A DNA stretch of 64,000 nucleotides from Agromyces agglutinans (GTDB lineage: Bacteria > Actinomycetota > Actinomycetes > Actinomycetales > Microbacteriaceae): contig NZ_WJIF01000003.1 of NCBI RefSeq assembly GCF_009647605.1, positions 409,988-473,987 of the forward strand, written 5' to 3'. The notes beneath the pieces were generated by a model. That model was not told where the DNA came from, searched no databases, and saw nothing but the letters and a program-made list of their open reading frames with translations. This document shows positions 1-64,000 of this stretch, piece after piece; position 1 is the first letter of the stretch; each line of letters opens with the position of its first letter. Made by a program: the position numbers and the translations under genes.

Positions 1-1
1 C

Positions 2-1063
2 GGCGAGGGCGAGATCGCCGGCCAGGTGCGCCGGTCGCTCGAACGCGCCCGCTCCGAGGGCACCACGACGCCCGAGCTCGAGCGGTTGTTCCAGCGCGCC
101 TCGCAGACGTCGCGCAAGGTCAAGAACCGCACGGGCATCGGCGCCGAGGGCCGCTCGCTCGTGCGACTCTCGCTCGAGCTCGCCGAGAGCCGCATCACCG
201 ACTGGGCCCAGACGAAGGTGCTGCTGGTGGGCACCGGCCGCTACGCCGGAGCATCCCTCGCCGCCCTGCGCGATCGCGGCGTCGTCGACGTGTCGGTGCA
301 CTCGCCGTCGGGCCGGGGCGCGAAGTTCGCCGCGTCGCACGAGCTGCCCGCCGTACCCGGTGAGAGCTTCGCCCGTGCCGTCGCCGAGGCCGACGTCATC
401 GTGGCGTGCACGCTCGCCGAGGTCTTCGTCGTCGACCGCGCGCTCATCGCCGCGGGCCGCGAGCAGCTCGCGCTCGACCGCGCCCCGGTTCGCACGCTCG
501 ACGGCGCGATCGTTCCCGTGGCCGATCGCCGCCAGCTCATCATCGACCTCGGCCTGCCGCGCAACGTCGACCCCGGCGTCGTCGAGGTGACGGGCGTCGA
601 GCTCCTCGACCTCGAGACCATCAAGATCCACGCGCCGATGGAGGAGTTCGCCGCCACCGACGCCGCGCGCGACCTCGTCCAGCGCGCGGCCCGCAACTTC
701 GGCGACGTCGCGGAGGAGCTGGATCTCGCGCCCACCGTCGTGGCGCTCCGCAAGCACGTGTTCGACGTGCTCGACGCCGAGATCGAGCGCTCGCGGGCGC
801 ACGACGACGACGGCCGCATCGAGTCCGCCCTGCGGCACATGGCCGGCGTCCTGCTGCACACCCCCATGGTGCGCTCGCGCGAGCACGCGCGGGCCGGCGA
901 GCAGCGCGCGTTCATCGACGCGGTCGAGGCGCTGTTCGGCGTCACCGCGACGGATGCCTCGTCCAGCGTCTCCGGGTCCTCCAGCGCTGCCGGGTCCTCC
1001 AGTGCACCCGACTCCTCCAGCGCATCCGGCACGTCCAGCGTCTCCGACTCACGTGCCGTCTGA
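2..1063 (+). CDS. hemA: Glutamyl-tRNA reductase, 5' end cut by window edge
   Basis: Reduces glutamyl-tRNA(Glu) to glutamate-1-semialdehyde, the first step of C5 haem synthesis. The frame is already open at base 2 (reads [12 protein letters not shown]), so the apparent GTG at 26 is internal and the catalytic N-terminal domain lies outside the window. Visible are the helical linker, the NADPH-binding Rossmann segment ([11 protein letters not shown], about residues 74-84), the [12 protein letters not shown] motif and the dimerisation helices. The C-terminus is unusual: a Ser-rich tail made of five six-residue units ([30 protein letters not shown]) encoded by an 18-bp tandem repeat at 962-1051. 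The stop overlaps the start of the next gene by 11 bp. Confidence 0.93.
962..1051. repeat. 18-bp in-frame minisatellite in hemA tail
   Basis: Five tandem 18-bp units beginning at 962, 980, 998, 1016 and 1034, each starting TCCAGC or TCCAGT and coding for a six-residue Ser-rich unit. Because the period is a multiple of three, copy number can change without a frameshift. Confidence 0.85.
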
Positions 1064-1697
1064 CCGTCCGCGGGTCGAGCTGCCGTTCGACGCCGCCCCG
1101 CTCGCGAAGCGGCCGCTGCAGACCGAGCGCCTTCGGCTGCGTCCGCTCGAGGCATCCGACGCCCCTGACGTCTGGGAGTACCAGCGCCTGCCCGAGGTGC
1201 TGCGCTACATCCCGTGGATCGAGCGCACGGAGGAGGAGGGGTACGAGCACACTCGCACCCGTTCGGGCATGCGCCGGCTCGTCGCCGCCGGCGACGCCCT
1301 GATCCTCGCGATGGAACTCGTGGGCGAGGCATCCGTGTCGCCCGACTCCCCCACCGACCGGATCGTCGGCGACCTGATGCTGCGCGTCGCCAGCACCGAG
1401 CACGCGCAGTTCGAGGTCGGCTGGGTCGTGCACCCCGACTTCCAGGGCCGCGGCCTCGCCGCAGAGGCCGCTCGCGCGGTGCTCGACCTCGCCTTCGGGC
1501 GGATTCGCGCGCACCGCGTGCAGGCGAACCTCGACACCCGCAACGAGGCCTCCGCGCGGCTGTGCGAGCGGCTCGGCATGCGCCGTGAGGCGACCATCCT
1601 CGAGGAGCAGTTCCACGACGGCGAGTGGGAGGACACCGCGATCTACGGCATCCTCGCCCGCGAGTGGGCGGAGCGCGCCGCCGCGTCGACTCGGTAG
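1053..1697 (+). CDS. GNAT N-acetyltransferase, RimJ/RimL type
   Basis: Predicted acetyl-CoA-dependent N-acetyltransferase of 214 aa; the substrate is unknown. It begins with the family's typical [15 protein letters not shown] segment. The acetyl-CoA-binding motif A is visible as [16 protein letters not shown], followed by [18 protein letters not shown] near the C-terminus. I chose the GTG at 1053, which overlaps the hemA stop by 11 bp; an upstream in-frame ATG at 954 would add a Pro-rich stretch translated from the hemA minisatellite in another frame, which is unlikely to be real. Convergent with glyS, 12 bp away. Confidence 0.85.
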
Positions 1698-1709
1698 CGA
1701 CCGCCGCGC

Positions 1710-3095
1710 CTACGCCCCGACGAGCCTCGACGCGAGGTAGCCTTCGAGCTCGGCCAGGGGCACGCGCTCCTGCTGCATGGTGTCGCGATCGCGCACGGTC
1801 ACCGCGTCGTCCTCGAGCGAGTCGAAGTCGACCGTGATGCAGAACGGCGTGCCGATCTCGTCCTGGCGACGGTAGCGGCGGCCGATCGCGCCGGCGTCGT
1901 CGAAGTCGACGTTCCAGCTGCGGCGCAGCTTCGCGGCGACCTCGCGCGCCAGCGGCGAGAGCTTCTCGTTGCGGCTGAGCGGCAGCACGGCGGCCTTCAC
2001 GGGCGCGAGGCGCGGGTCGAGACGCAGCACCGTGCGGGTGTCGGTGCCGCCCTTCGCGTTGGGCACCTCCTCGACGTGGTACGCGTCGACGAGGAACGCC
2101 ATGAGCGCACGGGTCAGGCCGAACGCGGGCTCGATGACGTAGGGCACCCAGCGCTCGTTCTTGGCCTGGTCGAAGTACGACAGGTCCTTTCCGGAGTGCT
2201 TCGAGTGCGTCGAGAGGTCGAAGTCGGTGCGGTTCGCGACGCCCATGAGCTCGCCCCACTCGCCACCCGTGAAGCCGAAGCGGTACTCGATGTCGATCGT
2301 GCGCTTCGAGTAGTGGCTGAGCTTCTCCTTCGGGTGCTCGAAGAAGCGGATGTTCTCCTCGTCGAGGCCGAGGTCGACGAACCAGTCCCAGCAGTGCTGG
2401 ATCCAGTACTCGAACCACTCCTCGTCGGTGCCCGGCTCGACGAAGTACTCCATCTCCATCTGCTCGAACTCGCGCGTGCGGAAGATGAAGTTGCCCGGCG
2501 TGATCTCGTTGCGGAACGACTTGCCGATCTGGCCGATGCCGAACGGGGGCTTCATGCGCGCCGTCTGCAGCACGTTCGCGAAGTTCACGAAGATGCCCTG
2601 CGCGGTCTCGGGGCGCAGGTAGTGCAGGCCCGACTCGTCGTCGACGACGCCGAGGTAGGTCTTCAGCAGGCCGGAGAAGGCGCGCGGCTCGGTCCACTGG
2701 CCGCGCGTGCCGCAGTTGGTGCAGACGATCTCGGCGAGCCCGCCCTCGGGCGCACGGCCCTTCTTCTGCTCGAAGGCCTCGATGAGGTGGTCTTCGCGGA
2801 AGCGCTTGTGGCAGTGCAGGCACTCGACGAGCGGGTCGGAGAAGACCTCGACGTGCCCGGAAGCCTCCCACACGGCCTTCGGCAGGATGACGCTCGAGTC
2901 GAGCCCGACGATGTCGTCGCGGCTCTGCACCATGTAGCGCCACCACTGGCGCTTGATGTTCTCCTTCAGCTCCACGCCGAGGGGCCCGTAGTCCCACGCC
3001 GACCGGGATCCGCCGTAGATCTCACCCGCCTGGAAGACGAAGCCCCGGTGCTGGGCGAGGGTGATGACGGAATCGAGACGACTGGGTGCGGCCAC
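1710..3095 (-). CDS. glyS: Glycine--tRNA ligase
   Basis: Charges tRNA(Gly) with glycine in the cytoplasm. The 461-aa length fits the single-chain alpha2 class II enzyme of actinobacteria. Visible are the [10 protein letters not shown] motif (residues 29-38), a zinc-type pair C92-x2-C95 and C125-x2-C128, and RPETAQGIF (161-169), which corresponds to class II motif 2. The start is GTG with a GGAG Shine-Dalgarno about 6 nt upstream. A second TAGGAT box lies further upstream (minus strand, about 3148-3158), so a short leader is likely. Confidence 0.97.
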
Positions 3096-3195
3096 GGTGG
3101 CTCCAATGGTGCATGCGGTGAGGGATGGTCGGCGACGCGCGCAGACCTCACCATCCTACGGGCGCGACCCGGCAAGGCGATGCCCGAAGCCCGCG

Positions 3196-3201
3196 TACGC
3201 T
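3196..3201 (+). promoter_or_regulatory. Leaderless -10 box for NUDIX gene
   Basis: TACGCT followed by 6 nt and ATG at 3208, with no Shine-Dalgarno. It fits the TAnnnT leaderless pattern repeated across the window. Confidence 0.55.
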
Positions 3202-3207
3202 GAACGG

Positions 3208-3615
3208 ATGCCCCTCCTGCCCGACCTGCTCGTGTCGGCGATCGCCCTCGTGCGCGACCGCCGCGTGCTCATGGTCACGGCGCGGGGACGCGACGTGTAC
3301 TACATGCCGGGCGGCAAGATCGATCCCGGCGAGACCGCCGCGGAGGCGGCGGCGCGCGAGGCGTTCGAGGAGGTGGCGCTGCGCATCGACCCGGCCGAGC
3401 TCACCGAGCTGTTCGAGGTCGTGACCCAGGCGCACGGCGAACCCGACGGCCGCCGGGTGCGCATGCGCGTGTTCCGCACGACGACGGATGCCACGCCCGC
3501 GGCGTCGGCCGAGGTGGGCGCCCTGCACTGGGTTACCACCGCCGACCTCGACCGCTGCCCGCCCGCCGGTCGCGAGGTGCTGGCCCGGCTCGCGGCATCC
3601 GACCTCATCGACTGA
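3208..3615 (+). CDS. NUDIX hydrolase
   Basis: Predicted pyrophosphohydrolase of nucleoside-diphosphate-X compounds, 135 aa, cytoplasmic. The Nudix box is complete except at its last Gly: G36-x5-E42-x7-R50-E51-A-F-E54-E55-V-A57-L, so the usual Gly of EExGU is Ala. The metal-binding glutamates E54 and E55 are present. The ATG at 3208 is chosen over upstream in-frame starts because the Nudix fold begins directly (LVSAIALVRDRRVLMV) and a TACGCT box sits 6 nt before it. Substrate cannot be read from the sequence. Confidence 0.88.
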   Translation: MPLLPDLLVSAIALVRDRRVLMVTARGRDVYYMPGGKIDPGETAAEAAAREAFEEVALRIDPAELTELFEVVTQAHGEPDGRRVRMRVFRTTTDATPAASAEVGALHWVTTADLDRCPPAGREVLARLAASDLID

Positions 3616-3682
3616 GCCGCCGACACCCGGCGGTCGAGCAGGCGCGCCAGCGCCGCATCGTGAACGCCGCCGTGAGGCTGCC

Positions 3683-3688
3683 TAGACT
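3683..3688 (+). promoter_or_regulatory. Leaderless -10 box for double hydrolase
   Basis: TAGACT, 6-nt spacer, then ATG at 3695. No Shine-Dalgarno is present. Confidence 0.55.
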
Positions 3689-3694
3689 TCCGGG

Positions 3695-5314
3695 ATGGGG
3701 ATGACGCGGCGATTCCGCAGCGGCGACCGCGTCGTCGTGATCGTGGAGTCGGGCCGGCGCGACGGGCCGGTCTTCGTGCTCGTGCACGGGCTCGGCATGG
3801 CGCACGAGTACTGGGACGGCCTGGCCGACGCGCTCGAGCCCGGCGGCCGGGTGCTCGCAGTCGACCTGCCCGGGTTCGGCGACGCACCCGATCCCGACGA
3901 ACCGCTCTCGATGCCCGAGTCGGGTGCCCTGCTCGCCGAGCTCATCGAGGCCGAGCGGCTCGACCGGCCGGTGCTCGTGGGGCACTCGACCGGCGCGCAG
4001 GTCGTCGCCGAGACCGCCGCCCAGCGCCCCGACCTGGTCGGGCCCGTCGTGCTCATCGGCCCGACGGTCGATCCGCGCGAGCGCACGGTGCCCAAGCAGG
4101 CCGCCCGGTTCCTGCAGGACGTCGCCATCGGCAACCCGAAGGTCGTCGCGATCGGCCTCCGCTCGTACCTCGAGGGCGGCATCGTCTGGTACTTCCGCAA
4201 CCTGCGACCGATGATCGAGCACCGCATGGAACGCACGGCGCCGCGCATCGAGGCGCCGGTGCTCGTGGTGCGCGCCGAGCACGACCGCATCGTCGCCCGC
4301 GACTGGGGCCGGGAACTCGCCCGGCTCGCGCGCGGGCGCTACGCGGAGGTCCCCGGTCGGGGCCACGAGACGATGGTGACCGCGGGTCCGCAGGTCGCCG
4401 ACCTCATCGCCCGTCACGCGGCCGGCGAGCCGGTGGGCGAGGTCGTGGGCGAGGCATCCGCCCTTCCGGCGCATCGCACGTCGCATTCGGATGACCAGCC
4501 GGCGCTCGCGTGGTGGCGCCGGGCGCTCATCTGGTGCGCCGACTACGCGTACGCCGGATGGCGGCAGCTGGCCGTGCTCACCGCCTGGCGGCCCCCGCGC
4601 CGGTGGCTCCGCGGGGAGGACGCTCTGCCCGACGTGGTGCTCGTGCCCGGCGTCTACGAGCACTGGACCTTCCTGCGCCCGCTCGGCGACCGCCTCAACC
4701 GCGCCGGCTACCGCGTGCGCACCGTGCACGGGATGGGCGTCAACCGCCGGCCGATCCTGCCGACCGCCGACCGGCTCGCCCGCGCGCTCGCGCGACGCCC
4801 GGCGCCGCCGGCCGGCCGGGTCATCGTCGGACACAGCAAGGGCGGGCTCATCGGCAAGCAGGTGCTCGTCACCGCCGAAGCCGCGACCGGCGACCGTCGG
4901 TCGAGCAGCGACGAAGGAGCGCATCGAGTCCAGGTCGCCCACCTCGGCCTCCTCGGCGTGGTCGCGATCGCCACGCCCTTCTCGGGTACGCGACTCGCGC
5001 GGTACCTCGCCGATCCGAGCGTGCGGGCGTTCCTGCCCGACGACCCGGTGATCGTGTCGCTCGGCCGGTCGTCGTCGGTCAACGCGCGCGTCGTCTCGAT
5101 CGCGGGGCCGTTCGACCCGCACATCCCCGACGGGTCGCTCGTGGACGGGGCGACGAACGTCGTGGTGCCGACCCCGGGCCACTTCCGCATCCTCGGAGCG
5201 CCCGAAACGGCCGAGGCGGTCATCGAGGGGCTCGAGCTGCTCGCGAACGGCGGCGTACCGGCAGACGCGAGCGGGGGCGGGGCGCCCATCGGCACCCCGC
5301 CCCCGCTCGGCTGA
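3695..5314 (+). CDS. Fused protein with two alpha/beta-hydrolase domains
   Basis: A 539-aa protein that appears to carry two hydrolase folds in one chain. Domain 1 (about 1-240) has the oxyanion HGLG (31-34), DLPGFG, nucleophile elbow GHSTG with Ser98, Asp197 (EHD) and His224 (GRGHE): a complete triad like single-domain esterases of about 270 aa. After a linker (240-300), domain 2 (about 310-530) has LVPGVYEHW, a second elbow GHSKGG with Ser381, the lipase-like IATPFSGT segment, and a late candidate His in PGHFRI. Substrates are unknown. No signal peptide is seen, so it is likely cytoplasmic. The two halves are not obviously recent duplicates; domain 2 is more like triacylglycerol lipase/PGAP1 types. 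Confidence 0.82.
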   Translation: MGMTRRFRSGDRVVVIVESGRRDGPVFVLVHGLGMAHEYWDGLADALEPGGRVLAVDLPGFGDAPDPDEPLSMPESGALLAELIEAERLDRPVLVGHSTGAQVVAETAAQRPDLVGPVVLIGPTVDPRERTVPKQAARFLQDVAIGNPKVVAIGLRSYLEGGIVWYFRNLRPMIEHRMERTAPRIEAPVLVVRAEHDRIVARDWGRELARLARGRYAEVPGRGHETMVTAGPQVADLIARHAAGEPVGEVVGEASALPAHRTSHSDDQPALAWWRRALIWCADYAYAGWRQLAVLTAWRPPRRWLRGEDALPDVVLVPGVYEHWTFLRPLGDRLNRAGYRVRTVHGMGVNRRPILPTADRLARALARRPAPPAGRVIVGHSKGGLIGKQVLVTAEAATGDRRSSSDEGAHRVQVAHLGLLGVVAIATPFSGTRLARYLADPSVRAFLPDDPVIVSLGRSSSVNARVVSIAGPFDPHIPDGSLVDGATNVVVPTPGHFRILGAPETAEAVIEGLELLANGGVPADASGGGAPIGTPPPLG

Positions 5315-5332
5315 ATCAGCCGACGAGTCGGA

Positions 5333-6235
5333 TCAGCGACCCGCGACGACCGCGCGGCGACGCACGACGACGGTCAGCGCGCCGAGCGCGACCAGCGCGA
5401 GCGCGGCGATGCCGATGACGGTCGGCTCGACGCCGGTCTCGGCGAGCGCGGGGCCGTCCGGGGTGGCGGCGGGGGCGGCCGGGGCAGGGGGCGCCGCGAC
5501 CACAGGAACCTGGGCGTTGACGTTGCGGCCCGTGTTGCCACCCGTGACGAAGTACTCGAGGACGTCACCGACCTGAGCGCCCGGAACCGTCGCGACGAAG
5601 CTGCCGGCACCCGAGGCGTCGGCGGCCGCCTCCTGCGAGCCTCCGGGCTCGGTGATGGGTGCGCCGGCACGGAGCACGCCCACGCTGTAGTAGATCGGCT
5701 CACCGGCGCCGAAGCCGGAGAAGTTCACGGTCAGGCCCGCCGCGAGCTGCTCGGGAGAGACCACCTGGGCGATGGTCACCGCCGGGGGCGCCGCCGACGA
5801 CGGCGTGATGGTCAGCGGAACACTGTTCGAGCGGAGGTTCTGGGTGGGGCTCACGACCTGGTGGGCCGACACGGCCGTCCGCGGGTAGCCCGACTCATCG
5901 GGAGCAGCGGCATCTCTCACGGGGAGCACCTGCACGTCGATGCTGCCATCGGCCGTCGGCGCCACCGTGGTCTCGTAGAGGCCCTCGCCCGACGACGGAC
6001 CGTATGCCGCACCGACCGAGATCGTCACAGCCCCGAGGGCGGCGTCGAAGCCGGTGCCAGTGACGTGGAAGCCCGTGCCCCAGTCGCCGGCTGGGAATTC
6101 CGTGCGATCGAGTTGGATGACCGGCGCGGGAGTCTCGCCAGCCGCAGCGGGCGAGGCGGCCGCGAGGCCGGTCAGGGCGATGGCCGCGGCAGCGGCGAGG
6201 GCGCCGACGCGGAGGCGGTACGTGGAAGTGGCCAC
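5333..6235 (-). CDS. LAETG cell-wall-anchored surface protein
   Basis: A 300-aa secreted protein of unknown function. It has an N-terminal signal peptide (Ala/Leu-rich core ending near SPAAAGE), two Ig-like beta-rich repeats rich in Thr/Val, a Pro/Ala linker, then LAETG (264-268), a hydrophobic helix and a basic tail (VRRRAVVAGR). LAxTG is the sorting signal used by class E sortases of high-GC Gram-positives, so it is probably attached to peptidoglycan. Start: GTG at 6235 with AAGGA about 9 nt upstream; an upstream in-frame start would put 48 non-secretory residues before the signal peptide. No sortase gene is in the window. Confidence 0.85.
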   Translation of the reverse strand: MATSTYRLRVGALAAAAAIALTGLAAASPAAAGETPAPVIQLDRTEFPAGDWGTGFHVTGTGFDAALGAVTISVGAAYGPSSGEGLYETTVAPTADGSIDVQVLPVRDAAAPDESGYPRTAVSAHQVVSPTQNLRSNSVPLTITPSSAAPPAVTIAQVVSPEQLAAGLTVNFSGFGAGEPIYYSVGVLRAGAPITEPGGSQEAAADASGAGSFVATVPGAQVGDVLEYFVTGGNTGRNVNAQVPVVAAPPAPAAPAATPDGPALAETGVEPTVIGIAALALVALGALTVVVRRRAVVAGR

Positions 6236-6389
6236 AGGTGGGTCCTTCGGTTCGGGGATACGGATGAGAGCACCCGTATCGGGCACCCCGTCGAACCTAT
6301 CCGCCCTGCCTCGTTGACCCAATGGGGAGCACTCCCCTAGGGAAACGGCCGTCCCATTCAGGAAGAATCTGCGCGACACCCCGGTAGAC

Positions 6390-6416
6390 CCCGCCCGGCA
6401 CGGCGCGTCGGGCGGG
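6390..6416 (-). terminator. Candidate terminator hairpin
   Basis: Inverted repeat CCCGCCCG/CGGGCGGG with an 11-nt loop, about 65 bp beyond the stop of the beta-lactamase-fold gene. There is no clear U-tract, which is common at this GC. Confidence 0.45.
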
Positions 6417-6481
6417 ATCTTCCTGAACGGCGAACAGGCGGCAGGGCCGGCGGCCGGCGGTAGTCGGACGTCCGAGCCGGC

Positions 6482-7480
6482 TCAGTGCACGTACTCGAGC
6501 AGGTCGAGGCCGACCTGGCGCATGCCCTCGAGCACCGAGAGGCGGCTCGAGAGCTGGGTGTCGGCGAAGTAGGTCGACACCGCGTACGACACGCTCGCGC
6601 GCGGGCCGCGCAGCACGCCGACCTCGCTGCGCACGCCGCCGTCGGTGCCGGTCTTGTTCATGAGCAGCACGTTGTGGTCGGGCATGCGGTGCGCGAGCGG
6701 GTCGAGCCCGAATGCGGATGCCACCATCGACAGGTCGGAGTTCAGCGAGAGCCATCCGACGACGCGTTGCGAGACCTCGGGGCTCACGACCTCGCCGCGC
6801 GCGAGCGCGGCGAAGAGCCACGTGAGCTCCTTCGCCGAGCCGATCGAGAGCTGGGGTGCGTCGTCGGGGCCGCGGTGGTCGCGCACCAGGTCGAGCAGCG
6901 CGGTGCGGGTCAGGCCGAGCGCCTCGGTGCGCGCGCGCACCGCCTCGAGGCCGACGTACCGGATGAGCACGTTCGTCGCGAGGTTGTCGCTGTTCGCGCC
7001 GATGAGGGCGGCGAGGTCCGCGATCGGCAGGCTGGGCGACTGGAGGTGCTGCCAGATGCCGGAGTCGCCGACGGCGTCGCGCGGAGCGCGGTCGAGCACG
7101 GTGAAGGCCTCGGCGCTCGCGCCCGTGAGGCGCGACGCGACCTCGACCAGCAGCAGCACCTTGCCGATCGACGCGGTCGGCATGACCACGTGGTCGTCGA
7201 CCGAGAACAGCACCCGGCCGGTGGCCAGGTCGGTCGCCCGGGCCGACACCTGCACGCCGGCGAGGGCCAGTTCGCCGAGCGCCGCGAAGCCGCGGCTGAA
7301 GTCCTCGTTCGGCCCCTCGGTGGTGTGCTTGCCCCGCCGGATCGCCGCGTGCCGCGAGCGACGCTCGGAGCCCTGCGACGAGGTGACCACGGTGGCGAGT
7401 TCCTTCTCTGTCGGTCGGCGCTCCCCCACCGCGGACTGCGGCGCGCTCGAGATCGGTGGATTGGCCTGCTGAATCGACAC
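6482..7480 (-). CDS. Class A beta-lactamase-fold serine hydrolase
   Basis: A 332-aa protein of the penicillin-recognising family. All three signature motifs are present: S104-x-x-K107 (TASIGK), S164-D165-N166 and K276-T277-G278. I cannot identify the class A glutamate (ExxLN) with certainty, so true beta-lactamase activity is open; a peptidase or esterase role is possible. The GTG at 7480 lies 2 bp beyond the M13 peptidase stop, so the two genes probably form one transcript. The N-terminal 55 residues are polar and show no signal peptide, unlike exported beta-lactamases. Confidence 0.8.
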   Translation of the reverse strand: MSIQQANPPISSAPQSAVGERRPTEKELATVVTSSQGSERRSRHAAIRRGKHTTEGPNEDFSRGFAALGELALAGVQVSARATDLATGRVLFSVDDHVVMPTASIGKVLLLVEVASRLTGASAEAFTVLDRAPRDAVGDSGIWQHLQSPSLPIADLAALIGANSDNLATNVLIRYVGLEAVRARTEALGLTRTALLDLVRDHRGPDDAPQLSIGSAKELTWLFAALARGEVVSPEVSQRVVGWLSLNSDLSMVASAFGLDPLAHRMPDHNVLLMNKTGTDGGVRSEVGVLRGPRASVSYAVSTYFADTQLSSRLSVLEGMRQVGLDLLEYVH

Positions 7481-7482
7481 GA

Positions 7483-9462
7483 CTACCAGATCGTCACCCG
7501 CTCGGCCGGGTCGAGCCAGAGCGCGTCGTCGGCAGTCACTCCGAAGCCAGTGTAGAACTCGTCGATGTTGCGGACGATCTGGTTGCAGCGGAACTCGTTC
7601 GGCGAGTGCGGGTCGATCGCGAGCAGGCGCACGACCTCTTCGTCGCGGCCCTTCTGCTGCCACGCCTGCGCCCACGAGAGGAAGAAGCGCTCGGCTCCCG
7701 TCATCCCGTCGATCACCGGCGGCTCCTCACCGCCGAGGGAGATCAGGTAGCCCTTCCAGGCGATGGCGAGGCCGCCGAGGTCGCCGATGTTCTCGCCGAT
7801 CGTGAGGGCGCCGTTCACGTGGTGTTCGCCGTCGCCGTCGAGTTGGGCGGGCACGAGCGAGTCGTACTGGTCGATGAGGGCCTTCGTGCGCTCCTCGAAC
7901 GCGGCGCGGTCGGCCTCGGTCCACCAGTCCGTGAGGCGGCCGTCGCCGTCGTACTTCGAGCCCTGGTCGTCGAAGCCGTGGCCGATCTCGTGCCCGATGA
8001 CGGCGCCGATCGCCCCGTAGTTCGCGGCGGCGTCGCGCGACTCGTCGAAGAAGGGGAACTGCAGGATCGCCGCGGGGAACACGATCTCGTTGAACCCGGG
8101 GTTGTAGTACGCGTTGATGGTCTGCGGCGTCATGAACCACTCGTCGCGGTCGAGCGGCTTGCCGATCTTGCCGAGCTCGCGGTTGAACTCGAACTCGGCG
8201 GTCGCCCGGACGTTGCCGACCAGGTCGGCGGCGTCGACCTCGAGCGACGAGTAGTCGCGCCACTTCACCGGGTAGCCGATCTTCGGGGTGAACTTCGCGA
8301 GCTTCTCGAGGGCGCGCTCGCGGGTGGCCTCGCCCATCCAGTCGAGCGTCGAGATCGACTGCCGGTACGCCTCGACGAGGTTCGCGACGAGATCGTCCAT
8401 CGCGACCTTCGCGGCCGGCGGGAAGTGCCGCTCGACGTAGATGCGCCCGACCGCCTCGCCGAGCGCACCCTCGACGAGCGAGACGCCGCGCTTCCACCGC
8501 TCGCGCATCTGCGGGGTGCCGGTGAGCGTGCGCCCGTAGAAGTCGAAGTTGGCCTCGACGAAGTCGTTCGACAGGTACGCCGCGTTCGAGCGGATCACCT
8601 GCCAGGCGAGCCAGTCGCGCCACGCGGGCAGTCGATCGTCGACGAACAGCTCGCCGAGGCCCTCGACGAACGAGGGCTGCCGCACGACGACCTCGTCGAA
8701 CGCGCCGGCCGGGATCCCGAGCGCGTCGCGCCAGAGGCCGAGGTCGGCATCGGCACGGGATGCCGCGGCGACGACCTCGGCCCAATCGGTGAGGTTGTAC
8801 GTCTTCTCGCTGTCGCGCGACTCGACGTTGGTCCAGTGCGCGGCCGCGATGCGGGTCTCGAGCTCGAACACGCGGGCGGCGCGCTCGGCCGGCTGGTCGA
8901 GGCCGGCCAGCCCGAACATCCGCTCGAGGTGCGCGAGGTAGGCGTCGCGGATCGCGGCGAACCGCTCCTCGCGGAAGTAGCTCTCGTCGGGCAGGCCGAT
9001 GCCACCCTGCTCGACGAAGACGAGGTAGCGCTCGGGGTCGCCGGGGTCGTTGTCCACGAACAGCTGCACGAAGCCCGCGACGTTCTGTCGCTCGAGGCGG
9101 CCGATCGTCTCGAGCAGCTGCGGCACCGAGCGCACGAGCGAGGCCTCGAGCAGCTGTGGGGCGATCGGGGTGGCGCCGAGCATCTCGGCGCGCTCCTCGT
9201 CCATGAAGCTCGCGTACAGGTCGCCGACCTTCCGCGCCTCGGTGCCGGGCTCCGCCTGCTGCGACTCGACGATGATGTCGCGCACGGCCCGCTCGGCCTC
9301 TTCGTGCAGCAGGATGAAGGATCCGTAGCGCGCCTTGTCGGCCGGGATCTCGGTCCGGTCGATCCACTTGCCGTTGACGTGCCGGTAGAGGTCGTCCTGC
9401 GGACGCACCTCCGGATCCAGTTCGTCGAGCGCGATGCCGGAGGTGAGCGAGACGTCGGTCAT
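7483..9462 (-). CDS. M13 family zinc metallopeptidase (PepO-like)
   Basis: Predicted neprilysin-type endopeptidase of 659 aa, the normal bacterial length. Visible motifs are NAYY (450-453), the zinc motif HEIGH (491-495) and ENIGDLGGL (557-565), which supplies the third zinc ligand Glu557 and Asp561. The C-terminal substrate-binding CxxW box is replaced by RCNQ/VRNIDEF-type sequence (FRCNQIVRNIDEFY), typical of the family. No signal peptide or membrane anchor is present, so it acts in the cytosol. The ATG is preceded by TAGGCT and a 6-nt gap. It is the first gene of a pair with the beta-lactamase-fold gene. Confidence 0.95.
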   Translation of the reverse strand: MTDVSLTSGIALDELDPEVRPQDDLYRHVNGKWIDRTEIPADKARYGSFILLHEEAERAVRDIIVESQQAEPGTEARKVGDLYASFMDEERAEMLGATPIAPQLLEASLVRSVPQLLETIGRLERQNVAGFVQLFVDNDPGDPERYLVFVEQGGIGLPDESYFREERFAAIRDAYLAHLERMFGLAGLDQPAERAARVFELETRIAAAHWTNVESRDSEKTYNLTDWAEVVAAASRADADLGLWRDALGIPAGAFDEVVVRQPSFVEGLGELFVDDRLPAWRDWLAWQVIRSNAAYLSNDFVEANFDFYGRTLTGTPQMRERWKRGVSLVEGALGEAVGRIYVERHFPPAAKVAMDDLVANLVEAYRQSISTLDWMGEATRERALEKLAKFTPKIGYPVKWRDYSSLEVDAADLVGNVRATAEFEFNRELGKIGKPLDRDEWFMTPQTINAYYNPGFNEIVFPAAILQFPFFDESRDAAANYGAIGAVIGHEIGHGFDDQGSKYDGDGRLTDWWTEADRAAFEERTKALIDQYDSLVPAQLDGDGEHHVNGALTIGENIGDLGGLAIAWKGYLISLGGEEPPVIDGMTGAERFFLSWAQAWQQKGRDEEVVRLLAIDPHSPNEFRCNQIVRNIDEFYTGFGVTADDALWLDPAERVTIW

Positions 9463-9468
9463 CGCTCC

Positions 9469-9474
9469 AGCCTA
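9469..9474 (-). promoter_or_regulatory. Leaderless -10 box for M13 peptidase
   Basis: On the minus strand: TAGGCT, 6 nt (ggagcg), ATG at 9462. Confidence 0.55.
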
Positions 9475-9547
9475 TGACGCACCGCGGCCCCCTGAGACGG
9501 CCCCGGCGCGAGGTTCACAGCAACCTGACGGCATCGGATGCTCCGCC

Positions 9548-9553
9548 TAGGCT
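9548..9553 (+). promoter_or_regulatory. Leaderless -10 box before an ATC start
   Basis: TAGGCT followed by 6 nt (cggagc) and ATC at 9560. The geometry is the same as at the ATG/GTG leaderless starts in the window, which supports ATC as the initiation codon of the MATE gene. Confidence 0.5.
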
Positions 9554-9559
9554 CGGAGC

Positions 9560-10915
9560 ATCGACACGACCTCCCCTCCCCCGGCCGGGCGCGCCGTCGA
9601 CCGCGACATCCTGCGGCTCGCCGTGCCCGCGCTCGGCGCGCTCATCGCCGAGCCGCTGTTCCTGCTCGCCGACACCGCGATGGTCGGCCACCTCGGGTCG
9701 ACGCCGCTCGCGGGGCTCGGGCTCGCCAGCGCGATCCTCCAGACGATCATCGGGCTGATGGTGTTCCTCGCGTACGCGACGACGCCCGCGGTCGCGCGGC
9801 GCCTCGGCGCGGGCGACGAGCGCGGCGCCGTGTCGGCCGGCATCGACGGCCTGTGGCTCGCGCTCGTTCTCGGTGCCGTGCTCGCCGTCGCCGGTTGGCT
9901 CGCCGCACCGGTGCTCGTCGGCGTCTTCGGGGCGCCCGCCGCGGTCGCGGCCGAGGCATCCGTCTACCTGTCGATCTCGATGGCCGGACTGCCCGCGATG
10001 CTGATCGTCTTCGCGGCGACCGGGTTGCTGCGCGGGCTTCAGGACACGCGCACGCCGCTCTGGGTCGCCGGCATCGGCTTCGCCGCGAACATCGCGCTGA
10101 ACGCCGTCTTCATCTACGGCCTCGGCCTCGGGCTCGCCGGCTCCGCGCTCGGCACGGTCGTCGCGCAGTGGGCGATGGTGCTCGTCTACCTCCTCGTGAT
10201 CCGGCGGCACGCGGCCCGAGCCGGCGCCGGCTGGCGGCCGCACCGTTCGGGGCTGGCCCGCGGCGCGGCATCCGGCGGCTGGCTGTTCCTGCGCACCGCG
10301 AGCCTGCGCGCGGCGCTGCTGCTCGCGACGTGGTCGGCGACCGCGCTCGGCCCAGACGAACTCGCGGCGTACCAGGTGGTCGTCTCGCTCTACTTCACGC
10401 TCGGCTTCGCGCTCGACGCGCTCGCGATCGCCGCGCAGGCGCTCATCGGCCGTGCCCTCGGCGCCGGCGACGTCGCGACCGTGCGGGCCGTGCTGCGGCG
10501 GTGCCTGCAGTGGGGCGTCGTCTCGGGCGCGGTGCTCGGCGCCCTCGTGATCGCGACAGCGTGGGTGCTGCCGGCCGTGTTCACCTCGTCGCCCGAGGTG
10601 GCCGCGCTGCTGCCCGCGTCGCTCGTCGTGCTCGGGCTCTCGGCGCCGCTCGGCGGACTCGTCTTCGTGCTCGACGGCGTGCTCATCGGCGCGGGCGACG
10701 TGCGATACCTCGCGTGGACGGGAATCGCGAACGTCGCCGTCTACGCGCCGATCGCGGTCGGGGTCGTCTGGTGGTCGGCGAGCGCAGGCCCCGAGGCATC
10801 CGTCTCGCTCGCGCTCGTGACCGCCGCCTTCGTCATCGCGTACCTCGCGGCGCGTGCGGTCACCCTCTCGCTCCGCGCCCGCGGATCGACGTGGATGGTG
10901 ACCGGCACGGTGTGA
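9560..10915 (+). CDS. MATE family efflux protein (DinF-like)
   Basis: Predicted Na+ or H+-coupled multidrug/cation exporter, about 451 aa, with the twelve hydrophobic segments of the MATE fold and the ADTAMVGHLG signature of the first repeat. The start is odd. The first canonical start codon is GTG at 9623, but the conserved residues DRDILRLAVPA begin before it, and the frame is closed by TAG at 9548. Between them no ATG, GTG or TTG exists. ATC at 9560, 6 nt after a TAGGCT box, fits a leaderless non-canonical start and restores the family N-terminus. If ATC is wrong the protein begins at 9623 (430 aa). Confidence 0.88.
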   Translation: MDTTSPPPAGRAVDRDILRLAVPALGALIAEPLFLLADTAMVGHLGSTPLAGLGLASAILQTIIGLMVFLAYATTPAVARRLGAGDERGAVSAGIDGLWLALVLGAVLAVAGWLAAPVLVGVFGAPAAVAAEASVYLSISMAGLPAMLIVFAATGLLRGLQDTRTPLWVAGIGFAANIALNAVFIYGLGLGLAGSALGTVVAQWAMVLVYLLVIRRHAARAGAGWRPHRSGLARGAASGGWLFLRTASLRAALLLATWSATALGPDELAAYQVVVSLYFTLGFALDALAIAAQALIGRALGAGDVATVRAVLRRCLQWGVVSGAVLGALVIATAWVLPAVFTSSPEVAALLPASLVVLGLSAPLGGLVFVLDGVLIGAGDVRYLAWTGIANVAVYAPIAVGVVWWSASAGPEASVSLALVTAAFVIAYLAARAVTLSLRARGSTWMVTGTV

Positions 10916-10952
10916 CCCGGCGGCGGCGCGGCCTCAGCCCGGGTCGGGCAGT

Positions 10953-12014
10953 TCAGCCCAGTCGGGCGGTCGTGTCGCCGATGTGCAGGGTGCTCGTGAA
11001 CGCCACCGATTCGGGCTGCTCGCCGGCGAGGAGGCGCACGACGGCCTCACCTGCGGCGCGGCCCTTCGCCGCCGACGGCTGGTCGAGCGTGGTCAGGTCG
11101 TGCTGCAGGCCGTCGACGCGGATGCCGTCGAACCCGATGACGCTGAGCTCGCCGGGGACGTCGATCCCGAGCTCCTCGGCGGCGCCGATGACGCCGGCCG
11201 CGAGCAGGTCGGACTGCGCGATGATCGCCGTCGGCCGGTCGGCCGGATCGACGTCGAGCAGCGTGAAGCCCGCGATGCGGCCCTCCTCGATGGAGCTGGC
11301 CGCGGTCTCGACCGCGGGGGCATCCGGATAGATCTCGCGCGCGCCCGCCAACCGCTCGAGCGTGACGACGTTGGTCGCGGCGGCCACCTGCTCGTCGCTC
11401 ACCGCGCCGCGCCGTCGCACCGTGTCGAACGGCAGTGCCACGACGGCGACGTCGCGGTGGCCGAGCTCGCGCAGGTACTCGGCGCCGCGCCGGGTCGCCT
11501 CGTGGTTGTCGATCGTGATGCGCGGCAGGCCCTCGCCGACCTCGCACTCGATGCCCACGATCGGGATGCCCCGCGCCTGGAGCGCCTCGATCGAACGGCT
11601 GCTGCGCAGGCCGCACCAGAGCAGCACGACCGCGTCGACGGGCGCCGACTCGATCGTCAGCGTCGACTCGCCCTCACCGAGGTCGGGCAGCAGCAGCAGG
11701 CCCGCACCGAGCGGCGCGATGCCGTCGGCGATGCCGTCGAGCGTGCGGATCTTCACGGGATCGAGGAAGGCCGCGCGCACGCGCTCCTCGAGCACGACGC
11801 CGACGATGCCCGAGCGGCCCCGGCGCAGCGATCGGGCGCGCGGATCGGGGCCGGCGTAGCCGAGTTCGGCCGCCGCGGCGAGCACGCGCTCCTTCGTGGC
11901 ATCCGAGACGGGGCCCGAGCCGCTGAAGGCGAGCGAGGCCGTCGACGCGGAGACGCCGGCCTTCGCGGCGACGTCGGCGAGGGTCGGATGCCTCGGCGCA
12001 GGGTCGTTGGGCAT
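10953..12014 (-). CDS. LacI family transcriptional regulator
   Basis: A 353-aa repressor-type regulator. The N-terminal helix-turn-helix reads TLADVAAKAGVSASTASLAFSG, then a hinge and a periplasmic-binding-protein-like sugar sensor domain to the C-terminus. ATG at 12014 is chosen because the HTH begins within 15 residues and AGGAG lies 9 nt upstream. A palindrome CTCGAATCGATTCGAG (12080-12095) lies just upstream of a TATGAT -10 box (12064-12069), suggesting autoregulation. The same palindrome occurs twice at the MFS permease promoter near 22.57 kb, so that transporter is a likely target. The effector sugar is unknown. Confidence 0.9.
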   Translation of the reverse strand: MPNDPAPRHPTLADVAAKAGVSASTASLAFSGSGPVSDATKERVLAAAAELGYAGPDPRARSLRRGRSGIVGVVLEERVRAAFLDPVKIRTLDGIADGIAPLGAGLLLLPDLGEGESTLTIESAPVDAVVLLWCGLRSSRSIEALQARGIPIVGIECEVGEGLPRITIDNHEATRRGAEYLRELGHRDVAVVALPFDTVRRRGAVSDEQVAAATNVVTLERLAGAREIYPDAPAVETAASSIEEGRIAGFTLLDVDPADRPTAIIAQSDLLAAGVIGAAEELGIDVPGELSVIGFDGIRVDGLQHDLTTLDQPSAAKGRAAGEAVVRLLAGEQPESVAFTSTLHIGDTTARLG

Positions 12015-12063
12015 GTACTCGCGCTCCTGGGACGGGAACCGTCGGCGTGCGCCGACAGGCCCG

Positions 12064-12095
12064 ATCATAGGCCATCGACCTCGAATCGATTCGAG
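12064..12095 (-). promoter_or_regulatory. Promoter and operator of LacI gene
   Basis: On the minus strand a perfect 16-bp palindrome CTCGAATCGATTCGAG (12080-12095), with the central CG usual for LacI operators, is followed 10 bp later by TATGAT (12064-12069). The palindrome overlaps the -35 region. The same TCGAATCGATTCGA core recurs at 22559-22572 and 22574-22587. Confidence 0.65.
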
Positions 12096-12165
12096 AGGCC
12101 GCGGGCGACCCGGTGGCGCGGCCTGCCGGCGCCCGCCGACGACCGCCGGACGACCGCGCACTCAA

Positions 12166-12171
12166 TAGGCT
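12166..12171 (+). promoter_or_regulatory. Leaderless -10 box for SDR gene
   Basis: TAGGCT, 7-nt spacer, ATG at 12179; no Shine-Dalgarno. Confidence 0.55.
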
Positions 12172-12178
12172 GAGCGAC

Positions 12179-12943
12179 ATGCCCAGGACCGCACTGATCA
12201 CCGGCGCAAGCTCCGGACTCGGCGTCGAGTTCGCCCGCCACCTCGCCGCCACCGGAGCCGACCTCGTGCTCGTGGCGCGCGACCGGGCCGCGCTCGAGCA
12301 GGTGGCCGCCGACCTCCGCCGTCGCTACGAGGTGCAGGTCGAGGTGCTGCCCGCCGACCTGTTGAAGCGGCGCCACCTCGCCCGGGTCGTCGACCGCGTC
12401 GGCGACCGCGAGCAGCCCATCGACCTGCTCGTGAACAACGCCGGGTTCGGGCTCCCGCTCGACTTCGCGCGCAACGACATCGAGGACGAGGCACGGCACC
12501 TGGCGCTGCACGTCGAGGTGCCGATGCGGCTCAGCCACGCGGCGCTCGGGCAGATGCTGCCGCGCGGGCGCGGGCGCATCGTCAACGTGGCATCGGTGGC
12601 GGGATTCATCCCGCGATCGACCTACGGCGCCTGCAAGGGATGGCTCATCTCGTTCAGCCGCTGGGCGAACGGCGAGTACGGGCCGCGCGGCGTGACGACG
12701 ACCGCGATCTGCCCGGGCTTCACGCACACCGACTTCCACGCGCGCATGGGGCTCGCGCGCGGCGAGGAGGGCATCGCGCCGTGGATGTGGCTCGACGCGC
12801 GCACCGTCGTCGCCGAGGGCCTGCGCGATGCGGCGCGCGGCAAGGCGGTGTCGGTGCCGTCGCTGCGCTACCGGGTGCTCATGGCCCTCACCCGTCTCGC
12901 GCCGCCGTCGGTCGCGGCGCGCATGGGGCAGCGCGGGCGCTGA
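12179..12943 (+). CDS. SDR family NAD(P)-dependent oxidoreductase
   Basis: A 254-aa classical short-chain dehydrogenase. It shows the TGASSGLG cofactor motif (residues 8-15), NNAG, the catalytic Ser in NVASVAGF and the Y-x-x-x-K pair (YGACK). ARD after beta-2 suggests NADP(H) preference. The substrate is not deducible; the sequence resembles the DltE/YqjQ-like group of general SDRs. It lies between two minus-strand genes and is divergent from the LacI gene, with the TCGAATCGATTCGA palindrome in the shared intergenic region, so it might also be under that regulator. Confidence 0.88.
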   Translation: MPRTALITGASSGLGVEFARHLAATGADLVLVARDRAALEQVAADLRRRYEVQVEVLPADLLKRRHLARVVDRVGDREQPIDLLVNNAGFGLPLDFARNDIEDEARHLALHVEVPMRLSHAALGQMLPRGRGRIVNVASVAGFIPRSTYGACKGWLISFSRWANGEYGPRGVTTTAICPGFTHTDFHARMGLARGEEGIAPWMWLDARTVVAEGLRDAARGKAVSVPSLRYRVLMALTRLAPPSVAARMGQRGR

Positions 12944-12953
12944 CCCCGACCGT

Positions 12954-13008
12954 GATGTCGCGCGAAGTGCGGTGAACACGAGTGAATGGCCGCATTTTGC
13001 GCGACATC
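12954..13008. terminator. Bidirectional terminator hairpin between SDR and kbl
   Basis: Two 19-nt arms (12954-12972 and 12990-13008) pair perfectly apart from two G.U wobbles, around a 17-nt loop. The hairpin sits exactly between two convergent genes, and one arm contains TTTT (12995-12998). A shared terminator is the simplest reading. Confidence 0.75.
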
Positions 13009-13025
13009 AACGCTCCCGGGCGGCG

Positions 13026-14231
13026 CTACTCGACCGACGGGGCGACCTCGGCGCGGGCGTCGGTGAACGCGGCGACGCATCGGCGGATCTCGTCCTCGGA
13101 GTGCGCGGCCGAGAGCTGCACGCGGATCCGCGCGAGCCCCTTCGGCACCACCGGGTACGAGAACGCCGTCACGTACACGCCGCGACGCTGCAACGCGTCG
13201 GCGATGCGCGCGGTGAGCGCGGCGTCGCCGAACATGACCGGCACGATCGCGTGCTCGCCGGGCAGCAGCTCGAATCCCGCGGCATCCATCAACCCGCGGA
13301 ACAGCGCCGCGTTCGCCGTCAGGCGTTCGCGCAGCTCGCCCGACTCGGCGACGAGCGAGAGCGCCTGCAGCGTGCCCGCGACGATCGACGGCGCGAGCGT
13401 GTTCGAGAACAGGTAGGGCCGGGCGCGCTGGCGCAGCAGGTCGACGATCTCCTGGCGCGCGGCGACGTATCCGCCCGAGGCCCCGCCGAGCGCCTTGCCG
13501 AAGGTGCCGGTCGTGATGTCGACCCGCCCCTCGACGCCGCAGTGCTCGGGCGTGCCCCGGCCGTTCGCGCCGACGAAGCCGACGGCGTGCGAGTCGTCGA
13601 CGAACACGAGGGCGTCGTAGCGGTCGGCGAGGTCGCAGATCTCGCGCAGCGGCGCGAGGTAGCCGTCCATCGAGAACACGCCGTCGGTCACGATCACGCG
13701 GCGACGGGCATCGGATGCCTCGGCGAGCTTCGCCTCGAGGTCGGCCAGGTCGCGGTTGCGGTACCGATACCGGCGCGCCTTCGAGAGCCGGATGCCGTCG
13801 ATGATCGACGCGTGGTTCAGCTCGTCGGAGATGATCGCGTCATCCGCGCCGAACAACACCTCGAAGACGCCGCCGTTCGCATCGAAGCACGATGAGAACA
13901 GGATCGAATCGTCGTAGCCGAGGAAGTCGGCGACCCGGCGCTCGAGCTCGAGGTGCTGGGTCTGCGTGCCGCAGATGAAGCGCACGCTCGCGAGGCCGTA
14001 GCCCCACTCGTCGAGCCCGCGATGCGCCGCGGCGACGATGCGCGGGTCGTCGGCGAGCCCCAGGTAGTTGTTGGCGCAGAAGTTCAGCACGCGCTGCGTC
14101 TCGCCATCGGCGCCCGCGACCTCGACCTCCGAGGACTGCGGGCCGGCGATGCCGCGCTCGCGCTTGGTCAGCCCCGCCGCCTCGATCTCGTCGAGCTCGG
14201 CGCGCAGCTGCTGCTTCACGGTTCCGTACAT
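13026..14231 (-). CDS. kbl: Glycine C-acetyltransferase (2-amino-3-ketobutyrate CoA ligase)
   Basis: PLP-dependent enzyme splitting 2-amino-3-ketobutyrate with CoA into glycine and acetyl-CoA, the second step of threonine breakdown. It is 401 aa, the usual length. NNYLGLA near the N-terminus, [10 protein letters not shown] (212-221) and the PLP-lysine motif GTFGKALGG (Lys246) identify the alpha-oxoamine synthase family; genomic pairing with tdh selects kbl over bioF or hemA-type members. The ATG at 14231 lies 2 bp after the tdh stop, so the two are co-transcribed and probably translationally coupled. Confidence 0.96.
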
Positions 14232-14233
14232 GG

Positions 14234-15277
14234 CTAGACCTCCGTCCAGTCGAGGATGACCTTGCCGACCCCGCCCGATTCGGCGGCGTCGAAGCCGGCG
14301 CGCCATTCGCGCGCCGGGAAGCGGTCGGAGATGATCGACGCGACCCGCTCGCGCAGCACGTCGCCGGTCTGCAGCATCGCCGACATCGAGTTCCACGTCT
14401 CGAACATCTCGCGGCCGTAGACACCCTTGAGCGTCAGCATGTGGGTGACGACCTTGCCCCAGTCGATCGCGAACGGCTCGCTCGGCAGGCCGAGCAGCGC
14501 GATGCGCCCGCCGTGGTTCATGTTGTCGATCATCTGCGGCAGCGCGGCCGGGGCGCCCGACATCTCGAAGCCGACATCGAAGCCCTCGCGCATGCCGAGG
14601 CGGCGCTGCACCTCGTGCAGGTCTTCGGCGCGCACGTCGACCGCGGCGTCGGCACCCATGCGCTCGGCGAGCGCGAGGCGCGTGGGCGAGACATCCGTCG
14701 CGACGACGAACCTGGCGCCGACGTGCCGCGCAACGGCGATCGACATCAGGCCGATAGGCCCGCAGCCGGTGACCAGCACGTCTTCGCCGACCACCGAGAA
14801 CGAGAGCGCCGTGTGCACGGCGTTGCCGAACGGGTCGAAGATCGCGGCGACCTCGGGGTCGACCGGCGCGTGGTGCACCCAGACGTTCTCGCCGGGGAGC
14901 ACGACGTACTCGGCGAACGCGCCGTCGCGGTGCAGGCCGAGGCCGAGGGTGCGGATGCACATCTGGCGGCGGCCGGCACGGCAGTTGCGGCACATACCGC
15001 ACACGATGTGGCCCTCGCCCGAGACCAGGTCGCCGACCTCGATGTCGTGCACGAGCGGGCCGACCTCGACCACCTCGCCCGCGAATTCGTGCCCGGCGAC
15101 GAGCGGGGCGCGGATGTTCGACGCGGCCCAGTCGTCCCACCGGCGGATGTGCAGGTCGGTGCCGCAGATGCCGGTGCGCAGCACCCGGATCTTCACGTCG
15201 GCGGGGCCGGGCTCGGGCTCCGGTCGGTCGGTGAACTCGAATCCCGCGCCGGGCGCAGGCTTGAAGAGGGCCTTCAT
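14234..15277 (-). CDS. tdh: L-threonine 3-dehydrogenase
   Basis: Zinc medium-chain dehydrogenase oxidising threonine with NAD+ to 2-amino-3-ketobutyrate. It is 347 aa. Catalytic zinc residues Cys38 (GICGTDLHI) and His63-Glu64 (AGHEFAGE) are seen, as is the structural zinc set C93-x2-C96-x2-C99-x7-C107. [12 protein letters not shown] is the Rossmann turn. It is the first gene of the tdh-kbl operon. The ATG at 15277 matches the family N-terminus ([10 protein letters not shown]). Confidence 0.96.
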
Positions 15278-15396
15278 CGATACCTCGTCGTTCGGTGCAC
15301 GAGCCGCTGGGTGCGGCGGCTCATGCGGATGGTCCGGTGGGTGCGCCGGATGACCCAGCCATCGTATCCGGGCGCGGATGGATCGTGGCGGGCGCC

Positions 15397-15450
15397 GGTC
15401 AGGCGTCGAGCGCGCGGGTCAGGCGTCGAGGGCGGGGGTCAGGCGTCGAC
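15397..15450. repeat. Three 20-bp tandem copies at the 3' end of the oxidoreductase gene
   Basis: GGTCAGGCGTCGA occurs at 15397, 15417 and 15437 with a 20-bp period. The third copy holds the stop codon and last codons of the minus-strand gene ending at 15439, so the other two look like duplications of that gene's tail. Confidence 0.75.
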
Positions 15451-16623
15451 GGATGCCGCGACCTGGCCCCGTTCGAAGTACTCGACGAGCTCGGCGTCGA
15501 GCGGCGGCACGGCGAGCGCGGAACCGTCGCCGCGCAGCGACTCGGTGGCGAGGATGCCCGCCGCGACCGCCTCGCGCGCCGCGACCGGCGAGGTCTCGGT
15601 GAGCCCCCCGTCGCGCACGAAGCGCAGGAACTCGGCGATGAGCAGCGCGTCGGCCCCCTCGTGGCCGGCGTCGGCGACCTCGGGCACGATGAAGGTCTCG
15701 TCGGCCGGCGCGGCGCCCTGGTGGCGGCGGTTCCACAGCCGCACCTCGCTGCCGGCCGTGTCGCCCAGGTTCTCGATGCGGCCCTCGGTGCCGATGACCG
15801 TGTAGTTGCGCCAGTAGTCGGGCGAGAAGTGGCACTGCTGGTACGAGGCGAGCACGCCGTTCGAGAGGTGCAGGTTCACCATCGAGACATCCTCGACGTC
15901 GATGACGGGGTGCAGGCCGGTGAGCGAGGCGGGCGGCCAGTTGTCGAGGCTGAACCAGTCGGGCATGCGCTCGCCGCTGCGGTCGCGGCGGTCGTCGATG
16001 TCGCCGTAGACGCTCAGCGAACCCATCGCCGAGACCCGGTCGGCGTAGGCGCCGGCCAGCCAGTGGATGACGTCGAGGTCGTGCGCGCCCTTCTGCAGCA
16101 GCAGGCCCGTGGTGCGCCGCCGGTCGGCGTGCCAGTCCTTGAAGTAGTAGTCGCCGCCGTTGCCGACGAAGTGGCGGCACCAGACCGCCTTCACCTCGCC
16201 GATGCGCCCATCGAGGATGAGCCGGCGCATGAGCGCCACAACCGGCATGTGCCGCATGTTGTGGCCGACGTAGAGGCGGGTGCCGGTTCGGCGCGCCGTC
16301 TCGAGCATCGCGTCGGCGTCGGCGAGGTCGATGGCGAGCGGCTTCTCGCAGAACACCGCGACCCCGGCCTGGAGGGCGGCGATCGCGATGCGGGCGTGCG
16401 TGTCGTCGGGCGTGAGCACCATGACGGCGTCGAGGCCCGACGCGAGCAGTTCGTCGAGCGAGTCCGTCACGAGCGCGTCGGGGTACTCGGCGCTCGCGGC
16501 GGCGCGGGCGTGCTCGTCGAGGTCGCACACGGCGGCGACGCGCGATCCCTCGCCGGGGCGGTGCGCCTCGTGTCGCAGGCCCGCGCGTGCGCCGAAGCCG
16601 ACGATGCCGATCTTGAGGTCCAC
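15439..16623 (-). CDS. Gfo/Idh/MocA family oxidoreductase
   Basis: A 394-aa NAD(P)-dependent sugar or polyol dehydrogenase. The N-terminal Rossmann motif is GIVGFGARAG, and the conserved EKPLA lysine segment and DLDVIHWL (His-containing) motif of the C-terminal domain are seen. It is the last gene of the ABC importer operon, 12 bp after the LacI gene, so it probably oxidises the imported sugar or its desulfated product. Start is GTG with GGAG about 8 nt upstream. The substrate is not known; family members act on inositols, glucose, and keto-sugar routes. Confidence 0.9.
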   Translation of the reverse strand: MDLKIGIVGFGARAGLRHEAHRPGEGSRVAAVCDLDEHARAAASAEYPDALVTDSLDELLASGLDAVMVLTPDDTHARIAIAALQAGVAVFCEKPLAIDLADADAMLETARRTGTRLYVGHNMRHMPVVALMRRLILDGRIGEVKAVWCRHFVGNGGDYYFKDWHADRRRTTGLLLQKGAHDLDVIHWLAGAYADRVSAMGSLSVYGDIDDRRDRSGERMPDWFSLDNWPPASLTGLHPVIDVEDVSMVNLHLSNGVLASYQQCHFSPDYWRNYTVIGTEGRIENLGDTAGSEVRLWNRRHQGAAPADETFIVPEVADAGHEGADALLIAEFLRFVRDGGLTETSPVAAREAVAAGILATESLRGDGSALAVPPLDAELVEYFERGQVAASVDA

Positions 16624-16635
16624 TGGTGGTGCTCC

Positions 16636-17736
16636 TTAACGGTGGTGGTGCGGTGATGAGAGGTGGTGGCGCTGCGGTGGCGAGTCGAGATCGGTGGAGG
16701 TCCCCGGAACCAGCGTCCACGGGAACTCGTGGACCACGCCGAGCGCCGAGCCGTCGTCGGTCGCCCGACCCACGATGATCTCGGCCTGGCGCCGGTAGAA
16801 GTCGTCGGACGGGCCGACCGTGGTGAGGCTCGGCGTCACGGTGCGGGCCGCGGGCGTATTGCCGACGCCGACGATGGCGACGTCGTGCGGCACCCTGAGC
16901 CCGAGCATGTGCGCGGCGTTGATGGCCGCGATCCCCGCGAAATCCGTCGTCGCGTAGATCGCCGTCGGCGGCCGATCGAGCGACAGCAGTTCGACGGCCG
17001 CCTCGAACGCACTCGCCGACGTCTCGTCGAAGGTCGCCGTCCACTCGACGTCCGGCTCGATGCCGTGGGCGCGCAGGCGCTCGAGATAGGCGGTGTAGCG
17101 ACTGGCCTCACCGCGTTCCGCGGCGGCCACCGCACCGCGGGAGGAGAGGCATCCGATCGCGACGTGGCGCTCGAGCAGGTGCTCCATCGCGAGCTCGCAA
17201 CCCGGATACGCGCGCGAGCGGATCACGTCGAACCCCGCCGGATCGAGCGTCTCCGAGAAGACGACGAGCCGCTGTCCGCGGTCCACGAGGTCCGCGAGCT
17301 TGCGCTGCGCCGCCTCGTCGTCGCCGGCACCGTCGAGGTACGCGACATCCGACTCGACCCGGTCGAGGGCCGTGTGCCAGTCGCCGTCGGCGAGGATCAG
17401 CGTCGTGAGTCCGTACCGGTTCGCCTCGTCGTTGACCGCCGCGGCGACGGCGAGCGACCACGGGTCGCTCAGCATGTGCAGCGAGAGCTGCACCATGCCG
17501 CTGCGGCCGGTGCGGATGGCACGGGCGGCGCGGTTCGGACGGTAGTTCAGCTGCTCGGCCGCTTCTGCGACCCGTCGGGCGGTCTCCTCGGCGACGCCGG
17601 AGCCGTCACTGCCGTTGCGGCCGGAGAACACGTAGGACACCGTGGCCGTCGACACGCCCGCGAGTTCCGCGACCATCCGCAGCGTCGGCCGCCGCCGCGC
17701 GGGCGCAGCGCCGCCGGTGTCACTGGTGCGTGGCAT
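16636..17736 (-). CDS. LacI family transcriptional regulator of sulfated-sugar locus
   Basis: A 366-aa regulator with HTH near residues 19-40 (LRMVAELAGVSTATVSYVFSGR) and a C-terminal sugar-sensing domain. It is encoded inside the importer operon, 3 bp after the second permease gene and before the oxidoreductase gene, so it is likely the local repressor. The candidate operator is GTTAATCGTTTAAC, found at the promoters of the substrate-binding protein gene (20973-20988) and sulfatase gene (22444-22458). Because it is made from the operon it would control, feedback is expected. Confidence 0.9.
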   Translation of the reverse strand: MPRTSDTGGAAPARRRPTLRMVAELAGVSTATVSYVFSGRNGSDGSGVAEETARRVAEAAEQLNYRPNRAARAIRTGRSGMVQLSLHMLSDPWSLAVAAAVNDEANRYGLTTLILADGDWHTALDRVESDVAYLDGAGDDEAAQRKLADLVDRGQRLVVFSETLDPAGFDVIRSRAYPGCELAMEHLLERHVAIGCLSSRGAVAAAERGEASRYTAYLERLRAHGIEPDVEWTATFDETSASAFEAAVELLSLDRPPTAIYATTDFAGIAAINAAHMLGLRVPHDVAIVGVGNTPAARTVTPSLTTVGPSDDFYRRQAEIIVGRATDDGSALGVVHEFPWTLVPGTSTDLDSPPQRHHLSSPHHHR

Positions 17737-17739
17737 CCG

Positions 17740-18672
17740 TCACCCCTTCGTCCCGGAGAAGGCGATGCCCTGGATGAACTGGCGCTGCAGGATCATGAAG
17801 GTCACGAGCATCGGCAGCGTGGCCAGCAGGGCGCCCGCCATCAGCACAGGGTAGTCAGTGCCGTGCAGGCCGACGAGCTGCGACAGGCCGACCGAGAGCG
17901 GCATCTTCTCGGGGTCGGTCGTGACGACGAGGGGCCAGAGCAGGTCGTTCCACGACCACAGCACGGTGAACACGGTGAGGGCGACGATGCCGGGCTTCGC
18001 GAGCGGCACCATGATGCGCCAGAAGGTCTGCCACGGGTTGGCGCCGTCGATGCGAGCGGCCTCCTCGAGCTCGGCTGGCATCGACATGAAGAACTGGCGC
18101 ATGAGGAAGGTGCCGAAGGCGCTGAAGATGCCCGGCACGATGAGCGCCTGCAGGGTGTTGAGCCAGCCCAGTGCCTGGATGATCTCGTACTGCGGCAGCA
18201 GGTAGAGCTGCGAGGGCACCATCAGCACGGACAGGAACAGCACGAACACGACGTTGCGGCCGGGGAACGGGATGCGCGCGAACGCGTAGCCCGCCATCGT
18301 GCAGAGCACGACCTGGCCGACCGTGCGGCCGACGGTCAGCAGCACCGAGTTCAGGAACATCTGGCCGAACGGCATCGAGTCGAAGACCTCGGCGAAGTTC
18401 GTGAACACCCATGGGTCGGGGATCACGACCGGCGGCACCTGCACCGAGTCCTGGAACGTCTTGAACGCGGTGAGGGTCTGCCAGATGAAGGGGAACACCA
18501 TCACGATCGCGCCGGTGGCGAGCAGCAGGTGGACGAGCCAATGGCCGCGGCCGATGCGGCGCCCGGGCCGGCGAGCGGATGCCCCGCGCCCGGCGGACCC
18601 GCGCCGGGCGCCGTCGCCCGGCCCGGTCGGCGCACCGGTCATCGCGCGTGTGTCGAGCGAGACGTCACTCAT
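17740..18672 (-). CDS. Carbohydrate ABC transporter permease (MalG type)
   Basis: A 310-aa inner-membrane permease with six predicted helices and the EAA loop EEAARIDGANPWQTFWRIMVPLAKPG. The N-terminal 45 residues are polar and Arg/Gly-rich, longer than usual. It pairs with the MalF-type permease upstream; the start overlaps that gene's stop by 8 bp. No ATPase gene is in this operon, so a shared MsmX/UgpC-type ATPase encoded elsewhere must energise it (one is present at 57.8-58.9 kb in this window). Confidence 0.92.
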   Translation of the reverse strand: MSDVSLDTRAMTGAPTGPGDGARRGSAGRGASARRPGRRIGRGHWLVHLLLATGAIVMVFPFIWQTLTAFKTFQDSVQVPPVVIPDPWVFTNFAEVFDSMPFGQMFLNSVLLTVGRTVGQVVLCTMAGYAFARIPFPGRNVVFVLFLSVLMVPSQLYLLPQYEIIQALGWLNTLQALIVPGIFSAFGTFLMRQFFMSMPAELEEAARIDGANPWQTFWRIMVPLAKPGIVALTVFTVLWSWNDLLWPLVVTTDPEKMPLSVGLSQLVGLHGTDYPVLMAGALLATLPMLVTFMILQRQFIQGIAFSGTKG

Positions 18673-19642
18673 AGTGCACCCACTTCTTCTGGAGCCGGAA
18701 CTGGATGACCGTGAGCGCGAGGATGATCAGCAGCAGCAGGAAGGCGATCGCCGCCGCGTACCCGCGCTCGTTGTCGATGAAGCCCGCCTCGTAGAAGAGG
18801 TAGACGATCGTGCGGGTGTTCGGCATCGCGGGGTTGTTCGCGCCGAGCATCATGTAGACGAGGTCGAACACCTGCAGCGCGCCGATCACGCTGATCACGC
18901 TGACGAAGAAGATGCTCGGCGAGAGCAGCGGGATCGTGATGGAGAAGAACTTGCGGATCGGACCGGCGCCGTCGAGGTCGGCCGCCTCCATGATCGTGTC
19001 GGGGATGCCCTGGAGGCCCGCGAGGAAGATCACGATGTTCGTGCCGAGTCCCGCCCAGATGCCGACGACCGCGATCGCGACGAGGGCGGTGGAAGGGTCG
19101 GTCAGCCACGACCGGCCGTCGATGCCGAACACCGCGAGCATCTCGTTGAGCACGCCGTAGTCGCCGTTGTAGATCATGCGCCAGACGAGCGCGATGGCCG
19201 CGGGCATCGTCACGACGGGGATGAAGTAGAGGGTGCGGTAGACGCTGCGACCGCGCAGGCCCGCCGTGTTCAGCAGGGCGGCGATCGCCACGGCGATCGG
19301 GATGCCGACGAGCGCGATGACCGTGTACACCGCGCTGTTGCGCAGGGCGCCGAGGAGTTCCGGGTCCTGCAGGAGGCGGGTGTAGTTCTCGAGGCCGACG
19401 AACTCCGAGCCGCCGAACGGGCCCGACTTCGTGAACGACATGATGAGCGTCCGAACGGTCGGCCAGAGGTAGAACGCGAGCAGGCCGAGTGCGGTCGGGC
19501 CGATGAACAGCAGCGCCCACCACGCGGACTGCCCGGGGCTGCGGCGGCGCGGCCGGCCGGGCCGGCCGGGAGCGGCCTGCGGCCGCCCCCGGTCCAGCTC
19601 GGAGATCGGCGCCGCGGTGCGCTGCGCGATCAGGTCGGTCAT
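18665..19642 (-). CDS. Carbohydrate ABC transporter permease (MalF type)
   Basis: A 325-aa sugar ABC permease, six helices, with the EAA motif MEAADLDGAGPIRKFFSITIPLLSP about 80 residues before the C-terminus. The N-terminus is a cytoplasmic Pro/Arg-rich segment. Its ATG lies 4 bp beyond the binding-protein stop, and its end overlaps the next permease by 8 bp, showing a tightly packed operon. Confidence 0.92.
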   Translation of the reverse strand: MTDLIAQRTAAPISELDRGRPQAAPGRPGRPRRRSPGQSAWWALLFIGPTALGLLAFYLWPTVRTLIMSFTKSGPFGGSEFVGLENYTRLLQDPELLGALRNSAVYTVIALVGIPIAVAIAALLNTAGLRGRSVYRTLYFIPVVTMPAAIALVWRMIYNGDYGVLNEMLAVFGIDGRSWLTDPSTALVAIAVVGIWAGLGTNIVIFLAGLQGIPDTIMEAADLDGAGPIRKFFSITIPLLSPSIFFVSVISVIGALQVFDLVYMMLGANNPAMPNTRTIVYLFYEAGFIDNERGYAAAIAFLLLLIILALTVIQFRLQKKWVHYE

Positions 19643-19646
19643 GAAC

Positions 19647-20924
19647 TCACTCCGATTCGGCGTCCAGCGCCGCCTGCATCTGCTCGGCGAGCTGCGCGAG
19701 TCCGTCTTCGGGCGTGAGGCTGCCGGCCCACACCTGCGAGAGGATCTCGCCCTCGATCGAGTTCCACGCCGCGGTGTTCTTCGAGACCGGGTACGGCACG
19801 GCGGTGTCGAGGGCGTCGATGTACGCCTGGAGGTTGTACTGCGGCAGGGACTCGACCCAGGTGGACTGCGTGCCGTCGAACGCGGGGATCACGGTGCCGG
19901 TCGCGGCCATGATCTCGGCCGCCGCCTGCGAGCTCGCGAACTCTGCGAACTCCTTCGCGACGTCGAGGTGCGCACTCTTCGCATTGGCGACGTTCGCGAG
20001 GCCGTGGATGACGCTCTGGTTGCCCTCGGCACCAGCGGCGAGGGGCGCGACGTCGACCTTGCCGGCGATGTCGGGGTTGTCGGCATAGGCGCCCGCGGCC
20101 CACGAGCCGTTCTGGAACATCGCGACCTTGCCCGAGATGAAGAGGTCCTCGGGGTTCGTGTCGGTCATCTGCTGGGCGGTCGGCGACGACCCGGCGGCGA
20201 TGAGATCGGTCCACAGCTCGATGCCCGCGAGCGCCTCGGGGGTGTCGTAGCCGGTCGTCGTGCCGTCGGCCGAGACGACCTCGCCGCCCGCCTGGGCGAT
20301 GGAGTTGTAGTAGTTCTCCTGGCCGTACTGGCTCGCGGCGATGCCGAACTGTCCCGTCGCCGGGTTCGTGAGCGCGGCCGCGGTCGACTCCAGGTCGTCC
20401 CAGGTCCAGCCGGCCTCGGGATAGGCCACGCCCGCGGCGTCGAAGAGCTCCTTGTTGTACCAGAGCGCGACCGTGTCGAAGTCCTTCGGTGCGCCGTAGA
20501 GCTCGCCGTCGTAGGTGTAGAGATCGATGAGCGCCTCGGGGTAGTCGGCGGGGTCGATGCCGTCGCCGTCGAGCGGCGCGAGCACGCCGTTCGAGGCGTA
20601 GAGCTGGAAGTTGGGGCCGTTCATCCAGAAGACGTCGGGCGCGGAGCCGCCCGACACCGACGTCTGCAGCTTGGTGAAGTACTCCTTGTAGGGCGTGGTC
20701 TGCAGCTTGACGGTGACGTTGGGGTGCTCCTCGGTGAACGCCGCGGCGATCTCCTTCATCGCCTCCTCCTGCTTCTGGTCCCACATGCCGTACGTGATGG
20801 TGACGTCGCCGCCCTCACCGGAGTCGTCGCCGCCTGCGGCGGCGCAACCGCTGAAGCCCAGGACGGCGGCGAGCATGGCGGCCGCGCCGGTGGTGATCCG
20901 CTTCGTGGTGCTCTTCATCTTCAT
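19647..20924 (-). CDS. Sugar ABC transporter substrate-binding lipoprotein
   Basis: A 425-aa family 1 extracellular solute-binding protein. Signal peptide with lipobox LGFSGC (Cys27) anchors it to the membrane outer face. Acidic binding-protein domains follow, with MFQNGSWAAG and WYNKELFDAAG segments typical of sugar binders. It is the first gene of the importer operon. GAGGAG lies about 9 nt before ATG at 20924. The promoter contains a LacI-type operator at +1. Given the adjacent sulfatase, a sulfated or desulfated saccharide is the likely ligand (inference). Confidence 0.93.
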   Translation of the reverse strand: MKMKSTTKRITTGAAAMLAAVLGFSGCAAAGGDDSGEGGDVTITYGMWDQKQEEAMKEIAAAFTEEHPNVTVKLQTTPYKEYFTKLQTSVSGGSAPDVFWMNGPNFQLYASNGVLAPLDGDGIDPADYPEALIDLYTYDGELYGAPKDFDTVALWYNKELFDAAGVAYPEAGWTWDDLESTAAALTNPATGQFGIAASQYGQENYYNSIAQAGGEVVSADGTTTGYDTPEALAGIELWTDLIAAGSSPTAQQMTDTNPEDLFISGKVAMFQNGSWAAGAYADNPDIAGKVDVAPLAAGAEGNQSVIHGLANVANAKSAHLDVAKEFAEFASSQAAAEIMAATGTVIPAFDGTQSTWVESLPQYNLQAYIDALDTAVPYPVSKNTAAWNSIEGEILSQVWAGSLTPEDGLAQLAEQMQAALDAESE

Positions 20925-20972
20925 TGACTGGTACTCCTCGATTCAGTGACGGTTCGGTGATCGTTTGAGACA

Positions 20973-21021
20973 CGTTAATCGTTTAACGCGTCAATGTAGT
21001 GAACAGACCTCGCGATGACAA
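20973..21021 (-). promoter_or_regulatory. Promoter with LacI-type operator, importer operon
   Basis: On the minus strand: -35 TTGTCA (21016-21021), 17-bp spacer, -10 TACATT (20993-20998), then CGTTAAACGATTAACG (20973-20988) placed over the expected start point. The arms CGTTAA/TTAACG are perfect. The same sequence in reverse orientation is at the sulfatase promoter. Confidence 0.8.
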
Positions 21022-21030
21022 GAGCAGCGA

Positions 21031-22431
21031 TCAGATCGTGATCGAAGCGGCGGCATCCATCTGCGCACGCCACTCGTGCCGCGCCGCCAGGAGTTCCGCG
21101 ACGACGTCCGGGCGGGCGGCCGAGAGGTCCTGCGTCTCCGTCGGATCCGACGCGAGGTCGGTCAGGCGGAGGCCCGCACCGGGATCGGTGTGCTCGACGC
21201 GGCGGATCTCCCTGGCGTGCGGCGCGCCCTCGTCGACGTGCGCGAGCTTCCAGGGGCCTCGGCGGACCGCCCACTGCCAGCCGGTGTCCCAGTGCAGCTC
21301 ATCCCGGACCGCGGGGGCCTCACCCGCGAGGAATCCCGTCAGGTCGCGTCCGTCGATGTCGGCGGGCGCCGCGCCGGTCGCCGCCGCGACCGCCGTCGCG
21401 AGGAGGTCCATCGTGCTGACGAGGCCCTGCCGAGTCAGGCCGGCCGGCAGCCGCGAGGGCCAGCGCACGATGAAGGGCACGCGGATGCCGCCCTCGTACA
21501 GCGTGTACTTCGACCCGCGCAGCGGGTCGTTGACGCCGTAGTTGCACGAGGAGCCGCCGTTGTCCGTGGTGTACACCACGATCGTGTCGCGACCGTCGCC
21601 CCTCGCGTCGACCGCGTCGAGGATGCGGCCGACCTGCGCGTCCATCAGCTCCAACTGGGCGAGGTAGTAGGCGCGGCCGTCGGGCAGGTTCGGGCTGATC
21701 GCGCCGTCGTACCAATCGAGGTAGTCCGCAGCGCCGGGATACCAGTCGTCGAACGCCGGGAGGCCTCGACGCGCGAGCTCATCGGGCGGCAGCTGCCAGC
21801 AGAAGTTGTGCACCGCGTTGAACGCGACCATCGCGAGGAACGGACGCTCGTCGTCGGTCGCCATGAAGTCGAGCGCGCGATCGGCGATGAGCTCGGTGAG
21901 AAACCCCTCGGCGTCGACCTCCTCGCGGCCGGAGTACATCGGCTGGACCGCCATCGCCCGAGCCGCATCGCCGTACTGCTCGACCGCTTCGCTCGAGTGC
22001 CGGAGGTAGTTCAGCCGCCCCATCGACTGCCCGGCGAGCCCGTAGAACGAGTCCTGGAACCCGTGCTCGGGCGGCGTGCCGCGGTCGCCCGCGCGCTCGC
22101 GCCCGTAGTGCACCTTGCCGTAGTAGCCCGTGCGGTAGCCCGCCTCGGCGAGGCGTTCGGCGACGGTCGGATGCTCCGGGCCGGCGATCGAGCAGTCGTC
22201 GAACCAGTGGGCCCCCCATCGCTGCTGGTACGCCCCCGAGATGAGGCCCGCTCGCGAGGGGGAGCAGACCGGAGCTGTGACGTACGCCTCGGCGCAGCTG
22301 ACGCCTTCTGCGGCGAGCCGGTCGAGCGATGGCGTGACGACGTCGTCGCGCACGCCGAGCGCGGAACGGTCGGCGTAGCCGTGGTCGTCGGACACGATCA
22401 GGACGATGTTGGGCGCTCGGTCGATCGCCAA
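21031..22431 (-). CDS. Sulfatase (Cys-type, formylglycine-dependent)
   Basis: A 466-aa arylsulfatase-family enzyme that hydrolyses sulfate esters. The metal site DD (15-16) is in LIVSDDHGYAD, and the modification motif C56-S-P-S-R60 is complete, so Cys56 should become formylglycine. TDNGGS and the HWDTGWQW C-terminal region also fit. There is no signal peptide, so it should act in the cytosol on imported sulfated sugars. Start: TTG at 22431 with a strong GGAGG 4-5 nt upstream. Encoded directly upstream of the importer operon, same strand, with its own promoter bearing the same operator. Confidence 0.92.
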   Translation of the reverse strand: MAIDRAPNIVLIVSDDHGYADRSALGVRDDVVTPSLDRLAAEGVSCAEAYVTAPVCSPSRAGLISGAYQQRWGAHWFDDCSIAGPEHPTVAERLAEAGYRTGYYGKVHYGRERAGDRGTPPEHGFQDSFYGLAGQSMGRLNYLRHSSEAVEQYGDAARAMAVQPMYSGREEVDAEGFLTELIADRALDFMATDDERPFLAMVAFNAVHNFCWQLPPDELARRGLPAFDDWYPGAADYLDWYDGAISPNLPDGRAYYLAQLELMDAQVGRILDAVDARGDGRDTIVVYTTDNGGSSCNYGVNDPLRGSKYTLYEGGIRVPFIVRWPSRLPAGLTRQGLVSTMDLLATAVAAATGAAPADIDGRDLTGFLAGEAPAVRDELHWDTGWQWAVRRGPWKLAHVDEGAPHAREIRRVEHTDPGAGLRLTDLASDPTETQDLSAARPDVVAELLAARHEWRAQMDAAASITI

Positions 22432-22443
22432 GGTGCCTCCGAT

Positions 22444-22488
22444 GTTAAACGATTAACGCACGGTACCCGGCGACCTCGACCTCCACAA
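22444..22488 (-). promoter_or_regulatory. Sulfatase promoter with LacI-type operator
   Basis: On the minus strand: -35 TTGTGG (22483-22488), 17-bp spacer, -10 TACCGT (22460-22465), then CGTTAATCGTTTAAC (22444-22458) over the start point and only about 12 bp before the TTG codon. It is the exact reverse complement of the importer operator. Confidence 0.8.
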
Positions 22489-22529
22489 GGCCCTGGGTTC
22501 AGGCGGCATCGCGGCCGCAGACCATCGGC

Positions 22530-22587
22530 TTGCCGTGCACGCCATCGCCGGATACCATTCGAATCGATTCGAGTCGAATCGATTCGA
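22530..22587 (+). promoter_or_regulatory. MFS permease promoter with double palindromic operator
   Basis: -35 TTGCCG (22530-22535), 17-bp spacer, -10 TACCAT (22553-22558), then two copies of TCGAATCGATTCGA (22559-22572 and 22574-22587), 15 bp apart and covering the start point. The core matches the operator at the LacI gene near 12.09 kb, not the GTTAATCGTTTAAC site of the divergent sulfatase promoter 40 bp away. Confidence 0.8.
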
Positions 22588-22628
22588 GCGGTCACCCCGA
22601 TCCCACACCTCAGCGAGGAGCAGGCCGA

Positions 22629-23918
22629 ATGGCGCACGAGGCATCCGTCGATAGCGTTGACGCCGTGAGCGACCGACCAGCGCAGCGCAGCGATCGGCAC
22701 TCGCGCGCGCCCCACGGGTCGCGCGCCTGGCGCAACGCGGTCTTCGCGGTGTTCTTCCTCAGCGGGCTGAGCATGGCGACCTGGGTCGCGCGCATCCCCG
22801 CGATCCGCGACTTCACCGGGCTGTCGACGCAGGGCGTGGGCCTCGTCATCCTCGGCATGTCGATCGGCTCGATCCTCGGGCTCGTCGTGGCGCCGCTCCT
22901 GCTCGCCCGCTGGGGCACGCGCGTCGGCGAGATGCTCACCCTCGGCATCGTCTCGGTCGGCCTGCTGCTCATCGGCCTCGGCGGATCGGTCACCCCGTCG
23001 GTCGCGCTCGTCGTCACGGGCCTCGCGCTCTTCGGCTTCGGCAACGGCGCGGTCGACGTCATCATGAACGTCGACGGAGCGATGGCCGAGAAGGAGATCG
23101 GCAAGACGCTGATGCCGCTCATGCACGCGTTCTTCAGCTTCGGCACCGTCGCCGGCGCCGGGCTCGCGGTCGTCGCGTCGGCGATCGACCTCGCGGTCAT
23201 CTGGCACTTCGGCGCCGTGGCCGTGCTCATCGCGATCGCGATCGTGGTCGCGGTGCGCTTCGTCCCCCGCGACTCGTCGTCGTCCGACGCGAAGCAGGCG
23301 GATGCCTCGGCCCCGCGCCGCCCGTGGCGCGAGCGCCTGCGAGAGAGCCTGTCGGTCTGGGCCGATTCGGGCCTGCTGCTGATCGGCGCGATCATGCTCA
23401 GCATGTCGTTCGCCGAGGGCAGCGCGAACGACTGGATCGCCCTCGCCGCCGTCGACGGCCACGGCTACGACCAGACCACGGGCGCCCTCGTGTTCACGGT
23501 GTTCACCATCTCGATGACGGTCGCGCGCGTGCTCGGCGGCCCGGTGCTCGACCGATTCGGCCGCGTCGCCGTGCTGCGCGTGCTGTCGGCGACCGGCGTG
23601 GTCGGGCTCGGCCTGTTCATCTTCGGCACCGAGCCGTGGATGATCGTCGTCGGCACCGCGCTCTGGGCGGTCGGCTGCTCCCTCGGATTCCCGGTCGGCA
23701 TGTCGGCCGCGGCCGACGACCCGCACAAGTCCGCGGCCCGGGTCTCGGCCGTCGCCATCATCGGGTACTGCGCGTTCCTCGCCGGCCCGCCGCTGCTCGG
23801 CTTCCTCGGCGAGCACTTCGGCCTGCTGAACGCCCTGCTCGTGCTCATGGGCCTGATGGTCGTCGCGGGCCTGCTCGCGCCGGCCGCACGCGAGAAGTCC
23901 CGCCGCCCCGCGGCGTGA
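22629..23918 (+). CDS. MFS transporter (FucP/YbjJ-like)
   Basis: A 429-aa major facilitator with about twelve transmembrane segments; the first follows a polar 38-residue N-terminus. FLSGLSMATWVARIP and the GTRVGEM loop resemble the YbjJ/fucose-permease group, so a sugar or related small solute may be carried (inference). ATG at 22629 has AGGAG 8 nt upstream. A GTG at 22665 preceded by TAGCGT and a 7-nt gap offers a second, leaderless start. Regulation is readable: two LacI-type palindromes cover the upstream start point. Confidence 0.88.
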   Translation: MAHEASVDSVDAVSDRPAQRSDRHSRAPHGSRAWRNAVFAVFFLSGLSMATWVARIPAIRDFTGLSTQGVGLVILGMSIGSILGLVVAPLLLARWGTRVGEMLTLGIVSVGLLLIGLGGSVTPSVALVVTGLALFGFGNGAVDVIMNVDGAMAEKEIGKTLMPLMHAFFSFGTVAGAGLAVVASAIDLAVIWHFGAVAVLIAIAIVVAVRFVPRDSSSSDAKQADASAPRRPWRERLRESLSVWADSGLLLIGAIMLSMSFAEGSANDWIALAAVDGHGYDQTTGALVFTVFTISMTVARVLGGPVLDRFGRVAVLRVLSATGVVGLGLFIFGTEPWMIVVGTALWAVGCSLGFPVGMSAAADDPHKSAARVSAVAIIGYCAFLAGPPLLGFLGEHFGLLNALLVLMGLMVVAGLLAPAAREKSRRPAA

Positions 23919-23926
23919 GCCGCGCC

Positions 23927-23932
23927 TAGACT
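23927..23932 (+). promoter_or_regulatory. Leaderless -10 box for nucS operon
   Basis: TAGACT, 6 nt, GTG at 23939; only about 8 bp after the MFS stop. Confidence 0.55.
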
Positions 23933-23938
23933 CGAACG

Positions 23939-24634
23939 GTGCGCCTCGTCATCGCCCGCTGCTCCGTCGACTACGCCGGCCGTCTCTCCGCGCACCTGCC
24001 GCTCGCCACGCGCCTGCTCATGGTCAAGGGCGATGGGAGCCTGCTCGTGCACTCCGACGGCGGCAGCTACAAGCCCCTGAACTGGATGAGCCCGCCCTGC
24101 GTGCTCGAGGTCGTCGAGCCCGACGACGAGCAGCAGGCGGCCGGCATCGCCGAGATCTGGACCGTCACGCACAAGAAGACCGCCGACCGGCTCATCGTGT
24201 CGATCCACGAGATCCTGCACGACACCAACCACGATCTCGGCGTCGACCCCGGGCTCGTGAAGGACGGCGTCGAGGCGCACCTGCAGCAGCTGCTCGCCGA
24301 GCAGATCGAACTGCTCGGCGACGGGCACCGGCTCGTGCGGCGCGAGTACATGACCGCGATCGGTCCGGTCGACATCCTCGCGACGGATGCCTCGGGCGCG
24401 AGCGTCGCCGTCGAGCTCAAGCGACGCGGCGACATCGACGGCGTCGAGCAGCTGACCCGCTACCTCGAGCTGATGAACCGCGACCCGCGGCTGGCGCCGG
24501 TCACCGGAGTGTTCGCGGCGCAGGAGATCAAGCCGCAGGCTCGCGTGCTCGCCGAAGACCGGGGCATCCGCTGCGTCGTGCTCGACTACGACGCGATGCG
24601 CGGCGTCGACAGCGGCGTGCCGACGCTGTTCTGA
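23939..24634 (+). CDS. nucS: Endonuclease NucS/EndoMS
   Basis: Mismatch-specific endonuclease that provides the non-canonical mismatch repair of actinobacteria lacking MutS/MutL; it acts with the beta clamp. At 231 aa with [21 protein letters not shown] at the N-terminus and the RecB-like nuclease motif (GPVDILATD, then [20 protein letters not shown]) it matches the family throughout. The GTG follows a TAGACT box by 6 nt. The stop overlaps the ATG of the restriction-endonuclease-like gene (TGATG), so the two are coupled, an unusual neighbour for a housekeeping repair gene. Confidence 0.96.
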
Positions 24635-25443
24635 TGTTCGTCACCACCTCCTACGGCGACGACGACGTCGTGCCCGCGGGCATCCGCGATCGGTACGAAT
24701 GGATCGAGACGGGCAGCGCCGCCGCGATCCTGAAGGCGCTCGCTCCGCACGAGTGGGCCGACCTGCTGAGCGTGCTCGACGGCTTCGCGCTGGCGCCGAA
24801 CCGGTGGCTCGTCGCCGGCGGCAACAAGGGCGACATCGCCGCCGACCTCGACGCGCGCTTCCGGCGCCTCGGCTGGCTCGAGACGCGCATCGACGTCGCC
24901 GTGCAGGGCTACCTGTTCACCGACTTCGCGAAGAAGGGCACCGACCGCGTCGCGCGGTCGCGCGCCGAGGGCGAGTCGCTGTACCTCGAGGGCTACCGCG
25001 TCGACAACCACAAGGGCCGCATGATCGTCGACATCGAGTGGAACGCGAAGGACGGCAACCTCGACCGCGACATGGCGGCGTACCGCTCGTGGTACGAGTT
25101 CGGGCTGATCGACGGCGCCGTGATCATCACGAAGGACCGCAAGCCCCTGCTCGACCTCGCCCGCGAGGTCTGGACCCGCCACCAGGCGACGGTGCCGGTC
25201 GCCGAGCGCTCCGCCAAGCTTCCCGTCGACCTCACCTCGACGACGACCACGTCGTTCGACAAGGCGACCGAGCGCATCCGACGCGGTGGGGCGGGCACCT
25301 GCCCACTGCTCGTGATCGGCGTCGGCCGCGAGGCGTGGGACGGCTCGGACTTCACACTCGCGCCCGAGACCGACCCGGCCGGCGACACCCCATTGGCCGG
25401 TTTCGACGACGAGCTCGCGACCGGCGACGGGTCGGCCGGGTGA
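24634..25443 (+). CDS. BglII/BstYI-family restriction endonuclease-like protein
   Basis: A 269-aa protein resembling type II restriction enzymes of the BglII/BstYI family, which cut GATC-centred sites. The central block is diagnostic: D124 in GYRVDNHKG, then D133-I-E135-W-N137-A-K139-D140, followed by LDRDMAAYRSWYEFGLIDGAVIIT. Known members share this EWN-KD-FDRDL layout at the PD-(D/E)XK-type active site. It is followed 29 bp downstream by an MT-A70 methyltransferase, the expected partner. Specificity is unknown: AGATCT is present in the window (for example 24153-24158), so cognate DNA would need protection. Last 30 residues are disordered-looking. Confidence 0.8.
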   Translation: MFVTTSYGDDDVVPAGIRDRYEWIETGSAAAILKALAPHEWADLLSVLDGFALAPNRWLVAGGNKGDIAADLDARFRRLGWLETRIDVAVQGYLFTDFAKKGTDRVARSRAEGESLYLEGYRVDNHKGRMIVDIEWNAKDGNLDRDMAAYRSWYEFGLIDGAVIITKDRKPLLDLAREVWTRHQATVPVAERSAKLPVDLTSTTTTSFDKATERIRRGGAGTCPLLVIGVGREAWDGSDFTLAPETDPAGDTPLAGFDDELATGDGSAG

Positions 25444-25459
25444 CGTCGGCGGCCTCGCC

Positions 25460-25465
25460 TACACT
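25460..25465 (+). promoter_or_regulatory. Leaderless -10 box for MT-A70 methyltransferase
   Basis: TACACT, 7 nt, ATG at 25473. A separate promoter for the methyltransferase would allow expression before the nuclease. Confidence 0.5.
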
Positions 25466-25472
25466 CGGATCG

Positions 25473-26141
25473 ATGACCTCCCCACTCCGCGCCGACGTCG
25501 AGCCCACGCCGTTCACCCCGCTGCCGTGGGTCGACGGGGGGTTCAAGACGGTGCTCGCAGATCCGCCGTGGCGGTTCGCGAACCGCACGGGCAAGGTCGC
25601 CCCCGAGCACCGCCGCCTCGACCGGTACGACACGATGAGCCTCGACGAGATCAAGGCGCTGCCGCTCGACGAGCACACCGCGACCGACTCGCACCTCTAC
25701 CTGTGGGTGCCCAACGCGCTGCTGCCCGAGGGCATCGAGGTCATGCAGGCGTGGGGCTACCGGTACGTCTCGAACGTCGTGTGGGCCAAGCGCCGCAAAG
25801 ACGGCGGTCCCGACGGCCGCGGGGTCGGCTTCTACTTCCGCAACGTCACCGAGCTGATCCTGTTCGGCGTCAAGGGCCGCATGCGCACGCTGCCGCACGC
25901 CCGCAGCCAGGTCAACATGATCGAGACGCGCAAGCGCGAGCACTCGCGCAAGCCCGACGAGCAGTACGCCTTCATCGAGTCGTGCTCGCCCGGACCGTAC
26001 CTCGAGTTGTTCGCTCGGCACGCGCAGCCCGGGTGGCAGGTGTGGGGGAACGAGTCCGACGTCGAAGAGGTGCGCGGCAAGGTGCACCGGGGCTACGAGG
26101 GCGGTCCGATCGAGGCTCCGGCCGCCGTCGAGTACGCCTAG
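25473..26141 (+). CDS. MT-A70 family DNA adenine-N6 methyltransferase
   Basis: A 222-aa S-adenosylmethionine-dependent methyltransferase. The catalytic DPPW (30-33) sits in KTVLADPPWRF, followed by YDTMSLDEIKALP, LYLWVPNALL and GRMRTLPHARSQVNMI..REHSRKPDEQY, all landmarks of the MT-A70 family, whose bacterial members methylate adenine in DNA. It lies after a BglII-like nuclease gene, so the pair is likely a type II restriction-modification system. ATG at 25473 is preceded by a TACACT box; upstream in-frame codons overlap the nuclease gene out of frame. Confidence 0.9.
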   Translation: MTSPLRADVEPTPFTPLPWVDGGFKTVLADPPWRFANRTGKVAPEHRRLDRYDTMSLDEIKALPLDEHTATDSHLYLWVPNALLPEGIEVMQAWGYRYVSNVVWAKRRKDGGPDGRGVGFYFRNVTELILFGVKGRMRTLPHARSQVNMIETRKREHSRKPDEQYAFIESCSPGPYLELFARHAQPGWQVWGNESDVEEVRGKVHRGYEGGPIEAPAAVEYA

Positions 26142-26202
26142 CCGCGAGGCGATCCGCGCCGACGCCCTCCGATTCCCGAGCATCATTCAGGAATTGGGGG
26201 CC

Positions 26203-26208
26203 TAGGAT
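26203..26208 (+). promoter_or_regulatory. Leaderless -10 box for HAD phosphatase
   Basis: TAGGAT, 6 nt, GTG at 26215. Confidence 0.55.
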
Positions 26209-26214
26209 GTCACG

Positions 26215-26904
26215 GTGACTTCGACCCTCTCCACCCAGCCGGCCCCCGCGCCCACGCGCACCTGGTCGGCCGTGCTCTTCGACCTCGACGGCACCATCGT
26301 CGACTCCGAGACCGAGATCACGAACTCCCTCGCCCACACGTTCAGCTCCATGGGCCTGCCGGTGCCCGACGACGAGGCGCTGCGCGCGTTCGTCGGCCCG
26401 CCGCTGCTCGACAGCCTCCGCATGACGGCCGGCTTCACCGACGCCGACGCCTGGGAGGCGCTGAACGTCTACCGCGACCACTACGCCGACCACCTGCTCG
26501 CCTCCCCGGTCTTCCCGGGCGTCGCTGGGGTGCTCGAGCGGCTGCACGCCGCCGGCGTGCCCGTCGCGCTCGCGACCTCGAAGCCCGAGTCGATGGCCCG
26601 ACGCGTGCTCGATCACGCCGGGCTCGCGTCGTACTTCACGGTGATCGCGGGTGCGAGCGACGACGAGGAGCGCAGCACCAAGGCCGACGTCGTCGCCCAC
26701 GCGCTCGGCGGCCTGCAGGCGCTCGGCATCGACACGAGCCACGCCGTCATGGTCGGCGACCGCGGTTACGACACGCTCGGCGCCGCGGCCAACGGCGTGC
26801 CGACCATCCTCGTCGAGTGGGGCTACGGCTCCCCCGCCGAGGCATCCGACGCCCTCGCGGTCGTGCACTCGGCCGACCAGCTGCGCACCCTGCTGCTCGG
26901 TTGA
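26215..26904 (+). CDS. HAD family phosphatase (phosphoglycolate phosphatase-like)
   Basis: A 229-aa haloacid-dehalogenase hydrolase. Motif I is FDLDGTIVDSE (Asp nucleophile), motif II LATSKPES, and motif III/IV MVGDRGYDTLGAAANG. The small helical cap between motifs I and II is of the subtype seen in Gph, PpaX and beta-phosphoglucomutase. The exact phosphoester substrate cannot be assigned. The GTG start is leaderless in appearance. A perfect 26-bp palindrome follows the gene. Confidence 0.88.
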   Translation: MTSTLSTQPAPAPTRTWSAVLFDLDGTIVDSETEITNSLAHTFSSMGLPVPDDEALRAFVGPPLLDSLRMTAGFTDADAWEALNVYRDHYADHLLASPVFPGVAGVLERLHAAGVPVALATSKPESMARRVLDHAGLASYFTVIAGASDDEERSTKADVVAHALGGLQALGIDTSHAVMVGDRGYDTLGAAANGVPTILVEWGYGSPAEASDALAVVHSADQLRTLLLG

Positions 26905-26909
26905 TCGCA

Positions 26910-26935
26910 GCGCGCCCGCCGGCCGGCGGGCGCGC
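26910..26935. terminator. Perfect 26-bp palindrome between convergent genes
   Basis: The arms GCGCGCCCGCCGG and CCGGCGGGCGCGC form an exact 26-bp palindrome with no spacer, 6 bp after the HAD gene and before the convergent lipoprotein gene. A strong GC hairpin acting as a bidirectional terminator is likely. Confidence 0.6.
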
Positions 26936-26973
26936 GAAGCCGGCCGGCGGTGTCCGCCGAGGCATCCGCCCGT

Positions 26974-27414
26974 CTACGACGCCTCGGTGACCTCGACGGT
27001 GAACTCGACGACGTCGCCGGTCTCGCCGTTCTCGAGCACGACCTCGGTCTCGCCCGGGGCGAGCGCCTCGATGCCCGGGTCGAACTGCGCGCTGCCGTCG
27101 TCGCGGCCGGGGATGAACGTCGCGATCGACTCGTCGGCGATGTCCGCCGTCCAGGCGGTGTACGTCTCGTCGTCACCCGTCAGGTCGATCACGTTGCCGG
27201 CGTCGACCTCGATCGTCGTGCCGTCGACCTCGGCGAGGTCGACGACGACGGGCGCAACCATGGATGCCCCCGGCTCCGCCGACGACGGATCGTCGGTCGC
27301 CGCAGATGAGCAAGCGGCGAGCATCGCCAGCGCCGCCAGAGCCATGGATGCCGCGACCGCGCGCCGAACGGATGCCACCCGAGCGGCCGCCACACGCTGC
27401 GAATCGTCGACCAT
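26974..27414 (-). CDS. Putative lipoprotein, unknown function
   Basis: A 146-aa protein with an N-terminal basic region, hydrophobic core and lipobox MLAAC (Cys about 35). The mature part is acidic, Val/Asp-rich, and reads like a single Ig-like or BIG2-type beta domain (IEVDAGNVIDLTGDD...TFIPGRDDGSAQFDPGIEALAPGETEVVL). It probably sits on the outer face of the membrane. No enzymatic motif is seen. The start at ATG 27414 gives the complete lipoprotein signal; Met at 24 is possible but would shorten the signal. Confidence 0.72.
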   Translation of the reverse strand: MVDDSQRVAAARVASVRRAVAASMALAALAMLAACSSAATDDPSSAEPGASMVAPVVVDLAEVDGTTIEVDAGNVIDLTGDDETYTAWTADIADESIATFIPGRDDGSAQFDPGIEALAPGETEVVLENGETGDVVEFTVEVTEAS

Positions 27415-27663
27415 GTCGCCCCCTCCGACCGGATGCCCCGCATCGACTCCACCGTAACGGCTTCGGCGCAGGAAATACGAGCAATCCGGGATTCACGCGC
27501 CGATTCTTTGTGAGCGACGCAGCGACTGCGCGGATTCTCAGCCGATCCAAAGGAACCTCTTCCCCCGAACGGGGCACGCGGGCAGGATGCCCACTACGTC
27601 CGTCCACTCGCCGGACGTCGTTCATGCCCACGGCAACCCCGTGCGGCACTTGGAGGGAGAAAT

Positions 27664-30564
27664 ATGTCACATCGGACCCCGCGCGCGCGGAGGCGCGTGC
27701 TGGCGTCGATCCCGTTGATCGCCCTCGCGGCCGGAGGCCTCACGGCCTTCAGCGCGAGCGCGGCGACGGCGGCGCCCGCACCGTACTCCGCGCCGGTCAT
27801 CGCCGACGACGAGTACTACATGAACTACGTCGCCCCCCGCGCCGAAGCCGCCTTCGGCACCGACGAGGAGGCCCTGTTCGACATCCACGGCAACAAGCTC
27901 ACGGGTGATGGCGCGCCCGACGTCGGCGCGGCGCTCGAGGCCGCAGAGGCGATCGACGAGAAGTTCGCCCAGGGCAACCCGCAGGCCGCCGAAGGCCTGG
28001 CGATGCTCGAGAGCGAGTCGATCCGCAGCGGCAAGAGCCCGAAGGAACTCCGCAAGGAGCGCGGTCACGACCACGGCAAGGGCCACGGCAAGAAGCCGAA
28101 GAAGCCCAACTACAAGCAGGCCGACGAGACGCAGGAGGCCAAGCTCCTGACCATCCTGGTCGAGTTCGAGGAGAACGCGAACGACGACTTCAGCGACCTG
28201 TACGTGCCGACCGAGTGGGGCGCGACGACGTGCATGCCCGGCTCGGTGCAGAACGGTCCGCTGCACAACAACATCCCGAACCCGGCCGACTACGAGCTCG
28301 AGGACAACAACTCGATGTGGGTGCCCGACTTCTCGTCGGAGCACTACAACACGATGCTGTTCACCGAAGAGGGCATCACCGAGCGCGTTCGCACCGACCT
28401 CACGGGTCCCGACGGCAAGCCCGGGTTCGACATCTCCGGCTACACGATGAAGAACATGTACGAGGAGATGTCGCACGGCGCCTACACGGTGACCGGTGAG
28501 GCCACCCCGTGGATCAAGGTGCCGCACTCCGAGGCCTACTACGGCGCGACGGTCTGCCACCTCAACGACGAGGGCGTCTACGAGGCCGGCCCCATGCAGG
28601 ACATGCAGGGCCACCCCGACAACCCGCTCGGCCCGGGCCAGCTGCCCATCGACGCGGTCGCGGCGCTCGCGGAGGCGCAGCCCGACTTCCCGTGGGCCGA
28701 CTACGACATCGAGGACCAGGGCGACCGTGACGAGGACGGCAACGTGCTCGAGCCCGACGGCGTGATCGACCACGTCGTGCTCGTGCACGCCGGTGAGGAC
28801 AAGTCGGGAGGCGGCGGCGCGGAGACCACGTACGCGCTCTGGGCGCACTCGTCGGCGGTCGCCGGCGGTGCCTCGATCCCCGGCACCGACCTCAAGCTGT
28901 CGAACTACATCGTGCAGCCCGAGGACTCGGGCGTCGGCGTGTTCGCGCACGAGTACGGCCACGACCTCGGCCTGCCCGACCTGTACGACACCTCCGGCGC
29001 GGGCGACTCCGACGTCGACTTCTGGGATCTCATGAGCTCGGGTTCGCACTCGGGCCCGATCTTCCAGTCGATGCCGACTCACATGGGCCTCTGGGACAAG
29101 TGGGTGCTCGGCTGGGCCGACCCGCTCGAAGTGAACCCGGGCGATGACGAGCTGACCGTGAAGGTGGGCCAGAACTCGCGGCCGCTCAAGGGCACCGAGG
29201 ACGGCGTGAAGATCAACCTGCCCGACAAGGTCGTCACCCTGGCCGAGCCGCACAGCGGCGAGAACATGTGGTACACCGGCGCCGACCAGGACTGGGGCGA
29301 CATCCGCCTCAGCCGCACGATCGACGTGCCGAACGCCGCCGACGCCAAGTTCTGGATGTGGAACGACTACGTCATCGAGGAGGACTGGGACTTCGGCTTC
29401 GTCGAGGTCTCGACCGACGGCGGCGCGACGTGGACCGAGCACAAGGTCTACGACGAGGCCGGCACGCTCGTCTCGACCGATGACGGCTACGCCGACCCCA
29501 ACGGCAACATGGCCACGTTCGGCACGGCCGAGGGTGCTCCGAAGCAGTACGGGCTCACCGCGAGCTCGCACGGCTGGCGCCACGACTACATCGACGTGTC
29601 CGCGTACGCGGGTCAGACGGTCGACATCCGCCTGCGCCTCGCGACCGACGCGGCCTACCAGGACCGCGGCTGGTTCGTCGACGACCTCGCCGTGACCGGC
29701 GGCGGCACGACCGTCTGGAGCGACGACGTCGAGCAGGGCGACAACGGCTGGACGACCGAGGTCACCTCGTTCACCACGACGACCGGCCCCGGCTGGCGTC
29801 AGGACACCGGCACGTCGACCAACGCGCAGTACTACCTGGTCGAGTGGCGCAACTTCGACGGGTTCGACGAAGGCCTGAAGCACGCGTACAACAGCGTGTA
29901 CCAGGAGGGTGCGTGGAAGGTCGAGAAGCTGGCGTACAACGCGCCGGGCATGCTCGTCTGGTACCGCGACACCACCTACGGCAACTCGAACCAGATCACC
30001 GCGAATGAGACGGCCCTGCCCAGCTACGGCGCGAAGGGCGGCCTGTTGATCGTCGACAGCCACTTCAACCCGCTGCAGCGCACGGGCGCGGCCGCCGACG
30101 TCGACCCGTCGACGCTCAACGTGATGCCGTCGCGGGCGCAGTCCTCGAACGCGGCGTTCGGCCTCACGAAGACGTACCCCTTCACGGAGTGCATCGTCGA
30201 CGCGGCGCTCACCGAGTACTGCACCGAGATCGGCCAGCTCGACCCGGTGAGCACCTTCACCGACGACCAGGGCTGGGTCCCCGGCTTCGCGCTGAACGAG
30301 GCCACCGGCCAGCTGTTCTACCGCGACCGGGATGCCTCGACGGTCGTGCCGTCGGTCGGCAACGCCCAGTACACGACCCCGCTGTACGACCTGCAGGGCA
30401 ACCGCCTGCCGGCGTACGACGGCGAGGACATCGGACTCGGGCCGTTCGGCTCGGGCAACCCGGCGGACTCGGGCGTGGGCTACGGCACCGTCGTCTCGGT
30501 CAAGAAGGCCATGAAGGGCAACACCTCGGCGCTGATCAGCATCGTCCCGCCCACGGCGGGCTGA
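27664..30564 (+). CDS. Secreted M6 family metalloprotease (immune inhibitor A-like)
   Basis: A 966-aa extracellular zinc protease. Signal peptide spans about residues 1-39 (hydrophobic core IPLIALAAGGLTAFS, cleavage near TAAPA). A propeptide with a basic His/Lys-rich linker (HDHGKGHGKKPKKP) follows. The catalytic domain has HEYGHDLGLPDLYDT (429-443) with the HExxH zinc ligands. C-terminal to it are jelly-roll domains (WMWNDYVIEEDWDFGFVEVSTDGG; RGWFVDDLAVTGG) typical of InhA. RBS GGAGGG lies 6 nt upstream of ATG. Family members degrade host or environmental proteins; here a scavenging role is likely. Confidence 0.95.
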   Translation: MSHRTPRARRRVLASIPLIALAAGGLTAFSASAATAAPAPYSAPVIADDEYYMNYVAPRAEAAFGTDEEALFDIHGNKLTGDGAPDVGAALEAAEAIDEKFAQGNPQAAEGLAMLESESIRSGKSPKELRKERGHDHGKGHGKKPKKPNYKQADETQEAKLLTILVEFEENANDDFSDLYVPTEWGATTCMPGSVQNGPLHNNIPNPADYELEDNNSMWVPDFSSEHYNTMLFTEEGITERVRTDLTGPDGKPGFDISGYTMKNMYEEMSHGAYTVTGEATPWIKVPHSEAYYGATVCHLNDEGVYEAGPMQDMQGHPDNPLGPGQLPIDAVAALAEAQPDFPWADYDIEDQGDRDEDGNVLEPDGVIDHVVLVHAGEDKSGGGGAETTYALWAHSSAVAGGASIPGTDLKLSNYIVQPEDSGVGVFAHEYGHDLGLPDLYDTSGAGDSDVDFWDLMSSGSHSGPIFQSMPTHMGLWDKWVLGWADPLEVNPGDDELTVKVGQNSRPLKGTEDGVKINLPDKVVTLAEPHSGENMWYTGADQDWGDIRLSRTIDVPNAADAKFWMWNDYVIEEDWDFGFVEVSTDGGATWTEHKVYDEAGTLVSTDDGYADPNGNMATFGTAEGAPKQYGLTASSHGWRHDYIDVSAYAGQTVDIRLRLATDAAYQDRGWFVDDLAVTGGGTTVWSDDVEQGDNGWTTEVTSFTTTTGPGWRQDTGTSTNAQYYLVEWRNFDGFDEGLKHAYNSVYQEGAWKVEKLAYNAPGMLVWYRDTTYGNSNQITANETALPSYGAKGGLLIVDSHFNPLQRTGAAADVDPSTLNVMPSRAQSSNAAFGLTKTYPFTECIVDAALTEYCTEIGQLDPVSTFTDDQGWVPGFALNEATGQLFYRDRDASTVVPSVGNAQYTTPLYDLQGNRLPAYDGEDIGLGPFGSGNPADSGVGYGTVVSVKKAMKGNTSALISIVPPTAG

Positions 30565-30584
30565 CGCTGACGACCTGAACCGGC

Positions 30585-30616
30585 GGAGGGCCGGAGCCTT
30601 CGGGCTCCGGCCCTCC
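30585..30616 (+). terminator. Rho-independent-type terminator with UUCG tetraloop
   Basis: A perfect 14-bp stem (30585-30598 with 30603-30616) closed by TTCG, 20 bp after the M6 protease stop. The U-tract is absent, as is common in actinobacteria. Confidence 0.85.
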
Positions 30617-30692
30617 GTCGTGCGCGGCGCGGCCACCGCGGTGGCATCCGCCCGCCGGGCGTCGCCGCCGCGGCCTGTGGCACGCTGGAACG

Positions 30693-31997
<1,305 letters not shown>

Positions 31998-32036
31998 GCT
32001 TGCCGGAAGCGGATCTCACGCTCGTTCGGCCGGCCG

Positions 32037-32080
32037 CCCACGCCCGCCCGCCCACGCCCGCCCACGCCCGCCCACGCCCG
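32037..32080. repeat. 10-bp tandem repeat CCCACGCCCG
   Basis: CCCACGCCCG occurs at 32037 and then three times in exact tandem from 32051 to 32080. It lies in the 164-bp gap between pepT and the convergent TetR gene. Confidence 0.8.
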
Positions 32081-32083
32081 CCC

Positions 32084-32142
32084 GCGAGCGGACGCCAACG
32101 GCGGGTCCGACCATCCGCTGAGCGTAGATGGCGTCCGTTCGC
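32084..32142. terminator. Long inverted repeat between convergent genes
   Basis: Arms at 32084-32097 and 32129-32142 pair over 14 bp with one G.U wobble, around a 31-nt loop. It sits between pepT and the TetR gene, where a bidirectional terminator is expected. The large loop is unusual for a terminator. Confidence 0.5.
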
Positions 32143-32161
32143 GGCGGCGGGAGGTCAAGGG

Positions 32162-32830
32162 TCAGGCGGTCGGCGCGGCGCGCGCAGCGCCCGCGGCGAG
32201 CCATCCGTCGACGGCGTGCTCGACCGCTCGACGGAACTCGGCGTCATCGCCCGTGCGCAGGCCGAGCGCGACGCCCGCATCGGTGATCGGGCGGGCGGGC
32301 GCGTCACTCCAGAGCGTGGCCGCCTCGCCGTCGACGGATGCCTCGGCCCACGCCGTCTCGATGGCGACGTGCCCGAGCACCTGGGCGAAGAGCGCGTGCG
32401 CGGCTCGTGCGGCGTCGTCGGTCGCCAGGCCCGCTTCGGCGAAGGCGGCGCCGAGCCGTTCGGCGAGCGTGAGCGCCCTGGATCCGTCGAGCGGGCCGCT
32501 CGTGACGAGCGCGATCGCTCCGGGGTGTTCGCGCAGGCGCGCGCGCAGCGCGACCGCGGACTCGATGAGGAGGGCCCGGGCGGCGGGGGCGGCGGGCGCG
32601 CCGTCGGCCGGTTCGGCGGATGCCTCGACGCCGGCCAGCAGCTGCTCGACCATCGCACCGAGCAGCGCGCGCTTGGAGTCGAAGTAGGTGTACATCGCCG
32701 TCGGCGTGAGGCCGAGCGCGGCCGCGACGCCCCGCACCGAGACGGCGGCGAACCCCTTCTGTTCGAGGATCTCGAACGCAGCGGCGATGATGTCGCTCTG
32801 CGCGATGCTGCGGCGCGGGCCGGGCTTCAT
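32162..32830 (-). CDS. TetR/AcrR family transcriptional regulator
   Basis: A 222-aa regulator with the N-terminal TetR helix-turn-helix (IIAAAFEILEQKGFAAVSVRGVAAALGLTPTAMYTYFDSKRALL, about residues 13-56) and a ligand-binding helical domain with WHG-like C-terminal part. ATG at 32830 has GAGGAG about 9 nt upstream. No divergent target gene is adjacent: the 359-bp upstream gap holds no gene, so its regulon is unclear. Confidence 0.88.
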   Translation of the reverse strand: MKPGPRRSIAQSDIIAAAFEILEQKGFAAVSVRGVAAALGLTPTAMYTYFDSKRALLGAMVEQLLAGVEASAEPADGAPAAPAARALLIESAVALRARLREHPGAIALVTSGPLDGSRALTLAERLGAAFAEAGLATDDAARAAHALFAQVLGHVAIETAWAEASVDGEAATLWSDAPARPITDAGVALGLRTGDDAEFRRAVEHAVDGWLAAGAARAAPTA

Positions 32831-33189
32831 GCGGTGGGGCTCCTCGGGGTCCTCCCCACCGTACCCGGCGGCGTCGGGCCGGAGTTTCGGGCGACGTTTC
32901 GGGTGGCACGAACGATCGGCGGCGGCGCAGTAGCGCGAATTCGCAGGACGAGCCGCGCCATACGTCCCGTGAGAGGGGTATGACGCGTCGTGTCCTGCAC
33001 ACTCGGGCGCGCTCCCAAGGTCGGGACCGCAGCGACCGACCGGTGCTGTGACGCACCGCCATCGCGATGCCGCGCCCACGGCGCCCGCAGCGTCCACAGG
33101 GTCTGCAGCACCGCGGCACCCGCGGCACCCGCGGCACCCGCGGCACCCGCGGGCCGGGCCCGGATCAGCCCGCCGACCGCGGCGCCGCG
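32831..33189. other. 359-bp intergenic region with 9-bp tandem repeat
   Basis: No convincing gene is seen. The only structure is a tandem 9-mer CGCGGCACC repeated four times at 33112-33147. TetR transcription should begin from the left part of this gap, but I see no clear operator palindrome. Confidence 0.6.
33112..33147. repeat. 9-bp tandem repeat CGCGGCACC x4
   Basis: Four exact tandem copies immediately downstream (3' side) of the glutathione peroxidase gene. Confidence 0.8.
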
Positions 33190-33684
33190 TCAGGCCGCGG
33201 CTTCGGCGAGCGCCCGCTCGATCGCGGCGATGACCGCGGGGTCGTCGGGCTCGACCTTCGGCCGGAACCGCGTGACGGTGCGGTCGGGCGCGATGAGGAA
33301 CTTCTCGAAGTTCCAGATCACCTTGCCGGCCTTGCCGGAGGCATCCGGAGTCCGCTTGAGCTCGGTGTAGAGCGGATGCTCCTTCTTGCCGTTGACCCGT
33401 ACCCGGTCGACGATCGGGAACGTGATGCCCCACGTGGTCGAGCAGTACTCCGAGATCGCCTCGTTGGTCGAGAGCTCTTGGAGGAACTGGTTGCTCGGGA
33501 AGCCGATCACCGTGAAGCCGCGGTCGCCGTACTGCTTCTGCAGCTCTTCGAGCTTCGCGTACTGCGGCGCGAGGCCGCACCGCGACGCGACGTTGACGAC
33601 GAGCACGGCCTTGCCGGCGTAGTCGGCGAGCGAGGTGGTGCCGCCGCTCATGGTGGTGATGGGGATGTCGTCGATGACCGTCAT
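33190..33684 (-). CDS. Glutathione peroxidase family (thiol peroxidase)
   Basis: A 164-aa Cys-type GPx homologue that reduces hydroperoxides. The peroxidatic Cys36 lies in NVASRCGLAP; the supporting residues Gln66 (FPSNQF) and Trp124-Asn125 (WNFEKF) complete the catalytic set. Cys81 could resolve the disulfide. Actinobacteria lack glutathione in most cases, and such proteins use thioredoxin, so a thioredoxin peroxidase role is likely. Confidence 0.95.
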   Translation of the reverse strand: MTVIDDIPITTMSGGTTSLADYAGKAVLVVNVASRCGLAPQYAKLEELQKQYGDRGFTVIGFPSNQFLQELSTNEAISEYCSTTWGITFPIVDRVRVNGKKEHPLYTELKRTPDASGKAGKVIWNFEKFLIAPDRTVTRFRPKVEPDDPAVIAAIERALAEAAA

Positions 33685-33688
33685 ACCG

Positions 33689-36600
33689 TCACCGTAACGC
33701 TCCCGCGCGCACGGCGGCCTCGGTGCGGGTGGATGCCCCGAGCTTTCGCAGGATCGCCGACACGTGCACGCTCGCGGTCTTGCCGCTGATGAAGAGGCGG
33801 TCGCCGATCTGGCGGTTGCTGAGCCCCTCGGCGATCAGGTCGAGCACCTGGCGTTCGCGGGCGGTCAGCTCGTCGAGGGCAGGGTCGGCGGATGCCTCAG
33901 CGCCGGCGTCGTCGCGCACCGCCGCGACACCACCGTCGCTGCGGTCGCCGGCCGCACCGACCGCGAGGCCGGCCGCACGGGCGACCCGTTCGGCGTGCAG
34001 GCGGACGAGGCCGACCCCGGTCGTCTCTGCGAGGTCGAACGCCGCTTGGAGACCGGCACGCGCGGCGAGGCGGTCGCCCGCCGCGAGCTCGGCCTCGCCG
34101 AGGCGGAACGCGGCGTACGGGGCGAGGAAGATCGGTGCGCGCGAGTCGTCGGCCTCGGCGCGCGCCGCGCGCCATAGGGCGACCCGCGAGGCCGATGCCT
34201 CGGCGGCGGCCGCCGCCGTACCCGATGCCGCCTGCCCTGCCGCCGCCCACACGTCGGCCAGCTCGGCGTCGAGGAACGCACGCCACAGGCGCGTCGTCGG
34301 CCAGTGCGCCACCGCCTCGAACGCCTCGAGCAGCCGCCGGGCGCGGTCGACGACGCCGTCGCCCTCGCCGTCGCCCTCGATCGGGTCGGGCGACGACCGC
34401 TGCGCCCGGGCGGTCGTCGACAGTACGCGGGCGGCGACCCACGCGAACGGCAGCGCATGCCCCGGTTCGAGCGGCGGCTCGTCGAACAGGGGTGCGCACT
34501 CGGCCCAGGCCCCGGCGAGGTCGCCCGCCTCGAGCGCGAGCTCGGCGGCGACCCGGCCGACGCTGAACCGCGCCTGCCGCTCGTACTCGGCGACGGGCGT
34601 CATGATCGGCCGCGCGACCCGGAATCCGGCGAGCGCCTCCTCGACCCGACCGCGCCAGAGCTGCGACCGGAGGCGGGCTCGCAGCAGATAGACCGTGAAG
34701 GGAGCCGCGGGGTCGAGCGCGAGCCCGCGTTCGATGAGCTCGTCGGCACGCTCCCACTGGCCGAGCGCGATCAACGGGTCGACGGCGTTCGAGGCGAGCA
34801 GCACGCCGGTGCTGCGCTCGAGGCCCTGCGCCCGCGCACGGGCGAGGCCCTCTTCGGCGAGTCGCACGGCGTGCTCGTGGGAACCCGCGAGGTAGTGCAG
34901 GTCGCTGGCATTGACCCAGTAGCGCAGCATCGCCGCACCGTCGCCCTCGGAGAGCTCGCGCGCCTGCTCGAGGCCGGCGATCGCCTCGTCGATCTCGCCG
35001 TCGACCGAGCGGCTGACCGACTCGATGTTCTTCGCGATCGACGCCGACCTGATCGCGTCGACGTCGGGCTGCACGGCGAGGTCGAACGCCCGGCGCGAGA
35101 CCTCGATCGCGAGGCGTCGCTCGCCCGTGAGCATCAGCCGCCCCGCGAGCGAGACGAGCACCGCCGCGCGCAACTCGCGCGCGACCGGGTCGTCGCGGCC
35201 GTCGAGGCGTTCGAGCGCCTGCTCGAGCAGCTCGACGGACCCGTGCCTCGCGAGACTCGACAGCGTCAGCGCCTGGTCGCGCAGCAGCCTCGGCACCTGT
35301 AGGTCGCCGTCGGGGCACTCGACCAGCGCCGCCTTGAGGAGGGCGAGCGCTCGTTCGGCCTCTCCCGCGTTGCGCAGGTACCAGGAGGTGCGGCCCATGA
35401 GCTCGATCTTGTCCATGCCGGCGGCCCGCTCGGGCTCGTGCACGACCTCCCACAGCCCGAGCGCCCGCTCACCCAGCTGGGCCGCGGTGGCATAGGCCGC
35501 CGACGCGCGCGCCTCGCGCATGGCCTGGATCGTCGCGGGGAACGCTCGCTCGGCGTCGTGCGCGCCGAGCCAGTGGAACGAGATCTCGGCCGCGAGCCGG
35601 CGGGTGCCGGTCGCGGAGAGGGCTTCGTACGCTTCGGCGTACCTCGCGTGGAAGCGGCCGCGCTCGCCCGGCAGGAGGTCGGCGAGGATCGCCTCGCGCA
35701 CGAGTGCGTGCCGGAACGCGTAGTCGTCGCCGTCGACGGTGAGCACGCCGGCGATCACGGCCTCGCGCGCGGCGGCGTCGAGTTCGTCGGACGAACCGGG
35801 ATACACGGCCTCGAGCAGGCCGTGCGAGATGCGCACCCCACCGGTCGAGATGACGCGGAGCAGGTGCTGCGCCCCCTCGGAGAGCCGCTCGTATCTGGCG
35901 AGGAGGAGGTCGCGCAACGTGTCGGGCATGCCGGCCTCGCGGCATCCGTCGATGCCGATGAGCTCTTCGATGAAGAACGGCACGCCCTCGCTGCGGCGGT
36001 AGATCGAGTCGACGATCTGGTCGGTCGGCACCTCGACCGCACGGTCGGCGGGCGCGCCGGCGACCAGCAGTCTCGCCAGCTTGCGCACCTGGGCGCGCGT
36101 CAGCCGCGACAATTCGCGCCGCTCGACCCACCGGTCGCGCTCGATCTCGCTCAGGAACCCGCGAACCGGATGCCCCCTGCCGATGTCCTCGGTGCGATAG
36201 GTGAGCAGGATCAGCACCCGGCTCGACGTGAGCGCGCGCATGAGGAACCGCAGCAGCGCGAGGGAGGCCACGTCGATCCAGTGCAGGTCTTCGATGGCGA
36301 ACACGGTCGGGCGGTCGCGCGAGACGTTCTCGAGGAGCACGGCGATCGCCTCGTGCAACTGGCCGGCCGCCGCGGCGCCGCTCGGCTGGGGCGGGGTGCC
36401 GCCGGCCTCGGATGCCGCGAGCTCGGGTAGCAGCGCGACCACGGCCGCGCGGCCGGGGCCGACGGCCTCGAGCATCGACTCGGGCCCGATCTCGGCGACC
36501 AGCGAACGCAACGCGGCCTTGACGGGCGCGTATGGCGCGGCGACCTCGCCGAGGTCGACACTCTGCCCGGCGAGCACGCGCACGTCGGCACCGAGGCCGG

Positions 36601-36760
36601 CCGTGAACTCGCGCAGCAGGCGCGTCTTGCCGATGCCCGCCTCGCCGCCGAGCACGACCGTGCGAGGGGCGCCGTTGCGCGCCTCTTCGAGCAGACCCTC
36701 GAGCCAGGCGAGGTCGGCCTGTCGGCCCACCATCGCGGGGCTCGACATCGACGTCGTCAC
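33689..36760 (-). CDS. Large AAA-ATPase LuxR-family transcriptional regulator (LAL type)
   Basis: A MalT-like regulator of about 1023 aa. An N-terminal NTPase carries Walker A GGEAGIGKT (residues 38-46) and Walker B VFAIEDLHWID. A long helical TPR-like middle region follows, then a C-terminal LuxR helix-turn-helix (LTARERQVLDLIAEGLSNRQIGDRLFISGKTASVHVSAILRKLG split over about 45 residues). The target and inducer are unknown. I chose GTG at 36760, 6 nt after CACGAT. A longer start at GTG 36862 overlaps the stop of the upstream small gene as GTGA, which would mean translational coupling but adds an Ala-rich stretch. Confidence 0.9.
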   Translation of the reverse strand: MTTSMSSPAMVGRQADLAWLEGLLEEARNGAPRTVVLGGEAGIGKTRLLREFTAGLGADVRVLAGQSVDLGEVAAPYAPVKAALRSLVAEIGPESMLEAVGPGRAAVVALLPELAASEAGGTPPQPSGAAAAGQLHEAIAVLLENVSRDRPTVFAIEDLHWIDVASLALLRFLMRALTSSRVLILLTYRTEDIGRGHPVRGFLSEIERDRWVERRELSRLTRAQVRKLARLLVAGAPADRAVEVPTDQIVDSIYRRSEGVPFFIEELIGIDGCREAGMPDTLRDLLLARYERLSEGAQHLLRVISTGGVRISHGLLEAVYPGSSDELDAAAREAVIAGVLTVDGDDYAFRHALVREAILADLLPGERGRFHARYAEAYEALSATGTRRLAAEISFHWLGAHDAERAFPATIQAMREARASAAYATAAQLGERALGLWEVVHEPERAAGMDKIELMGRTSWYLRNAGEAERALALLKAALVECPDGDLQVPRLLRDQALTLSSLARHGSVELLEQALERLDGRDDPVARELRAAVLVSLAGRLMLTGERRLAIEVSRRAFDLAVQPDVDAIRSASIAKNIESVSRSVDGEIDEAIAGLEQARELSEGDGAAMLRYWVNASDLHYLAGSHEHAVRLAEEGLARARAQGLERSTGVLLASNAVDPLIALGQWERADELIERGLALDPAAPFTVYLLRARLRSQLWRGRVEEALAGFRVARPIMTPVAEYERQARFSVGRVAAELALEAGDLAGAWAECAPLFDEPPLEPGHALPFAWVAARVLSTTARAQRSSPDPIEGDGEGDGVVDRARRLLEAFEAVAHWPTTRLWRAFLDAELADVWAAAGQAASGTAAAAAEASASRVALWRAARAEADDSRAPIFLAPYAAFRLGEAELAAGDRLAARAGLQAAFDLAETTGVGLVRLHAERVARAAGLAVGAAGDRSDGGVAAVRDDAGAEASADPALDELTARERQVLDLIAEGLSNRQIGDRLFISGKTASVHVSAILRKLGASTRTEAAVRAGALR

Positions 36761-36858
36761 CCACTCATCGTGCCACGATCCACCGACATCCCGGCCCGCG
36801 CGAGCGGCCGCGGACGCGGCCGCGGACGGGGCCGCGGCCGGCGCCGCCGCCGGGGCGG

Positions 36859-37062
36859 TCACCGGAGGGCGAGCCGAGCGTGCGCGGTGCCCGGGCGCCC
36901 TGCGCGGTGTCGCCGGCCGGCGTGGTGCGCGCGGCCGGGCGCGGCGGTGGCGCCCGGCTCGCCCTCCATCGCGTCCTCGACGCTGCGCAGCACCTCGAGC
37001 TCGCGCTCGGCGTGCAGCACGTCGGCGTCGTACTGGTGCATCGCGAATTCAGACGAGTACAT
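36859..37062 (-). CDS. Small protein, unknown function (67 aa)
   Basis: A 67-aa basic protein. The first 35 residues are amphipathic helix-like (MYSSEFAMHQYDADVLHAERELEV...), the rest His/Arg/Gly-rich. It has an AGAGGGA Shine-Dalgarno 6 nt before ATG and a consistently high third-position GC, which favours real coding. Its stop codon overlaps the longer possible LuxR start (GTGA at 36859-36862). No family recognised. Confidence 0.55.
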   Translation of the reverse strand: MYSSEFAMHQYDADVLHAERELEVLRSVEDAMEGEPGATAAPGRAHHAGRRHRAGRPGTAHARLALR

Positions 37063-37212
37063 GGCGATTCCCTCTTCTCCCTGGATCGATGCGACCCCTC
37101 CTGGATGTCTCCAGCGTGCTCCCTAAGGCGGGCCGGCCCCATCGGGCGATCTCCCTATTTCGGACGCGGGAAGGCCTCAGGCCGAGGCCCGGAACCGGAG
37201 CCCGACCGGACC

Positions 37213-37323
37213 TCAGGCGGTCCGGGTGGGAGTACGGCGATAGCCGTCGCGGCCGAGCTGGACCGCCGTGGCGGCGATCGCCGACACGGCGACCGCGCCG
37301 ATCACGAACATGAGCGCGAGCAT
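37213..37323 (-). CDS. Small single-helix membrane protein (36 aa)
   Basis: A 36-residue protein: MLALMFVIGAVAVSAIAATAV forms one transmembrane helix and QLGRDGYRRTPTRTA a basic cytoplasmic tail (positive-inside). A strong GGGAGG lies 6-7 nt before ATG. It is encoded 26 bp downstream of the PNPOx-like gene and probably shares its transcript. Its function is unknown. Confidence 0.6.
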   Translation of the reverse strand: MLALMFVIGAVAVSAIAATAVQLGRDGYRRTPTRTA

Positions 37324-37349
37324 GATGCACCTCCCTTCTCTCCGAGGCT

Positions 37350-38021
37350 TCAGGTCGCCGGGCCGCGCGTCGTCAGCGCGACCACCGAGTCGGGCACCGG
37401 TGCCTGCCCGGGGGTCAGCGCCGAGGCGACGGGTGCACCCCACCGCGGCGCGAGCGGCACGACGCCGGCCCAGGTCGAGTGGTCCTCGCCGTCGTCGACC
37501 GCCTCCGAGGGGCCGCCGGCGCGGGCCTTCATCACGACGTCGTCGAGTCGCAGCCGCAGCACGCGCGTCGCCGCGAGCTCCTTGCGGGTGTTGCCGCGCA
37601 GCTCGGCGACGCGTCCCGGCAGCAGCTTCTCGCTCAGCGCGTCGAGGGCGGATGCCTCGTCGGCGACCTGCTCGAGCACGCCGTAGGCGATCGCGCTGCG
37701 GTAGTTCATCGAGTGGTCGAACAGCGATCGGGCGACGATGAGGCCGTCGAGTGCGGTCACCGAGAACGCGACCGTCTCGCGCTCGGCCGCGGCCCGCAGC
37801 ACGAAGCCGCCGCCGGTCGACCCGTGCAGCAGCAGCTCGTCGCCGACGCGCGCGAACGCCATCGGCACCACGATCGGCGCGCCGTGGTGCACGACGGCGA
37901 GGTGCCCGACGAGCTCGCCGTCGAGCAGCCGGTGGAGCGCGTCGCGGTCGACGACCTGGCGCTCGGGCATCCGGCGGATGCGGCGGGCGGGCGGTTCGGC
38001 GACGGTGGGTGCGGGGCTCAT
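37350..38021 (-). CDS. Pyridoxamine 5'-phosphate oxidase-like flavin-binding protein
   Basis: A 223-aa split-barrel protein of the PNPOx-like superfamily, which bind FMN or F420. Recognisable are the LLDGELVGHLAVVHHGAPIVVPMAFARVGDELLLHGS barrel strands (about residues 28-70) and SMNYRSAIAYGV. The start can be ATG 38021 or GTG 38030. It is divergent from a MocR regulator gene, a common arrangement in which MocR controls the flavoprotein. An inverted repeat ACCAGTCT-N6-AGACTGGT lies in the 90-bp gap. Confidence 0.82.
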   Translation of the reverse strand: MSPAPTVAEPPARRIRRMPERQVVDRDALHRLLDGELVGHLAVVHHGAPIVVPMAFARVGDELLLHGSTGGGFVLRAAAERETVAFSVTALDGLIVARSLFDHSMNYRSAIAYGVLEQVADEASALDALSEKLLPGRVAELRGNTRKELAATRVLRLRLDDVVMKARAGGPSEAVDDGEDHSTWAGVVPLAPRWGAPVASALTPGQAPVPDSVVALTTRGPAT

Positions 38022-38033
38022 CTTGGTCACGTG

Positions 38034-38055
38034 ACCAGTCTGGAACGAGACTGGT
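38034..38055. promoter_or_regulatory. Inverted-repeat operator candidate between PNPOx-like and mocR genes
   Basis: ACCAGTCT-N6-AGACTGGT is a perfect 8-bp inverted repeat; further ACCAGT/CCAGTC copies lie at 38091 and near 38068. MocR/PdxR regulators bind repeated sites in such divergent gaps. A TATGGT box (38054-38059) for the regulator gene overlaps the second arm. Confidence 0.6.
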
Positions 38056-38120
38056 ATGGTTTGGAGTCCAGTCGCAAGCGATTCCACCAGACCAGTTCGA
38101 CGGACCGCCGAGGAGGCGCG

Positions 38121-39671
38121 ATGGACGGACCCATCCTCGTCATCGACCGGCACGACACGGCCCCGATCGGCGCGCAGCTCGTCGACGGGCTCCGCCGTGG
38201 CATCCTCACCGGCCGGCTGCGCGCCGGCGACCCGATGCCGTCGACGCGCTCGCTGGCAGCGGAGCTCGGCGTCGCCCGCAGCTCGGTCGTGCAGGCCTAC
38301 GAGCAACTCGCCGGCGAGGGCTACCTCGAGACGCGGCAGGGCGCGCCGACGCGGGTCGCCGAGCTCGAGCGCGGTATCGAACCGGTGACGGATGCCCCGG
38401 CCCCCCGGCCTCTCGCAGTGTCTCGGCGTGCCGTCGGAGGCGGTGCCGCCGCGTCCCGCGCGGTGCCGCTGCCCGACTCACCGGGCTTCCCAGGCGCCCC
38501 GGGCGCCCCGGCCATCGACCTCACGCCGGGCATCCCGTCGATGGGCCGCCTCGACGAGCGGGCCTGGCGAGCGGCCTGGCGGGCCGCCGCGGCATCCATC
38601 GTGCCGGCGATCTCGCCGCCTCCGCTCGGCGTTCGCGAACTGCGCGAACAGGTCGCCGACCATCTGCGGTTCGCGCGCGGCGTCGCGTGCTCGGCCGACG
38701 ACATCGTCGTCACGGCGGGCACCAGCGAGGCGCTCGCGCTCATCGCGGTCGCCCTCGGCGACGGCGGTGACGGCGGTCACGGCGGCCGCCGGCCCCGCGT
38801 CGCGGTCGAGGATCCGGGGTACCCATCGGCCCGGCGCACGCTGCGGCGGCACGGCGCCGACACCACGCCGGTCGCCGTCGGGCCCGACGGGATCGACGTC
38901 GACGCCCTCGCGCGGGTCAGCGGCGGCATCGACGCCGTGATGGTCACACCGAGCCACCAGTACCCCCTCGGCGGGCGGCTTCCCGTGGCCGATCGACTGG
39001 GCCTGCTGGAGCAGGCCGCGGCCCGCGATGCGCTGGTCATCGAGGACGACTACGACAGCGAGTTCCGGCACACGGGCGCGCCGCTGCCCGCCCTGGCCTC
39101 GCTCGACCGCGACGGCCGGGTCGTGCTCGTCGGCAGCTTCTCGAAGGTGCTCACGCCATGGCTGCGGCTCGGCTACCTCGTGCTTCCGTCGGGCCCGGCG
39201 GGGCGAGCGCTCCGCGAACGGATCACGGCGATCCGCGACGACGAGCACTCGCCCGTGCCGGGCATCGCGCAGCTGGCGATGGCGCACCTGCTCGCCTCTG
39301 GCGCGCTGCGTCGCCACATCGCCGCCACGCGTCGCGAGTACGCGCACCGGCGCCGGCTGGTGCTCGACGTGCTCGGCCCGCTCGACGACGGTGCGCCACT
39401 CGACGACGCGGGGCGGGGCGTTCGGCTCACGGCCCTCGACGGCGGCCTGCACGCCGTGCTGCAACTGCCGGATGCCGCCATCGCCGACGCCGTCGTCGCC
39501 CGGCTGGCCGGCGAGGGCATCGTGGTGGCTCCGCTGTCGGCCTACGTGGTCGAGGGCGGTATCGGGCCCTCGGGCATCGTGATCGGCTACGCCGGCGCCG
39601 CCGACACGGCCCTCGCCGCGGCGCTCACGCGGATCCGCGCGGGGGTCGAGCGACTGTGCCGGGAACCCTGA
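38121..39671 (+). CDS. MocR/PdxR family regulator (GntR-HTH fused to aminotransferase fold)
   Basis: A 516-aa fusion regulator. The N-terminus is a winged helix (GILTGRLRAGDPMPSTRSLAAELGVARSSVVQAYEQLAGEGYL, about residues 27-70). After a Pro/Ala linker comes a fold-type I aminotransferase domain with VTPSHQYPLGG, DDYDSEFR and the PLP lysine K342 (GSFSKVL). Such regulators sense PLP or a related amino compound. Strong AGGAGG RBS 4-5 nt before ATG. The divergent PNPOx-like gene is the likely target. Confidence 0.9.
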   Translation: MDGPILVIDRHDTAPIGAQLVDGLRRGILTGRLRAGDPMPSTRSLAAELGVARSSVVQAYEQLAGEGYLETRQGAPTRVAELERGIEPVTDAPAPRPLAVSRRAVGGGAAASRAVPLPDSPGFPGAPGAPAIDLTPGIPSMGRLDERAWRAAWRAAAASIVPAISPPPLGVRELREQVADHLRFARGVACSADDIVVTAGTSEALALIAVALGDGGDGGHGGRRPRVAVEDPGYPSARRTLRRHGADTTPVAVGPDGIDVDALARVSGGIDAVMVTPSHQYPLGGRLPVADRLGLLEQAAARDALVIEDDYDSEFRHTGAPLPALASLDRDGRVVLVGSFSKVLTPWLRLGYLVLPSGPAGRALRERITAIRDDEHSPVPGIAQLAMAHLLASGALRRHIAATRREYAHRRRLVLDVLGPLDDGAPLDDAGRGVRLTALDGGLHAVLQLPDAAIADAVVARLAGEGIVVAPLSAYVVEGGIGPSGIVIGYAGAADTALAAALTRIRAGVERLCREP

Positions 39672-39707
39672 CGCCGGCGCCGGGCCCCGCGATCTGCTCG
39701 ATCGTCG

Positions 39708-40004
39708 TCAGCGGCGCCAGACGTTCGCCGCGGCGTCGTCCTGGGCGACCTGCCGCCGCAACCCGCGGCGAGCGGTGCTGCTGATCGCGGTCGCGATCGC
39801 GTGCAGCTCCCGCGCGGAGCGGTCCCATCGACGGTGCGCCTCGTCGAATGCCCGGGCGGCCTCACCGTTCCACTCGTCGCGGAGGGCCGCGCCCCGGCGT
39901 TCGAGGAGGTCCAGTTCCCGTTCGATGGCCGCGACCTGCGCCTCGATCGCGGTGCAGATCGCCTGCATCGCGGCAGCGTCGACCGATATCAGCCGCTCAC
40001 GCAT
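39708..40004 (-). CDS. WXG100-like protein (ESX substrate family)
   Basis: A 98-aa helical protein with a W-N-G turn (DEWNGEAARAFDEAHRRW, about residues 44-61) in the middle of two long amphipathic helices, the signature layout of WXG100 proteins exported by type VII secretion. It is the last gene of a five-gene operon, 9 bp after the lipoprotein gene. Partner proteins for a heterodimer may be the larger WxG-containing protein at 40806-41882. Confidence 0.75.
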   Translation of the reverse strand: MRERLISVDAAAMQAICTAIEAQVAAIERELDLLERRGAALRDEWNGEAARAFDEAHRRWDRSARELHAIATAISSTARRGLRRQVAQDDAAANVWRR

Positions 40005-40013
40005 CGGATCGCC

Positions 40014-40472
40014 TCATTCCAGTTCCCCGGTCGTGCACCGGATGTCCGCGGAGAGGGTCGCCGCGGCGTCGACGACCTCGGTCGCCGAGGTGATGGAGTC
40101 GCCACGCGCGACGGTCCCGGGGATATCGTCGAAGACCGCGCCGTCGTCGACCAGGTCGAAGGGCGCATCGCTCAGGAACCAGAGATCCTCACCCAGGGAA
40201 GCTCCCGTGGTGAACGTTCCGGGGCCCGGTCGAGACGACGCCGTGAATTGCGCCTGCGTTCCCTCGTGCGGCTCGGTCGAACCGAGCAGCGCCTGGTCGC
40301 CGACCATCGCGCAACGGATGCCGTCGACCTCGAGGACGGCCGACGTCGTCGCACCGGCTTCGGAGTATCCGACGGTGACGATGTTCTGCGACGAAGGCTC
40401 CGACGCGCAGCCGCAGAGGGCGATCGGCGCGGCGATCATCGCCGCGGCGGCCTTCGCGGCCGTGCTACGCAT
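40014..40472 (-). CDS. Putative lipoprotein in ESX-like operon
   Basis: A 152-aa protein with a signal peptide and lipobox ALCGC (Cys about 23). The mature part is Thr/Ser-rich with two conserved-looking cysteines (GIRCAMVGDQ and ADIRCTTGE) that could form a disulfide. It resembles small actinobacterial LpqH-type lipoproteins in layout only. ATG at 40472 overlaps the preceding gene by 8 bp. Confidence 0.65.
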   Translation of the reverse strand: MRSTAAKAAAAMIAAPIALCGCASEPSSQNIVTVGYSEAGATTSAVLEVDGIRCAMVGDQALLGSTEPHEGTQAQFTASSRPGPGTFTTGASLGEDLWFLSDAPFDLVDDGAVFDDIPGTVARGDSITSATEVVDAAATLSADIRCTTGELE

Positions 40473-40809
40473 CGCGCCCCGCTCGGCCCGGCGGCGTGAA
40501 CAGGGCCGCACGTTCCTCGGGCGTCATCGCCTCGACATCGGCACGCATCGCCGACGCCGCGCGCTCGATGAGCGGCTGCATCTGGGGCAGCCGCAGCAGC
40601 TCGCGAGGAGAGCTGCGACCGTCGAGCACCGACTGCGCCGCCTCGCGGATCGCCGGGTCGACGTTCGGAGCGAACCGCAGCCGCTCGAACGATTCGCGGA
40701 GCGCCCGCCCGACCGGGCTCGCCGCATCGATGGTGGGGAGGAGGCGGGGCTCCTCCGCCGGAGGTGCGTCGTCGGGGCGACGCGTCGGGTCGAACGGGGT
40801 CTGCGTCAT
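40465..40809 (-). CDS. Hypothetical protein in ESX-like operon
   Basis: A 114-aa soluble helical protein, no recognised domain. The N-terminal 30 residues are Pro/Asp-rich, the remainder helix-forming (VGRALRESFERLRFAPNVDPAIREAAQ). Its start overlaps the upstream gene as ATGA and its end overlaps the lipoprotein gene, so it is translated in a coupled operon. It could be a chaperone or substrate-like component (inference from context only). Confidence 0.65.
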   Translation of the reverse strand: MTQTPFDPTRRPDDAPPAEEPRLLPTIDAASPVGRALRESFERLRFAPNVDPAIREAAQSVLDGRSSPRELLRLPQMQPLIERAASAMRADVEAMTPEERAALFTPPGRAGRDA

Positions 40810-41882
40810 GCTTCCACCATCGGGTTGTCGTACGGAGTCGGCAGCGGGAGCTCGGCACCGCCGGCGAGGAACTGCGAGAGCACGCCGACCGCAGCCCCGA
40901 GCGCGTCGAAGAAGAGCAGCACCGACTGGACCGCCTCATACGCCTGTGACACGAGCCAGAGCAGGTATGCCAGCGTGCCGGTGCCTGCCAGGTAGCCGAT
41001 CACGGTGCCGACCACGGTCTCGATGAGCACCGTGCCCGCGATGTAGAACCATGCGGTGGCGATCGCGAGATCCATGATCGTCGCGAACAGGCCCGCGACG
41101 AGGTCGGCGGTGTCCTTCATCCCCCTCGCGACGGTCTCGAACTCGGGGGCGAGGGCGGTGAGCTGGGCAGCGGCTTCGCGGAGGAGTTCCGACGTCTCAT
41201 GGAAGAAGACGTTCGCGGCATCGGCGGCGTTCCCGCGCCAATTCGAGGCGCACACCGCCATCGCGTGGGTCACGCCCGCGCCCTGCGCCTCGTGGTACGC
41301 GCTGAGGTGGCCGATCGCCGACGACACCGAGTAGAGGCGGTCCCAGTCGCCGGAGAACTTGTTCGAGATCTCGTCGAGGTAGTTCCAGTCGAAGATCCAG
41401 TCGATGATCTGGGCGACGACCGTTGAGGGGCTGAGCCAGTCCGTGGTGAGGATGGTCGAGACGAGATCCTCGGGCATGCCGTCGGCCGGAGCGACGAGCG
41501 AGTCCTCGGGCGGAGCGGGCGCCGTGTACACGGCCTGGTTGCTCGGCGCGATGGGCGGGGAGGAACTGGCGCCGGATTCGGGATACGCGGCGTCGAGCTC
41601 GGCTTCGATCGCATCGTCGGTGGCCACGGAGTCGTCGGCGATGGCGACGAGTTCGTCGGCCGACCTTCCGTGCGCGTCGGCGATCGACGCGAGGTACGCG
41701 GTGACCGCATCACGCGTCGAATGCGCCGCGTCGCGCGCTCGCGCGAAGAGCACGACCGTGTCGACCCACTCGAGCGTCAGGTGATCGGTCGCGTAGGTGT
41801 CGGCGAGAGGAGTCGAGTCGGCGAGGGCGCGCAGCGACGAGGCCTGGGCGCTCAGGGCGGCGGGCTGGATCGAGAACGTCAT
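40806..41882 (-). CDS. Large ESX/WXG-type protein with C-terminal membrane region
   Basis: A 358-aa protein. The N-terminal 90 residues resemble EspC-type secreted helical proteins (FSIQPAALSAQASSLRALADST...). After a Pro/Ser linker, a second helical hairpin has the WXG-like turn N-W-R-G (ASNWRGNAADAANVFFHETSELLREAA, about residues 214-240). The last 120 residues contain two or three hydrophobic segments that could insert into membranes. No catalytic toxin motif is seen. Start ATG 41882 overlaps the upstream stop as ATGA. Confidence 0.72.
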   Translation of the reverse strand: MTFSIQPAALSAQASSLRALADSTPLADTYATDHLTLEWVDTVVLFARARDAAHSTRDAVTAYLASIADAHGRSADELVAIADDSVATDDAIEAELDAAYPESGASSSPPIAPSNQAVYTAPAPPEDSLVAPADGMPEDLVSTILTTDWLSPSTVVAQIIDWIFDWNYLDEISNKFSGDWDRLYSVSSAIGHLSAYHEAQGAGVTHAMAVCASNWRGNAADAANVFFHETSELLREAAAQLTALAPEFETVARGMKDTADLVAGLFATIMDLAIATAWFYIAGTVLIETVVGTVIGYLAGTGTLAYLLWLVSQAYEAVQSVLLFFDALGAAVGVLSQFLAGGAELPLPTPYDNPMVEA

Positions 41883-42199
41883 CGGTCAGAGCGTACGTGA
41901 GTCTCCGGTTCCGGCGCACCGCCCGATCGCTCGACCTCGCGGATCGTGCCGAGCACCGACCAGGTGATCGCTACGCCGAGCAGGATCGCGCCGAGTCCGA
42001 GCGTGCCGAGGATGCCCAGGGCGACCCCTGCCGGCACTCGCACGCCGCCGCGACCGCCGCTGCCGACGGGCTCCGCGAGGTCCCAGCCCACGCGGGACAT
42101 CATGAACAGGCAGCCCACCCAGAGCAGCAGGCCGACGCCGGCGACGAGGGCGCCTGAGCCCCACGCGGTGCGGCGGGTGGGCGTGCGTCGTTCGGGCAT
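41879..42199 (-). CDS. Two-helix membrane protein, first gene of ESX-like operon
   Basis: A 106-aa protein with a basic N-terminus, two transmembrane helices (GALVAGVGLLLWVGCLFMM and GVALGILGTLGLGAILLGVAI, about residues 15-33 and 59-79) and a polar acidic tail. It is divergent from the LysM lipoprotein gene. Unknown function; in ESX-like loci such proteins may be membrane partners. Confidence 0.65.
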   Translation of the reverse strand: MPERRTPTRRTAWGSGALVAGVGLLLWVGCLFMMSRVGWDLAEPVGSGGRGGVRVPAGVALGILGTLGLGAILLGVAITWSVLGTIREVERSGGAPEPETHVRSDR

Positions 42200-42303
42200 C
42201 CCCCCATTCTGCCGCGTCCGCCATCCACAGCCGCGCGACTCCTCCCCGACGGACGCCATGGGTGAATATGCTGGCCCGACCGGGACGACGACGGGGAGGC
42301 CCG

Positions 42304-42804
42304 ATGGGGCGAGTGAATCCAGCGCGGGGCATCCGTTCATCGGCGCGCGTCGCGGTCGCGACCGCCGCGGCGACGCTGGTCGCCGTCGCGATGGCCGGAT
42401 GCTTCCCGGCCGAGGCCGAGCCCGCGCCGACCGTCGTGGTGACGGTCACCGCGACGCCGACGCCCACCCCGACACCCACGCCGACGCCTCCGCCCGTGGC
42501 CGAGCCGGCTCCCGCGCCGGCCCCGGCGCCGGTTCCGAACGATCCGGCGCCCGTCTACGAACCCGGGCCGGCGTACGACAACGGGCCCATCACCGGCGCG
42601 AACGGCAGCCCCGCCGTCGACGGCAACGGCATGCCCGTGCGCTACGTGGTGGTCGCGGGCGACAGCTTCTTCGACATCGCCCAGCGGTTCGACCTGCCGC
42701 AGCAGCAGCTGCTGCGCATGAACCCGCAGATCCACGACTTCGGCGAGACCGTGTACATCGGCGACGAGATCAACCTCGACTGGACCAAGACGGGCCTCGG
42801 GTGA
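42304..42804 (+). CDS. LysM-domain lipoprotein
   Basis: A 166-aa exported protein. Signal peptide with lipobox VAMAGC (Cys32), then a Thr-Pro repeat wall-spanning linker (TPTPTPTPTPTPP), an Ala-Pro stretch, and a C-terminal LysM domain (VRYVVVAGDSFFDIAQRFDLPQQQLLRMNPQ) that binds peptidoglycan. No catalytic domain follows, so it may be a structural or scaffolding wall lipoprotein. GGGGAGG lies 3-4 nt before ATG at 42304. The divergent ESX-like operon starts 104 bp away. Confidence 0.85.
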   Translation: MGRVNPARGIRSSARVAVATAAATLVAVAMAGCFPAEAEPAPTVVVTVTATPTPTPTPTPTPPPVAEPAPAPAPAPVPNDPAPVYEPGPAYDNGPITGANGSPAVDGNGMPVRYVVVAGDSFFDIAQRFDLPQQQLLRMNPQIHDFGETVYIGDEINLDWTKTGLG

Positions 42805-42845
42805 GGCCCGTGCCCGGCGCGCGGCCGAGGCCCAGCCGGGTCGCG

Positions 42846-42851
42846 TAGGGT
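42846..42851 (+). promoter_or_regulatory. Leaderless -10 box for paralogue pair
   Basis: TAGGGT, 7 nt, ATG at 42859. Confidence 0.5.
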
Positions 42852-42858
42852 CGTCGGC

Positions 42859-43281
42859 ATGGAGGAGGTCGCCGTCGTCACGCTCGAGCCGTGGCATCCG
42901 TGGCCCCTCGTGTTCCCCGCCATCGTGTTGGCGACCGGTGCGGTCATGACATTCACCGGCCACCTGCGCGAACGCCGGTGGGTCCGCGACATCGGCATGG
43001 TGCTCGTGGTCGGCGGCGGACTGGCCGGGCTCGCCCTGCTCGGGCTCCTGTCGGGGTCGTGGGACCAGGCGCAGCGCGCCGAAGCCCTCGTCGGCCTCGG
43101 CTACGAACAGCCGACGTTCTCGGGCGGCGACGGCATCGTGGGCGGCGCGCCGGGGGTGATCGACTTCCATGCGCAGCGCGACGGCGAGCTCGTCGTGGGC
43201 CGGCTCGTGCCGCTCGGCGACGCGCAATGGCAGGTCGTCGAGGGATTCCGGGACTCGCAGCCGAAGGACAGCGGCACGTGA
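42859..43281 (+). CDS. Hypothetical membrane protein, paralogue 1
   Basis: A 140-aa protein with two transmembrane helices near the N-terminus (PLVFPAIVLATGAVMTF and GMVLVVGGGLAGLALLGLL) and a soluble C-terminal beta-rich half (FHAQRDGELVVGRLVPLGDAQWQVVEG). It is clearly homologous to the next gene: both begin with V(V/T)..EPW.PWPLVFP and share W-D-x-A-x-R...AL...GYE..TFSG. The stop overlaps the next GTG as GTGA. No known family recognised. Confidence 0.72.
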   Translation: MEEVAVVTLEPWHPWPLVFPAIVLATGAVMTFTGHLRERRWVRDIGMVLVVGGGLAGLALLGLLSGSWDQAQRAEALVGLGYEQPTFSGGDGIVGGAPGVIDFHAQRDGELVVGRLVPLGDAQWQVVEGFRDSQPKDSGT

Positions 43282-43718
43282 CCGCGGTCGCGGGGGTCAC
43301 CGCCGTCGAGCGCGCCGCCGGCGTCGTCGTCGTCTCGATCGAACCGTGGAACCCGTGGCCGCTCGTCTTCCCGATCGCGCTGCTCGCGCTCGGCGTCGCC
43401 GCGTCGATCGCCGGCGCGCGCCGGCGTTCCAAGCCGATGCGCGAAGCCGGCTACGCGGGCGTGCTCGTGGGCGGGCTCCTGCTCGCCGCACTGCCGTTCT
43501 CACTCGCCGGCATGTGGGACAGCGGGGCGCGCATCGACGCCCTCCGCGACGCGGGCTACGAGTCGGCGACGTTCAGCGGTGCGCTCGCAGCCGGCGACGA
43601 GGCCTTTCCGCCGCTCGCGTTCCAGGCCGTCCACGACGGCGAGCGGGTGCGCGGCACGCTGCACCACCTCGACGGCGATCGCTGGGAGATCCGCGAGGTC
43701 GAGTCCTCCGGCGGATGA
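43278..43718 (+). CDS. Hypothetical membrane protein, paralogue 2
   Basis: A 146-aa protein, homologous to its upstream neighbour over its whole length: SIEPWNPWPLVFPIALLALG, two helices, GMWDSGARIDALRDAGYESATFSG and a C-terminal FQAVHDGERVRGTLHHLDGDRWEIREV. Start GTG 43278 overlaps the previous stop by 4 bp, so translation is coupled. The pair is a tandem duplication that has diverged; the two proteins may form a complex. Confidence 0.72.
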   Translation: MTAVAGVTAVERAAGVVVVSIEPWNPWPLVFPIALLALGVAASIAGARRRSKPMREAGYAGVLVGGLLLAALPFSLAGMWDSGARIDALRDAGYESATFSGALAAGDEAFPPLAFQAVHDGERVRGTLHHLDGDRWEIREVESSGG

Positions 43719-43738
43719 CCCTCGCCGGGCATCCGGCG

Positions 43739-43744
43739 TAGCGT
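43739..43744 (+). promoter_or_regulatory. Leaderless -10 box for oligopeptidase B
   Basis: TAGCGT, 6 nt, GTG at 43751. Confidence 0.5.
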
Positions 43745-43750
43745 GGTGGC

Positions 43751-45898
43751 GTGCTGACTCCGCCAGAGACCCCGAAGCGTCCGACGACGAGGGAGCACCA
43801 CGGCGACGTGGTGGTCGACGACTACGAATGGTTGCGCGAGAAGGAGGATCCCGAGGTCATCGCGCACCTGCACGCCGAGAACGCGTACACGAAGGCCCGC
43901 ACCGAGCACCTCTCGCTGCTGACCGAGCAGGTGTTCGAGGAGATCAAGGCGCGAACGAAGGAGACCGACCTCTCGGTCGCCAGCCGCGAGGGCGACTGGT
44001 GGTACTTCACGCGCACGGTCGAGGGGCAGCAGTACGGCATCCACTGCCGGGTTGCGGCGGCCGGACCCGACGACTGGGATCCGCCCGTGACGGATGCCGG
44101 AGCCGGAGCGCTCCCGGGCGAGCAGGTGCTGTTCGACGAGAACGCCGAGGCCGAGGGCCACGAGTTCTTCGCCCTGGGCAGCTTCGACGTGTCGGCCGAC
44201 GGGTCGCTGCTGCTGACCGGCGTCGACGTCGAGGGCGATGAGCGGTACACGCTGCGCATCCGGGCCGTCGACGGCAGCGGCCGTGCGTTCGCGGACGTGA
44301 TCGAAGGCACGGCCGGCGGCGCGCTGTTCGACCCGAGCGGCCGGTACGTGTTCTACACGACGGTCGACGAGGCCTGGCGGCCCGACACCGTCTGGCGCCA
44401 CGAGGTCGGCACCGAGGCATCCGCTGACGTGCAGGTGTTCACCGAACCCGACGAACGGTTCTGGCTGGGCGTCGGGTTGACGCGCAGCCGCCGGTTCCTC
44501 ATGATCGAGGCCGGTTCGAACGTCACCAGCGAGACGTGGCTGCTGGATGCCTCGGACCCGACCGGCGCGTTCGAGGTCGTGTGGCCGCGCAAGGAGGGCG
44601 TCGAGTACGACGTCGAGCACGTCGTGGCCGGCGGCAGGGATCGCCTGCTCATCGTGCACAACGACGACGCCGTGAACTTCGAGCTGGTCAGCGTCGCAGC
44701 ATCCGACCCGCGGGGCAAGCGGCGCGTGCTGCTGCCGCACGACGAGGCGGTGCGGCTCGAGGGCGTCGACGCGTTCCGCGACTTCGTCGCCGTGGAGTAC
44801 CGCCGCGAGGGCCTGCCGCGCGTCGCGATCGCGAAGGTGCCGCCGCAGGGCCTGCCGGCCGACGCGACACCCGACGACACGCTGCACGAACTCGGGTTCG
44901 ACGAGGCGCTGTTCGCGGTCGGCGTCGGCGGCAATCCCGCGTGGGAGCAGCCCGTGCTTCGTGTCGGGTACACGAGCTTCGTCACGCCGACGACGGTCAT
45001 CGACGTCGTGGTCGCGACCGGCGAGCGGATCGTGCGCAAGCAGCAGCCCGTGCTCGGCGACTACGACCCCGCGCGCTACGCACAGCGCCGCGAGTGGGCG
45101 ATCGCCGACGACGGCACACGCGTGCCCATCTCGCTCGTCTACCGCGAGGACCTCGTCGAGCGGGGAACGCCCGCGCCGACCCTGCTCTACGGCTACGGGT
45201 CGTACGAGCACTCCATCGACCCTGGCTTCTCGATCGCGCGCCTGTCGCTGCTCGACCGCGGCATGGTGTTCGCGGTGGCGCACGTGCGCGGCGGCGGCGA
45301 GATGGGCCGGCTCTGGTACGAGCACGGCAAGCAGCTGCACAAGCGCAACACGTTCACCGACTTCGTCGCGGCGGCGCGCCACCTCATCGATACGGATGTC
45401 ACGGCCCCCGACCGGCTCGTCGCGCAGGGCGGCAGCGCGGGAGGCCTGTTGATGGGCGCCGTGGCCAACCTCGCGCCGCGCCACTTCAGCGGCATCCTCG
45501 CGGAGGTGCCGTTCGTCGACCCGCTGACCTCGATCCTCGACCCGTCGCTTCCGCTGACCGTCATCGAGTGGGACGAGTGGGGCAACCCGCTCGAGGACCC
45601 GGAGGTGTACGCGTACATGAAGGCGTACTCGCCGTACGAGAACGTGCACGACGGCGCGCACGGGTCGCACTACCCGCCGATCCTCGCGGTGACCTCGCTG
45701 AACGACACCCGTGTGCTGTACGTCGAGCCCGCGAAGTGGGTCGCGAAGCTGCGCGAGGCCGGCGCCGACGCCCTGCTGCGGATCGAGATGGCCGCGGGGC
45801 ACGGCGGGGTCTCGGGGCGGTACTCGGCGTGGCGCGAGCGGGCGTTCGCGTACGCGTGGGTGATCGACCGGGCGAAGGCGCACCCGTCGGGCGAGTAG
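43751..45898 (+). CDS. ptrB: Oligopeptidase B (S9 family prolyl oligopeptidase)
   Basis: A 715-aa cytosolic serine peptidase cutting short peptides after Arg or Lys. The N-terminal seven-bladed propeller is followed by the alpha/beta-hydrolase domain with YGYGSYEHS, ARGGGEMGR-type (HVRGGGEMGRLWYEHGK) and the nucleophile elbow QGGSAGG (Ser562). The catalytic Asp (LNDTRVLY) and His (GHGGVSGR) follow near the C-terminus. Length and motifs match oligopeptidase B. The GTG start is leaderless in appearance. Confidence 0.94.
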   Translation: MLTPPETPKRPTTREHHGDVVVDDYEWLREKEDPEVIAHLHAENAYTKARTEHLSLLTEQVFEEIKARTKETDLSVASREGDWWYFTRTVEGQQYGIHCRVAAAGPDDWDPPVTDAGAGALPGEQVLFDENAEAEGHEFFALGSFDVSADGSLLLTGVDVEGDERYTLRIRAVDGSGRAFADVIEGTAGGALFDPSGRYVFYTTVDEAWRPDTVWRHEVGTEASADVQVFTEPDERFWLGVGLTRSRRFLMIEAGSNVTSETWLLDASDPTGAFEVVWPRKEGVEYDVEHVVAGGRDRLLIVHNDDAVNFELVSVAASDPRGKRRVLLPHDEAVRLEGVDAFRDFVAVEYRREGLPRVAIAKVPPQGLPADATPDDTLHELGFDEALFAVGVGGNPAWEQPVLRVGYTSFVTPTTVIDVVVATGERIVRKQQPVLGDYDPARYAQRREWAIADDGTRVPISLVYREDLVERGTPAPTLLYGYGSYEHSIDPGFSIARLSLLDRGMVFAVAHVRGGGEMGRLWYEHGKQLHKRNTFTDFVAAARHLIDTDVTAPDRLVAQGGSAGGLLMGAVANLAPRHFSGILAEVPFVDPLTSILDPSLPLTVIEWDEWGNPLEDPEVYAYMKAYSPYENVHDGAHGSHYPPILAVTSLNDTRVLYVEPAKWVAKLREAGADALLRIEMAAGHGGVSGRYSAWRERAFAYAWVIDRAKAHPSGE

Positions 45899-45977
45899 GG
45901 GTCGGCCGTGGGCGGCGCCGTTCGCCCGTGGCGAGCAGGGGTGCCCGATGTCGCCGGCGACTGCGAGACTGCCTCGC

Positions 45978-47291
45978 ATGTCGATCCTCTCCGCGCTGAG
46001 TGAACGCGTCCCGGGTCGGGCCTTCGGCCCCGGCTCGCCCGAGTACGACGCCGGTCGTACCGTCTTCGCCGGTGTCGGCGAACCCGAGGCCGTCGTGCGG
46101 CCCACCACCGCCGACGAGCTCGCCCTGGCGGTGCGCACGGCCGTCGCGCAGGGGCGCCCGATCGCGGTCCGCAGCGGCGGGCACGGCAGCATGCCCGCCA
46201 CCGAGGGCCTGGTCGTCGACCTCGCCGAGTTCGACTCGGTGACGGTCGGCGAGGGCGGCCTCGTCTCGATCGGCGCCGGTGCGCGCTGGGGCGACGTCGC
46301 GGCGGCGCTCGCGCCGCACGGCCTCGGCATCTCGTCGGGCGACACGCTCGACGTCGGCGTGGGGGGCCTGGCCGTCGGCGGCGGCATCGGCTGGCTCGTG
46401 CGCACGCACGGGCTCACGGTCGACCTCATCCGCGAGGTCGAGGTGGTGACCGCTGCGGGGGCCGTCGTGTCGGCGAACGCCGAGACGCATCCCGACCTGT
46501 TCTGGGGCATCCGCGGCGGCGGCGGCAACTTCGGCATCGTCACGCGGTTCCTGGTCCAGGCCGCGCCGGTCGAGGGCCTCGTCGGCGGCCACGTGCAGTT
46601 CGACCGATCCGATGTCGGGGCCGTGCTGCGCGCGTGGCGCGACGTCACCCTCGCCTCGCCCGACGAGCTGAACTCGACCCTCATGGTGATGCCGCCCTTC
46701 GGGCCCGAGATGCCCGGCGGTCCGCAGCTCGGGGTGGCGCTCCTCGGCACCGAGCAGGAGCTGCGCGACCTGCTCGCCCCGATCCTCGCGCTCCCGTCGG
46801 TCACCGAGGTCTCGCTCGGCCCGATCGCCTACGGCGACCTCCTCGAGGCCGCCCCGCCCGGCAAGCCGCCGTTCCGGTTCGTCGGCGGCAACGGCTTCGC
46901 GCCCGAACTCTCCGACGAGCTGCTCGCCGCGGTCGAGCGCGTGCTCGACGGGCCGATCCCCACCATGGTGCTGCTGCGTGCGCTCGGCGGCGCCTACGCG
47001 CGGGTGGCGCCCGATGCGACGCCCATCGCCCATCGCGACGCCCAGGCGCTCGTCATGGTCAATGGCGTGCTTCCCGCCGAAGCCACCGACGACGAGGCCG
47101 AGCACGCCCTGCTCGACCTCACGGCCCCGCTCGACCACACGGTCGGCCGGTACGCCAACTTCACGCAGGAGTTCGGCGACGACGTCACCGCGATGATCTA
47201 CCCGCCGGCGACGCTCGAGCGGCTGCGCCGGGTGAAGCGCCAGTTCGACCCGGGTGACGTGTTCCGGGCGGCGCACCACATCGCGCCGTAG
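45978..47291 (+). CDS. FAD-binding oxidoreductase (PCMH/BBE type)
   Basis: A 437-aa flavoprotein of the berberine-bridge/6-hydroxynicotine oxidase family. The FAD domain shows VRSGGHGSMPATEGLVVDL (about residues 63-81; the first His is the usual covalent FAD site), GGLAVGGGIGWLVRTHGLTVD and WGIRGGGGNFGIVT; the C-terminal BBE segment is RYANFTQEFGDDV...KRQFDPGDVFRAAHHIAP. It oxidises an alcohol or amine of unknown identity. ATG at 45978 follows a GAGACT box by 7 nt. No signal peptide. Confidence 0.9.
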   Translation: MSILSALSERVPGRAFGPGSPEYDAGRTVFAGVGEPEAVVRPTTADELALAVRTAVAQGRPIAVRSGGHGSMPATEGLVVDLAEFDSVTVGEGGLVSIGAGARWGDVAAALAPHGLGISSGDTLDVGVGGLAVGGGIGWLVRTHGLTVDLIREVEVVTAAGAVVSANAETHPDLFWGIRGGGGNFGIVTRFLVQAAPVEGLVGGHVQFDRSDVGAVLRAWRDVTLASPDELNSTLMVMPPFGPEMPGGPQLGVALLGTEQELRDLLAPILALPSVTEVSLGPIAYGDLLEAAPPGKPPFRFVGGNGFAPELSDELLAAVERVLDGPIPTMVLLRALGGAYARVAPDATPIAHRDAQALVMVNGVLPAEATDDEAEHALLDLTAPLDHTVGRYANFTQEFGDDVTAMIYPPATLERLRRVKRQFDPGDVFRAAHHIAP

Positions 47292-47312
47292 CGGCGTCGG
47301 CGCGCGGGCCCA

Positions 47313-47816
47313 TCAGGCCAGTTCGAGCAGGAGGGTGTCGGAGCCGCCGTTGCGTCCGACCGCGACGAAGCCCGCGCGCTCGTAGAGTCGCTGGGCGTGG
47401 TTGCCGTCCTCGACGCTCAGGCTGATCGCGCGGATGCCTCGGCGTTCGGCCTCGGCGACGACGGCGTCGACCAGGCGGGCGCCCACGCCCCTGCCGCGGG
47501 CTTCGGCTATCACGTTGATGCTGAACTCGGGCACGTCGTCGGCGACGTAGCCGTATCCGGGATCGTCGGCGGGGAGGAAGATCACCCAGGCGACGCCGAG
47601 CGGCCGGCAGTCGTCGGCATCGTCGGCCTCGACGTCGGCGACCTCGTCGACGAATCCGAAGTCGCGGCGGGCATCGAAGCGGGTCGCGTAGTGCGCGAGC
47701 TCGGGCGTCGCATCGAACTCGGCCTCCGAGATGCGCTCGCCGCTCCAGTTCAGGTTGCCGAGCGTCGCCTCGCGGAGCAGGGCGCGATCGCGGTCGTCGA
47801 CCGGGCGGAGGGGCAT
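47313..47816 (-). CDS. GNAT family N-acetyltransferase
   Basis: A 167-aa acetyltransferase. Motif A (INVIAEARGRGVGARLVDAVVAEAERRG) binds acetyl-CoA and is followed by ISLSVEDGNHAQRLYERAGFVAVGR, the classic motif B. The substrate is unknown. ATG at 47816 is preceded on the minus strand by TACGAT and 6 nt. Confidence 0.85.
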   Translation of the reverse strand: MPLRPVDDRDRALLREATLGNLNWSGERISEAEFDATPELAHYATRFDARRDFGFVDEVADVEADDADDCRPLGVAWVIFLPADDPGYGYVADDVPEFSINVIAEARGRGVGARLVDAVVAEAERRGIRAISLSVEDGNHAQRLYERAGFVAVGRNGGSDTLLLELA

Positions 47817-47822
47817 CCGTCG

Positions 47823-47828
47823 ATCGTA
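47823..47828 (-). promoter_or_regulatory. Leaderless -10 box for GNAT gene
   Basis: On the minus strand TACGAT, 6 nt, ATG at 47816. Confidence 0.55.
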
Positions 47829-47896
47829 GCCGCGCCCCGCACGGGCGGCGCTGCACGGCCACGCGGACGCCTCGCGCTTCGCAGTGGTTGCTAGTT

Positions 47897-47919
47897 TGTT
47901 AGGACATTCTGTGTAGACT
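47897..47919 (+). promoter_or_regulatory. iol operon promoter and GntR operator candidate
   Basis: TGTTAGGACATTC (47897-47909) lies directly before the -10 box TAGACT (47914-47919). A related sequence, TGTCAGATCATTC, occurs in the promoter of the GntR gene downstream (53577-53589, minus strand); both read TGTYAGRWCATTC. This links the regulator with the operon. Confidence 0.65.
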
Positions 47920-47963
47920 GGCCTCACCGTCCGCGGCGAAGCGAGGGAGTTGCACGGCGACGT

Positions 47964-48950
47964 ATGACCACATCAGCAGCGACCCATGACCTCATCACGA
48001 TCGGGCGGATCGGCATCGACCTCTACCCGAGCGAGATCGAACGCCACCTCGACGAGGTCGAGACCTTCACCCGATCGCTCGGCGGCAGCGCCGCGAACGT
48101 GGCCGTCGCGGCCGCCCGACACGGACGACGCAGCGCCATCGTGAGCAAGACCGGCGACGACGCGTTCGGCCGCTACCTCCGGCGCGAGCTCGGTCGCCTC
48201 GGGGTCGACGCCGACCACCTCGGCGTCTCGCCCGACCTGCAGACCCCGATCACGTTCTGCGAGATCTTCCCGCCCGACGACTTCCCGCTCACGTTCTACC
48301 GGCGACCCCTCGCGCCCGACCTCGACCTGCGCGCCGGCGACCTCCCGCTCGAGGCCATCCGCGACGCGGCCATGTACTGGTCGACCGTCACGGGCCTCAG
48401 CGAGCAGCCGAGTCGCGACGCCCACCACGCGGCCTGGCAGGCGCGGGGCCGCCGACCCCTCACCGTGCTCGACCTGGACTACCGCCCCATGTTCTGGGAG
48501 TCGCCCGAGACGGCCCGACGCGAGGTGCGGCGCGCCCTCGAGCACGTCACGGTCGCGGTCGGCAACCTCGACGAGGTGGAGGTCGCCGTCGGCGAGCGCG
48601 ACCCGCACCGCGCGGCCGACGCGCTGCTCGACCTCGGACTCGACCTCGCGATCGTCAAGCGCGGACCTGCCGGGGTGGTCGCGAAGACCGCGACCGAGAC
48701 CGTCGAATCCCCGGCGATCCCCGTCGAGGTCGTGAACGGCCTCGGCGCGGGCGACGGCTTCGGCGGCGCGCTCGCGCACGGCCTCATCGCCGGCTGGCCG
48801 CTCGAGCGCGTCATCCGGTTCGCGAACGCCGCCGGGGCGATCGTCGCCACCCGCCGCGAGTGCTCCACCGCGATGCCCAACACGCGCGAGGTCGAAGCGC
48901 TCGTCGCCGACCTCCCCCGAGTCGAGGGAGCCGTCGATGGCCGGCCATGA
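47964..48950 (+). CDS. iolC: 5-dehydro-2-deoxygluconokinase
   Basis: A 328-aa PfkB-family kinase phosphorylating 2-deoxy-5-keto-gluconate in myo-inositol breakdown. PfkB signature 1 (GGSAANVAVAAARHGRRSAIVSKTGDDAFG) and signature 2 (VVNGLGAGDGFGGAL with catalytic Asp in GAGD) are present, with the RPLAPDLDL loop typical of IolC. It is the first gene of a four-gene operon with aldolase, iolB and iolD; its end overlaps the aldolase gene by 14 bp. Confidence 0.95.
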   Translation: MTTSAATHDLITIGRIGIDLYPSEIERHLDEVETFTRSLGGSAANVAVAAARHGRRSAIVSKTGDDAFGRYLRRELGRLGVDADHLGVSPDLQTPITFCEIFPPDDFPLTFYRRPLAPDLDLRAGDLPLEAIRDAAMYWSTVTGLSEQPSRDAHHAAWQARGRRPLTVLDLDYRPMFWESPETARREVRRALEHVTVAVGNLDEVEVAVGERDPHRAADALLDLGLDLAIVKRGPAGVVAKTATETVESPAIPVEVVNGLGAGDGFGGALAHGLIAGWPLERVIRFANAAGAIVATRRECSTAMPNTREVEALVADLPRVEGAVDGRP

Positions 48951-49842
48951 GCTCCGCCACGTGACCCCCGAGCGCTTCGCCGAGGTCCGGCACGTGCGCG
49001 CGACCGATCCGACGGCGATCGCCCGCGCGCACGCGGCGCGCAGCAAGCGGCCGCTGCTCGGCGAGAACGGACGGCTCTTCATCCTCGCGGCCGATCACCC
49101 GGCCCGCGGTGCCCTCGGCGTCGGCGACGAGCCGATGGCGATGGCCGACCGCTACCTGCTGCTCGACCGGCTCGCCCTCGCGCTCAGCCGGCCCGGCGTC
49201 GACGGCGTGCTCGCCACGCCCGACATCATCGACGACCTCGCCCTGCTCGGCGCGCTCGACGACAAGGTCGTCGTCGGCTCCATGAACCGTGGCGGCCTGC
49301 GCGGCGCCTCGTTCGAGATGGACGACCGCTACACGGGCTACGACATCCCCGGCATCGTGCGCGACGGGCTCGACTTCGCCAAGTGCCTGCTGCGCATCAA
49401 CCTCGACGACGCGGGCACCAGCCGCACGCTCGAGGCCACGGCGCGCGCCGTGACCGCCGCGGCCGAAGCCGGCGTGCCGATCATGCTCGAGCCCTTCATG
49501 AGCCTGCGGCGCGACGGCGCGATCGTCAACGACCTGAGTGCCGAGGCCGTCATCACCTCGGTCGCGATCGCCGCCGGCCTCGGCACCTGCTCGGCCTACA
49601 CGTGGATGAAGCTGCCCGTGGTCGACGACATGGAGCGGGTCATGTCCGCGACGACGCTGCCGACGCTGCTGCTCGGCGGCGAGCGCGCCGACGACCCCGA
49701 GGCGACCTACGCCAGCTGGCAGCGTTCGCTCGACCTGCCGGGCGTCCGCGGACTGGTGGTCGGGCGTGCGCTCGTCTACCCTCCCGACGGCGACGTCGAA
49801 CGCGCCGTCGACACCGCCGCGGCACTCGTGCACGCGCGATGA
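48937..49842 (+). CDS. Class I aldolase of inositol pathway (IolJ-like, Cgl0159 family)
   Basis: A 301-aa TIM-barrel protein, the aldolase-type member of actinobacterial iol clusters; it is expected to split 2-deoxy-5-keto-gluconate 6-phosphate into dihydroxyacetone phosphate and malonate semialdehyde. Seen are FILAADHPARGALG, VVGSMNRGGLRG, KCLLRINLDDAGTS and MLEPFMS, with TWMKLPVVDDMERV providing a possible Schiff-base lysine. It overlaps iolC and, as ATGA, the possible iolB start. Confidence 0.85.
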   Translation: MAGHELRHVTPERFAEVRHVRATDPTAIARAHAARSKRPLLGENGRLFILAADHPARGALGVGDEPMAMADRYLLLDRLALALSRPGVDGVLATPDIIDDLALLGALDDKVVVGSMNRGGLRGASFEMDDRYTGYDIPGIVRDGLDFAKCLLRINLDDAGTSRTLEATARAVTAAAEAGVPIMLEPFMSLRRDGAIVNDLSAEAVITSVAIAAGLGTCSAYTWMKLPVVDDMERVMSATTLPTLLLGGERADDPEATYASWQRSLDLPGVRGLVVGRALVYPPDGDVERAVDTAAALVHAR

Positions 49843-49907
49843 CGACCACCGAGGCATCCGCCCCGATCCATCCGAGATCCGATTCATCCGACCCGAGAGG
49901 AGTCACC

Positions 49908-50849
49908 GTGACCGACGACGGGAGCCGCCGCTGGTTCCGCCCCGACGGCACGCTCGCCGACGGCGAGTGGCGCACGGTCGTGGATACGCGCATCGAGGGA
50001 TGGGCGTACACGGGGCTCCGGGTCGGCGATCTCGGCGAGGACACGGCGGGCCCGCCCGCGCTGCATCTCGAATCCGCCGACGTCGAGCGGCTGGTCGTGC
50101 CCCTGCACGGGACGTTCCGCATCGAGGTCGACGGCGCCGACGGACCCGCCGACGTGCGGCTCGACGGCCGCCCCTCGTTCTTCGACGGCCCGACCGACAC
50201 CTGCTACCTGCCGCCGCGCTCCTCGGCCCGGATCACCGGCACGGGGCGCGTGGCGGTCGCCGAGGCATCCGCGACGACACGACGAGCCGTGCGCCACCTG
50301 CCCGCAGCGGCGGCACCGGTCGAGCTGCGCGGTCGCGGGCAGTCGAGCCGCCAGGTGCACGACCTCGGCACGCCGGCCGTGCTCGAGGCCGACCGCCTCA
50401 TCGTGTGCGAGGTGCTCACGCCGGCCGGCAACTGGTCGTCGTACCCGCCGCACAAGCACGACGAACACCTCCCGGGGGCCGAGTCGCGGCTCGAGGAGAT
50501 CTACTATTTCGAGGTCCGACCGGTCGACGGCGGCGAGCGAGCCGACGCGTACGCGCTGTTCAGCGCCTCGTCGTCGCCGGCGACGACGATCGAACTCGAC
50601 GAACGCGTGCGCTCGGGCGACGTGGTGCTCGTGCCCGGCGGGTTCCACGGGCCCGCGGCCGCCGCGCCCGGGTACGACCTCTACTACCTCAACGTGATGG
50701 CCGGGCCCGGCGACCGGGTCTGGGAGATCACCGACCACCCCGACCACGCGTGGGTGCGCCAGACGTGGGCCGAGGAGCCGGCCGACCCGCGGCTGCCCTT
50801 CGGCGCCGTGCGCCACGCGACGGATGACCAGGACGGAGCACTCGGATGA
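49908..50849 (+). CDS. iolB: 5-deoxy-glucuronate isomerase
   Basis: A 313-aa cupin-type isomerase converting 5-deoxy-glucuronate to 2-deoxy-5-keto-gluconate. The IolB signature SSYPPHKHDEHLPGAESRLEEIYYFEV supplies the metal-binding His/Glu residues, and DVVLVPGGFHGP the second set. I chose GTG 49908 with GAGGAG 5-6 nt upstream; a longer ATG start at 49839 overlaps the aldolase stop as ATGA and would add 23 non-conserved residues. The stop overlaps iolD as ATGA. Confidence 0.93.
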   Translation: MTDDGSRRWFRPDGTLADGEWRTVVDTRIEGWAYTGLRVGDLGEDTAGPPALHLESADVERLVVPLHGTFRIEVDGADGPADVRLDGRPSFFDGPTDTCYLPPRSSARITGTGRVAVAEASATTRRAVRHLPAAAAPVELRGRGQSSRQVHDLGTPAVLEADRLIVCEVLTPAGNWSSYPPHKHDEHLPGAESRLEEIYYFEVRPVDGGERADAYALFSASSSPATTIELDERVRSGDVVLVPGGFHGPAAAAPGYDLYYLNVMAGPGDRVWEITDHPDHAWVRQTWAEEPADPRLPFGAVRHATDDQDGALG

Positions 50850-52744
50850 GCACGCGGCGGATGACGGTCGGGCAGGCGCTCGTGGAGTTCCTCGCCCACC
50901 AGTGGACGGTGGACGGCGACCACCGGGAGCGCACGATCCCGGGCGTGTTCGGGATCTTCGGGCACGGCAACGTCGCCGGCCTCGGCGAGGCGCTGCTGGC
51001 CGCGCACCGGCGCGATCCCGGGCTGATGCCCTACCACCAGGCGCGCAACGAGCAGGCGATGGTGCACCAGTCGGTGGGCTTCGCCCGCATGCGGCGGCGG
51101 CGGGCGACGTTCGCGAGCATCGCCTCGGTCGGGCCGGGCTCGGCGAACATGCTCACCGGCGCGGCCCTCGCGACGAGCAACCGGCTGCCGGCGCTGCTCC
51201 TGCCGAGCGACACGTTCGCGACGCGCGTGGCCGACCCCGTGCTGCAGCAGCTCGAGCACCCGCACGACACCAGCCTGCAGGTGACCGACGCCTTCCGGCC
51301 GCTGTCGCGGTACTTCGACCGGGTCGAGCGGCCCGAGCAGCTCTTCTCCATCGCACTCGCGGCGATGCGCGTGCTCACCGACCCCGCGGAGACGGGCGCC
51401 GTCACGATCGCCCTGCCCGAGGACGTGCAGGCCGAGGCGCTCGACGTGCCCGACGCGTTCCTCGCGGACCGCGACTGGCACGTCCGCCGGCCGCTGCCCG
51501 AACGCGGTCCGCTCGAGCGCGCCGTGGCCCGGATCCGCGAGGCACGGGCCCCGTTCATCGTCGCCGGCGGCGGCGTGCTCTACTCCGAGGCCGAGCGCGA
51601 CCTGCTGCGCCTCGTCGAGGCGACCGGCATCCCGGTCGGCACGACGCAGGCCGGCGGCGGCGCCCTCGCGTGGGACCACCCCGCGAACCTCGGCGGCGTC
51701 GGGGCGACGGGCACGCCCGCGGCCAACCGCCTCGCGGCCGAGGCCGATCTCGTGATCGGCATCGGCACCCGGTACAGCGACTTCACGACCGCGAGCCGCA
51801 CGGCGTTCCGCAACCCCGATGTCGCGTTCGTCAACGTCAACGTCGCGAGCTTCGACGCGTACAAGCACGGCACCCAGCTGCCCGTCATCGCCGACGCCCG
51901 CGAAGCGCTCCAGGCGCTCGCGGCGGCGCTCGACGGGTACCGCGTGGCGCCGGAGTACGCCGAGCGCGTCGACCGCGAGCGACGCGAGTGGTTCGCTCGG
52001 GCCGACGCCGTGCTCGCGCCGAGCGGCCGGCCACTCGCGACGCAGGCCGAGCTCATCGGCGCCGTCAACGCGGCGAGCGAGCCGACCGACGTCGTGGTGC
52101 AGGCGGCGGGGTCGATGCCCGGCGACCTGCACCGGCTGTGGCGGGTCCGCGATCCGCTCGGCTACCACGTCGAGTACGCGTTCTCGTGCATGGGCTACGA
52201 GATCGCGGGCGGCCTCGGCGTGCACCGCGCCGCGCCCGACCGCGACGTGATCGTGCTCGTCGGCGACGGGTCGTACCTGATGCTGCACTCCGAGCTCGCC
52301 ACGGCGGTCGCCGAGGACCTGAAGGTGATCGTGGTCATCGTGCAGAACGACGGGTACGCGTCGATCGGCAGCCTGTCGGAGTCCGTCGGCGCCGAGCGGT
52401 TCGGCACGAGGTACCGCCGCTACGACGCCGAGCACGGCGACTTCGAACGCGGCGAGCGCGTACCGGTCGACCTCGCGGCGAACGCGCGCAGCTACGGCGT
52501 CGACGTGATCGAGGTGGCGACCGGGCCCGACGCCGCGGCCGAGCTGGGGCGCGCGATCGCGACCGCGAAGGCCTCGGACCGTTCGACGGTGATCCACGTC
52601 GAGGCCGACCCGAGCTCGGTCACGCCGTCGAGCGAGGGCTGGTGGGACGTCCCGGTCGCCGAGGTCTCCGACCTCGCGTCGGCGCGCGACGCCCGCCGCG
52701 AGTGGGAGCACGCCCGCGAGCAGCAGCGGCCGCTGCTCGGCTGA
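50846..52744 (+). CDS. iolD: 3D-(3,5/4)-trihydroxycyclohexane-1,2-dione hydrolase
   Basis: A 632-aa thiamine-diphosphate enzyme that opens the inositol ring derivative in myo-inositol catabolism. The N-terminal domain has GIFGHGNVAGLGEAL and the catalytic Glu region YHQARNEQAMVHQSVGFA; the C-terminal ThDP/Mg motif is VLVGDGSYLMLHSEL...NDGYASIGS. Length and fold agree with acetolactate-synthase-like IolD. ATG at 50846 overlaps the iolB stop by 4 bp. Last gene of the operon; a GC-rich inverted repeat follows. Confidence 0.96.
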   Translation: MSTRRMTVGQALVEFLAHQWTVDGDHRERTIPGVFGIFGHGNVAGLGEALLAAHRRDPGLMPYHQARNEQAMVHQSVGFARMRRRRATFASIASVGPGSANMLTGAALATSNRLPALLLPSDTFATRVADPVLQQLEHPHDTSLQVTDAFRPLSRYFDRVERPEQLFSIALAAMRVLTDPAETGAVTIALPEDVQAEALDVPDAFLADRDWHVRRPLPERGPLERAVARIREARAPFIVAGGGVLYSEAERDLLRLVEATGIPVGTTQAGGGALAWDHPANLGGVGATGTPAANRLAAEADLVIGIGTRYSDFTTASRTAFRNPDVAFVNVNVASFDAYKHGTQLPVIADAREALQALAAALDGYRVAPEYAERVDRERREWFARADAVLAPSGRPLATQAELIGAVNAASEPTDVVVQAAGSMPGDLHRLWRVRDPLGYHVEYAFSCMGYEIAGGLGVHRAAPDRDVIVLVGDGSYLMLHSELATAVAEDLKVIVVIVQNDGYASIGSLSESVGAERFGTRYRRYDAEHGDFERGERVPVDLAANARSYGVDVIEVATGPDAAAELGRAIATAKASDRSTVIHVEADPSSVTPSSEGWWDVPVAEVSDLASARDARREWEHAREQQRPLLG

Positions 52745-52750
52745 ATCGAA

Positions 52751-52786
52751 CGGATGCCCCGGGCGCGCCGCGCGCGGAGGCATCCG
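52751..52786. terminator. Inverted repeat after iolD
   Basis: CGGATGCC (52751-52758) pairs with GGCATCCG (52779-52786) around a GC-rich loop that can itself pair. It lies between iolD and the convergent GntR gene, in a place suited to a bidirectional terminator. Confidence 0.5.
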
Positions 52787-52791
52787 CCCGT

Positions 52792-53556
52792 TCATCGATC
52801 GACGAGGGTGACCTCGAAGGAGTAGCGGTCGGGCCGGTAGCAGTGCTGGCCGAACTCGACCGCGACCCCGGAGTTGTCGAACGCCGTGCGCGACATCGTG
52901 AGCACGGGGGCGCTGCGGGGCAGGTCGAGCAGCCCGGCCTCCTTGGTCGTCGCGGCGCGCGCGCCGATCCGCTGCTTCGCGACGCGCATCGTCACGCCGC
53001 GCGCCCGCAGCAGCTGGTAGAGCCCGTGCCGCTCGAGGTCGGCGCGGTCGAGGTCGACGAACGCCTCGGGCAGCACGTTGTCGAGGATCGCGAGCGGCAC
53101 GCCGTCGGCGCTGCGCAGGCGCGAGATGTGCAGCACCGGGCTGCCGCGCTCCACGCCGAGCCCCTCGGCGACGTGCTCGTCGGCCACGACCTGCTCGATC
53201 GAGAGCACCGAGGTCTCGGGCTTCTGGCCCGAGCGTTCGAGATCCTCGAAGAGGCTCGTCAGCTCGACGTTGCGCGTCACCTTGCCGTGCACGACCTGCG
53301 TGCCGATGCCGCGGCGGCGCACCAGGAGGCCCTGGTCGACGAGATCCTGGATGGCCCGCCGGATCGTCGGCCGCGACAGCCCGAGGCGCGCGGCGAGCGC
53401 CACCTCGTTCTCGAGCCGGGCGCCCGCCGGCAGCGTCTGGTCGCGGATCGCGCGCTCGAGGCGACTCGCGACCTGGTAGTAGAGGGGCACGGGCCCGCCT
53501 CGATCGAGGTCGAGGAACAGCTCGACCGGGAGCCGTTGCTCGGGAAGCTGGGGCAT
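52792..53556 (-). CDS. GntR family regulator with UTRA domain, probable iol regulator
   Basis: A 254-aa repressor. The N-terminal winged helix (YQVASRLERAIRDQTLPAGARLENEVALAARLGLSRPTIRRAIQDLVDQGLLVRRRGIGTQVV, about residues 28-90) is followed by a UTRA ligand-binding domain ending YRPDRYSFEV. ATG 53556 has GGAGAGG about 7 nt upstream. It is convergent with the iol operon. Its promoter and the iolC promoter share TGTYAGRWCATTC, so it probably controls both. The effector is presumably an inositol intermediate. Confidence 0.88.
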   Translation of the reverse strand: MPQLPEQRLPVELFLDLDRGGPVPLYYQVASRLERAIRDQTLPAGARLENEVALAARLGLSRPTIRRAIQDLVDQGLLVRRRGIGTQVVHGKVTRNVELTSLFEDLERSGQKPETSVLSIEQVVADEHVAEGLGVERGSPVLHISRLRSADGVPLAILDNVLPEAFVDLDRADLERHGLYQLLRARGVTMRVAKQRIGARAATTKEAGLLDLPRSAPVLTMSRTAFDNSGVAVEFGQHCYRPDRYSFEVTLVDR

Positions 53557-53576
53557 GGGGCCTCTCCAGGTTGTTC

Positions 53577-53592
53577 GAATGATCTGACAGTA
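53577..53592 (-). promoter_or_regulatory. GntR gene promoter with operator-like site
   Basis: Minus strand: TACTGT -10 box (53587-53592) overlapped by TGTCAGATCATTC (53577-53589). The latter matches TGTTAGGACATTC at the iol promoter at 10 of 13 positions. Confidence 0.6.
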
Positions 53593-53640
53593 CGCCGCGC
53601 CGAGTACCGGCGAGGCCACCCCGATCGAGGGGCATCCGGG

Positions 53641-56481
53641 TCAGTCCCGGTCGACGACCGCCGACCGCGGCGACCGCCGACGGAACGTCTCGATGCGCGC
53701 AGCGCCGATCTCGAAGGCCTCGAGATCGACGTTCCGCTCGAGCACGTCGCCGGCGAGGTCGGTGCGATCCCAGGCTCCGGATGCCACGGCCCCGAGCCGT
53801 TGCGGCCGGTCGCGGTAGTTCACGAACCGCGCCTCCCAGTCGGTGCCCTCGCCGGAAGCCGCGGCGACCTCGCGCAGGGACTCCAGCACGACGTCGCCCG
53901 GCACCTCGATCGCGGGAACGGCCGGCAGGCTCGCGCCCTCTGCGGTGCCGCCCGCACCCGCGACCCCGCCCACGACGGCGGGGCCGCCGCGGGTGCCGCG
54001 CGCGACCTCGGGCTCGACGCGCACGAGCTCGGCCCAGCGCGCCGCCCCCGACTCGGCCCATCCGGCCGACGAGGGCAGCACTGCGAACTCGGTACGGACG
54101 CGGGTGCCCAGGTACTGCGCGCCCGGCACCGGGAACTCGGCGCCCGCCGGCTCGTCGCGGAGGGGGTGGATGTTGACGCTCATCATGCCCACGGCGCGCA
54201 CGAGCGTGAGGGCGATCGCGTCGGAGCCCGACACCGGGTCGCCGACGATCTCGTACTCGGAATGCTTGGTGACGATGAGGCTCGCGCGGCCGGCGTGCAC
54301 GAACCGCGCGACGGGGTAGGTCGGCAGCGGGTGCTCGCCCCACCCGCCCTCGCCGGTGCGACCGCGCTCGGTGACCGCGTACTGGCCGGCAGCCGACGAG
54401 CCGGGCAGGTCGGCGACCGCGGTCGGCACGAGCACGCGCAGCCGGTGGTCGGCCGCCGGGTTCACGAAGTCGACCGCGACGCGCACGATCGGCTCGCCCT
54501 CGCGCAGCTCGAGCACCGTGTCGACGACGAGCGGCACGGTCGCGTCGCTGCGGCGGTCGCGGTCGATCGCATCGACGGCGGCCGGGATCGCGTAGGTGCG
54601 TCGCACGAGCAGTCGGCCGCGGATCGGCCCGGCCTCGAGCACCTCGACCTCGACCGATGCCGGCGTCGTGACCGCGTCGCCGCCCGAATCGCCCGCTTCG
54701 CCCGCTTCGCCGCCTGCGAGCGGGCCGAAGTTGTAGGAGTCGCCGCGGTCGCCCTCGTCGACGAGTCGGAGCGCATCGTCGAGCACCGTGCCGTCGGCGG
54801 CCTCGATGCGAACCGAACCCGACTCGAGCACCTCGACCGCGACCTGCGCATTCGCGAGCGTGCGGTCGCCGACGACGACCGGGTCCCCGGCCGACGCGGC
54901 GGTGGCCGGATCGAGCTCGGCGACCCCGATGCCCCCGACCTCGACCCCGACGACCGCGACAGTGCGCGGATCGGCGAGGATCTCGACCCGCCAGCGGCCC
55001 GATCCGTCGGGGTCGGCCGCGATGCGGGCCTCGAGCGCCTCCACGAATGCGGCGAGGTCGAACTCGCCGACGGGCGCCTCGGCGACCCGGAAGCGGATGC
55101 CGTCGTCGGTGAAGGTCCAGTCGTTGATGAGCTGGCCGAAGAGCTCGCGACCGTGGATGCGGGCGAGCAGCTTCCGCAGCTCGACGCTCGTCATCGTCTC
55201 GTCGCCGAGCACCTCGGGCAGCGACCGCAGCAGTTGCACGCCCTCGCCCAGCCGCGCCGGGTCGGGGGCGTGGAGCCGGATTTCGACGTGGGCGCGGCGC
55301 GCGAAGCCGGTCGGGTTCGCGACGACGTGACGGTCGGGGTCCACCGAGGCCGCCAGGCGCTCCATCGTGCGGAGCACCACGCCCCGCGCCACGTTCGCGG
55401 CCGTGGCGAGCCGCGACTCGACCTCGTTCGCGGTCGCATCGACCCCGCAGCCCGTGACCGAGTCGTGCGCGGTCGACTCCACGAGCCGGTACCACGCCGT
55501 GTCGAAGAACGCGCGGTGGTCGTCGGCGCCGAACGCGGCGTCGAGGCGCTCGGCCGTCGAGAGGCGGCGCTCGGCGTCGGCCATCGCCTGCTTCAGGTTC
55601 GTGCGGATCGAGAAGACGCCCGGGAGGAGGTTGCCCCGCGCGTGCGAGCGCAGCTCGCCCGCCACCGAGGGAATCCCCGCGAGCGCGTCGTCGTCGCCCG
55701 AGGCCCACTCGGGCGCGGCGCGACGCACGTAGCCCTCGGCCGTGTCGACCGTGAGCGCGGTCTCGATGCCCGCCGCCTCCGCCGCCGCGACGACCTGCAT
55801 GAGGTCGGCCGGAGGCGCGCTGTGGTCGGTGCCCAGCATGCCGAGGATGGGGTCGGCGCCGTACCAGGAGGCGATCGAGCGGCCGTACTCGGCCACGAGC
55901 GCCTCGAGCTGGCCCGGCAGGGCGAACAGGTCGAGCGCGTTGCCGTAGCCGTCGAGCAGGTACTCGGTGCGCACGACCGACCCGTCGGGCGCCGACCACG
56001 CGAACGCGTGCCGGTCGACCCGCGCGGGCACGCCCCGCCAGAGCATCGCGTCGCGGATGCCGAAGCCGCGCAGCACCTGGGGCATCTGCGCCGCGTGGCC
56101 GAACATGTCGGGCAGGTAGCCGATGCGCATCTCGGGGCCGATGCGCCGGCTCGCGCGAAGTCCGAGCTCGAGGTTGCGCACGATCGTCTCGCCGTCGCAC
56201 AGGAACTCGTCGAGCAGGATCAGGAACGGCCCGATCGCGAGTTGCCCGCGCTCGACCGCCGCGGCGACCCGCTGCCGCTGCTCGGGCCGGATCTCGAGGT
56301 AGTCGTCGACCGCGGCGGCCTGCCCGTCGAGCGTGAACCGGTACCCCGGATTCTGCTCGAGCGTGTCGAGGAGGCGGTCGACCATGTGCACGAGCCGCAG
56401 CCGGAAGACGTCGTGCGGCTCGTACCACTCGCGGTCCCAGTGGGTGTGCGGCACGATGACGAGTTCATCGGGTGACGACAT
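53641..56481 (-). CDS. GH38 family alpha-mannosidase
   Basis: A 946-aa glycoside hydrolase. The N-terminal HTHWDREWY (metal ligands His12, His14, Asp16), GYLPDMFGHAAQMPQ with nucleophile Asp125, and STAHDSVTGCGVDATANEV (Asp metal ligand plus His) define GH38, which removes alpha-mannose residues with retention. A C-terminal beta-rich domain completes the fold. There is no signal peptide, so it acts in the cytosol on imported oligosaccharides. ATG at 56481 has GGAG about 10 nt upstream. It is the last gene of the importer operon. Confidence 0.95.
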   Translation of the reverse strand: MSSPDELVIVPHTHWDREWYEPHDVFRLRLVHMVDRLLDTLEQNPGYRFTLDGQAAAVDDYLEIRPEQRQRVAAAVERGQLAIGPFLILLDEFLCDGETIVRNLELGLRASRRIGPEMRIGYLPDMFGHAAQMPQVLRGFGIRDAMLWRGVPARVDRHAFAWSAPDGSVVRTEYLLDGYGNALDLFALPGQLEALVAEYGRSIASWYGADPILGMLGTDHSAPPADLMQVVAAAEAAGIETALTVDTAEGYVRRAAPEWASGDDDALAGIPSVAGELRSHARGNLLPGVFSIRTNLKQAMADAERRLSTAERLDAAFGADDHRAFFDTAWYRLVESTAHDSVTGCGVDATANEVESRLATAANVARGVVLRTMERLAASVDPDRHVVANPTGFARRAHVEIRLHAPDPARLGEGVQLLRSLPEVLGDETMTSVELRKLLARIHGRELFGQLINDWTFTDDGIRFRVAEAPVGEFDLAAFVEALEARIAADPDGSGRWRVEILADPRTVAVVGVEVGGIGVAELDPATAASAGDPVVVGDRTLANAQVAVEVLESGSVRIEAADGTVLDDALRLVDEGDRGDSYNFGPLAGGEAGEAGDSGGDAVTTPASVEVEVLEAGPIRGRLLVRRTYAIPAAVDAIDRDRRSDATVPLVVDTVLELREGEPIVRVAVDFVNPAADHRLRVLVPTAVADLPGSSAAGQYAVTERGRTGEGGWGEHPLPTYPVARFVHAGRASLIVTKHSEYEIVGDPVSGSDAIALTLVRAVGMMSVNIHPLRDEPAGAEFPVPGAQYLGTRVRTEFAVLPSSAGWAESGAARWAELVRVEPEVARGTRGGPAVVGGVAGAGGTAEGASLPAVPAIEVPGDVVLESLREVAAASGEGTDWEARFVNYRDRPQRLGAVASGAWDRTDLAGDVLERNVDLEAFEIGAARIETFRRRSPRSAVVDRD

Positions 56482-56558
56482 GGGTGCGGGACTCCTTCGG
56501 TCGGACTGGTGGTGGGTCGGCACTGCTGCCGGGACGGTGGACGACCCGGCGGTCGGGT

Positions 56559-57815
56559 TCAGGCGCACAGCGCCAGGATTCGGCGGTCGGCGAGCACGAG
56601 GTGGAACGGGCCGTCGGCGCGGTCCGCCGCGAACGCCTCGTGGCCGGAGCGGACCGATCGGCGCCGGCCGGCGCCGTCGACGAGCACGAGCCCCTCCGCG
56701 TCGACCGCGAGCACCTCGTCGCCCAGGCGCACGAGCGCCGGCGCCCGCATGAGTTCGGGCACGAGCACCGAGCCCTCGAGGCGCGCGCTGCCGGTGACGG
56801 CCGTGCGCCCGGCGCGCACGCCCTCGAGGATCGCCTCGGCCGAGGCATCCTCCGCCGCGACCCACGTCGTCGGCGTGCCCGGGCGCTGCGGCTCCTCGGG
56901 CAGGTGCACGTCGCTGCCGCCGAGCAGGGTCGCGCCCTCGGGCCAGGTGCGGAACCACGCGAACGGCGCGGTCGAGATGAGCTCGCGGTACCACGTCGAG
57001 TGCCACAGCTCCACGGCGGCGGGCCGGCGCTCGAGCCGGTGCACCCACGAGCAGTCGCCCGAGATCGGGTGGTTGATGCTGAGCACGCCGCCCCGGCGCT
57101 CGACCTCGTCGACCCAGTCCTGCGCCGGCCCGCGGAAGTCGATCCAGCCGATGTCGCCGAACGCGTTCGCGTGCCCGAGGTGGGTCGTCACCTCCTGCCC
57201 GGGCAGCAACGTGATGCCGTGCCGGGAGCCCTCGGCCGCCAGGTGGGCGTGGTGGCTCACCGTGTTGTGGTCGGTGACGGCCATGAAGTCCAGGCCGGAT
57301 GCCACGCCCAGCGCCGCGAGCCCGCCGATCGGCAGGCGCCCATCGGAGTGGATGGTGTGCCCGTGGAAGTCGCCCGCGAACCAGGTCAGCCCCGGCTCGG
57401 CGGGCAGGCCGCGATCGCTCCCCCGCACCGTGCGGCTCGCGGGCGGAGCGTCCGGCACCGGCGGCACCGGGCGACTCGCCGGCATCGTGATCTCCACCTC
57501 GACGTCGACGCCCTGCGCCGGCACGCGGTGCAGTCCGAGCACGACGTTCCACTCCCCCGCCTCGGGTGCGCCGGGGAGATAGCCGGGGGTCGCGGCATCC
57601 GCGTGGATCAGGTACTCGGTGCGGGCGCCGCCCGACCAGCCGCGCCAGCCGGCGGCGCCCTCGCAGCCGAGGTCGATGCCCGCCTCGGCCGGATCGAAGC
57701 GGATGACGACCTCGAGCGAGTCGGTGCCGGCGGGCACCTCGAAGGGCACCGGCAGGTAGCGCCGCTCGTTCTGCAGGTCGACCGTCACGTGCACGCGGCG
57801 CCGGATGAGCGCCAC
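56559..57815 (-). CDS. PHP-domain CehA/McbA family metallohydrolase
   Basis: A 418-aa protein. An N-terminal beta-sandwich (about 1-140) precedes a PHP fold: H151-x-H153-x2-H156-x-D158 (DFHGHTIHSDG), VTDHNTVSHH, GQEVTT.LGHANAF and the late GSDVHLP metal ligands. CehA/McbA proteins hydrolyse amides or esters; others in the PHP group are phosphoesterases. No signal peptide is present. Start is GTG at 57815, 3 bp after the ATPase stop. Its position between a sugar ABC ATPase and GH38 suggests removal of a substituent from the imported glycan. Confidence 0.88.
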   Translation of the reverse strand: MALIRRRVHVTVDLQNERRYLPVPFEVPAGTDSLEVVIRFDPAEAGIDLGCEGAAGWRGWSGGARTEYLIHADAATPGYLPGAPEAGEWNVVLGLHRVPAQGVDVEVEITMPASRPVPPVPDAPPASRTVRGSDRGLPAEPGLTWFAGDFHGHTIHSDGRLPIGGLAALGVASGLDFMAVTDHNTVSHHAHLAAEGSRHGITLLPGQEVTTHLGHANAFGDIGWIDFRGPAQDWVDEVERRGGVLSINHPISGDCSWVHRLERRPAAVELWHSTWYRELISTAPFAWFRTWPEGATLLGGSDVHLPEEPQRPGTPTTWVAAEDASAEAILEGVRAGRTAVTGSARLEGSVLVPELMRAPALVRLGDEVLAVDAEGLVLVDGAGRRRSVRSGHEAFAADRADGPFHLVLADRRILALCA

Positions 57816-57818
57816 CGG

Positions 57819-58892
57819 TCAGCCGATCCGTTCGGTCGTCTCGGCGTCGAAGAGCAGGGTCTTCGACAGCTGCGGGACGATCCAGCCGCGGTCGCCGGGG
57901 GCCGGCTCCTGGTCCTCCGGCACGGCGACCTGCAGCTTGCGATCGCCGGCGTTGACGACGATGAGCACGCTCGCGCCGAGGTTCTCGACGACGCTCACCT
58001 CGGCCGGGATCGCGCCCGCCTCCTCGGCGGTGACCCAGCGCACGTACTCGGGGCGGATGCCCCAGACCACGTCCTGCCCCTCGCGCACGAGCTGCTCCGT
58101 GCCGGGCGGCAGCGACACCGTCGCGTCGCCGACGGCGAGCCGCGACTCACGCACCTGCGCGGGCAGCAGGTTCATCGGGTTCGAGCCGATGAACCCCGCG
58201 ACGAACGTGTTGTTCGGGCGTTGGAACACCTCGCGCGGCGTGCCGATCTGCTGGAGCTTGCCCGCCCGCATGACCGCGATCCGGTCGGCGAGCGCGAGCG
58301 CCTCGGCCTGGTCGTGCGTCACGAACACGGTCGTGACGCCGAGATCGCGCTGGAGTTCCTTCAGGAACGTGCGCGCCTCGAGGCGGAGCCGCGCGTCGAG
58401 GTTCGACAGCGGCTCGTCGAGCAGGAGCACATCGGGGCGGGTCGCGACGGCGCGCGCGAGGGCGACGCGCTGCTGCTGCCCGCCCGAGAGCTGGCCGGGG
58501 CGACGCTCGATCAGGCCCTGCAGCGAGAGCCCGTCGGCGACCTTCGCCGCCGTGCCGCGGCGCTCGTCGCGCTTCACGCGCTTGATGCGCAGCGGGTACG
58601 CGATGTTGTCGCCCACGTCCATGTGCGGGAACAGCGCGTAGTCCTGGAAGACCATCGCGACGCCCCTGACGCCGGGCTCGGCGTTCGTCACGTCGCGGTC
58701 GCCGATGACGAGCGAGCCCGACGTGATCGCCTCGAGGCCGGCGATGGAGCGCAGCAGGGTGGTCTTGCCGCAGCCCGACGGGCCGAGGAGCGCGAAGAAC
58801 TCGCCGTCGCGGATCTCGACGTCGACCTCGTCGACGCCGCGGACCCCGCCGGGGTACTCCTTCACGAGCTGGGTGGCGGTGATGCCTGCCAT
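57819..58892 (-). CDS. Sugar ABC transporter ATP-binding protein (UgpC/MsmX type)
   Basis: A 357-aa ABC ATPase. Walker A GPSGCGKT (37-44), Q-loop VFQDYALFP, signature LSGGQQQR, Walker B VLLLDEPLSNLD and H-loop THDQAEAL are intact, followed by a C-terminal TOBE domain. It energises the two permeases upstream and might also serve the ATPase-less importer at 17.7-20.9 kb. The start shares one base with the permease stop (TGATG). Confidence 0.95.
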   Translation of the reverse strand: MAGITATQLVKEYPGGVRGVDEVDVEIRDGEFFALLGPSGCGKTTLLRSIAGLEAITSGSLVIGDRDVTNAEPGVRGVAMVFQDYALFPHMDVGDNIAYPLRIKRVKRDERRGTAAKVADGLSLQGLIERRPGQLSGGQQQRVALARAVATRPDVLLLDEPLSNLDARLRLEARTFLKELQRDLGVTTVFVTHDQAEALALADRIAVMRAGKLQQIGTPREVFQRPNNTFVAGFIGSNPMNLLPAQVRESRLAVGDATVSLPPGTEQLVREGQDVVWGIRPEYVRWVTAEEAGAIPAEVSVVENLGASVLIVVNAGDRKLQVAVPEDQEPAPGDRGWIVPQLSKTLLFDAETTERIG

Positions 58893-59764
58893 CAGGACTT
58901 GATACCTCCATGGAAGCGGAACCCGTAGCGACGGTTCACGACGAAGTAGATGATGAGCACCGGCGCGGAGAACAGCAGTGCGAAGGTGGAGATGAGCCGG
59001 AGGTCGGCCTGGCCGCTCTCCGTGTAGAACGTGTACATGAGCACCGCCGCCGGCTGGAGGTCGGGGCTGCGCAGCAGGATGAACGGGACCAGGAAGTTGC
59101 CCCACACCTGCACGATCGTCCAGATCGAGATGAACGCGAGACCCGGCCGGGCGATCGGCGCGACCACGTCGCGGAGGATCCGGAACGGACCGGCGCCGTA
59201 CAGCCGGGCCGACTCCTCGTAGGACTTCGGGATGGAGTCCATGAAGTCCTTGAGGATGAAGATCACCGTCGGCAGGATGCCGCCCGCGAGCACCAGCAGC
59301 ACGCCCACGTAGTTGTTGATGAGACCGAGCTGGGTGATGATCTGGAACGTCGGCACCATTGCCGCGGTGCCCGTCACGATCGACGAGAGCAGCAGCAGCG
59401 CGTACAGGATGCCGTCGCGCCCGGGGATGCGGATGCGGCTCATCGCGTAGGCCGCCAGCGCGCCGAGCCCGACGACGATGACCATCGTCCCGACGCCGAG
59501 GATCAGCGAGTTGCCGATCGAGCGCAGGGCGTACGGGTTCTCGGCGAGGCGGGCGAAGTTGTCGAGCGTCCAGTCGGGCCACTCGAGCGACAGCGTCGGC
59601 GTCGCGTCGAAGGGCGCCAGCACGAGCCACACCATGGGCAGCGCGAACAGCACGCCCACGAGCGTCATGAGCACGGCGAACAGCACGCGCGCGACGTACT
59701 GGCGCACGGTGCGATTGCGGGCGACGGATGTCACGGGCCCGGTCTTGGCCGGCGTCGCGGTCAT
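58892..59764 (-). CDS. Carbohydrate ABC transporter permease (MalG type)
   Basis: A 290-aa permease with six predicted helices and the EAA loop EESARLYGAGPFRILRDVVAPIARPG. It pairs with the upstream MalF-type permease; its start overlaps that gene's stop (ATGA). The C-terminus RRYGFRFHGG is typical of the family. Confidence 0.93.
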   Translation of the reverse strand: MTATPAKTGPVTSVARNRTVRQYVARVLFAVLMTLVGVLFALPMVWLVLAPFDATPTLSLEWPDWTLDNFARLAENPYALRSIGNSLILGVGTMVIVVGLGALAAYAMSRIRIPGRDGILYALLLLSSIVTGTAAMVPTFQIITQLGLINNYVGVLLVLAGGILPTVIFILKDFMDSIPKSYEESARLYGAGPFRILRDVVAPIARPGLAFISIWTIVQVWGNFLVPFILLRSPDLQPAAVLMYTFYTESGQADLRLISTFALLFSAPVLIIYFVVNRRYGFRFHGGIKS

Positions 59765-60696
59765 CGCTTCCTCCTTCCCTGCGCCACGCGCACGTAGCCG
59801 AGCGCGATGACGAGGTTGATCAGCAGCATGATGAGCGAGATCGCCGCGCCGAGGCCGAGCTGGCCGCCGGGGATCGCCGTCTCGTAGATGTACACCGAGA
59901 GGATCTCCGTCTTCCCGTTCGGGCCGCCCGCGGTCACGAGGTACGGCGTGAACGTGTTGAAGGTCCACAGGGTGATCAGCAGGGTGTTGGTCAGGATGTG
60001 CCCCTTGATGTTGGGCACGATCACGTCGCGCAGCTGCTGCCACCCCGACGCGCCCACCATCTTGGCGCTCTCGATCTGCGAGGGCGGCACGGCGCTCAGC
60101 GCCGACGAGAAGAGCTGCATCGAGAAGGCGGTCCCGACCCAGATGTTGAAGAGGATGATCGCCTCCATCGGGTGGTCGATCAGCCACGCGGCACCCTCGG
60201 TGCCGAGCAGGGCGTTGACGGTGCCGGTGCGCCGGTCGAGCAGCGCGAGCCAGAGGAACGACGCGACGGAAGCCGGGATGACCCAGGCCGCGAGCACGAG
60301 CCCCTCGATCAGCGCCTTCACCCAGCCGGTGATGTTGCGGACGCTCCACGCGAGCCCGAAGCCGATCAGGGTCTGTCCGACGATGCCGGAGGCGACCACG
60401 AAGATGAGCGTCAGCCACAGCGAGTTCCAGAACGCCGGGTCGGTGAGCGCCTCGGTGTAGTTCTCGAGGCCGACGAACTCCGGCGACGCGGCCTGCAGGC
60501 CGGTCAGCCGGTAGTCGGTCATGCCGAGCCAGACGGTCCAGACCGCCGGGAAGAGCAGGAAGATCCCGATGATGATGAGGGCGGGGGCGACGAAGAGTCC
60601 GGCCCGGGCCTTGCCCAGGCCGGCCACGTCGTCGGCCCGCCGTCGGCGGGGCGCGGTCACGCGCCCCGCCGGCGGTGTGACGGTACTGCTGGTCAT
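59761..60696 (-). CDS. Carbohydrate ABC transporter permease (MalF type)
   Basis: A 311-aa permease with six helices and the EAA motif IESAKMVGASGWQQLRDVIVPNIKG. The N-terminus is a short basic segment. Its ATG overlaps the binding-protein stop by one base; the operon is tightly coupled. Confidence 0.93.
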   Translation of the reverse strand: MTSSTVTPPAGRVTAPRRRRADDVAGLGKARAGLFVAPALIIIGIFLLFPAVWTVWLGMTDYRLTGLQAASPEFVGLENYTEALTDPAFWNSLWLTLIFVVASGIVGQTLIGFGLAWSVRNITGWVKALIEGLVLAAWVIPASVASFLWLALLDRRTGTVNALLGTEGAAWLIDHPMEAIILFNIWVGTAFSMQLFSSALSAVPPSQIESAKMVGASGWQQLRDVIVPNIKGHILTNTLLITLWTFNTFTPYLVTAGGPNGKTEILSVYIYETAIPGGQLGLGAAISLIMLLINLVIALGYVRVAQGRRKR

Positions 60697-62105
60697 CAGT
60701 TGCCCGCGACCGCGTCTTCCCCGACGATGTCGGTGACCGCGTCGACGTAGGCCGACATCGCGTCGTCCACGCTCGAGCCGGAGACCACGTCGAGCGTCGC
60801 CTGCTGGAGCGCCGTCGACACCTGCGGGTACGCCGCGAGCGGCGGACGGTAGGCGGTGACGGGCAGCACCTCTTCGCTGACGAAGGTCAGCATCGGGTCC
60901 TCGGAGAGGATCGCGTCGTTGACGTCGGTGCGCGGCGTGATCGAGATGGTCGTCGCGTTGCGCTCCTCGTAGGCCTCGGCCGAGTTCATGAACGCGAGCA
61001 GCTCCCAGGCGAGCTCGGGGTGCTCGCTGTTGGGGTTGAGCACGCGGCCGGTGCCGCCCGACATCGAGACGAAGTCCTGGCCCTCGATGCCCGAGCCGGG
61101 CTCCATGGCGGGGATCTTCGCGTAGCCGACGACGGTGTCGCGGTCGGCCATCGGCGCGGTGCCGACGCCCTCGGCGGGGTTGATGACGCTCCGCCAGAAG
61201 TAGTCGCCCTCGAGCAGGATGCCGATCTGGTTCTGCGCGAACAGCTGGAACGAGGTGTCGCGGCCGGCGGCCTCCTGCTGGAGCACCGCGTCGCCCAGGC
61301 CCTCGTCGATGTAGATCGTCTTGTAGAGGTCGAGCGCGTCGCGCAGGCCGTCGGAGTCGCCGAGCCACTCGCCGTCCTCGTAGACCTGCTCGCCCGTGCC
61401 GACGATCAGGGGCAGGAGGCCCTGCATGGTCGTCGCCTCGCCCATCGCGGTGCCCGCGTTGAGCTGGATCGGCGTGACGCCCTCGACCTGCTTGAGGTCG
61501 CGAGCGGCGTCGAGCACGTCGTCCCAGCTCTCGGGCTGCCAGTCGGCCGGCAGGCCGGCCTGCTCGAACAGCGTCTTGTTGTAGTAGAGCACGCGCCCGT
61601 CGGCCCCCTGCGGCACGCCGTAGCGCTCGTCGTCGAACGAGACCGCGGCCTGCACCGCCTCGGGGATCTGCTCCCAGCCCTCCCAGTCGTCGACGGCGTC
61701 GCCGGCGACCTCGGAGAGCGGCTTGATGTAGCCGGCCTCGGCGAACTCGCCGACCCAGATGCCGTCCATGCCGATGATGTCGGCACCCTCGCCGGACTGC
61801 AGGTCGAGGGCGATCTTGGTCTTGTAGTTCTCGTCGTCGACGCCCTGGGGCTCGAACTCGACGGTGACGTCGCGCCCTTCCTCCTCCATGGCCGCCTCGA
61901 ACTGCGGGATCACCCAGTCGGCGATCCAGTCCGCCTCGGCGGCGTTCTTGCCGCCCGTGATGGCGTTCGCGGTGATGGTGAGGGTGACCGGACCGTCCTC
62001 GGTCTCCTCCGGCTGGGCCTCGCCGGAGCATCCGGCCAGGACCAGGGCACTCGCGGTCGCGACGGCGAACGCCGCGACGATTCCGCGCCTGCTGTGGTGG
62101 ATCAT
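60696..62105 (-). CDS. Sugar ABC transporter substrate-binding lipoprotein
   Basis: A 469-aa family 1 binding protein. Signal peptide with lipobox LVLAGC (Cys26). Ligand-binding segments include LYYNKTLFEQAGLP and GILLEGDYFWRS. Acidic overall. GAGAGAGG lies about 8 nt before ATG at 62105. It probably captures alpha-mannose-containing oligosaccharides, given the cytosolic GH38 enzyme in the operon (inference). Confidence 0.94.
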   Translation of the reverse strand: MIHHSRRGIVAAFAVATASALVLAGCSGEAQPEETEDGPVTLTITANAITGGKNAAEADWIADWVIPQFEAAMEEEGRDVTVEFEPQGVDDENYKTKIALDLQSGEGADIIGMDGIWVGEFAEAGYIKPLSEVAGDAVDDWEGWEQIPEAVQAAVSFDDERYGVPQGADGRVLYYNKTLFEQAGLPADWQPESWDDVLDAARDLKQVEGVTPIQLNAGTAMGEATTMQGLLPLIVGTGEQVYEDGEWLGDSDGLRDALDLYKTIYIDEGLGDAVLQQEAAGRDTSFQLFAQNQIGILLEGDYFWRSVINPAEGVGTAPMADRDTVVGYAKIPAMEPGSGIEGQDFVSMSGGTGRVLNPNSEHPELAWELLAFMNSAEAYEERNATTISITPRTDVNDAILSEDPMLTFVSEEVLPVTAYRPPLAAYPQVSTALQQATLDVVSGSSVDDAMSAYVDAVTDIVGEDAVAGN

Positions 62106-62161
62106 CTTCGACCTCTCTCTCGGTGGGGGCCGTCCGCTCGTGCGGACGGGTGGTGCACGGC

Positions 62162-63310
62162 CTACGCGCGGTCGCCGCGGCCGGAGCCGAGGGAGCCCGC
62201 GAGGGCACGGATCATGCGCCGGCCGACGGCGATGTCGTCGGCGGAGGCATCCGCCGACGGGCCCGGCTCCGGCGCGCCGGCGACGAGCGAGGCGAACGCG
62301 CGCAGCTCGTTCTCGAACGCTTCCTCCTGCATCCAGCGGGACTCGGCGCTCCGGCTGCCCAGTCGGGCGTCGCCGTCGACGACCGTCAGCACGGTGGGTG
62401 CGTTGAGCACGTACGGCACGGCGAAGCGCAGCGAGATGCTGCCCCGCTCGTGGTGGAAGGTCACGGTCTCGCGGTACTCGGGATACGCCGGGATGAAGTG
62501 CCAGTCGATCGACCACGGCACGTCGGGGTGGGCCGCCAGCCGCCCGCCGAGCGACACCGATCCCGGGAACCCACCCCACTGGTGGGCGCGGTCGACCTCG
62601 CCGATGCCGCCGACGAGGTGACGGAGCAGCCCGATGTCGTGCACGATCGAGCCGAGCACGACGTTCGTGTACAGCTTCGGCAGCGGGTGGCGCGCGTCGC
62701 CGATGACCGAGGCGACCGTGGCATCCGTCTGCGCGACCAGGCCCGCGATGACGTCCGCCGGGACGTCGTCGGGAGCGGGGGCCAGGTTCGCGAACGCGAG
62801 CTGCGCACCGTCGGCCGGGTGCAGCACCTCGACCGAGACGTGTCGCAGCTCGACGTCGGCGAGCAGGCGCAGCGCCTCGGCGGTCGCCGGGTCGTGCTCC
62901 TTCATGTAGCCCACGCGCAGCCAATCGGCGAGGTCGATGCCACGGTCGTCGGCGATCGCCCGGAGGTCGGCGACCTCGTCGAGCGAGAACGCGAGCGGCT
63001 TCTCGGCGAGCACGCGGATGCCGGCGCCGATGAGGCGGCCGGCGTCGGGCGCGTGCGAGCCCGACGTGGCGAGGATGGCGCCGTCGACCGCGAGGTCGCC
63101 GGCGTCGACGGCCGCGAGGAGTGCGTCGATCGAGGTGAACGCGGCGACACCGGCGCCGGATGCCGCGGCGATGGCCTCGGCTCGGCGCGCCGACAGGTCG
63201 ACGACCGCGGTGAGCTCGATGCGATCCGCGTTGCGGCGGATGAGCGGCAGGTGCACGCTCTGGCTGATCGCACCGAGGCCGATGACGGCGAGGCGGACGC
63301 GATCGCTCAC
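62162..63310 (-). CDS. Gfo/Idh/MocA family oxidoreductase
   Basis: A 382-aa sugar dehydrogenase or related enzyme. Rossmann motif LAVIGLGAISQS, the EKPLAFSLDE lysine motif and the catalytic-region TNVVLGSIVHDIGLLRHLVGG with His. GTG at 63310 overlaps the upstream stop as GTGA. It lies between an IolE-like isomerase gene and the importer, a combination also found in keto-sugar pathways. The reaction here is unknown. Confidence 0.9.
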   Translation of the reverse strand: MSDRVRLAVIGLGAISQSVHLPLIRRNADRIELTAVVDLSARRAEAIAAASGAGVAAFTSIDALLAAVDAGDLAVDGAILATSGSHAPDAGRLIGAGIRVLAEKPLAFSLDEVADLRAIADDRGIDLADWLRVGYMKEHDPATAEALRLLADVELRHVSVEVLHPADGAQLAFANLAPAPDDVPADVIAGLVAQTDATVASVIGDARHPLPKLYTNVVLGSIVHDIGLLRHLVGGIGEVDRAHQWGGFPGSVSLGGRLAAHPDVPWSIDWHFIPAYPEYRETVTFHHERGSISLRFAVPYVLNAPTVLTVVDGDARLGSRSAESRWMQEEAFENELRAFASLVAGAPEPGPSADASADDIAVGRRMIRALAGSLGSGRGDRA

Positions 63311-64000
63311 GCGAACCACCGCCGGAGCCGCTCGCGGTTGGCGACCTGGTCGCGGCGCGCGCGGTCGACGGCGTCGGCGTCCTGCAGGATCACGTCCTGC
63401 TCGACGACGAGCCAGCCCTCGTAGCCCGAGTCGACGATGGCGTCGACGATGCGGTCGACGTCGAGGTCGCCGTCGCCGAGCGCGACGAACACGCGCTGCT
63501 GCCAGACCTCGCGCATCGGGTCGGCGGTTCCGGCGGCACGCCGCAGGATCGAGCGATCGGCATCCTTGAGGTGGATGTGGTTGACCCGGTCGCGCCAGCG
63601 CAGGAAGTCGGGCAGCGGGTCGCCGCCGCCGATCAGCAGGTGCCCGGTGTCGAAGGTGAGGTCGACGTCGGTGTCGGCGAGCAGCCGCTCGATCTCACGC
63701 GGCGTCTCGACGTAGGTGCTCGCGTGGTGGTGGAAGGTCGGCTCGAGCCCCGCTTCGCGGGTGCGGTCGGCCGCCCGGCGCACGCGCGAAGCGAACCGGG
63801 TCCACGCGGCGTCGTCGAGTTCGAGCTCGGGCGCTCCGCCCGGCGTCGCCTTCCGCTCGGCGGAACCGGAGTCGGCGAGCGTGGGCTTCGGCGCCCGCTC
63901 GGGATCGGCGTCGGCCGCCGCGCGGAAGATCTCGAGCATGCGGTCGAGGTCGCCCATCGCCCGCTCGAAGTCGTCGTCGCTGCCGGCGAAGGGCAGGTCG
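63307..64000 (-). CDS. IolE-like sugar phosphate isomerase/epimerase, 5' end beyond window
   Basis: The C-terminal 231 residues of a xylose-isomerase-like TIM barrel; the frame is open to base 64000. FHHHASTYVETPREIERLL, DTGHLLIGGGDPL and DRVNHIHLKDADR are the metal-binding motifs of the IolE/TIM-barrel group. It could be a 2-keto-myo-inositol dehydratase, or an IolE-like lyase/isomerase acting on a keto sugar with the downstream Gfo/Idh enzyme. The stop overlaps the next start (GTGA). Confidence 0.88.
   Translation of the reverse strand, partial: DLPFAGSDDDFERAMGDLDRMLEIFRAAADADPERAPKPTLADSGSAERKATPGGAPELELDDAAWTRFASRVRRAADRTREAGLEPTFHHHASTYVETPREIERLLADTDVDLTFDTGHLLIGGGDPLPDFLRWRDRVNHIHLKDADRSILRRAAGTADPMREVWQQRVFVALGDGDLDVDRIVDAIVDSGYEGWLVVEQDVILQDADAVDRARRDQVANRERLRRWFA

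Follow-up and report, generated by a model that had tools for sequence, protein, structure and literature searches.

The described systems closest to the locus analysed here are Nph3I of the Nitratiruptor phage NrS-3, BstYI and BglII. According to an excerpt of the report on Nph3I (PMC10734518), R.Nph3I (NRS3_08, pfam09195) cuts RGATCY in vitro and is blocked by 6mA in the site, M.Nph3I (NRS3_07) converts RGATCY to RG(6mA)TCY, with a preference for GGATCC noted, and the recognition sites within the nuclease family differ, being AGATCT for BglII and RGATCY for BstYI and R.Nph3I. The methylase of the BglII system, M.BglII, is named as an N4-cytosine methylase in the section of PMC2890505 drawn on here. 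In the stretch of 64,000 nucleotides that was analysed (the window), a gene for a BglII/BstYI-family nuclease (R) and a gene for an MT-A70 methylase (M) stand directly behind nucS, which encodes the mismatch endonuclease NucS. Like Nph3I, this pair has a PF09195 gene and, immediately behind it, an MT-A70 gene, in the same order and on one strand (NrS-3, L102). Unlike Nph3I, which is carried by a temperate Nitratiruptor phage, it is found on a chromosome behind nucS, and its R shares only about 30% identity with R.Nph3I (28–33%, varying with the alignment). The nucleases BglII and BstYI belong to the same Pfam family as the window R, but M.BglII is an N4-cytosine methylase whereas the window M is of the N6-adenine MT-A70 type. 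In the literature searched, which was mostly open-access, no report was found of a BglII-family R with an MT-A70 M beside nucS. As set out below, R and M very probably form a compact, mobile Type II restriction-modification pair, specific for a GATC-centred site, that has been inserted between nucS and the HAD-family hydrolase gene behind it and in which NucS is not involved.

The genes nucS, R and M are consecutive and all lie on the plus strand. The nucS gene (23,939–24,634; 231 aa, GTG start) is assigned by its conserved locus and by matches of its product to the NCBIfam equivalog of endonuclease NucS (NF002876, E 5.4e-117) and to Pfam NucS_C and NucS_N. R (24,634–25,443; 269 aa), a Type II restriction endonuclease gene of the BglII/BstYI family, matches Pfam Endonuc-BglII (PF09195; E 9.5e-22, 77.9 bits against a curated cut-off of 26) and has no match in NCBIfam, PADLOC or PHROGs. 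Its ATG at 24,634 shares one base with the nucS TGA (TGATG). After a gap of 29 bp, M (25,473–26,141; 222 aa, ATG at 25,473) encodes a DNA N6-adenine methyltransferase of the MT-A70 family with a DPPW motif, which matches Pfam MT-A70 (PF05063; E 1.3e-30, 107.1 bits against a cut-off of 23.9) and PADLOC MTase_II (E 2.7e-115). These Pfam, NCBIfam and PADLOC matches bear out a first-pass annotation of the window, which had placed the same three genes at these positions and had pointed to the overlap of the nucS stop with the start of R. An MFS transporter gene (22,530–23,918) precedes nucS, and M is followed by the HAD-family hydrolase gene (26,215–26,904, plus strand; 229 aa; Pfam HAD_2, E 3.8e-30), which, judging by gene order, is resident to the right of nucS throughout the genus loci compared below. 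R and M are thus adjoining genes of a Type II endonuclease family and of a DNA methylase, the make-up of a Type II restriction-modification system. Separately, the C-terminal domain of NucS has weak PADLOC matches to candidate defence families (PDC-S11, best E 2.6e-5; PDC-S18; PDC-S02), which probably reflect a common nuclease fold.

The neighbourhood of nucS was compared across the genus, in which nucS was found in 59 of 60 genomes, the window genome included. Another 32 nucS loci of the same genus (L009–L037 and L071–L073) were opened, and in every one of them the HAD gene directly follows nucS, with 38–171 bp from the nucS stop to the first aligned HAD residue and with neither R nor M at the junction. 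Upstream of nucS, an MFS match was found in 28 of the 32, at a distance of about 0.7 kb in some; the remaining four show none within the short stretch opened, and for G050 a longer stretch (L074) has it. The nucS–HAD neighbourhood is old within the genus. Because the same-genus junctions are empty, the insert in the window spans from the nucS stop to about position 26,172, where the conserved promoter region of the HAD gene starts. The inserted segment (24,635–26,172, the left edge being the nucS stop and the right edge approximate) is about 1.54 kb long and holds R and M only. In the spacer of one relative (L033, genome G049), several near-copies of the nucS 3′ end are present, forming a short tandem duplication at the stop of nucS.

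R was found in four of the 100 genomes searched, all four within the genus (60 of the 100), and M matches were found in 14 of the 60 genus genomes. Of these M matches, 15 in total, eight are short, weak ones of about 55 residues, and seven genomes have only such a match. In the three genus relatives with R (G025, G032 and G056), R and M keep together and are on a different contig from nucS, behind which HAD stands in all three (L071–L073).

Beyond the genus, R and M travel together independently of their neighbour genes, again as expected of a Type II restriction-modification system. A PF09195 match was found in 20 other genomes of a 396-genome phylum sample, in one of them (G234) below the family cut-off. 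MT-A70 is present in ten of the 20, and all ten copies immediately adjoin the PF09195 match. Among the ten loci without MT-A70, five (L078, L086, L087, L088 and L092) have an open frame of more than 300 codons with an SPPY motif within about 3 kb, as, going by the motif alone, might be expected of N4-cytosine methylases; an SPPY frame is also present in one MT-A70-bearing locus (L095). Additionally, eight plasmid or phage R loci were opened. In six of them an MT-A70-type M adjoins R, namely on the plasmids Roseivivax pTHAF40_e, Roseovarius pSMR3-2, Roseomonas p5 and Comamonas pZM22-2 and in Mesorhizobium phage Lo5R7ANS and Nitratiruptor phage NrS-3, and in the other two (Acinetobacter and Dyadobacter plasmids) the neighbour of R is a DPPY “DNA adenine methylase” and not MT-A70. 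Plasmids of Xanthomonas and Rhizobium, found via M, also carry the R and M pair. No nucS is annotated in the plasmid and phage stretches that carry the pair, and a tblastn search of the eight R loci with NucS gave no match.

Some of these pairs are close to that of the window. On the Roseivivax and Roseovarius plasmids, R is 50% and M 73–74% identical to the window proteins, but the arrangement differs in that M faces R (convergent). The closest R found is that of Arthrobacter sp. AL12 (L053; 59–60% identity, with M at 80–81%), where R likewise precedes M on one strand. This locus differs from the window in that one M is preceded by two tandem R genes and that a gene for the large subunit of a phage terminase lies alongside. 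The tandem BglII-family genes (L053, 6,001–8,445) are 60% and 39% identical to the window R, and the locus may be a pair carried by a prophage, its nuclease gene having been duplicated.

The DPPW motif of M occupies residues 30–33 and is invariant in nine aligned sequences, the window M included. Relatives of M appear in 335 phage records and 165 plasmid records, most of them less than 60% identical, whereas among 50,697 phage and 72,556 plasmid records only 4 and 8, respectively, hold a relative of R. Since M relatives are so much commoner than R relatives, M-type enzymes often occur without this R. Three side observations concern the surroundings and ends of such methylases. In three genus relatives (L005, L006 and L007), the C-terminus of M is about 70 residues longer than that of the window M, and includes a stretch, missing from the window M, that by its motif is presumably helix-turn-helix-like. 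In the genus relative G032 (L006, 5,696–11,389), one MT-A70 gene is clustered with a BglII-family nuclease gene and an AAA_5/McrBC-family pair, which looks as if one methylase covered two different cutters. Moreover, M relatives (67–75% identical) adjoin AAA_5 and McrBC-family genes in all four actinobacterial plasmids opened (L104–L107, from Arthrobacter, Kocuria, Herbiconiux and Mycobacteroides), and no BglII-family gene is annotated in the 3-kb flanks of these M relatives.

The R protein has the features of an intact member of its family. Its start aligns with the starts of homologues from Roseivivax (MFETNTY, annotated) and Arthrobacter sp. AL12 (MQFTDSY, predicted). Residues D124, E135, W136, N137, K139 and D140 are invariant across 18 aligned R sequences, the window R included, and position 133 is D or E in all 18, as read from the one-letter rows. 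D124, D133 and E135 make up a putative active site that is acidic and conserved. As a single sequence, R has no match among solved structures up to E 10. A profile of the 18 sequences matches the solved structure of BstYI (1sdo, E 2e-4) as its sole meaningful solved match, and BglII itself is absent from the solved-structure matches of this profile. In the printed profile alignment, as we read it, D124, D133 and E135 align with D, E and Q of BstYI. A structure model of R built from four sequences is too poor (mean pLDDT 42) to inform on its fold.

As to the recognition site, comparison with Nph3I supports a putative GATC-centred palindrome with N6-adenine methylation, most likely RGATCY, for the window pair. 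The GATC-centred sites that the first-pass annotation had expected are consistent with this assayed relative. The exact site of R is a prediction, because R is so distant from R.Nph3I. The same distance, together with the diversity that the family already has (AGATCT for BglII as against RGATCY for BstYI and R.Nph3I; excerpt of PMC10734518), would suit a variant of the main reading in which the pair is a drifted relative of Nph3I and recognises another site, GATC or another GATC-centred palindrome. On the other hand, M, which is obliged to cover the site of R, is 69% identical to M.Nph3I over residues 21–196, its core (63% over the full alignment). A different site is a minority possibility, to be kept in mind but unlikely.

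The insert carries no mark of how it arrived. No junction repeat beyond chance was found (the longest common word is 8 bp, a length reached in 122 of 1,000 shuffles), nor was an integrase, a transposon or a target duplication found between nucS and HAD. Foreign composition is likewise absent, the GC3 of R (0.959) and of M (0.955) both matching that of the surrounding host genes. RGATCY is not depleted in the 64-kb window (54 observed against 53.4 expected, 1.01); in about 168 kb from the 32 same-genus loci, 105 sites are observed against 116.2 expected (0.90). For AGATCT, the ratio of observed to expected is 0.88 in the window versus 0.47 in the same-genus loci. Site avoidance as a sign of long residence was considered and rejected, since the window shows no avoidance of RGATCY, and the lack of depletion does not argue for the system having been in use for long. 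The absence of depletion, of foreign composition and of a junction repeat does not speak for a partnership with NucS.

Regarding expression, a TANNNT box at a gap of 6–7 nt precedes 17 of the 3,393 ATG or GTG triplets on both strands of the window, and nucS, M and HAD are among the 17. Specifically, leaderless-type −10 boxes are read on the plus strand 6 nt before the nucS GTG (TAGACT, 23,927–23,932; a putative box that matches the consensus), 7 nt before the M ATG (TACACT, 25,460–25,465; the probable M promoter, and the leaderless box already described in the first-pass annotation) and 6 nt before the HAD GTG (TAGGAT, 26,203–26,208), where most relatives have the same or a similar box. In front of R, neither a TANNNT box at leaderless distance nor an evident ribosome-binding site can be read. 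R lacks a promoter box and its start codon overlaps the nucS stop; the nucS promoter therefore probably drives its transcription, as part of the nucS message, with re-initiation at TGATG as the probable mode of translation, whereas a separate leaderless promoter probably serves M. TGATG overlaps can allow translational re-initiation. In the PvuII system, the regulator gene overlaps that of the endonuclease, and this overlap turned out to be no sign of translational coupling, according to the part of PMC2997769 drawn on here. The earlier description of nucS, R and M as one operon thus holds for R, which can share the nucS transcript, but not readily for M, which, like HAD, has a box of its own.

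The missing promoter box and ribosome-binding site of R, as well as the undiminished number of RGATCY sites, would also fit a reading in which R is poorly expressed or silent and only M works, as a solitary methylase with a passenger nuclease. This reading is a variant of the main one and does not exclude it. The R frame, however, is intact and carries the block conserved among its homologues, re-initiation at TGATG can serve its translation, and a promoter-like box lies upstream at nucS. We consider a silent R rather improbable.

A role of the pair in repair fares far worse. The first-pass annotation had offered, beside a restriction-modification system settled behind a repair gene, the possibility that the BglII-like nuclease and NucS act together in a repair process that responds to methylation. 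Spelled out for mismatch repair, M would mark the old strand, and NucS and R would act on the unmarked new strand. What favours such coupling is the adjacency and the one-base overlap in the window genome, and the fact that NucS strand discrimination is listed as an open topic in the portion of PMC8228993 drawn on here. The annotation had found the overlap hard to dismiss as chance; a single shared base suggests at most shared expression in one genome, not joint function. When positions were compared, neither R nor M was near nucS in any of the 58 other nucS-bearing genus genomes, and the nearest R or M match sharing the nucS contig is about 117 kb off (G002). The survey of relatives that the annotation had proposed therefore turned up no co-occurrence in the genus, which is one of the two outcomes that it had named as jointly refuting the link. 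In the phylum sample, too, NucS is near R in none of the 20 other genomes with PF09195, many of which are drafts, so that joins at contig breaks are possible in individual genomes. NucS_C is above the cut-off in only five of these 20, on another contig except in G209 (350 kb off), and weaker NucS_C matches in five more are also on other contigs. The phage and plasmid pairs, with no nucS beside them, likewise speak against coupling. R and M as a NucS-dependent repair module were rejected on these gene neighbourhoods, and joint action of R and NucS in mismatch repair is highly improbable. A version confined to this genome, in which R made from the nucS message would help to remove M-unmarked DNA near NucS breaks, with methylation as the cue for the old strand, deserves equally little credence.

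Taken together, these findings favour a restriction-modification pair behind a repair gene, the other option that the first-pass annotation had raised. Observation covers the identity of the genes, the vacant site in relatives and the R and M homologues paired elsewhere without nucS. R and M are an ordinary kind of restriction-modification pair, found behind nucS in one genome, and the link to nucS looks like an accident of insertion. From sequence we infer the activity of the window pair, its exact site and its route of expression, and propose the following course of events. A compact pair of R and M would have entered the short spacer between nucS and HAD. R, made from the nucS promoter through re-initiation at TGATG, would cut double-stranded DNA that is unmodified at its site, a palindrome centred on GATC and most likely RGATCY. 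M, made from its own leaderless promoter, would methylate the adenine of the same site to give RG(6mA)TCY. Since M would mark the site of R, the host chromosome would be spared and incoming phage or plasmid DNA would be cut. NucS would play no role in restriction.

The nucS neighbourhood in this genome is thus most likely not a repair operon, and the locus gives no lead on how the NucS pathway distinguishes the old strand from the new, which the portion of PMC8228993 cited above treats as an open topic. It is of modest regulatory interest, in that a restriction enzyme apparently depends on a housekeeping repair gene for its promoter and its methylase has a separate leaderless-type promoter. 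For the bacterium itself, RGATCY is a candidate site for a restriction barrier.
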